This document shows, one piece after another, positions 1 through 23,803 of a DNA stretch of 23,803 nucleotides. Origin of the DNA: a virus; IMG/VR virus record IMGVR_UViG_3300010392_001009, positions 1 through 23,803 of that record, one strand, 5' to 3'. Within the stretch, counting starts at the first letter, position 1; each line of letters opens with the position of its first letter. The position numbers were made by a program, and so were the translations under genes. The notes under the pieces are model-generated. The model was not told where the DNA came from. It was given only the letters and a program-made list of their open reading frames with translations, and made no database searches.

Positions 1-59
1 CTTACTGCACCCACTACGATTCAAACGGAAACGAATTCTTGACATCCGAGTTTAGCTGA
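1..59 (+). CDS. 3' end of a gene entering from the left edge (partial)
   Basis: Reading from base 3, an open frame ends at TGA 57-59 and gives a hydrophilic C-terminus ending NGNEFLTSEFS. A terminator-like hairpin begins 12 bases after this stop, which supports a real gene ending here. Only 18 codons are visible, so no function can be given. Another frame ends at TGA 40-42 and cannot be excluded. Confidence 0.35.
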   Translation, partial: YCTHYDSNGNEFLTSEFS

Positions 60-70
60 ATACGCCTCAT

Positions 71-107
71 CCCACATTTTCTTATTGAACATGTGGGATT
101 ATTTTTT
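71..107 (+). terminator. Rho-independent terminator
   Basis: A perfect 7-bp stem, CCCACAT (71-77) with ATGTGGG (91-97), and a 13-base loop are followed by ATTATTTTTT. It closes the transcript entering from the left and lies just upstream of the first promoter-like element. Confidence 0.7.
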
Positions 108-130
108 CAAAAATACGGGCGTTTTGAATT

Positions 131-208
131 ATTTTGGACAAAATTGGTCTGAAGGGCAAAATAAATGTTCTTTTTGACCTCGCTCATGACGCTATACTTA
201 TAGAGGGG
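131..208 (+). promoter_or_regulatory. Promoter-like element, copy A
   Basis: Three blocks recur at fixed spacing near 4214: the palindrome ATTTTGGACAAAAT (131-144), AAAATAAATGTTCTTTTTG (158-176), and CTCATGACGCTATACTTATA plus GAGGGG (183-208). Blocks one and two start 27 bases apart and blocks two and three 25 bases apart, in both copies. TATACT (193-198) or TATAGA (199-204) could serve as a -10 box; no good -35 consensus is conserved. The element sits in a gap between a terminator and a leader and points rightward. A promoter is the simplest reading, but neither the polymerase nor the sigma factor can be told. Confidence 0.6.
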
Positions 209-483
209 AAAGTTTTCTATACCTCTCTGATCGGAGAACGATTGGTAGCTCGACGAGATTTGACGTATCGAGTTAGTCCGCAGGTGCCTCCGACCTGCAT
301 CGACGAAACGTCTTTGGATCATGGACGTTAAACGATCGGCTTCGACGAGCTGCCTACGCTCGTTATCTTGAATAGTTCGACATCTTATGGGACTTTCTTT
401 GCGGTAGCCAAGCTTTGCGAATAGCGAGGATCACTTGGTGACTGGGCTGAGGAATTTATACCGAGTGAGAACTATTTTCAGAT

Positions 484-497
484 ATTTTGGACAAAAT
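484..497. promoter_or_regulatory. Orphan copy of palindrome ATTTTGGACAAAAT
   Basis: The same 14-bp palindrome that opens promoter copies A (131-144) and C (4214-4227) stands here without the other two blocks. Its symmetry (ATTTTG, GA, CAAAAT) suggests a dimeric regulator binding site. The role is inferred. Confidence 0.45.
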
Positions 498-545
498 GGG
501 GCGTGTTGCTATTTTTATTTGCTAAAATAGCCGAAAAACACGTAC

Positions 546-625
546 CAGTACCCTCCTTGCGTCGGTAGCTTTCGCGAAGCGAATAAAGCTACCAAGACGC
601 TTGTCGAAGGCTAAAACTGGTACTG
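546..625 (+). ncRNA. Compact nested hairpin
   Basis: Consecutive stems close on one another: CAGTACC (546-552) with GGTACTG (619-625), CCTT (555-558) with AAGG (607-610), GCGTC (559-563) with GACGC (596-600), GGTAGCTTT (564-572) with AAAGCTACC (585-593), and an inner CGC/GCG. Over 25 pairs form in 80 bases. There is no T-run after it, so it is not a simple terminator. It looks like a folded RNA or a protein-binding structure. Confidence 0.5.
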
Positions 626-766
626 CGTAAGTCGACGAAAGTCGCAAGCTCCTTCTCGATAAGTCGAACTTCTATCGAAATCGACTTGGCTACTCTTATT
701 GCCTCATTCTTTCTCGATATTCATCGATAAAGAAAAGATACATCGAGGTCGTCGATGTTCGCCTCC

Positions 767-800
767 GGGTGGTTTGTTTTCCCTGCGGGAACAAACACCC
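767..800 (+). repeat. Long inverted repeat (hairpin)
   Basis: GGGTG and TTTGTT on the left arm pair with AACAAA and CACCC on the right arm, capped by CCC-TGC-GGG. There is only one bulged base and a small internal loop. No T-tract follows. It is part of the structured stretch before the terminator at 911-948. Confidence 0.5.
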
Positions 801-910
801 TCGTCGAACTCTCCGACAAGTAAAACAGCCACACAAGAACTCGATGATAGTAAAGCAGCAAAGAGGTCCCACCCCCCATAGCCCCCCTCCCACACAGACT
901 TATTGAATAG

Positions 911-948
911 AGCCCGTACCCCCTCGTCGAAGGAGTTCGGGCTTTTTT
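911..948 (+). terminator. Rho-independent terminator
   Basis: AGCCCG (911-916) pairs with CGGGCT (938-943), with a smaller CCT/AGG stem inside the loop, and runs directly into TTTTTT (943-948). It separates the structured non-coding stretch from promoter copy B. Confidence 0.75.
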
Positions 949-960
949 CGTAAACTTTTC

Positions 961-1007
961 GAAATAAATGTTCTTTTGCTCGCCGCTCATGACGCTATAT
1001 TTATAGA
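961..1007 (+). promoter_or_regulatory. Promoter-like element, copy B
   Basis: AAATAAATGTTCTTTTG (962-978) and CTCATGACGCTATATTTATA (from 986) match blocks two and three of copies A and C at the same 25-base offset. The upstream palindrome is absent. The element follows a terminator and precedes the gene at 1049 by about 40 bases, which is the best functional argument that these elements are promoters. Confidence 0.6.
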
Positions 1008-1048
1008 AGAAGAAAGTTTTTTACATCTCACCTAAAAAGGAAAGCGAA

Positions 1049-1501
1049 ATGCCAAGACCAAAAGAAGGACATCTTGTCCACAAAGAAGATATCAAGCTGT
1101 GGCTTGATAACCCTGACGCATCGGTGTACTTTAAGTCCAATTACAGTACTGACTGGATCGAGATAACCGAGGGAGACATTTGGTGGTTTGCAGACTACGA
1201 ATACAAGGTCATCCTGCCCCAGTACCTAGAGGCTTGGGAAGCTTGGCTCGACGATGAGCTGGAGGAGTGTTTTGGGGGAACTTGGATTCGTTGGCCTCGC
1301 AGCAACTTGCCTCCTAGTTTCACATGTGGTCCTGAATTCTACCGCCGCAAGCCTGCCCCGAAGTTTAGCCGCGTAAGCCTTCGACCACATGACAGCCGAA
1401 CCGCTGGGATCTTAGCCTCGATCGACGCGGACTCCACCGTAGAAGTCTTGACGCACTCCAACGACGTGTCAAACATCGCCATTAAAATCCACAAATCTTA
1501 G
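1049..1501 (+). CDS. Small protein with one copy of a Trp/Tyr-rich repeat domain
   Basis: Function unknown. ATG follows AAAGGAAA at good spacing. Residues about 15-100 form one copy of the domain found three times in the protein at 2726-3793. Shared landmarks are NPDA..Y near the start, W..I/V in the middle, EYKVILP, then YLEAWEAWLDDELE, GTW.RW, PPSFT and finally YRRKP. The C-terminal 45 residues are not repeated. There is no signal peptide or membrane segment. It is the first gene after promoter copy B and is probably an early or accessory protein; the dense aromatic and acidic surface suggests a binding module. It resembles small hypothetical phage proteins only in general character. Confidence 0.8.
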   Translation: MPRPKEGHLVHKEDIKLWLDNPDASVYFKSNYSTDWIEITEGDIWWFADYEYKVILPQYLEAWEAWLDDELEECFGGTWIRWPRSNLPPSFTCGPEFYRRKPAPKFSRVSLRPHDSRTAGILASIDADSTVEVLTHSNDVSNIAIKIHKS

Positions 1502-1519
1502 TAACACCACCACCCAAAC

Positions 1520-1550
1520 ACCGCCACGTTTTCATTAGTGGCGGTTATTT
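1520..1550 (+). terminator. Terminator-like hairpin
   Basis: ACCGCCAC (1520-1527) pairs perfectly over 8 bp with GTGGCGGT (1538-1545), followed by TTATTT. The T-tract is imperfect, so partial read-through into the next gene is likely. Confidence 0.6.
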
Positions 1551-1568
1551 GTACCTTAAAGGAAACAA

Positions 1569-2054
1569 ATGGACGCTACAGTATCAAATTTCGACATTTT
1601 CGAAGCCAATCCACTACCCCCAAAAACAGCCAAACAGCAAATCAGTCGGGCGGCCAAGCTGCTATACCTGCTACTCGAAGATTTCGTCAGTATCCAGACC
1701 GCGATCAACAACCCGCGATATGAGCAGCGAGTTCTGATCTCATCGACCCTGCAAGAACCTGAAGGCTCACGCGGCGACTGGCGACCACTCGACGCATGGT
1801 TGCAGCTCGTAGACTCCCGGGCCGATAGCTGGGGCAACCTCGCTGTCACGGCGATGAATCATGTCCGGGGCGTCGATGCTTTGTGGCATTCGATCGGTCT
1901 GCCCGTCGAGCTTGGTCAACTGCTTGAGAACGCGGAGCCGCCATACGACCGAGATCCTCGACGTGCAACCTGCCAGTTGCTCGCCGAACTGCTCGACTTC
2001 CATGGTGTGAAGCGGCCAAGCGATCGTGACATCTTGGCGGGGACGGGGGTATGA
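1569..2054 (+). CDS. Hypothetical protein, 161 aa
   Basis: Not recognised. ATG is preceded by AAAGGA at good spacing. The protein is soluble and mostly helical in appearance, with a leucine-rich stretch (KLLYLLLEDFV, residues about 30-40) and LGQLLENAEPPYDRDP toward the C-terminus. There are no cysteine pairs or catalytic signature. It shares a start/stop junction with the next gene (TGA 2052-2054, then ATG 2056), so the two are translationally linked. GC is higher than in its neighbours, a hint of separate origin. Confidence 0.7.
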   Translation: MDATVSNFDIFEANPLPPKTAKQQISRAAKLLYLLLEDFVSIQTAINNPRYEQRVLISSTLQEPEGSRGDWRPLDAWLQLVDSRADSWGNLAVTAMNHVRGVDALWHSIGLPVELGQLLENAEPPYDRDPRRATCQLLAELLDFHGVKRPSDRDILAGTGV

Positions 2055-2055
2055 C

Positions 2056-2316
2056 ATGGTGAACAAGATAATTATTCCCTTTTGCAAGGAAGCCGTCGAA
2101 CGTGATTTTCGAGAGGAGTTAGTTGCTTTGTTGGCGAAGTACGAAGCCGAACTCGAAGCCGAGGATCACTATCCGGGGTATTCTGAGTGCGGACAAGATG
2201 TACGGATGACTGTTTATGTGCCTGCAAAATACGACGAGGATGGGGCTCTCCTCCGCGAGAGATGTCAAATAGACCTTGGATCTAGCATTGATTGGAAGGA
2301 TACGGTGGGCTCATGA
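2056..2316 (+). CDS. Hypothetical small protein, 86 aa
   Basis: Not recognised by function. I start at ATG 2056 (MVNKIII) because GGGGG lies just upstream and the previous gene stops at 2054; an earlier ATG at 2026 would overlap more. The middle is strongly acidic (EAELEAEDHYPGYSECGQD), followed by a beta-like stretch (VRMTVYVPAKYDEDG). This pattern recalls small uncharacterised proteins in planctomycete genomes and phages, but that is from memory only. Its stop overlaps the next start as ATGA. Confidence 0.7.
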   Translation: MVNKIIIPFCKEAVERDFREELVALLAKYEAELEAEDHYPGYSECGQDVRMTVYVPAKYDEDGALLRERCQIDLGSSIDWKDTVGS

Positions 2317-2648
2317 TTCGTAGATTCACCCTCAAACGGTCAGACCTGATGAAAGTGTTTAGTCTCATGCTCGATATGACCCACACATTTAACAAGTCGA
2401 AGGTCAGCCGCTATAAACGCCATACTCTGTTCTATATGGGAGCTGATATTTGGAGCGAGGAGGGTTCTACCCTCGCCACAGTGGAGCTTTCGTTCGAGTC
2501 TAAGGGGTACCCCACTGTTCATGGTTTCGCCCTGTTTCCTGACGCTGACCACCGGAAGTTGTTACGGAAACTGACCAAATACAATGTAAATCATCACGAG
2601 GATCGCTCAGGAGAGCCTCAAACCAAAAATACGGCTCAGTTGCCGTAA
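2313..2648 (+). CDS. Hypothetical protein, 111 aa
   Basis: Not recognised. ATG 2313 overlaps the preceding TGA (ATGA) and has GGTGGG upstream, so I prefer it to the in-frame ATG at 2292. The protein is basic at the N-terminus (MIRRFTLKRSD), then has alternating beta-like segments (HTLFYMGADIW, TVELSFES) and a hydrophilic tail. There is no signal peptide. It is the last gene of a three-gene translationally coupled set. Confidence 0.65.
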   Translation: MIRRFTLKRSDLMKVFSLMLDMTHTFNKSKVSRYKRHTLFYMGADIWSEEGSTLATVELSFESKGYPTVHGFALFPDADHRKLLRKLTKYNVNHHEDRSGEPQTKNTAQLP

Positions 2649-2667
2649 AACAGCCACGACGCATTAC

Positions 2668-2686
2668 AGGGCCTCTGAGGGGCCTT
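2668..2686 (+). terminator. Weak terminator-like hairpin
   Basis: GGCCTC (2670-2675) pairs with GGGGCC (2679-2684) around a TGA loop, including one G-T pair, and A/T pairs can extend it. It is followed by TTAAAC and not a T-run. It lies between a gene end and a fresh ribosome site. Confidence 0.3.
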
Positions 2687-2725
2687 AAACACGATATCAC
2701 TTATTTCACTGAAAAAGGAAGAACT

Positions 2726-3793
2726 ATGACACTTACGAGAGATCAACTAGACGCTCATTCTGCCGAAATCGATTTGTGGTGGAAGAACCCTGACGCGAAG
2801 GTGTACTATCGTAACAAAGACGGTGACTGGAAGCATGCACAGTACCCGTCTTGGCTTTCGGGTGGCACTTACAGAGTCATCCTGCCCGAGTATCAAGATC
2901 TATGGCAAGCGTGGCTCGACGATGAGCTAGAGGATTATGCTTTAGGTTCGTGGACTCGATGGGATCGGAACGCAGCACCGCCTAAGTTCACCCGGCCTCC
3001 CAGCAACTATCGCCGCAAGCCGAAGCCTGAGCCGAAGCCACATCATCACCAGTGGTTGAGAGATCTAGCCAAAAAGAATCCAGACGCGAAGATCTATTAC
3101 TTTCGGAAAATTGACGATACGTGGCAAGAGGTTACGGATTGCTGTTTATGGGACCCCCACCTCGAATACCGAGTCATTCTGCCCGAGTATCGAGAGGCTT
3201 GGGAAGCCTACATCGACGGCGAGCTTGAGTATTGTGGTCTCCGAGGAACGTGGGGATCGTGGGACGGAGGCGGCTTAATCTTAGGGCCTCCAAATTTCAC
3301 AAGCCCAGCAGTTAAGTACCGCCGCAAGCCGAAGCCGGAGCCTCATGCCCACCAACGACTAATCGATATCGCGGAAAAGAATCCCGACGCGAAGATCTAC
3401 TACCTTCGGAAATCCGATGAAACGTGGGACGATGTTACGACTTGCTGTATCTGGGATGAAAGACACGAATACCAAGTCGTCCGGCCTGAGTACCAAGATG
3501 CTTGGGAAGCCTACATCGACGGCGAGCTTGAGATCAAGGCTGAGTGTGACGGTCTTTGGTTCGACTGGGCACTGACCTCCCATCCGGCTTTCAGCTTTGA
3601 CCCAAGCAACTATCGCCGCAAGCCGAAGCCAGAGACTATTGCCGTGCGGCTAGATTTGCTGCAAGAGGTTGTCGATCAGATGACTCTGGCTTTTGATTCC
3701 ATCAAAGTTTGCCGCGGTGACGAATGGCCGACTCTTGAGACCCTGAAAGAAGAAATCCACAAAGCAACCGAAAACCCCTCGGAGGAGAACTGA
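2726..3793 (+). CDS. Triple-repeat Trp/Tyr-rich domain protein, 355 aa
   Basis: Function unknown. ATG follows AAAGGAAGA. Three tandem copies of a roughly 90-100-residue domain occupy about residues 14-101, 108-204 and 208-303. Each runs NPDAK(I/V)YY, a Trp-containing strand, EY(R/Q)V(I/V), PEY, (A/L)W(E/Q)A, DGELE or DDELE, then W..W, F and YRRKPKPE. A helical tail of about 50 residues follows (LLQEVVDQMTLAF). Copies 2 and 3 carry an extra CC pair. They share a 33-bp identical DNA segment (3197-3229 and 3500-3532), pointing to recent duplication or gene conversion. A single copy sits in the gene at 1049. Proline/lysine linkers suggest beads on a string, probably for binding a ligand or partner. 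Confidence 0.85.
   Translation: MTLTRDQLDAHSAEIDLWWKNPDAKVYYRNKDGDWKHAQYPSWLSGGTYRVILPEYQDLWQAWLDDELEDYALGSWTRWDRNAAPPKFTRPPSNYRRKPKPEPKPHHHQWLRDLAKKNPDAKIYYFRKIDDTWQEVTDCCLWDPHLEYRVILPEYREAWEAYIDGELEYCGLRGTWGSWDGGGLILGPPNFTSPAVKYRRKPKPEPHAHQRLIDIAEKNPDAKIYYLRKSDETWDDVTTCCIWDERHEYQVVRPEYQDAWEAYIDGELEIKAECDGLWFDWALTSHPAFSFDPSNYRRKPKPETIAVRLDLLQEVVDQMTLAFDSIKVCRGDEWPTLETLKEEIHKATENPSEEN
3197..3532 (+). repeat. Direct DNA repeat within the triple-repeat gene
   Basis: A 33-bp identical segment, starting GCTTGGGAAGCC and ending GAGCTTGAG, occurs at 3197-3229 and 3500-3532. It encodes the AWEAYIDGELE core of domain copies 2 and 3. Identity at the base level exceeds what protein conservation needs. 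Confidence 0.75.
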
Positions 3794-3957
3794 TGTTTAT
3801 TTCGATGTTGACTGTACTGTTTATAGGGCTGAAGCTGTGTGGGGTGATCATGTGGCCTTGGCTGTGGGTCCTGTCGCCGATGTGGATTCCAATCTTCCTA
3901 TTATCCGCGTTTTTAACCCTCGGATTTGCCCTTGATATCCTCGGCGACAGGTTATAG
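3793..3957 (+). CDS. Small membrane protein, 54 aa
   Basis: ATG 3793 overlaps the previous stop as TGATG and has GGAGGAG at ideal spacing. The product is almost wholly hydrophobic. The first membrane segment covers residues about 2-20 (MLTVLFIGLKLCGVI), then comes a tryptophan-rich turn (MWPWLWVLSPMWIPIF) and a second segment to about residue 47. This layout, especially GLKL.GVI followed by WVLSP.WIP, matches the short phage proteins usually labelled transmembrane Fragile-X-F protein, whose role is unknown. It is coupled to the triple-repeat gene and could anchor a complex at the membrane, which is inference. Confidence 0.75.
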   Translation: MFISMLTVLFIGLKLCGVIMWPWLWVLSPMWIPIFLLSAFLTLGFALDILGDRL

Positions 3958-3993
3958 ATCTACTTTTCGAATACCCAAACAAGAAAGATACCC

Positions 3994-4164
3994 ATGCTTG
4001 ATTCATTTCTACCCGACTTGCCACGCCCGTCTACGGCCCGGAACCACATCATCGAGGCTGAAACGGCTATCGTACAGCAGAGGCTGCAAGACTACCGCGA
4101 CTCCCTAGAACTTCCTGAAAATGCATTTCTGAAAGCAACCAAAAGTTTCGAATATCTCGAATAG
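3994..4164 (+). CDS. Small hypothetical protein, 56 aa
   Basis: Not recognised. ATG 3994 has AAGAAAGAT upstream at acceptable spacing. The product starts MLDSFLPDLPRPST and continues as an amphipathic helix (AETAIVQQRLQDYRDSLELPE), a good coding-like composition. It fills the gap between the small membrane protein and promoter copy C. Chance remains possible at this length. Confidence 0.5.
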   Translation: MLDSFLPDLPRPSTARNHIIEAETAIVQQRLQDYRDSLELPENAFLKATKSFEYLE

Positions 4165-4213
4165 CGTCGAATTTGGTGAAATTATTTTTCCAAAAACATT
4201 GACGTTTTTAACT

Positions 4214-4291
4214 ATTTTGGACAAAATTACTCATTTCGGCAAAATAAATGTTCTTTTTGGGGTGTCTCATGACGCTATACTTATAGAGGGG
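4214..4291 (+). promoter_or_regulatory. Promoter-like element, copy C
   Basis: It carries the same three blocks as copy A at the same offsets: palindrome ATTTTGGACAAAAT (4214-4227), AAAATAAATGTTCTTTTTG (4241-4259) and CTCATGACGCTATACTTATA plus GAGGGG (4266-4291). The DNA between blocks differs from copy A, so the blocks are conserved by selection and not only by recent copying. It precedes the long gene block starting at 4348. Confidence 0.6.
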
Positions 4292-4347
4292 TATGTTTTT
4301 ACAGAACAAACCCTACCCCAAAACAGAACAAAAATTATCACCGAAAG

Positions 4348-4842
4348 ATGTCTATGTCTCAAGATATCACAAAGCAAGTATACGCCGCGGGGCTGATCGC
4401 CGCGGGCGAAGGTTACCTCGACCTGTCAATCGTGAAAGCCTTACGCAAGCGAAAAGTCCGAAAGGTCTTGCTGCGTGAGTTTGATAAGTGGAAAGCTGAA
4501 CGTGCTCTTGACAACCTAGAGGTCGTCGCACTCGACTCCGAGCTTCAAAATTGCTGTGACCGAGTGAAGGGGTTCCTGAAACGACGGTACCCATTCCTTG
4601 AATTCGACGGCAGCTTCCTCGAAGCCTTCTTGACCTTCTTGATCGAAAACAAAGAAGAGATCTTTGAGTTGATCAAAACAATTATCAGCTTCATCGGCAT
4701 GTTCGGTATGCTGAAAGACTCACGAGATCCTCTGTTCTCCGATGTTGAGTTCTTCGCCCTCGCTGTTGGGTTAGCCGACGGTGAGTTGGATGTCGATAGT
4801 TTTGACATTAAGACCTTTGTGGATTCCTTTTTCGGTTCATGA
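4348..4842 (+). CDS. Hypothetical protein, 164 aa
   Basis: Not recognised. Two in-frame ATGs (4348 and 4354) are possible; GAAAG at 4343-4347 is better spaced for 4354, giving MSQDITK. The N-terminal half is basic (VKALRKRKVRKVLLREF). The C-terminal half has a hydrophobic helical stretch at about residues 88-123 (FLEAFLTFLIENKEEIF, then IISFIGMFGML), followed by an acidic end (ELDVDSFDIKTFVD). The hydrophobic stretch could be a membrane helix or a buried core. It is the first gene after promoter copy C and lies about 90 bases before the subtilase. Confidence 0.75.
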   Translation: MSMSQDITKQVYAAGLIAAGEGYLDLSIVKALRKRKVRKVLLREFDKWKAERALDNLEVVALDSELQNCCDRVKGFLKRRYPFLEFDGSFLEAFLTFLIENKEEIFELIKTIISFIGMFGMLKDSRDPLFSDVEFFALAVGLADGELDVDSFDIKTFVDSFFGS

Positions 4843-4857
4843 TGGATTAGGTAGCTT

Positions 4858-4888
4858 GGGGACGTGACCGAAACAGAAGGTCTGCCCC
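4858..4888 (+). other. Intergenic hairpin before the subtilase
   Basis: GGGG (4858-4861) pairs with CCCC (4885-4888), and inside it GACC (4866-4869) with GGTC (4879-4882). It lacks a T-run. It may stabilise the message or tune expression of the protease that follows. Confidence 0.3.
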
Positions 4889-4934
4889 TGCTATCTTTCA
4901 TCTTTCTCACCGAACAATCAACTGGAGGTCTGCG

Positions 4935-5876
4935 ATGAGCAGTTATGATGTAACCTTGCCACCTGACCTCCTAGTTGGTGGTCTTTCTGTGCAGCTTGGT
5001 GCTACACCTTGGACTCTCCCACCATCGGTCATGAAGCCGATCTGGGATCGAGGCATTACAGGTGCAGGCACCCTTGGGGCTGTGATCGACACTGGATACG
5101 AGGACCACCGAGTTCTCCCTAAAGCTGTCGACTATCTAAATTTCACTAACGAATCCTCTCGCCTACGCAACTCCCACGGTATACATTGTGCGAGTTCGAT
5201 GCTTGGTAGAGAAGGGATTGGAGCGGCTCCTCGTGCTAACTTATTGGCGATTAAGGTATTGGCTGGAACAGGTGGTTCTGGCTCTAGCGATTGGATTGCA
5301 AAGGGATTCCGGGCTGCGGCAGATGCTGGTGCTGATGTCGTTAGTGCTTCTTTAGGCGGTGGATCTCCCTACATGCCAACCAAAGACGCCTTGGCGTACT
5401 GCATCTCTAAAGGATGTTTACCTGTAGCGGCGGCTGGCAACTCTGGGTTTAATGGCCGAAACAACACGATCGGATACCCGGCCAAGTTCGACCAGAACGT
5501 GTTGGCTATCGGTGCCACGCAAGGCCCGTATGACAACCAGCGTATTGCTTCTTTCTCCTCTGGCGGTCGTGAGATCGATTTTGCTGTTGGCGGACACCAG
5601 ATCCTCGGAGCCTTAGCAGGCAACCAGATGGGGATTATGTCTGGCACCTCGATGTCGACGCCACTGTTCAGTGGGTTCGTGCTGTTGGCTATCGAAGTTC
5701 TTCGACTAGCTGGACGTCCTAGACCTACCACCTATCAAGGTTGGAAGGACATCTTCAAGAACATTGCTCGCGACTCAGGTCAACCCGGCTTCGACCAGTC
5801 GTTTGGGAACGGAATTATCTATCCAACAGATATTGCAAAGCTGTTGACCAATGCGTTAGATGCTTGGGGCTTATAA
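4935..5876 (+). CDS. Subtilisin-family serine protease (S8)
   Basis: This is a serine endopeptidase with the full subtilase signature: Asp52 in GAVIDTG, His81 in NSHGIH, oxyanion Asn169 in AAAGNSG, and Ser239 in SGTSMSTP. At 313 residues it is close to a bare catalytic domain. No signal peptide and no usual inhibitory propeptide are visible, so it resembles intracellular subtilisins or a virion/cytoplasmic enzyme. ATG follows GGAGGT. Its stop overlaps the next start (TAATG) and it is coupled to an HExxH protein. Possible roles are processing of host or virion proteins, or breakdown of the protein-rich planctomycete envelope. The family call is firm; the role is inference. Confidence 0.92.
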   Translation: MSSYDVTLPPDLLVGGLSVQLGATPWTLPPSVMKPIWDRGITGAGTLGAVIDTGYEDHRVLPKAVDYLNFTNESSRLRNSHGIHCASSMLGREGIGAAPRANLLAIKVLAGTGGSGSSDWIAKGFRAAADAGADVVSASLGGGSPYMPTKDALAYCISKGCLPVAAAGNSGFNGRNNTIGYPAKFDQNVLAIGATQGPYDNQRIASFSSGGREIDFAVGGHQILGALAGNQMGIMSGTSMSTPLFSGFVLLAIEVLRLAGRPRPTTYQGWKDIFKNIARDSGQPGFDQSFGNGIIYPTDIAKLLTNALDAWGL

Positions 5877-6220
5877 TGGATATACGCAATCCTATCTGGA
5901 TAATGGGGCAGCGATACACGGTCGATAAGTTCGATGCTTGTGTACGTGATAACGATCTTGGCAACTGCGATGTAAACAAATGCCAAATTGGTTACTGGAG
6001 TGGTCTTCCTCATGAGGCCGCCAGAGACGTAGTCCTTCACGAGATCATGCACGCTGTCTACTTCTTGATGGCTTTGTCGGATGACTCGAACGAGGAAGAT
6101 GTCGTCACCCGGCTATCCACTGGCTTAACCTGTACACTCTTAGACCCCCGAAATGAAGGACTTATTCAATGGTACTTTTCATCACCGGATTACTCGGAGG
6201 ATTCCTCTTTGGGTTCTTAG
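5876..6220 (+). CDS. Zinc metalloprotease-like protein (HExxH), 114 aa
   Basis: ATG 5876 overlaps the subtilase stop, so I prefer it to a longer in-frame reading from 5741 inside the subtilase. HEIMH at residues 55-59 is the zinc-protease motif (two His ligands and the catalytic Glu). It is followed by an acidic EED at 73-75 that could provide a third ligand, then VVTRLSTGL. The pattern (HE..HA, then an acidic helix, then R/S-L.TGL) recalls small phage peptidases and the metallopeptidase half of ImmA/IrrE. No partner repressor is seen here. The four cysteines (C22, C31, C36, C86) are not an obvious motif. It is coupled to the subtilase and may act in the same step. Confidence 0.75.
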   Translation: MDIRNPIWIMGQRYTVDKFDACVRDNDLGNCDVNKCQIGYWSGLPHEAARDVVLHEIMHAVYFLMALSDDSNEEDVVTRLSTGLTCTLLDPRNEGLIQWYFSSPDYSEDSSLGS

Positions 6221-6414
6221 CTTTGTGGTCGGTAGGATATTGCGACTGTTGCTGCGATGAGATCTACGAGCTAGAAAGCGATGTCGAAGACTTAGAGTTG
6301 CAGGTACACGACTTACAGCAATCTAACGACAACAAGCAGGCAGTACTCATCCGATCTAACAAGTGCCTACATGCAATCGGGCAAGCCCTCGATACTTTCG
6401 TAGATGAAAAATGA
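6169..6414 (+). CDS. Small membrane-anchored coiled-coil protein (spanin-like)
   Basis: Residues 2-22 form one membrane helix (VLFITGLLGGFLFGFLAL), then come four cysteines (CDCCC), then an acidic coiled-coil-like region (YELESDVEDLELQVHDLQ). This N-in, helix-out plan fits inner-membrane spanins, but there is no partner lipoprotein with clear pairing. ATG 6169 has AAGGA eight bases upstream. The gene overlaps the end of the metalloprotease gene by 52 bases in another frame, an overlap length more typical of nested lysis genes than of simple coupling. Alternatively it is an unrelated membrane protein. Confidence 0.65.
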   Translation: MVLFITGLLGGFLFGFLALWSVGYCDCCCDEIYELESDVEDLELQVHDLQQSNDNKQAVLIRSNKCLHAIGQALDTFVDEK

Positions 6415-6443
6415 TGTGCCTACTACCACCGTTAGAGATAAAA

Positions 6444-7205
6444 ATGAAATACAAAATCATTGTGGCCTTGTGCTTCCTTTTAGGGTGCCTAGCGTCCGCT
6501 GCATTTGGGCAGGTTATAACCACAACTCCACTAGAAGGGGATTTGGCGGTAGGCAGACAGTACGTTGTAGGCGTTGATGCAACCTTCGAAGGTGAGACGG
6601 CTGACCTGCTTATCGACATAAACGGGGAGTTGGACTACAACCTGTTCGAGAATAACACGAAGATCTGTTTTACCCCCACAGCTCCCGGCGAGATCAAAAT
6701 AAGGATCGTGTCGATTTGGTGGGTAGCGAAGAAGGCTACTCAGAGGGTTGTTAAATTACACGTCAAATCTGGAGTGGGGATAAAGCCCCCACCCATTGAT
6801 GACGAGGAGCCGGGCGAACCCGACACGCCCGTCTCTAAATTCAAAGAGCTTACAAAGCAGGTGTCCTCGCTCGCCGACAAGCTCGACGACTCATTCGGTC
6901 GTGAATCGCTGATGCAGATCTATGCTCAGCTCTCAGACGCGGTAAAGAATAAGTCCAAAGTGACAATTGAGTACTTTGGTAAAGGCTACGAATACGACTT
7001 CTCCGTCGACGAGTTCATGGGTTCAAACGCTACACTCGCGGTGTCTCGGGCTCTGGCTCATGCAAAGTCAAAGAACAGTGTTACGGACAGGGCCGATTGG
7101 TCAACCTTATTTCTGGTTCCGCTCAAGGACCTAGCTAACACATTCGATAACGATGATCGAGTCGTCTTCTCGAAATTTCTAGCAGCCGTTGCTGCCGGAC
7201 TCTAA
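6444..7205 (+). CDS. Secreted protein with beta-sandwich-like domain, 253 aa
   Basis: I start at ATG 6444 because this gives a clean signal peptide (KYKIIVALCFLLGCLASAAFG, cut before Gln). An in-frame ATG at 6411 adds 11 residues in front. LLGC at about residues 12-15 could also act as a lipobox. Residues about 25-105 alternate beta strands with a closing APGEIKIRIVS, like Ig/PKD-type folds. A proline-rich linker (about 110-128, PPPIDDEEPGEPDTP) leads to a helical C-terminal domain. No catalytic motif is seen. It is the first of three consecutive exported proteins and is probably an envelope or surface component of the infected cell. Confidence 0.75.
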   Translation: MKYKIIVALCFLLGCLASAAFGQVITTTPLEGDLAVGRQYVVGVDATFEGETADLLIDINGELDYNLFENNTKICFTPTAPGEIKIRIVSIWWVAKKATQRVVKLHVKSGVGIKPPPIDDEEPGEPDTPVSKFKELTKQVSSLADKLDDSFGRESLMQIYAQLSDAVKNKSKVTIEYFGKGYEYDFSVDEFMGSNATLAVSRALAHAKSKNSVTDRADWSTLFLVPLKDLANTFDNDDRVVFSKFLAAVAAGL

Positions 7206-7229
7206 CAAGGTGATTGTGTAGGACTCAAC

Positions 7230-7313
7230 CGAGGTGATTGGGCGTGGAAGCCCCGCAACTCGCGTAGAGGAGGACCATAGACCCCCTCGGTAGGTTCGAT
7301 TCCTCCCACCTCG
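7230..7313 (+). tRNA. tRNA-like element (atypical or degenerate tRNA)
   Basis: A perfect 7-bp acceptor-like stem, CGAGGTG (7230-7236) with CACCTCG (7307-7313), encloses a canonical T arm: GTAGG, loop TTCGATT, CCTCC, with one mismatch. GGG/CCC (7240-7242/7251-7253) with GG in its loop fits a D arm. The middle is not standard: CGC/GCG and a longer GAGG.GG/CC.CCCTC hairpin (7267-7288) whose loop contains CAT, but base 33 is not T. At 84 nt it is class II sized. No CCA is encoded. A related 5' segment (AGGTGATTG) occurs 24 bases earlier. It could be a real odd tRNA, a decayed tRNA or a tRNA mimic; the anticodon is uncertain. Confidence 0.42.
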
Positions 7314-7360
7314 TTTTATTCATCGAGTATCCCACCAACGATAGTCTGATGGAGAAAAAG

Positions 7361-7759
7361 ATGAAGCAGTTACTCTCAATGATCATCATGGTCGTTGCCT
7401 CGCTAAGCCCTAACATGGCTACCGCACAAGACCGGACATATGACGATGCGTACAATATCGCCAAGAAGCTAGATAAGAAAGTCATGGTCATCTTCTCGAA
7501 AAAAGGATGACCCCCATGCTCTTTACTTGAGCGTGCTCTCAAGACTGATCAGCAGGTGATTTTTGTGTCTAGAAATTACGAAATTGTAATCCACAAATAT
7601 ACAAGCAAAAAAGATATCCCGCCCAAACTAAGGCAAGTGTTTGACGATATGAAGGTCGACCGCTTTCCCAGAACGATATCAATCGATCCGAAGACTCGCG
7701 AATACCGTCCCGGTGTTATCGGGTTTGGCCGATCTGATTGGTTGCAGTACTTTGATTAA
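7361..7759 (+). CDS. Secreted thioredoxin-like protein with in-frame UGA (candidate selenoprotein)
   Basis: ATG 7361 has GGAG six bases upstream and gives a signal peptide (KQLLSMIIMVVASLS, ending ATAQ). The frame then meets TGA at codon 50 and continues open to TAA 7757-7759, giving 132 codons. Residues 42-53 read MVIFSKKG, then UGA, then PPC, so UGA sits exactly at the first Cys of a CPPC thioredoxin active site. Downstream, RFPRTISID has the cis-proline (P103) of the thioredoxin fold, so both sides of the UGA belong to one domain. A hairpin at 7526-7543 fits a bacterial SECIS. TGA serves as a normal stop in many genes here, so genome-wide recoding is excluded. The alternative is a point-mutated pseudogene (TGC or TGT to TGA). 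The probable role is thiol redox chemistry outside the cytoplasm, beside a secreted protease. Confidence 0.75.
7526..7543 (+). promoter_or_regulatory. Candidate bacterial SECIS hairpin
   Basis: CTTGAG (7526-7531) pairs perfectly with CTCAAG (7538-7543). The six-base loop CGTGCT has G at its second position followed by T. The loop begins 21 bases after the UGA (7508-7510). Bacterial SECIS elements lie in the coding sequence about 16-37 bases past UGA and need a G in the first loop positions. The fit is good but a short hairpin can arise by chance. Confidence 0.5.
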
Positions 7760-7770
7760 GGCGGTGATAC

Positions 7771-8460
7771 ATGCGATATCTACTCACACTAGTGTTGTTA
7801 TTTGGGTTAACTGCATCTGAATGCTATGCCCAACTTGGTTCCTCAACGAACCTATTCACGTTTAAAAAGTTTGAAGACAATCCAATTCAGAAGTCCCTTG
7901 TTCGTATTCATGCGAACGGGGAACAGGGTGTAGGTCTAGGATCAGGTGCCCTCATCGGGAAAGACTTGATACTCACTGCATACCACGTGGTTCGGGGTGC
8001 TACCACCATCGATGTTTTGGTGCCGCACAAAGCGTTCCGATTCAAAGACGCGAAGCTTTTATACTTCGACGTCGGTAAAGATCTAGCCGTGCTCAAGGCC
8101 GCTCTCCCGAAAGCGGTTAAGCCGCTTACAGTTTCGGAGACAGTGCCAAAGCAAGGCGAAACTATTCAATTTCTAGGGTTCGCCGGGGGACAGCTCCCTC
8201 GCCATTTCGATTGCAAGGTACTCGATGTTGACAACTTAGCAAAGCAGTTGCTGTTAGATTCCCAAGTCATTCAGGGGGATTCTGGCGGAATGATGCTTAA
8301 TTCAAAAGGGGAGATTGTCGGGTGTATTCAGAAAGGAATGGTGTCGATAACACGTATCAGTCACTTGGAAGGCGATACGCTGTACAACCCACTCTTACTG
8401 GCACTTACTACCGGATGTGATTGTAGGACAATATCCGACTTTCTGAAAGCAAATGAATGA
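7771..8460 (+). CDS. Secreted trypsin-like serine protease (S1 family)
   Basis: The signal peptide covers residues 1-20 (RYLLTLVLLFGLTAS, cut after CYA). The catalytic triad is visible: His72 in LTAYHVV, Asp104 in GKDLAVL, Ser171 in GDSGG. GSGALIGKDLILTA matches the strand before the histidine in chymotrypsin-fold enzymes. At 229 residues it is a single protease domain with no PDZ domain, unlike DegP/HtrA. Four cysteines, including CDC near the end (about 216-218), could form disulfides, and a secreted thioredoxin-like gene sits immediately upstream. ATG follows GGCGGTGA. Its stop overlaps the next start (ATGA). It probably acts in the periplasm or envelope of the host. Confidence 0.92.
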   Translation: MRYLLTLVLLFGLTASECYAQLGSSTNLFTFKKFEDNPIQKSLVRIHANGEQGVGLGSGALIGKDLILTAYHVVRGATTIDVLVPHKAFRFKDAKLLYFDVGKDLAVLKAALPKAVKPLTVSETVPKQGETIQFLGFAGGQLPRHFDCKVLDVDNLAKQLLLDSQVIQGDSGGMMLNSKGEIVGCIQKGMVSITRISHLEGDTLYNPLLLALTTGCDCRTISDFLKANE

Positions 8461-8750
8461 GCAACGAACACGATCAAGACCACTACAGAGACGACGACCG
8501 AAACTACAACAACGGTCAACCCGCTTTCGTAACTTGGATCGGGGACGCGATAAAGAACTATGGCTTCCCGATCCTAGTGGCCTGCTATCTGCTCTGGCAG
8601 CAGCAGTTGACCACAAAGTTTCTTCAAGACAAAGTGGAGATGCATGACGTCGAGGTGATTAAGGCCTTGAAAGACAACACCCGCGTAATCGAGAAAAACA
8701 CCGAAGTTATCCAAATGATCCTCGGTGCGAGAACGATGGATCTGGACTAA
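8457..8750 (+). CDS. Holin-like small membrane protein, 97 aa
   Basis: A hydrophilic N-terminus (residues 1-23) is followed by one membrane helix (about 24-47, with NYGFPILVACYLLW) and then a coiled-coil-like stretch (VIKALKDNTRVIEKNTEVI). The GFPI..A.YLL segment recalls YvrJ and BhlA/UviB-type small holin-like proteins. The start overlaps the S1 protease stop and the gene lies just before the terminase, a common place for lysis genes. No endolysin is seen beside it. Holin function is inferred from shape and place only. Confidence 0.6.
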   Translation: MSNEHDQDHYRDDDRNYNNGQPAFVTWIGDAIKNYGFPILVACYLLWQQQLTTKFLQDKVEMHDVEVIKALKDNTRVIEKNTEVIQMILGARTMDLD

Positions 8751-8771
8751 CCTTTGTAAGCAGAGAACCCT

Positions 8772-10898
8772 ATGGCCCAAATGATGGACGACGACGACCA
8801 CTTACGTCGTGACGCTGAGAGGAAGCGTAGGGAACGTGCCAAGGCCACAGACATCGGAGCGATAGATGACATTCACGATGTCGATCGGCGAGAGTCTTGT
8901 AGGTTTGATTTTGGCTTATTCTGCAAAACATATCTAGGCGATGAAGTGTTTCAGCTTGACTGGAGCCAATCGCATTTGATTGCAATCAAACGTATCGAAG
9001 AGGCAGTGCTGGTTGGAGGTAACTTCGCCTTCGCAATGCCCCGCGGATCAGGAAAATCCAGTCTGTCTCGTGCAGGCGTTCTTTGGGCTGTTCTATACGG
9101 CCACTCGAAGTTTGCCTATTTGATTGGAGCTAATGCATCAAAAGGCGAAGAGGCTCTGGATGCGTTGAAGGTCTGGATGCGATATGTGCAGCGGATCACT
9201 GAGGACTTCCCTGAAGTCTCTCAAGCGATCATGGCACTCAACGGCGTAGCCCAGCGGGCAGCCTCGCAGAAGTGTCTTGGCGATCCCACAGAGATCGACT
9301 GGACATCTAACTGCGTGGTATTGCCAACCGTGCCGATGCCTAAGAACCACCCAGACTACGAAGATGGAAAGCAGTCCACTACATCAGGGACGATCATCAA
9401 GGTTTGTGGTTTGGATGCCAGTGGTATTCGGGGTTCAACTCACACCACAACTAAAGGCTTCATCGTACGTCCAGACTTCGTTGTACTAGACGATCCTCAG
9501 ACGGATGACAGTGCGAGATCCGATACCCAGATCGAACAGCGAATGTTGTTGATCAATGGTGCGGTCCTCAAGATGTGCGGTCCTGATGTGAAGATGCGAG
9601 CGATCATACCTTGCACTATCATTCGAAAGAGAGACCTTGCTCATCGAGTGTTAGACCGAGAGGAAAGCCCTTTCTGGCGTGGTACGACAACCCGGTTGAT
9701 GCCAACTATGCCTACCAACATGGAGGCGTGGGATAAGTATTTTGCTGTCTATGAGAAGTGCCTGCTCGCCGAAGAGTTGGACATGTCTCCAGCGAACGAC
9801 TACTACATTGAACACCAAGACGAACTAGACGAAGGTGCCACCCACTCGTGGCCCCAGCGAAAAGCACCTGATGAGGTATCCGCTATTCAATCGGCGATGA
9901 ACCTCTACTATCAGAATAAAGAGACGTTTTTCGCAGAGCTTCAGAACGATCCAATTGACGACAGTGCTAACTTGATGTTGCTGTCGGTCCAAGAGATCCA
10001 AGCCAAGCAATCATCTTTTACACGGTTGCAGGTGCCTGATGGGGCGGCTCATATCACATGCCACATCGACGTTCATAAGTCGATACTGTACTACTCGATG
10101 GTCGCATGGCAACAGAACTTCACTGGTACTGTTATCGACTATGGTACGTGGCCCGATCAAGAGAGACGGTTGTTCGCCCATAGAGACGTCAGTCGAACAT
10201 TGGCGGACATGTGTAGCTTCGAGTCAGAAGAAGAACACATCTACGAAGGGCTTGACAGCCTTGGTGAGTTCTTAACTGGTCGTTCGTATCAGAAGCCAGA
10301 CGGTTCACAGCTTGTCTTATCTAAGGTTTTGATTGACCGCGGATATAAAGGTGAAGTAGTCGAACAGTTTTGCCGAGACAAGTCAAGCATCTATCAGTCG
10401 ATGGCTGGTATGGGTGTTAAGGCGGGTCAGAAGATCCTGACAGAGACAGCTTCGAAAGACACGCTTATCAAAGGCTTCCACTGGATAGTAAAGCCAAGCT
10501 CGCGATATGGAACTCTGCAATGGGTTCTAGCGGATGTAAACTTCTGGAAGACATTCGTGCATGAGCGATTCGTTGTCGGGCAGGGAGGAAAAGGTTGCCT
10601 CGATCTGTTCCAGACAAATGTACGCGATCACGAGATGTTCGCAGAGCACCAACGTGCTGAGGTGTACGATCAAATCTATAGTGATCGTACAGGTCGGCGT
10701 GTTAAAGAATGGGCTTTGATACCAAATAAAGACAATCACTATTTCGATACTATGGTCGGTAACTGCGTAGCAGCATCCATGCTTGGATGCGAGTTGGAGT
10801 CGGTAGACATGGCAGCCCTCGCGGAAAAGAAACGGACTATAACGAAGAAGAAATTCACAGGGTTCAAAAATGCCAAAAGAGATCACAGAGGTCGTTAG
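8772..10898 (+). CDS. Terminase large subunit
   Basis: This is the packaging motor ATPase and nuclease. The Walker A-like motif is PRGSGKS (90-96) and Walker B is VVLDD (237-241). The C-terminal nuclease has plausible metal-binding acids at D433 (CHIDVHKS), D522 (VLIDRG) and D659 (NHYFDT). At 708 residues it is long for the family, with a charged N-terminal extension (about 1-40, DDDDHLRRDAERKRRER). NHYFDTMVGN near the C-terminus resembles the lambda gpA-type ending. It cuts and pumps concatemeric DNA through the portal at 11427. No small subunit is recognised upstream; one of the small neighbours could serve. The 3' end overlaps the next gene by 29 bases. Confidence 0.93.
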   Translation: MAQMMDDDDHLRRDAERKRRERAKATDIGAIDDIHDVDRRESCRFDFGLFCKTYLGDEVFQLDWSQSHLIAIKRIEEAVLVGGNFAFAMPRGSGKSSLSRAGVLWAVLYGHSKFAYLIGANASKGEEALDALKVWMRYVQRITEDFPEVSQAIMALNGVAQRAASQKCLGDPTEIDWTSNCVVLPTVPMPKNHPDYEDGKQSTTSGTIIKVCGLDASGIRGSTHTTTKGFIVRPDFVVLDDPQTDDSARSDTQIEQRMLLINGAVLKMCGPDVKMRAIIPCTIIRKRDLAHRVLDREESPFWRGTTTRLMPTMPTNMEAWDKYFAVYEKCLLAEELDMSPANDYYIEHQDELDEGATHSWPQRKAPDEVSAIQSAMNLYYQNKETFFAELQNDPIDDSANLMLLSVQEIQAKQSSFTRLQVPDGAAHITCHIDVHKSILYYSMVAWQQNFTGTVIDYGTWPDQERRLFAHRDVSRTLADMCSFESEEEHIYEGLDSLGEFLTGRSYQKPDGSQLVLSKVLIDRGYKGEVVEQFCRDKSSIYQSMAGMGVKAGQKILTETASKDTLIKGFHWIVKPSSRYGTLQWVLADVNFWKTFVHERFVVGQGGKGCLDLFQTNVRDHEMFAEHQRAEVYDQIYSDRTGRRVKEWALIPNKDNHYFDTMVGNCVAASMLGCELESVDMAALAEKKRTITKKKFTGFKNAKRDHRGR

Positions 10899-11172
10899 TT
10901 CATATCTTTTGATTGGGTTAGACGAGTTCGGAAGTTTGATCGATGGAGGTGTACCTGAAGGTTTCTCGATCCAGATCGAACAGGTGGGTAATGGGGGTCT
11001 GCATGGTCCCCGAATGAAGTTGTCTGATAAATCATACCTCAAGGTCAGCCTTATCGACGAATCAGAGAAGACAGCCTTCCAAAAGATTCGAGAATTCAAC
11101 GCCGAGAACCACGACCTTGTTACTGAGGAAAAGGAAGACGGCACCGTCATTGTAAAAAACAGAGGTGAATAA
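10870..11172 (+). CDS. Hypothetical protein between terminase and portal, 100 aa
   Basis: Not recognised. It starts inside the terminase 3' end and ends one base before the next gene, so it is translationally packed. The N-terminal part is beta-like (SSYLLIGLDEFGSLIDGG) and the C-terminal part is charged (FQKIREFNAENHDLVTEEKEDG). There are no membrane segments. Its position suits a packaging or head-joining accessory, which is inference from place alone. Confidence 0.7.
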   Translation: MPKEITEVVSSYLLIGLDEFGSLIDGGVPEGFSIQIEQVGNGGLHGPRMKLSDKSYLKVSLIDESEKTAFQKIREFNAENHDLVTEEKEDGTVIVKNRGE

Positions 11173-11427
11173 ATGGCAGCCGTGAGCCTAGCAGATCTTG
11201 AGCAGTATGGTATCGACCTTTCAACCGTCTTAAAAGCGATGGGTCCAAAGAAAGTGACCAACCGCAAAGATGGAACAATCGAGATCGAAAACCACAACCT
11301 GAAAGAAGTTGTCGAAGCGGTGAAATACTTCCGACAACTCGAAAAAGGAAACTCTCCTAAGTCGATCATACGCCGACTAGGGTTCGCCCAGATCCGACCA
11401 TCAAATTCAAATGGAACTCATCAATAA
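11173..11427 (+). CDS. Hypothetical small protein upstream of portal, 84 aa
   Basis: Not recognised. ATG follows AGAGGTGAA. The protein is basic and mainly helical (LADLEQYGIDLSTVLKAM, NLKEVVEAVKYFRQLEKG). Lambdoid phages place the small gpW head-completion protein just before the portal, and the size and position are similar here, but no gpW signature is clear. Its stop overlaps the portal start (TAATG). Confidence 0.7.
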   Translation: MAAVSLADLEQYGIDLSTVLKAMGPKKVTNRKDGTIEIENHNLKEVVEAVKYFRQLEKGNSPKSIIRRLGFAQIRPSNSNGTHQ

Positions 11428-12983
11428 TGTTAGACCGAGTAATAGACTACTTTTTCCCTAAGAAAAGGGAGATCAACTCGGAGCATGTGCAGGCGTCTGG
11501 GTTTTACGATCTTGAAAGAGAAGATGCCTCCGTCGAGGAGCATTTCTACTACGCAAACAACGGGTCAGCCGACTATCACGCAAGTCACAGTGTCCGGGAG
11601 TTGATCCGCAAGAAGGTTCGATACGAGTACGCCAACTCGACTATCCTTAAAGGTATCTGCCAAACAAGAGCGAACACCCTCGTAGGCAAAGGCCCGAAGC
11701 TGACTATCCTCCCTGAAGAAGAACGGTCTGGGACTAAAGACCGCAAGCGTGTTTCTGCGATATGCAAGAGTATCAGCAAGAAAGTTAACAGGTGGTTGCA
11801 GGAAGTTGATTTTTCCGCGAAACTCCGTCAGATGGTTAAAGCTAAGTTAGTAGACGGCGAGACCTTCATGGCGTTCATACCTACCAACCGTAACGAGGTT
11901 GGATTCGCCCCTCGTGTGTTTGACGCAGAACGTGTAACAAACGCATACAGCGGACAGACAGGTGCTGGTGACGAGGAATGGGTAGATGGGATTAAATACG
12001 ATCCTGAGACTGGGGATGCTACGAACTATCGATTCTTGAGACAGCATCCGGGCGGCGATCACACCCGAAACAACCTACAGAAGATCATCCCACTCGACCA
12101 ACAATTCAATTATTACTCAGAAGCCCAGGTTTTCCATTGGTACCGCAAGGACCGCGGGGAGCAGCATCGTGGTGTCAGTGAACTCCTGTCGTCACTGTCG
12201 CTATCGGCTATCTTGAGGAGAGTTCAAAAATCAGTTGCAGTCTCGATGGAGACCGCTGCTAACATGTCTCTGGGATTGTATTCCGAGCTAGACGCTTCTG
12301 ATGGAGACGTTGAGCGGCCAGAGGACTGGGAGCAAATCCCAGTTACACCGAATATGATGACGGTGTTTCCTCATGGTGTGAAGCCTTTTCAGATGGATGC
12401 TAAGCATCCCAATGCTGAGTTTTCGAAGTTCAGGGACTCGATATACTCTGATGTCGGTCGAGCGTTGGACATGCCACACAACCGAGCTTCTGGATCGTCT
12501 GCCGATTACAACTTCTCTTCGGCTATGATCGATGGCTTGCATGACCTGCTCACCTGCGAGATCGAACGTGAGTCGATCCGTAAAGACTGCTTAGACAAGG
12601 CACTCAACTTGTTCTTCGCCTACGGAATGAGCAATGGGGTTCTAACGCCTACTGAGAAAACCTACATCCTAGCTGAACGTGGGTTACCTGATCGAGAATG
12701 GTATTTTGCTACCGAGGGTAACGAGATCGAGCCTCTCAAGCAGACCAACGCTAAAGTCGTCGCCTTTGAAGGCGGCATTACTCCAATCGAAGACATCATC
12801 TCTAAGACTGGTGGGGATGTAGACGAACACTTCGAGAAGCTCGCCGACCAATACGGTAAGTCGATCGAAGAGATCAAGCAGGCGATGTTTGATAAACACA
12901 TGGGCGGTAAGAAGGAGCCCAAGAAAGGCTTCGGGTCTAAAGAGAAAAAGCCGACCGGACAGAATACTCCAACTAAGGGATAG
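11427..12983 (+). CDS. Portal protein (lambda gpB-like)
   Basis: This forms the dodecameric ring at the capsid vertex through which the terminase packages DNA. At 518 residues it has the usual length for lambda-type portals. Recognisable segments are an N-terminal ELIRKKVRYEYANSTILKGI, a middle GETFMAFIPT, then VFHWYRKDRGEQHRGVSEL (the R-x-Q-x-RG-x-S/P region typical of this family), and NRASGSSADYNFSSAM (about 352-367). The C-terminal tail is basic (KKEPKKGFGSKEKK). ATG overlaps the previous stop. Confidence 0.9.
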   Translation: MLDRVIDYFFPKKREINSEHVQASGFYDLEREDASVEEHFYYANNGSADYHASHSVRELIRKKVRYEYANSTILKGICQTRANTLVGKGPKLTILPEEERSGTKDRKRVSAICKSISKKVNRWLQEVDFSAKLRQMVKAKLVDGETFMAFIPTNRNEVGFAPRVFDAERVTNAYSGQTGAGDEEWVDGIKYDPETGDATNYRFLRQHPGGDHTRNNLQKIIPLDQQFNYYSEAQVFHWYRKDRGEQHRGVSELLSSLSLSAILRRVQKSVAVSMETAANMSLGLYSELDASDGDVERPEDWEQIPVTPNMMTVFPHGVKPFQMDAKHPNAEFSKFRDSIYSDVGRALDMPHNRASGSSADYNFSSAMIDGLHDLLTCEIERESIRKDCLDKALNLFFAYGMSNGVLTPTEKTYILAERGLPDREWYFATEGNEIEPLKQTNAKVVAFEGGITPIEDIISKTGGDVDEHFEKLADQYGKSIEEIKQAMFDKHMGGKKEPKKGFGSKEKKPTGQNTPTKG

Positions 12984-12986
12984 CCT

Positions 12987-13364
12987 ATGGAAGTGATTAT
13001 AAGACGTGTAGGCAGACGAGACGCCTACATCGTCGAAGACACTGTCTTGTTCGGTGTTACGGTTCCTAAAGGATTCAAGACGGATGGGGCAACAGTTCCT
13101 AGACCATTTAGGGTCGTTCTTAGTCCGTTCACTGAGGCGTTGTACGCCGCGATAGTCCACGACTATCAGCTTTCTCTCGAAGGGGATGACCCTGTCAAAA
13201 GGAAGCAAGTTGATCTGAATTTCTATAACAATTTGAAAGCAAGTGGTGTTGGTGAGGTGCGTAGCACTTTAGCCTACGGCATGGTTCGAATTTGGAGTGT
13301 GATCTCTCAGATACTTAAGAAAAAGCATTCCACCGATTCACACGAATCTTCAAAAAGGAGGTGA
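12987..13364 (+). CDS. DUF1353 family protein
   Basis: The family pattern is clear: a beta region with VPKGFKTDGATVPRPF (residues about 26-41) and then AAIVHDYQL (about 54-62). DUF1353 proteins are small phage-associated proteins of unknown function. A basic, helical C-terminus (ISQILKKKHS) follows. The gene sits between portal and prohead protease. Its last codons contain the strong ribosome site of the next gene, and its TGA (13362-13364) is in the same frame as that gene, one codon before the proposed AUC start. Confidence 0.85.
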   Translation: MEVIIRRVGRRDAYIVEDTVLFGVTVPKGFKTDGATVPRPFRVVLSPFTEALYAAIVHDYQLSLEGDDPVKRKQVDLNFYNNLKASGVGEVRSTLAYGMVRIWSVISQILKKKHSTDSHESSKRR

Positions 13365-13370
13365 TCTATC
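13354..13370 (+). promoter_or_regulatory. 13-nt perfect Shine-Dalgarno and AUC start
   Basis: AAAGGAGGTGATC (13354-13366) is fully complementary to the consensus 3' end of 16S rRNA. The only codon at normal spacing in the open frame is ATC at 13368. No ATG, GTG or TTG occurs in that frame between the stop at 13362 and TTG 13551. The unusually strong pairing may compensate for a weak start codon. Confidence 0.65.
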
Positions 13371-15608
13371 TCGGGTCGAAGAAAGAATGGCAGACCTGCT
13401 ATTCCAAGTGACCTTCGCTTTTCTGAGGCTCGTATTGAGCTGGCTAGTTCGGATACTTCCGAACTCAAGACCTTTGATATCCTTGCCTACACTGGGGCAC
13501 CGATCAATCAAGGATTCTCGAAACTTCCAATCACAGTAAATCTTCAAGGCTTGGTCACTGACCGAAAGCCTAAGCTGCCTGTCATTCGCGACCATTCTGG
13601 TAAGCGTATGGTAGGGCACACTGAAGAGATTACTAAGCCCGAGGGTACATCCCTCCGAGCACGAGGAGTCGTTTCAGCTACAGGTCAAGACGCTATAGAA
13701 GTTATCCAAGCAGCAGAGAACGGTTTCCCGTTAGAAGCCAGCATAGGAGCGAAGGTTACAAAATATGTAGAGCTTTCCAAAGGGGAGAGCCGAGTTGTCA
13801 ACGGTCGAACAGTCACAGGTCCACACCTGATCGCCGATCGTGCAGTTTTGAAAGAGATTTCCATCGTCGCCCTCGGGGCAGATGATGCTACCGAGGCGAT
13901 AGTCGCCGAGTACCAAACCACACACAAAGGATACGATATGAATTTTGAGGCATGGCTTGCTGCAAAATCAATTGAGAACTTCACCGAGCTTGATGCACCG
14001 GCACAGTCTGTCATCAAAGCTTCGTACGAAACCGAAATCGCAGCCGCCGAGAAGGCCGCTGACGAGGCTCCTACAAAGGAAAGCTCAGAAGTGAAAGCTG
14101 AAGACACCTACGCAAAATCCCTCGCCCTTCTCGAAAAGAAAGAGAAAGAGCTTGAGTTGAAATTACTTTGCGGCGACAACAAAGACTTGTTTGCAGAAGC
14201 AGTCAAGAACGATTGGTCTCTAGATTTGGTTGAAGCCAAGCTCGAAGCCGCTGCTGCATTGAAAGGTTATGAAGACTTGAAAGCTTCAGCAGACAAAGAG
14301 TTGGGTGGGTTCAACATCCACGTTAAGGCTGGGAAATCAGAAGCAGGTGCGGATGCAATCGAAGCCGCTCTTTGCTTGTCCGCGGGTATCGACCCTGACG
14401 ATCTGATCAACCCGAAGCGTAACCTGTCTCCAGCCAAAGCGAAAGTCGTCGGCTCTGACCGTCACCTTCGTATGGATGAGAAGACATTGGAAGCTGCTGA
14501 GCACTATTCAGGCATCGGCCTTTCGGATCTATTCCGTCATCGTGCTGCTGGAGCAGGCGTTCGTGAGTATGGCAACTTGTCCAACTCTGCTATCCGAGCT
14601 GCTTTGTCAACCGACATTCGAGCTGATAGTGGCTTCATGACGATTGACATCCCTCACTTGTTCGTGAAGGTTATTGAGCGAATCCAGTTGCGAGACTTCG
14701 ATGTCGAAGATACCATCTGGCAGGACTGCGTGACTACGCGATCAGTACGTGACTTCCGAGAAGTGGACGTTGTCCAGTTCGGTGGATTGAACCAATGGCA
14801 GAAACTTGCTGCCGACGGTCGATTGACGCAAGGTGAGATGAGCGGATCTCGTAGCTTCAGCAACAAGGCTGAAACCTACGGACAGATCAATTACATTGAT
14901 CGCCGACATATCATCAACGATGACCTTGGTTACTTGACCAGCATCGGCGAAGAGATGGCTCGTTGGGGTTCTTTGGCTCCTGAAGTTTACTTCCACCAGT
15001 TGTTGACCAGCGGTGCCTACTACGACGGTACGGCTTACTTCAACACCTCGGGTGCGACCATCAACGACTTGGCAGCATCGCCATTCTCGCTTGACGCTCT
15101 CGACGCGGTTGATGATGCGATTCGAACTCGTAAGCATCCAGTCAAGGGTAACAACTCGAAGAACAGTATCAAGGGTGAATCTCTTGGTCAGATCATCAAG
15201 ACTCCGATGACGAACCTGATCGTTCCGACTGAGATCGCTCGCGAAGTTTCTCGATTGCTTGCCGAGCCTTTCTTGTACCACCGTGATGGTGATGCAAGTG
15301 GAACGGTAGACTCGTTGAAGCCAACGTCGAACTACCACCACGGCAAATACAACGTCAAAGAGTCTCGCTACTTGAGCGATACCGCGTGGTCCGGTGCCTC
15401 TGCATCTGCCTCGAACTGGTACATGACCGCTGACAAGCGATCGTTGCCGATGATCGAGTTTGCATTCCTAAACGGAGTACAAACCCCAACCGTCGAACCT
15501 TCTCGGGTTCTCGATGACGATCGTCTTGGTATCAAGATCCGCGGATACTTTGACTTCGGTGGTAACTTCATGCAGCCAGAAGCTGGCTTCCGCTGCAAGT
15601 CTGCCTAG
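13368..15608 (+). CDS. Prohead protease / scaffold / major capsid polyprotein
   Basis: One frame of 746 codons joins three head functions. Residues about 35-170 look like an S78-type or Mu-I-like prohead protease: ILAYTGAPINQGFSKLP, then His76 in VIRDHSG, then Ser125 in LEASIGA. Residues about 190-350 are charged and helical (AYAKSL-like, LEKKEKELELKL), fitting a scaffold. Residues about 350-746 are the capsid shell protein, including WQDCVTTRSVRDFREVD, RRHIINDDLGYL and a C-terminal GYFDFGGNFMQPEAGF, similar in style to Mu gpT-type capsids. The start is taken at ATC 13368; starting at TTG 13551 would cut conserved protease sequence. An internal ATG at 13938 could yield scaffold plus capsid alone. 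Confidence 0.85.
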   Translation: MSGRRKNGRPAIPSDLRFSEARIELASSDTSELKTFDILAYTGAPINQGFSKLPITVNLQGLVTDRKPKLPVIRDHSGKRMVGHTEEITKPEGTSLRARGVVSATGQDAIEVIQAAENGFPLEASIGAKVTKYVELSKGESRVVNGRTVTGPHLIADRAVLKEISIVALGADDATEAIVAEYQTTHKGYDMNFEAWLAAKSIENFTELDAPAQSVIKASYETEIAAAEKAADEAPTKESSEVKAEDTYAKSLALLEKKEKELELKLLCGDNKDLFAEAVKNDWSLDLVEAKLEAAAALKGYEDLKASADKELGGFNIHVKAGKSEAGADAIEAALCLSAGIDPDDLINPKRNLSPAKAKVVGSDRHLRMDEKTLEAAEHYSGIGLSDLFRHRAAGAGVREYGNLSNSAIRAALSTDIRADSGFMTIDIPHLFVKVIERIQLRDFDVEDTIWQDCVTTRSVRDFREVDVVQFGGLNQWQKLAADGRLTQGEMSGSRSFSNKAETYGQINYIDRRHIINDDLGYLTSIGEEMARWGSLAPEVYFHQLLTSGAYYDGTAYFNTSGATINDLAASPFSLDALDAVDDAIRTRKHPVKGNNSKNSIKGESLGQIIKTPMTNLIVPTEIAREVSRLLAEPFLYHRDGDASGTVDSLKPTSNYHHGKYNVKESRYLSDTAWSGASASASNWYMTADKRSLPMIEFAFLNGVQTPTVEPSRVLDDDRLGIKIRGYFDFGGNFMQPEAGFRCKSA
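13926..13940 (+). promoter_or_regulatory. Internal ribosome site and start for scaffold/capsid
   Basis: AAAGGA (13926-13931) stands seven bases or so before ATG 13938-13940, in frame with the polyprotein at codon 191, exactly where the protease domain ends and the helical scaffold begins. The same AAAGGATA-type site precedes the decoration and tail tube genes. It would give a 556-residue product in excess over the full-length protein. Confidence 0.6.
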
Positions 15609-15623
15609 TCTTGAATGCACAGC

Positions 15624-15668
15624 CCCGGAGATAGAATCTCCGGGTTTACCCCTCTCGTCTGAGGGGTT
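15624..15668 (+). terminator. Double hairpin after the capsid gene
   Basis: CCCGGAG (15624-15630) pairs with CTCCGGG (15638-15644), followed by TTT. Then ACCCCTC (15648-15654) pairs with GAGGGGT (15661-15667), followed by TCTACTTCTT. The tandem stems after a highly expressed gene suggest partial termination or protection of the capsid message. Confidence 0.55.
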
Positions 15669-15701
15669 CTACTTCTTACAAACAATTCAAAAGGATAACA
15701 C

Positions 15702-16169
15702 ATGGCTGCAATCGCAATTGCACTACAAGTTGATGGCTCTGGTGGTTTCGATTTCAAAAACGATACTGGAGCAGACATTCCAAGCGGTCAACTCTTTCGG
15801 CAGGGCAACCTCGTCGGTCGAGTAACCTCAAGCCCGAACGTGAGTTCACTGACTCCTGTCTCGGACACGATCGTCGATGACGACATCGGACACTTCGAGC
15901 TTCCCGGCAACTTGCCGATCTATCGTGCCCCGATTACTCCCGGCACAGCTTACGCTGTCGGCGAACTAGTATCCGTGAAAGACGGTGTAGTGGTTCCTTA
16001 CGGTACGGCGTCTGAAGTACTCGTACCATTCGTGACTGTCGGACGTGCGGCTCCTATCACAGGTGCTTCAGGTTCTGCCGGTATCACCGCGGCTAACGGT
16101 GCTGCTGAGACGGATGATGAGTGGATTCGAATCGTCCAGATGCCAAACGCCGAAGCACTCTTAGCGTAG
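15702..16169 (+). CDS. Head decoration protein (DUF2190-like)
   Basis: ATG follows AAAAGGATAACAC, a strong site. The 155 residues are beta-rich and glycine-rich: NDTGADIPSGQLFRQGNLVG near the start, then GHFELPGNLPIYRAPITPGT and YAVGELVSVKDGVV in the middle. This pattern and the place directly after the major capsid gene fit DUF2190-type or decoration proteins that stud and stabilise capsids. The C-terminal half contains an Ala/Gly-rich stretch (ITGASGSAGITAANGAA). The call rests on place and composition. Confidence 0.7.
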   Translation: MAAIAIALQVDGSGGFDFKNDTGADIPSGQLFRQGNLVGRVTSSPNVSSLTPVSDTIVDDDIGHFELPGNLPIYRAPITPGTAYAVGELVSVKDGVVVPYGTASEVLVPFVTVGRAAPITGASGSAGITAANGAAETDDEWIRIVQMPNAEALLA

Positions 16170-16178
16170 GGGATCTAG

Positions 16179-16556
16179 ATGGCTGAAGATTGGACTGCAT
16201 ACGGAGCGTCTTATATCAAAGACGCGATGCAAAGTTGGAACTCGGTCCCGGTAGTCGTAAAAGATCCCACTGGGGTCGTATTGATTACTGGTATTCGGGC
16301 GACCTACATGCCTTTCAGCCAGAAGGTCTACGACGACAGACACTTCGACGGGACTATCGGGGTAGAGATTGAACAGACGTCATTCGTGTTCAAAGCGAGT
16401 GACGTCTTTACTGAGTTTCAACTTGGTTACGTTATCACTGCGACGATCAACGGTTCATCTGTTGACTGGTTGGTGATAAACGGCACTGATGGGAAACCTT
16501 GGTCTCATTTCGATAAGCACAAGCAACAAATACAAGTAATGGTGGAGGAAGTATGA
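16179..16556 (+). CDS. Probable head-tail connector or head-completion protein
   Basis: 125 residues, not matched to a named family by eye. ATG follows AGGGGATCTAG. The sequence alternates beta strands (VVVKDPTGVVLITGI, FVFKASDVF, VDWLVING), like small connector or stopper proteins. It lies between the decoration gene and the tail-completion genes, where head-tail joining proteins usually are. The stop overlaps the next start (ATGA). Confidence 0.6.
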   Translation: MAEDWTAYGASYIKDAMQSWNSVPVVVKDPTGVVLITGIRATYMPFSQKVYDDRHFDGTIGVEIEQTSFVFKASDVFTEFQLGYVITATINGSSVDWLVINGTDGKPWSHFDKHKQQIQVMVEEV

Positions 16557-16798
16557 TTGTCACCAAAGTGGATACGTTTAAACGAGATGAAGGTGTGCTG
16601 GTAGTAACCAACGCAACTGTACCTCGTGACGTATTGTTGAAGATCTTAGTCGACAACGGTTTTGTTGCCGAAGAGGGTGCGAGCTGGAACATCTCTGATG
16701 ACCAGAAGGTGATAACGATTAAATCATCAAAGCTTGTACCCCAGACGGTGGTTGCAGAGGCTGAAGAAGACGACGAGGACCTTGAGTCTGATTGTTGA
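16553..16798 (+). CDS. Hypothetical small protein in the head-tail region, 81 aa
   Basis: Not recognised. The start overlaps the preceding stop. The first 60 residues are mixed alpha/beta (VLVVTNATVPRDVLLKILVDNG). The C-terminus is very acidic (AEAEEDDEDLESDC), a feature seen in some assembly chaperones. It may be a connector accessory. Confidence 0.65.
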   Translation: MIVTKVDTFKRDEGVLVVTNATVPRDVLLKILVDNGFVAEEGASWNISDDQKVITIKSSKLVPQTVVAEAEEDDEDLESDC

Positions 16799-16807
16799 GG
16801 ATAACCG

Positions 16808-17317
16808 ATGGCAAGCCAAATTTTAAAGGCTGCTGACGAAGTTATCGCTCAGTTAACTGCGTTGTCTGCCGTAGAGGCTAATTGGTCTCCTGAAGTATGG
16901 GCGGAGTATGGTGATTGGGCGGCAACTCGTGCCCCCTCGATCTCATACAACTCCGTCATCGAGAGGAAAGACTTAGTCGACGGACAACTAACGGTGTTGA
17001 TAGGGTTTAACTTCAGAGAGCAGTTCCCGAACGCTCGAAGTCGATGTGAGATGGAGCATCTCTACCCTATCGGAGTTGGAGTCTATCAGCGGTTCAGGGC
17101 ACCCGGCTCTGAAACGATTGCTGGTATAGCCGATCAGGTTTCCCGGTCAACGATCGACCTTCATCTTCAGTTTGTAGAGGAGCTTCAAGATCTGCTGTAT
17201 ACGCAGAGCCTAACAAGCTTCTCGCCACACAGCGAAGTAGAAGCCCAGTTGAACCTCGACGCTATTAAGAAGCAGTATCTCGAATCTGTTATGATCCTTA
17301 ACTATGCAGCACTCTGA
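16808..17317 (+). CDS. Probable tail-completion or minor tail protein, 169 aa
   Basis: ATG follows GAGGATAACC. The protein begins with a helix (QILKAADEVIAQLTAL), followed by beta strands (LTVLIGFNFREQF, YPIGVGVYQRF) and a final helical part. This order and its place, just before an HK97 gp10-like gene, suit the neck or tail-terminator protein group. No exact family is claimed. Its TGA overlaps the next ATG (TGATG). Confidence 0.6.
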   Translation: MASQILKAADEVIAQLTALSAVEANWSPEVWAEYGDWAATRAPSISYNSVIERKDLVDGQLTVLIGFNFREQFPNARSRCEMEHLYPIGVGVYQRFRAPGSETIAGIADQVSRSTIDLHLQFVEELQDLLYTQSLTSFSPHSEVEAQLNLDAIKKQYLESVMILNYAAL

Positions 17318-17802
17318 TGATATCTCCAATATACAAGCTTCGATATAAGATGCTCTTAGGTCCTCTTAAGAAGACCATGAGTCAAAAGTATGAGAGAGCT
17401 TTACATAGAATTGGAGCTTATACTCGGACAGTTGCAAGGAATTCGATCAAACAATCGAAGGACGGTGCCCCTTCTGCTCCCGGATCGAAATACCCTAAAG
17501 CTCATGGGACAGCACTAAGGAACTTCTTGTTCTACAAGCTGGAGCATGGTAACACGAATGTAGTTATCGGTCCGACTAAACTGTCACGCCCTAAAGCATC
17601 GACTAAACCGCTAACGGTTAACATGCCGGGCCGTATGGCTACTCATGTTTCAATCTTGACATTCGGTGGACGTCAAAAAGTTAAAGGGTCGAAGCGTGCA
17701 GGTTACCGACCTCGGTACGTCGCTCGACCGTTCATGCAAGAAGCCTTCAAGAAGGCAAGATCACAAACGCGACTGCGTGCAGCATTTCGCGAACTAGGCT
17801 GA
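17317..17802 (+). CDS. Tail-completion protein (HK97 gp10-like)
   Basis: A basic 161-residue protein with the features of HK97 gp10-type proteins: a helical N-terminus with Arg/Lys (YERALHRIGAYTRTVARNSI), a central VVIGPTKL strand, and the typical ending RYVARPFMQEAFKKA. Family members act at the head-tail joint or tail terminus. The start overlaps the previous stop and the gene lies directly before the tail tube gene. Confidence 0.7.
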   Translation: MISPIYKLRYKMLLGPLKKTMSQKYERALHRIGAYTRTVARNSIKQSKDGAPSAPGSKYPKAHGTALRNFLFYKLEHGNTNVVIGPTKLSRPKASTKPLTVNMPGRMATHVSILTFGGRQKVKGSKRAGYRPRYVARPFMQEAFKKARSQTRLRAAFRELG

Positions 17803-17842
17803 ATGCCAAACAACAAACCCAACAGTTATAAAGGATATTGAT

Positions 17843-18319
17843 ATGCCCGCAGGTCGCGTAGCAAAACTATACGTCTCCCCTTCGGAGATTGACACCTCAA
17901 CAGCAGTAGCAACTTTGCAGTCAGACGCCACGTTCGTTGAGACGTGCGTACTCGATGTGAACCTCGATCTATCCGCAACGGAAATCGATGCTTCTGATCG
18001 ATGCGGTAACGGATTTACAGCGATGGTTGCCGGATTGAAACAGTTCGGAATCGAGACGAGCTTGATCAAAAAGAAGAACGCAGGCGTACTGCCAGCGTAC
18101 TACACCAACCTCCGAGATGCCTTTCTGAATGACACCCTTATCACAGTGATGATGTTAGATGGCGACAAAGCCACTACGGGCTCTGACGGTTTCATCTCCG
18201 TCATGTCGGTGTTCAACTTCTCTGAGGATCAACCGCTTGAGGATGTTATCAAGAATAACATCACCCTGAAGTACTCAGGCGACTCTGTTTACGCTCCAGT
18301 TCAAATCACGATGCCGTAA
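17843..18319 (+). CDS. Major tail tube protein
   Basis: ATG follows AAAGGATATTGAT, a strong site fitting high expression. The 158 residues have the beta-rich plan of siphophage tube subunits: LYVSPSEIDTS, then VLDVNLDLSATEIDASDR (the strand and loop typical of TP901-1/phi13-type tubes), then GIETSLIKKKNAGV, and a closing ITLKYSGDSVYAPVQI. A terminator follows, then the tail chaperones and the tape measure, the canonical order. No sheath gene is adjacent. Confidence 0.8.
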   Translation: MPAGRVAKLYVSPSEIDTSTAVATLQSDATFVETCVLDVNLDLSATEIDASDRCGNGFTAMVAGLKQFGIETSLIKKKNAGVLPAYYTNLRDAFLNDTLITVMMLDGDKATTGSDGFISVMSVFNFSEDQPLEDVIKNNITLKYSGDSVYAPVQITMP

Positions 18320-18343
18320 TCGTACTGGATTGAAATTCACAGC

Positions 18344-18369
18344 AGGGTCACTTTCGTGGCCCTTTTTTT
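18344..18369 (+). terminator. Rho-independent terminator after the tail tube gene
   Basis: AGGGTCAC (18344-18351) pairs with GTGGCCCT (18356-18363), including one T-G pair, with a TTTC loop and a run of seven T. It would lower expression of chaperones and tape measure relative to the tube. Confidence 0.85.
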
Positions 18370-18397
18370 AGATACCTTTTCCCACCAAGGAATAACC

Positions 18398-18850
18398 ATG
18401 TCGTTCAAATTAAACGATAAAACGATCTCTACGAAGATCACAGTTGGCAAAGCAAGACAGCTTGCTGAAGATAAAGTCGTCGACTTGCTAGACCCTGAAG
18501 GGGTAGTCAAGCTGAACGAGATCTTTTCATCCCCTCTCAAGAAACTAGACTTCCTTTACGAAGTCGTCAAAGATCAAGATGTTGGTGATCAGAAAACTTT
18601 CGAAGTTAATCTAGACATCACTGATGCCTTTGAGTCGCTAGAGGTCGACGTTACAAATTTTTTCCAAACAGTAGATACTTTCGATCGCTGGTCAAGTTTA
18701 CGAACGCACAACAAGAAGGTGAGTCAGAAACAGATCGAGTTGATGGAGTCGGTTCTGGAGGACCCGAAAGTAGCGAAGATGATGGACGAGATGAAAGACG
18801 CGGCATTAGCGAAGCTTGGGACGGAATTGAAAGACTTGCCGGAGAGTTAG
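18398..18850 (+). CDS. Tail assembly chaperone (gpG-like)
   Basis: I start at ATG 18398 with AAGGA upstream; an in-frame GTG at 18356 lies inside the terminator stem and is unlikely. The 150-residue protein is acidic and helical in its second half (LMESVLEDPKVAKMMDEMK). The gene sits between tube and tape measure, where gpG-type chaperones occur. The slippery sequence A AAT TTT TTC at 18655-18664 would send part of the ribosomes into the -1 frame, giving a fusion of about 241 residues ending at 19122. Confidence 0.78.
   Translation: MSFKLNDKTISTKITVGKARQLAEDKVVDLLDPEGVVKLNEIFSSPLKKLDFLYEVVKDQDVGDQKTFEVNLDITDAFESLEVDVTNFFQTVDTFDRWSSLRTHNKKVSQKQIELMESVLEDPKVAKMMDEMKDAALAKLGTELKDLPES
18655..18664 (+). 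other. -1 ribosomal frameshift slippery site
   Basis: In the chaperone frame the codons read ACA AAT TTT TTC. This contains two overlapping canonical X XXY YYZ heptamers, A AAT TTT and T TTT TTC. The -1 frame stays open from here through 18850 to TAA 19120-19122. Confidence 0.65.
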
Positions 18851-19122
18851 GAATCGATCCTGACCCACTGACCTACCGGCAGTTGTTCCTGCGGTACGAA
18901 GGTCATCTACGATCGAACGATGAGAGGTTTGGTTCACTGCATCTAGCGGTGCTGAACCTCCTCGCTTCTAAGCCCTTCCGCATGGAAGACGTCTCGATGT
19001 ACTACAAAGTTATGAAGTATGCTGAGGAAAGCGAGACGGCTCAGGCTGCCTTGAGAGGTGAGGGAGCACGGATGAACATTTCGATGTCCGAAGCCAAGAA
19101 TCATCTATCAGATTTGAACTAA
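18664..19122 (+). CDS. Frameshifted C-terminal part of tail chaperone (gpT-like)
   Basis: This frame lacks a credible start of its own; the first usual codon is TTG 18883 without a ribosome site, and it lies inside sequence that already looks coding upstream (WDGIERLAGELGIDPDPLTY). It therefore most likely exists as the -1 extension of the preceding protein. A hydrophilic linker (about 18690-18800, rich in Glu, Ser, Gly, Asp) is followed by a helical domain with LFLRYEGHLRSN and VSMYYKVMKYAEES. In related phages this longer form binds the tape measure protein during tail assembly. Confidence 0.65.
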   Translation, partial: PNSRYFRSLVKFTNAQQEGESETDRVDGVGSGGPESSEDDGRDERRGISEAWDGIERLAGELGIDPDPLTYRQLFLRYEGHLRSNDERFGSLHLAVLNLLASKPFRMEDVSMYYKVMKYAEESETAQAALRGEGARMNISMSEAKNHLSDLN

Positions 19123-19125
19123 CAC

Positions 19126-19149
19126 AACGGCGAACCTCTCGCCGTTTTT
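19126..19149 (+). terminator. Rho-independent terminator before the tape measure gene
   Basis: AACGGCGA (19126-19133) pairs perfectly with TCGCCGTT (19139-19146) around ACCTC, running into TTTTT. It begins four bases after the chaperone stop. Confidence 0.85.
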
Positions 19150-19185
19150 CTACGCCTCTCTGGCGACAATGAACAGGAGACACCT

Positions 19186-22100
19186 TTGGGGATTTCAGCA
19201 AGTGGAATTCGTGCCGCTTCGGCTTTCGTCGAGATGGGCCTGCGGACACTACCCTTCGACAAGGGTCTTCGTGGCCTAGAAAACAAGCTACGCCGTTTCG
19301 GTTCTGAGATGTCTATGCTCGGTACCAAGATGGCTACCGCAGGTATCGTGTCGTTGATACCTGTTGGACTAGGCGTAAAAGAATTTGCAAGTTTCGACAA
19401 TCAAATACAATCGTTGAAAGGTATCGCAGCCCAAGGCAGCAAGTCTATCGAGCACCTAACAGCTAAGTTCAAGGAGCTAGGACGCACCACGAGCTTCACC
19501 GCTCTTGAGATCGCAACAGCAGCGAAAGATTTAGCGAAGGGTGGTTTCGATACAGGACTCATCGATGCTTCGATTGAAGGTGTCTTGAACCTAGCACGAG
19601 CTACCGAGACTGACCTGCCGCGTGCAGCCGAAATGGTCTCCAAGCTGTTGAATGCTTTTCGTGTTCCTAAAGACCTGATCTCGATTGAAAAGTTCATCGA
19701 TCAGTTAGTGTTGACAACCAACCGCTCTCCACAAGGGTTGGAAGACCTGTTCGAGTCCTTGAAGAACTTTGCCCCTCAAGGTAAAGCTCTTGGGCAATCT
19801 ACTGAGTCGCTACTAGCCTTCAACGCAGCACTAGCCAGAGTTGGTTTGACAGGTACTTTGTCTGGTACGCAGATCAGGCGTATCTTTGTGAACCTTGCCA
19901 AGGACGATAAGAAAGCGAAGCTTCTTACCTTCGGCATCGACGTTGACAAGATCTTCAACGAAGGTGGTACGGCCATTGACGTTTTGAAGAAGCTGGAGAA
20001 GGAATTCAAAGAGTTCAACCTCGGTGCCCTTGAAGAGTCTGGGATCTTGAACGAGATCTTCGAGGTTCGTGGTCAACTAGCAGCTAAGGTGTTCTTACAA
20101 GACCTCGGCAAAGTAGCACGAGCTTCAGGGGACGATCTTGACAGCTTCATCAACTCACTGAAGACGGCTGACGGCTTCGCTAAGAAAGTCGCTAAGACGG
20201 TAGACACCGGCCTTGGGAATCAATTCAAGTTGCTACTCTCTGCAATCTCTGGCGTCGGGTTGGAGATCGGCGAGTCGCTTAAGAAGCCGCTCGAAAAGAT
20301 CATCGGGTTCATCTCAGATAACCTAGACGTTGTGTCGAAGTGGATCAAGCAGAACCACGACTTAGTACAAAGCTATACCGCTATTGCAGCAGCGTTCACC
20401 GCGGCAGGCATCGCCTTGTTCCTGTTTGGCGGCATCGCCATGACGGTAGCAGCTACTATCGGGTCAATCGCTTTGGTAGGTCAGTTAGCCCTAGCACCGA
20501 TAATTATGTTGGCTAAAGGTATAGGCGTGTTAGTCAGTGGACTCAGCGTAGCTTCGGTAAACATAAGTCGTTTTTCAGTAGTTGCTGGTAGAGCTTTAGC
20601 GAACGTAGTGGCTAGAGGGTGGGCTTTGGCTAAAATGTATGCGGCTACATCATCCCAAGCCATTAACTTTGGGCAAGTCATAGCAAACGCATTCAGGGGC
20701 TTCTCGTTCGCGAGAGTTATGTCTTCTGTGATGTCTCTAGTAAAAGGGTTTGTTGTACTACAGATAATAGCAGGCACATTGACTCGTGCCTACAGTGGTC
20801 TGATGAACATCATCGGCGACTTCAGTTCTGCCTTCGAAGGGTTTGGTGCTCAAGCCGCAGGTACAGGTAAAGCAATCGCTGATGCCTTCGCAGCCGGACA
20901 GTACATCGAAGTGTTCAACATGATCTGGGCTACAGCCGAGTCGTTCTTCACACGAGTCGGCTCCGCTCTAACAGTTCTCTACACAAGATTCGAAGTCGAG
21001 TTCATGAGGATCTACGACCAAGTCGTAGGAACCTTCAACTTAATCAAAGGAGCAGTACAGCCTTTCATCGACGCTATAGTTGGGGCGTTTACTTACCTCT
21101 CTACTACGATAGGAGAAGCTCTCGGTTTTGATATGTCTTCAGACTTCGCGAAGGCAGCTAGTGATGTTGACGCTTTCTTCGACAGCTTCCTTGGGAAGTT
21201 GACGGTTGTAGCAAATGAGTTTGCGAAGTTTGGTACTTCGGTAGCTTTGTTCGCAGAGAGCAGGATGTTAGACGCTAAGTACGGCTTTCAGACTTTTGAT
21301 AAAGAGGGAGCCAAAGCAGCGGCAAGGCGGAAACTTTCAAATCCAGAGAGTAACGCACAGCAAAAGCTTCAACGCAGAACAAACACTTTGATGGGTATAG
21401 ATCAATCCCAGTCGATTGAAGACATCTCAAAAGGTCCTCTTCTTAACCTGATAAAAGGCCTTGGTGGTAAGACAAACTCATCTTTCACCCCTGAGAAGCT
21501 ACAGAAGGCTATTGAGGATAAAGGTGGAGTAAAAGAGTACATGAAGTTCATGTACGGGATCGTAGAGCAGAGCTTCGAGAACGCCGTCGAGAGTCAAGCA
21601 AAAAGTCTTGAAGGCGAGTACATCGCCACCTTCGAGAAGGATCAGGCAACTCTGAAGGCAGGTAGGATTAAGACTAGACAAGATCAGGCGGTATTTTCAG
21701 CATCCGAGGAATACGCAAAGAGATCTAAAGAGTACGCAGATAAGATCGCTGCTGCTCAGACGGCTGGTGCTGAGAAGATCAAAGCGGCTAGCGACAAGGT
21801 AACGAAAGTAGAATGGTGGGCTTCGATCAACCGGCAACTCGATAGCTACGGCAAGATGGCGTCTCACGCTACCAAGATCTTTGCACCCTTCGAGCGACAA
21901 GCCAACGCACTTGCTGGTGGCGACATCATGAAGTTCGGTAAGCAGGTGGCAGAGAAGTTCTCCAAGCCATCCGTTCAGAAAGGAATCTTCGATTGGTTCT
22001 CGGACTCAGTCGAAGGTATTATTGACGGGCCATCTATGTCAGACCCTCTAGGTTTGTCAGGTAAAGGCGGGATGAAAAAAGGCATCGAAGAGGCCTTGAA

Positions 22101-22335
22101 GGCACCGAAGGCACCCATCGTCGATCCTGTCGCAGCTAAAGCATCTTCGAAGATGCTCAACACTATCGTCGGAGCTTCAGGCTTCAATGCCTCGTCACTA
22201 GTAGCATCGTCTCGCGGTGGGAAGATCCTAACTGTACAAGAGAAGATCGCCGAGAACACTGAAGAGACCAAAGCCGCTACGAAAGAAACCGCAACACTGT
22301 TAGGCTTCCTTGGTAAGCAGTTAGGAATTGGATAA
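19186..22335 (+). CDS. Tape measure protein
   Basis: The start is TTG 19186, with AGGAGA about seven bases upstream. At 1049 residues it is the longest product, and by the usual rule of about 0.15 nm per residue it suggests a tail near 150 nm. Residues about 70-250 carry the conserved TP901-type tape measure region (FTALEIATAAKDLAKGGFD, LPRAAEMVSKLLNAF, LSGTQIRRIFVNLAKDD). Hydrophobic segments lie at about 395-455 (AGIALFLFGGIAMTVAATIG) and 510-535, probably involved in membrane passage of DNA. The C-terminal third is helical and charged. It lies after the chaperones, as expected. Confidence 0.92.
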   Translation: MGISASGIRAASAFVEMGLRTLPFDKGLRGLENKLRRFGSEMSMLGTKMATAGIVSLIPVGLGVKEFASFDNQIQSLKGIAAQGSKSIEHLTAKFKELGRTTSFTALEIATAAKDLAKGGFDTGLIDASIEGVLNLARATETDLPRAAEMVSKLLNAFRVPKDLISIEKFIDQLVLTTNRSPQGLEDLFESLKNFAPQGKALGQSTESLLAFNAALARVGLTGTLSGTQIRRIFVNLAKDDKKAKLLTFGIDVDKIFNEGGTAIDVLKKLEKEFKEFNLGALEESGILNEIFEVRGQLAAKVFLQDLGKVARASGDDLDSFINSLKTADGFAKKVAKTVDTGLGNQFKLLLSAISGVGLEIGESLKKPLEKIIGFISDNLDVVSKWIKQNHDLVQSYTAIAAAFTAAGIALFLFGGIAMTVAATIGSIALVGQLALAPIIMLAKGIGVLVSGLSVASVNISRFSVVAGRALANVVARGWALAKMYAATSSQAINFGQVIANAFRGFSFARVMSSVMSLVKGFVVLQIIAGTLTRAYSGLMNIIGDFSSAFEGFGAQAAGTGKAIADAFAAGQYIEVFNMIWATAESFFTRVGSALTVLYTRFEVEFMRIYDQVVGTFNLIKGAVQPFIDAIVGAFTYLSTTIGEALGFDMSSDFAKAASDVDAFFDSFLGKLTVVANEFAKFGTSVALFAESRMLDAKYGFQTFDKEGAKAAARRKLSNPESNAQQKLQRRTNTLMGIDQSQSIEDISKGPLLNLIKGLGGKTNSSFTPEKLQKAIEDKGGVKEYMKFMYGIVEQSFENAVESQAKSLEGEYIATFEKDQATLKAGRIKTRQDQAVFSASEEYAKRSKEYADKIAAAQTAGAEKIKAASDKVTKVEWWASINRQLDSYGKMASHATKIFAPFERQANALAGGDIMKFGKQVAEKFSKPSVQKGIFDWFSDSVEGIIDGPSMSDPLGLSGKGGMKKGIEEALKAPKAPIVDPVAAKASSKMLNTIVGASGFNASSLVASSRGGKILTVQEKIAENTEETKAATKETATLLGFLGKQLGIG

Positions 22336-23237
22336 TGTCTCAATTTATTACTGGCGGCATCGCAGTCGCCAAGCGTCACTATGACACCGATAAAGCTGAC
22401 CTGAACGCAGACGGATCGAAGATAGTCAGGTCGTATCGAGTCTATTCAATCTCACGAGCGGCAGAGATCGACGAGAACGTAGTCGCCGGGGCATTGGCTC
22501 TGGCGACGCCTCTTCTACGAGGCACGCTCATACGCCGAAACATCTCGATGTCTAGGCAGAACGCCTATGGATGGATAGCTGATGTTACGTGGGAGACTTT
22601 CAGGCCGAGAGACCAAGACGTCGAAGGCTACGAAGAGATCATCCGCGGGAGCACCTCGGGCTCGACGGTTCCTATCACATGGGCCATCAACCACGTAGCC
22701 ACCTTCAAGCAAGGCGGTGGTGAAGAAACGGACGAAGCGAAGATGCACGGTGGTGCATTGAACGTAAAGAGGGTAGGCGGTCAACAGTCAGAACAGACAC
22801 CACTCGATATCGTTGGCAGGTCACTGGAGTTTGTTGTCGAGAGGTCCTTCTCACCGGGGACCGTGACTCAAGGATATATCAACACCCTCTACAACCTTAC
22901 CTCAACCGTAAACAACAGTGCGTTCCGAGGAGCCCAAGAAGGCGAGCTGTTGTTCCTCGGGGCCGACTTCAACTTGTCAAGCTTGGAACGCGAGACCGTC
23001 TCGTACAGCTTCTCGGCTAGTCCGAATGTGTCTGGGCTTAAGCTCGGTCAGTACAAACTCGCTGATAAATCGTACACCATCACGGTCAACAAAGAAGGTC
23101 ATGAGTACCTTTGGGTTGAAAACGAGGATGAAGAGACGACTGCTGCGGACGGGGTCGTGTCGCGTGTAGCTCGTCCGAAACTAGCACACGTCGAACAAGT
23201 ATATCAGAAATCTGATTTCTCTCTATTAGGAATTTAA
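22335..23237 (+). CDS. Distal tail protein, uncharacterised, 300 aa
   Basis: ATG overlaps the tape measure stop (TAATG). The protein begins MSQFITGGIAVAKRHY and includes VYSISRAAEIDENVVAGALALAT, a central AYGWIADVTWETF strand set, and a beta-rich C-terminal half (ETVSYSFSASPNVSGLKLG, EGHEYLWVENEDEE). Its place directly after the tape measure is that of distal tail or baseplate proteins. It resembles in style tail proteins of planctomycete prophages, from memory only. No enzyme motif is seen. Confidence 0.7.
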   Translation: MSQFITGGIAVAKRHYDTDKADLNADGSKIVRSYRVYSISRAAEIDENVVAGALALATPLLRGTLIRRNISMSRQNAYGWIADVTWETFRPRDQDVEGYEEIIRGSTSGSTVPITWAINHVATFKQGGGEETDEAKMHGGALNVKRVGGQQSEQTPLDIVGRSLEFVVERSFSPGTVTQGYINTLYNLTSTVNNSAFRGAQEGELLFLGADFNLSSLERETVSYSFSASPNVSGLKLGQYKLADKSYTITVNKEGHEYLWVENEDEETTAADGVVSRVARPKLAHVEQVYQKSDFSLLGI

Positions 23238-23239
23238 TC

Positions 23240-23536
23240 ATGGCTCAAGTCGCTACAGCTCAATCAACCAACGGTGCAACGAGCACCACGTTTCATGCAG
23301 GGCCTGCCGGGCTGCTCACCGTTCACGAAGTCACGAAAGCGTCACCGAAAGACAACTGGACCGTGACGCTTCAGTACCAAGAAGGTTCTGAGTGGAAAGC
23401 TACGGGCGTCGTTGTTCGTAGAGCAACCTCACCTTCAGGCCACGCATTTATTCTACCCTCCGGCCTAACCCTTCGCGGACTTGTTCAAGGTCTTGCTGAT
23501 ACCGACCCTTCAACTTTGGATGTGCATATATCGTGA
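23240..23536 (+). CDS. Small tail-region protein, 98 aa
   Basis: ATG lies two bases after the previous stop, with TAGGAATTT upstream. The protein is beta-rich (GLLTVHEVT, WTVTLQYQEGSEWKATGVVV, GHAFILPSGLTLRGLV), with a compact sandwich-like character. It could be a receptor-side or baseplate accessory domain, a guess from position. The next gene starts in its stop (GTGA). Confidence 0.65.
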   Translation: MAQVATAQSTNGATSTTFHAGPAGLLTVHEVTKASPKDNWTVTLQYQEGSEWKATGVVVRRATSPSGHAFILPSGLTLRGLVQGLADTDPSTLDVHIS

Positions 23537-23803
23537 TATCTCTAAACAGCATCGGCAGTTCGATTGGAACTGCAATCAAAGGATCAATCAAGTTTCTTGG
23601 TAGCGGTGCTGCTGTGGCTTTTTCCTTGGCTACAGGCGTCATCGCCGCTGCATACGAATCGCTTGGGTTCAGCACCTCACATGCCGATACTTTCGGGGCG
23701 TGGTACGTTTCGAAAACGCCAACAGGCAATGTGATCGAAGACGAAACGCCGTCGCGAAAAGACCGCACTGAGTTGGCGACGACTGGAAGTGTTTTTGACG
23801 GGA
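23533..23803 (+). CDS. Start of a tail-region gene running off the right edge (partial)
   Basis: GTG 23533 overlaps the preceding TGA. The visible 90 codons start ISLNSIGSSIGTAIKGS and contain a hydrophobic stretch (AAVAFSLATGVIAAAYE), then SFSTSHAD-like polar sequence with GAWYVSKTPTGNV. No stop occurs before the window end. A tail or membrane-interacting protein is possible; function unknown. Confidence 0.65.
   Translation, partial: MISLNSIGSSIGTAIKGSIKFLGSGAAVAFSLATGVIAAAYESLGFSTSHADTFGAWYVSKTPTGNVIEDETPSRKDRTELATTGSVFDG

Follow-up and report, generated by a model that had tools for sequence, protein, structure and literature searches.

The window analysed here, 23,803 bases long, is a whole IMG/VR record and carries genes for TerL, portal, a fused protease/capsid protein, tail and tape-measure proteins. 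Its plus strand encodes a thioredoxin-like protein whose frame contains a UGA at the catalytic site; a gene for an exported protein lies upstream, and genes for a protease and a small membrane protein follow. The features of this region are given below.

7351-7354, plus strand: good Shine-Dalgarno sequence GGAG, 6 nt before the ATG and indicating that start, read from the sequence
7361-7759, plus strand: candidate selenoprotein gene for an exported thioredoxin-like protein of 132 residues with UGA as selenocysteine (Sec), from translation, the Thioredoxin_2 match and codon usage
7361-7429, plus strand: predicted signal peptide MKQLLSMIIMVVASLSPNMATAQ with an AxA-type cleavage site, read from the sequence
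7508-7510, plus strand: UGA, candidate Sec codon at the first catalytic position of CxxC, by homology
7508-7519, plus strand: UPPC redox motif
7526-7543, plus strand: candidate bacterial SECIS hairpin CUUGAG-CGUGCU-CUCAAG, at the homologous place of the host and viral UGPC hairpins
7649-7690, plus strand: cis-proline region MKVDRFPRTISIDP of the predicted thioredoxin fold, identified by alignment with VRGYPTVIFTDP in host proteins
7771-8460, plus strand: exported trypsin-like protease (S1/HtrA type), 11 nt downstream of the thioredoxin gene (Trypsin_2, E 3.6e-15)
8457-8750, plus strand: small membrane protein, weakly holin-like (phrog_4898 holin, E 0.0027; Pfam YvrJ, E 8e-6, below cut-off)

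The frame at 7361-7759 (plus strand) translates as MKQLLSMIIMVVASLSPNMATAQ, DRTYDDAYNIAKKLDKKVMVIFSKKG, a stop, PPCSLLERALK...RFPRTISID...YFD and the final stop, a TAA. Its single in-frame stop is the TGA at 7508-7510, codon 50, in the context FSKKG-UGA-PPC. Residues 34-120 match the Pfam domain Thioredoxin_2 (PF13098) across the TGA (E 6e-8; 33.4 bits against a curated cut-off of 27), and the nearest PDB sequences in a phmmer search are thioredoxin-like, with Cys where the phage gene has TGA. Codon usage both before and after the TGA prefers the frame of the gene over the five others. In the preliminary description, one frame runs from a signal peptide through the TGA of codon 50 and PPC into a thioredoxin-like domain, with the TGA at the catalytic first Cys of CPPC and RFPRTISID as the cis-proline motif. 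Translation and the Thioredoxin_2 match confirm the arrangement, the PDB sequences and members of the wider family have Cys at the position in question, and the cis-proline region aligns with that of host proteins. A single-sequence AlphaFold2 model of the protein was poor (pLDDT 54.8) and gave no significant fold match, and protein searches of IMG/VR, INPHARED and PLSDB found no relatives of the UPPC protein.

TGA terminates 12 of the 30 listed ORFs on the contig, so we reject a general reassignment of UGA in this phage. A fresh pseudogene, in which a true nonsense mutation cut the thioredoxin short after residue 49, would agree with the meaning of TGA in the standard code and with the ease with which phage accessory genes decay. 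The remainder of the gene speaks against such decay: the 132 codons contain no other disabling change, frame and codon usage are intact past the TGA, and the stop both falls exactly on the Sec/Cys residue and is UGA. We consider a pseudogene very unlikely. Still harder to credit is a pair of products, a 49-residue exported peptide and a 67-residue restart protein from the GTG at 7556. An ORF with that start does exist (7556-7759), but it begins 45 nt after the stop, its product would have neither UPPC nor the first strand of the fold, and the Thioredoxin_2 match spans the TGA.

A single close phage was identified (L001; TerL 82% and MCP 81% identical), but its sequence starts inside TerL and thus gives no information on the thioredoxin gene. 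Since we found no close relative of the phage that covers this gene, the test for Sec was made on the protein family. Relatives of TerL with 37-40% identity, in 80 genome loci, are mostly prophages of Planctomycetota and in some cases come from Lentisphaerota and Verrucomicrobiota, with a few in oddly labelled metagenome-assembled genomes. The host is thus probably a planctomycete or a close relative. A tRNA-Sec above the Rfam cut-off is present in 214 of 294 Planctomycetota genomes, and no usable Sec machinery was recognised on the phage contig.

We scanned 392 Planctomycetota genomes for the DNA pattern F-xxx-G-UGA-P-P-C and obtained 26 matches, compared with about 6 for the reversed pattern that served as control. 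Of these 26, twelve proved to be genuine thioredoxin-like ORFs with an uninterrupted frame on either side of the UGA, and many of the twelve have what looks like a signal peptide. A profile (A4) made from nine of the twelve and the phage protein was then run on 294 Planctomycetota genomes. Among the best 150 matches listed, 72 have exactly one stop, which is always TGA and never TAA or TAG, and 78 are stop-free. All 24 TGA members that were read out have the TGA at the first position of UxxC (UPPC, UGPC, UKHC or UGAC). The preliminary description had proposed a search for homologues with Cys or TGA at codon 50, and at the level of the family both kinds are thus present in Planctomycetota. Against a profile of 12 host UPPC proteins built without it, the phage protein scores 38 bits, a value that owes part to the motif itself because UPPC was the criterion by which these proteins were first gathered. 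The phage and host proteins are only 15-29% identical over the domain. The Planctomycetota loci (L178-L204) form a large group of UxxC thioredoxin-like genes, several of which can occur in one genome (for example, G171), and most likely these genes have been truncated or missed in annotation.

A strong tRNA-Sec match is found in 36 of 41 genomes with TGA members, versus 27 of 54 genomes for which only stop-free members were listed (Fisher p 1.5e-4). Of the five TGA-member genomes without such a match, the three tested for SelA (G156, G297 and G090) all have it, so incomplete assembly likely explains the missing tRNA-Sec there. All 11 UPPC genomes tested have SelA above cut-off, and 10 of them SelB as well; in the eleventh, a SelB-like frame is cut at a contig end. 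The host tRNA-Sec genes look canonical. The preliminary description had asked for a check of the host for Sec machinery; the result given here is for UPPC-bearing genomes of the probable host phylum, the host of this particular phage being a probable assignment.

A second line of evidence comes from the RNA that follows the UGA. The candidate SECIS of the phage has a 6-bp stem and a 6-nt loop with G and U at loop positions 2-3, and the loop starts at +21 nt from the UGA. A SECIS-type hairpin with a stem of at least 6 bp stands right after the UGA in 21 of the 24 TGA members, and in most host hairpins a loop of GGU/AGGU/GUCA type lies 23-25 nt from the UGA. The phage hairpin occupies the same codons as those of the hosts (LER-AL versus LER-GAF), with stems in different registers between family subgroups. 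It agrees, MFE included, with the published bacterial SECIS model (PMC13188914), which has a loop of 3-9 nt, a stem of 4-16 bp, G in the first two loop positions, a distance of 16-37 nt from the UGA and an MFE of at most -7.5 kcal/mol. Agreement with such a model proves little, since 18% of all TGAs in the window pass its loose form (a stem of 6 bp or longer, with the loop 16-37 nt from the UGA). Under tighter limits (+21 to +24 and loop type), set with the family pattern already in view, hairpins with a G-G/U loop follow 2.2% of the TGAs in the window and 1.4% of those in related loci, and a comparable hairpin arises in 4% of synonymous randomisations. The chance of finding a SECIS-type hairpin at the equivalent place in the phage gene is 2-6%. 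In short folds, an alternative 7-bp hairpin without the loop G competes with the candidate. The Rfam SECIS_1 model had no match in the window, a search that was uninformative because control genomes gave none either.

These comparisons also bear on a sequencing or assembly error or a population variant, in which the true codon would be TGC or TGT and the gene would encode an ordinary CPPC thioredoxin. The gene is known from a single metagenomic contig, either Cys codon is one substitution away from TGA, and members of the family without a stop are about as frequent as those with TGA. Yet only 1 of the 54 single-base changes able to introduce a stop into this ORF falls on codon 50, the SECIS-type hairpin lies at the right place (2-6% by chance), and the probable host phylum commonly has UGA at the redox residue. 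We judge an error or variant unlikely, if somewhat less so than a pseudogene, and even taken together the two seem improbable.

A tRNA-like cloverleaf at 7229-7314 (plus strand), 46 nt upstream of the thioredoxin gene, raises a further alternative. It has an acceptor stem (CGAGGTG/CACCTCG), a perfect T-loop GGTTCGATTCC and a long variable arm, and its best Rfam match is tRNA-Sec (RF01852), at 21.3 bits. We reject it as a phage tRNA-Sec on the basis of this score, which is below the threshold of 47 bits, and of its lack of an anticodon arm: 13 nt stand in place of the 17-nt arm, and they contain no UCA. ARAGORN at default settings reports no tRNA there, and none of the 294 genomes has a host tRNA with the same 3' half. 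The element is probably a tRNA relic or a tRNA mimic. Its position and its resemblance to tRNA-Sec would favour readthrough of the UGA with an ordinary amino acid, inserted by a near-cognate tRNA or by a suppressor derived from this element. Against this stand the missing anticodon arm and the ARAGORN result, the canonical look of the host tRNA-Sec genes and the fact that an ordinary residue would remove the catalytic Cys. Readthrough of this kind is thus a slight prospect, between a pseudogene and the two-product reading in probability.

Taken together, the locus very probably holds a functional selenoprotein gene of a tailed phage that probably infects a planctomycete, its UGA being read as Sec in an exported thioredoxin-like product. 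We favour Sec because, in the probable hosts, related proteins have UGA at this very residue together with a SECIS signal. The reading of UGA as Sec, already put forward in the preliminary description, is thereby supported by the TGA/Cys pattern of the family, by SelA and SelB in UPPC genomes and by the hairpins after the UGA. During infection, SelA, SelB, SelC and SelD of the host would read the UGA at 7508-7510 as selenocysteine, with the hairpin at 7526-7543 guiding insertion, and the signal peptide would export the product. Outside the cytoplasm, a Sec-Pro-Pro-Cys active site would presumably let this thioredoxin-like protein reduce or isomerise disulfides, with Sec as a more reactive attacking residue than Cys.

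The genes downstream suggest, at the level of a guess, what the substrate might be. In one description (PMC2754498), the planctomycete wall is a disulfide-bonded protein sacculus, although some planctomycetes have peptidoglycan (PMC5814848). The protease and holin-like neighbours suggest a role of the thioredoxin against the partly proteinaceous, disulfide-linked wall of the host. The exported Sec-thioredoxin might, together with the adjacent exported protease and the holin-like protein, loosen or remodel a disulfide-linked host envelope. Extracytoplasmic folding of phage tail or envelope proteins and protection from oxidants are alternative roles. The neighbour genes had no recognisable relatives in 89 phage and prophage loci. 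Elsewhere in the window, the phage encodes at 4935-5876 a serine protease of the subtilase family (Peptidase_S8, E 3.5e-34) that has no obvious signal peptide.

We also asked about Sec thioredoxins on other viral contigs. The F-xxx-G-UGA-PPC pattern matched 40 contigs in IMG/VR, none of which encodes a thioredoxin, so that these 40 double as a chance control. The pattern W-UGA-GPC matched 65 IMG/VR contigs, and together with G-UGA-GPC a total of 107 matches were examined. A thioredoxin ORF with a single UGA (UGPC; L213-L273) was identified on 31 IMG/VR contigs, corresponding to 25 distinct proteins, and many of these genes have a near-identical hairpin, ttgagcAGGTgctcaa, at +22 from the UGA. 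In INPHARED, no relative of the set reaches 60% identity. The two contigs whose gene content was examined (L234 and L263) carry genes for SSB, a UvsX-like recombinase and a DnaB-like helicase and look like T4-like phages, a lineage other than that of the window phage. The viral UGPC proteins are, like the window gene, candidate Sec thioredoxins on phage contigs, with a TTGAG/CTCAA stem at the same codons; they differ in that they mostly lack a signal peptide and have WUGPC instead of GUPPC. They may represent a widespread phage selenoprotein family.

One contig of 115.9 kb (L256/L318) encodes an apparently exported UGPC thioredoxin about 1.4 kb from an exported trypsin-like protease (protease at 5133-5810 on the minus strand; thioredoxin UGA at 7294 on the plus strand). 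This protease is related to that of the window (31% identity, E 1e-9). Because the two genes lie on opposite strands, the co-occurrence of thioredoxin and trypsin-like protease, with n = 2, is only a hint. A broader proposal would combine recurrent phage selenoproteins with a module for lysis or envelope attack, in which a Sec-thioredoxin reduces wall disulfides and a trypsin-like protease, perhaps with the subtilase at 4935-5876, opens the wall alongside the holin-like protein. We regard this combination as speculative and rather doubtful.

Thioredoxin-like UxxC selenoproteins are known from bacteria and from the Sargasso Sea and GOS surveys (PMC1088965; PMC2398784; list in PMC13188914), as the preliminary description had noted for bacteria and marine metagenomes. 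They combine a thioredoxin fold with Sec as the leading residue of CxxC, have Cys homologues and carry a SECIS right after the UGA, features that the phage gene would share; the window gene differs in its location on a phage genome, and a word search found phages unmentioned in the 2005 survey and the 2026 review. The exported Planctomycetota UPPC/UGPC Thioredoxin_2 proteins identified here (for example, L178, L179, L183, L184 and L185) share apparent signal peptides, FxxxGUPPC, the cis-Pro region and a SECIS at the same codons with the phage protein. Most of them have some 100 additional C-terminal residues, whereas the phage protein is a single short domain, 15-29% identical. The C-terminal thioredoxin-like part of TsoB (NCBIfam NF045694) weakly matches phage residues 6-116 (E 8.5e-5; 20.8 bits versus a cut-off of 805), but TsoB is a much larger rhodanese/DsbD-like fusion and not of the same family. 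Among viruses of eukaryotes, the glutathione peroxidase of molluscum contagiosum is a selenoprotein that uses the host Sec machinery; selenoproteins of such viruses differ from the phage gene in having the SECIS in the 3' UTR and in enzyme family and host domain.

The protein itself thus appears to be a member of the known bacterial thioredoxin-like UxxC selenoproteins, and the apparent novelty lies in its carriage by a phage genome. Full-text literature searches, which do not reach many subscription papers and preprints, found no description of a bacteriophage-encoded selenoprotein. The expectation that an exported phage Sec thioredoxin would be new accordingly holds with respect to the literature searched, but it has to be qualified by the Sec thioredoxins that phage contigs of IMG/VR also appear to carry. 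If the reading is correct, phages use the host Sec machinery for enzymes of their own. The course of an infection could then depend on selenium status, and viral databases will contain such genes truncated at the UGA by gene callers. Our searches also brought out the large Planctomycetota UxxC group and the UGPC set on viral contigs, both of them directly testable.

Two further observations concern other parts of the window. A tandem domain (NPDAKIYY...W...EYRVILPEYQ...AWLDDELE...YRRKPKPE) occurs in one copy in the ORF at 1049-1501 and in three copies at 2726-3793, and no family was found for it. An A+T-rich repeat, AAATAAATGTTCTTTT...TCATGACGCTATACTTATAGA, partly preceded by TATTTTGGACAAAAT, lies in gene-poor stretches at 93-216, 962-1007 and 4176-4299 and looks like a repeated promoter.
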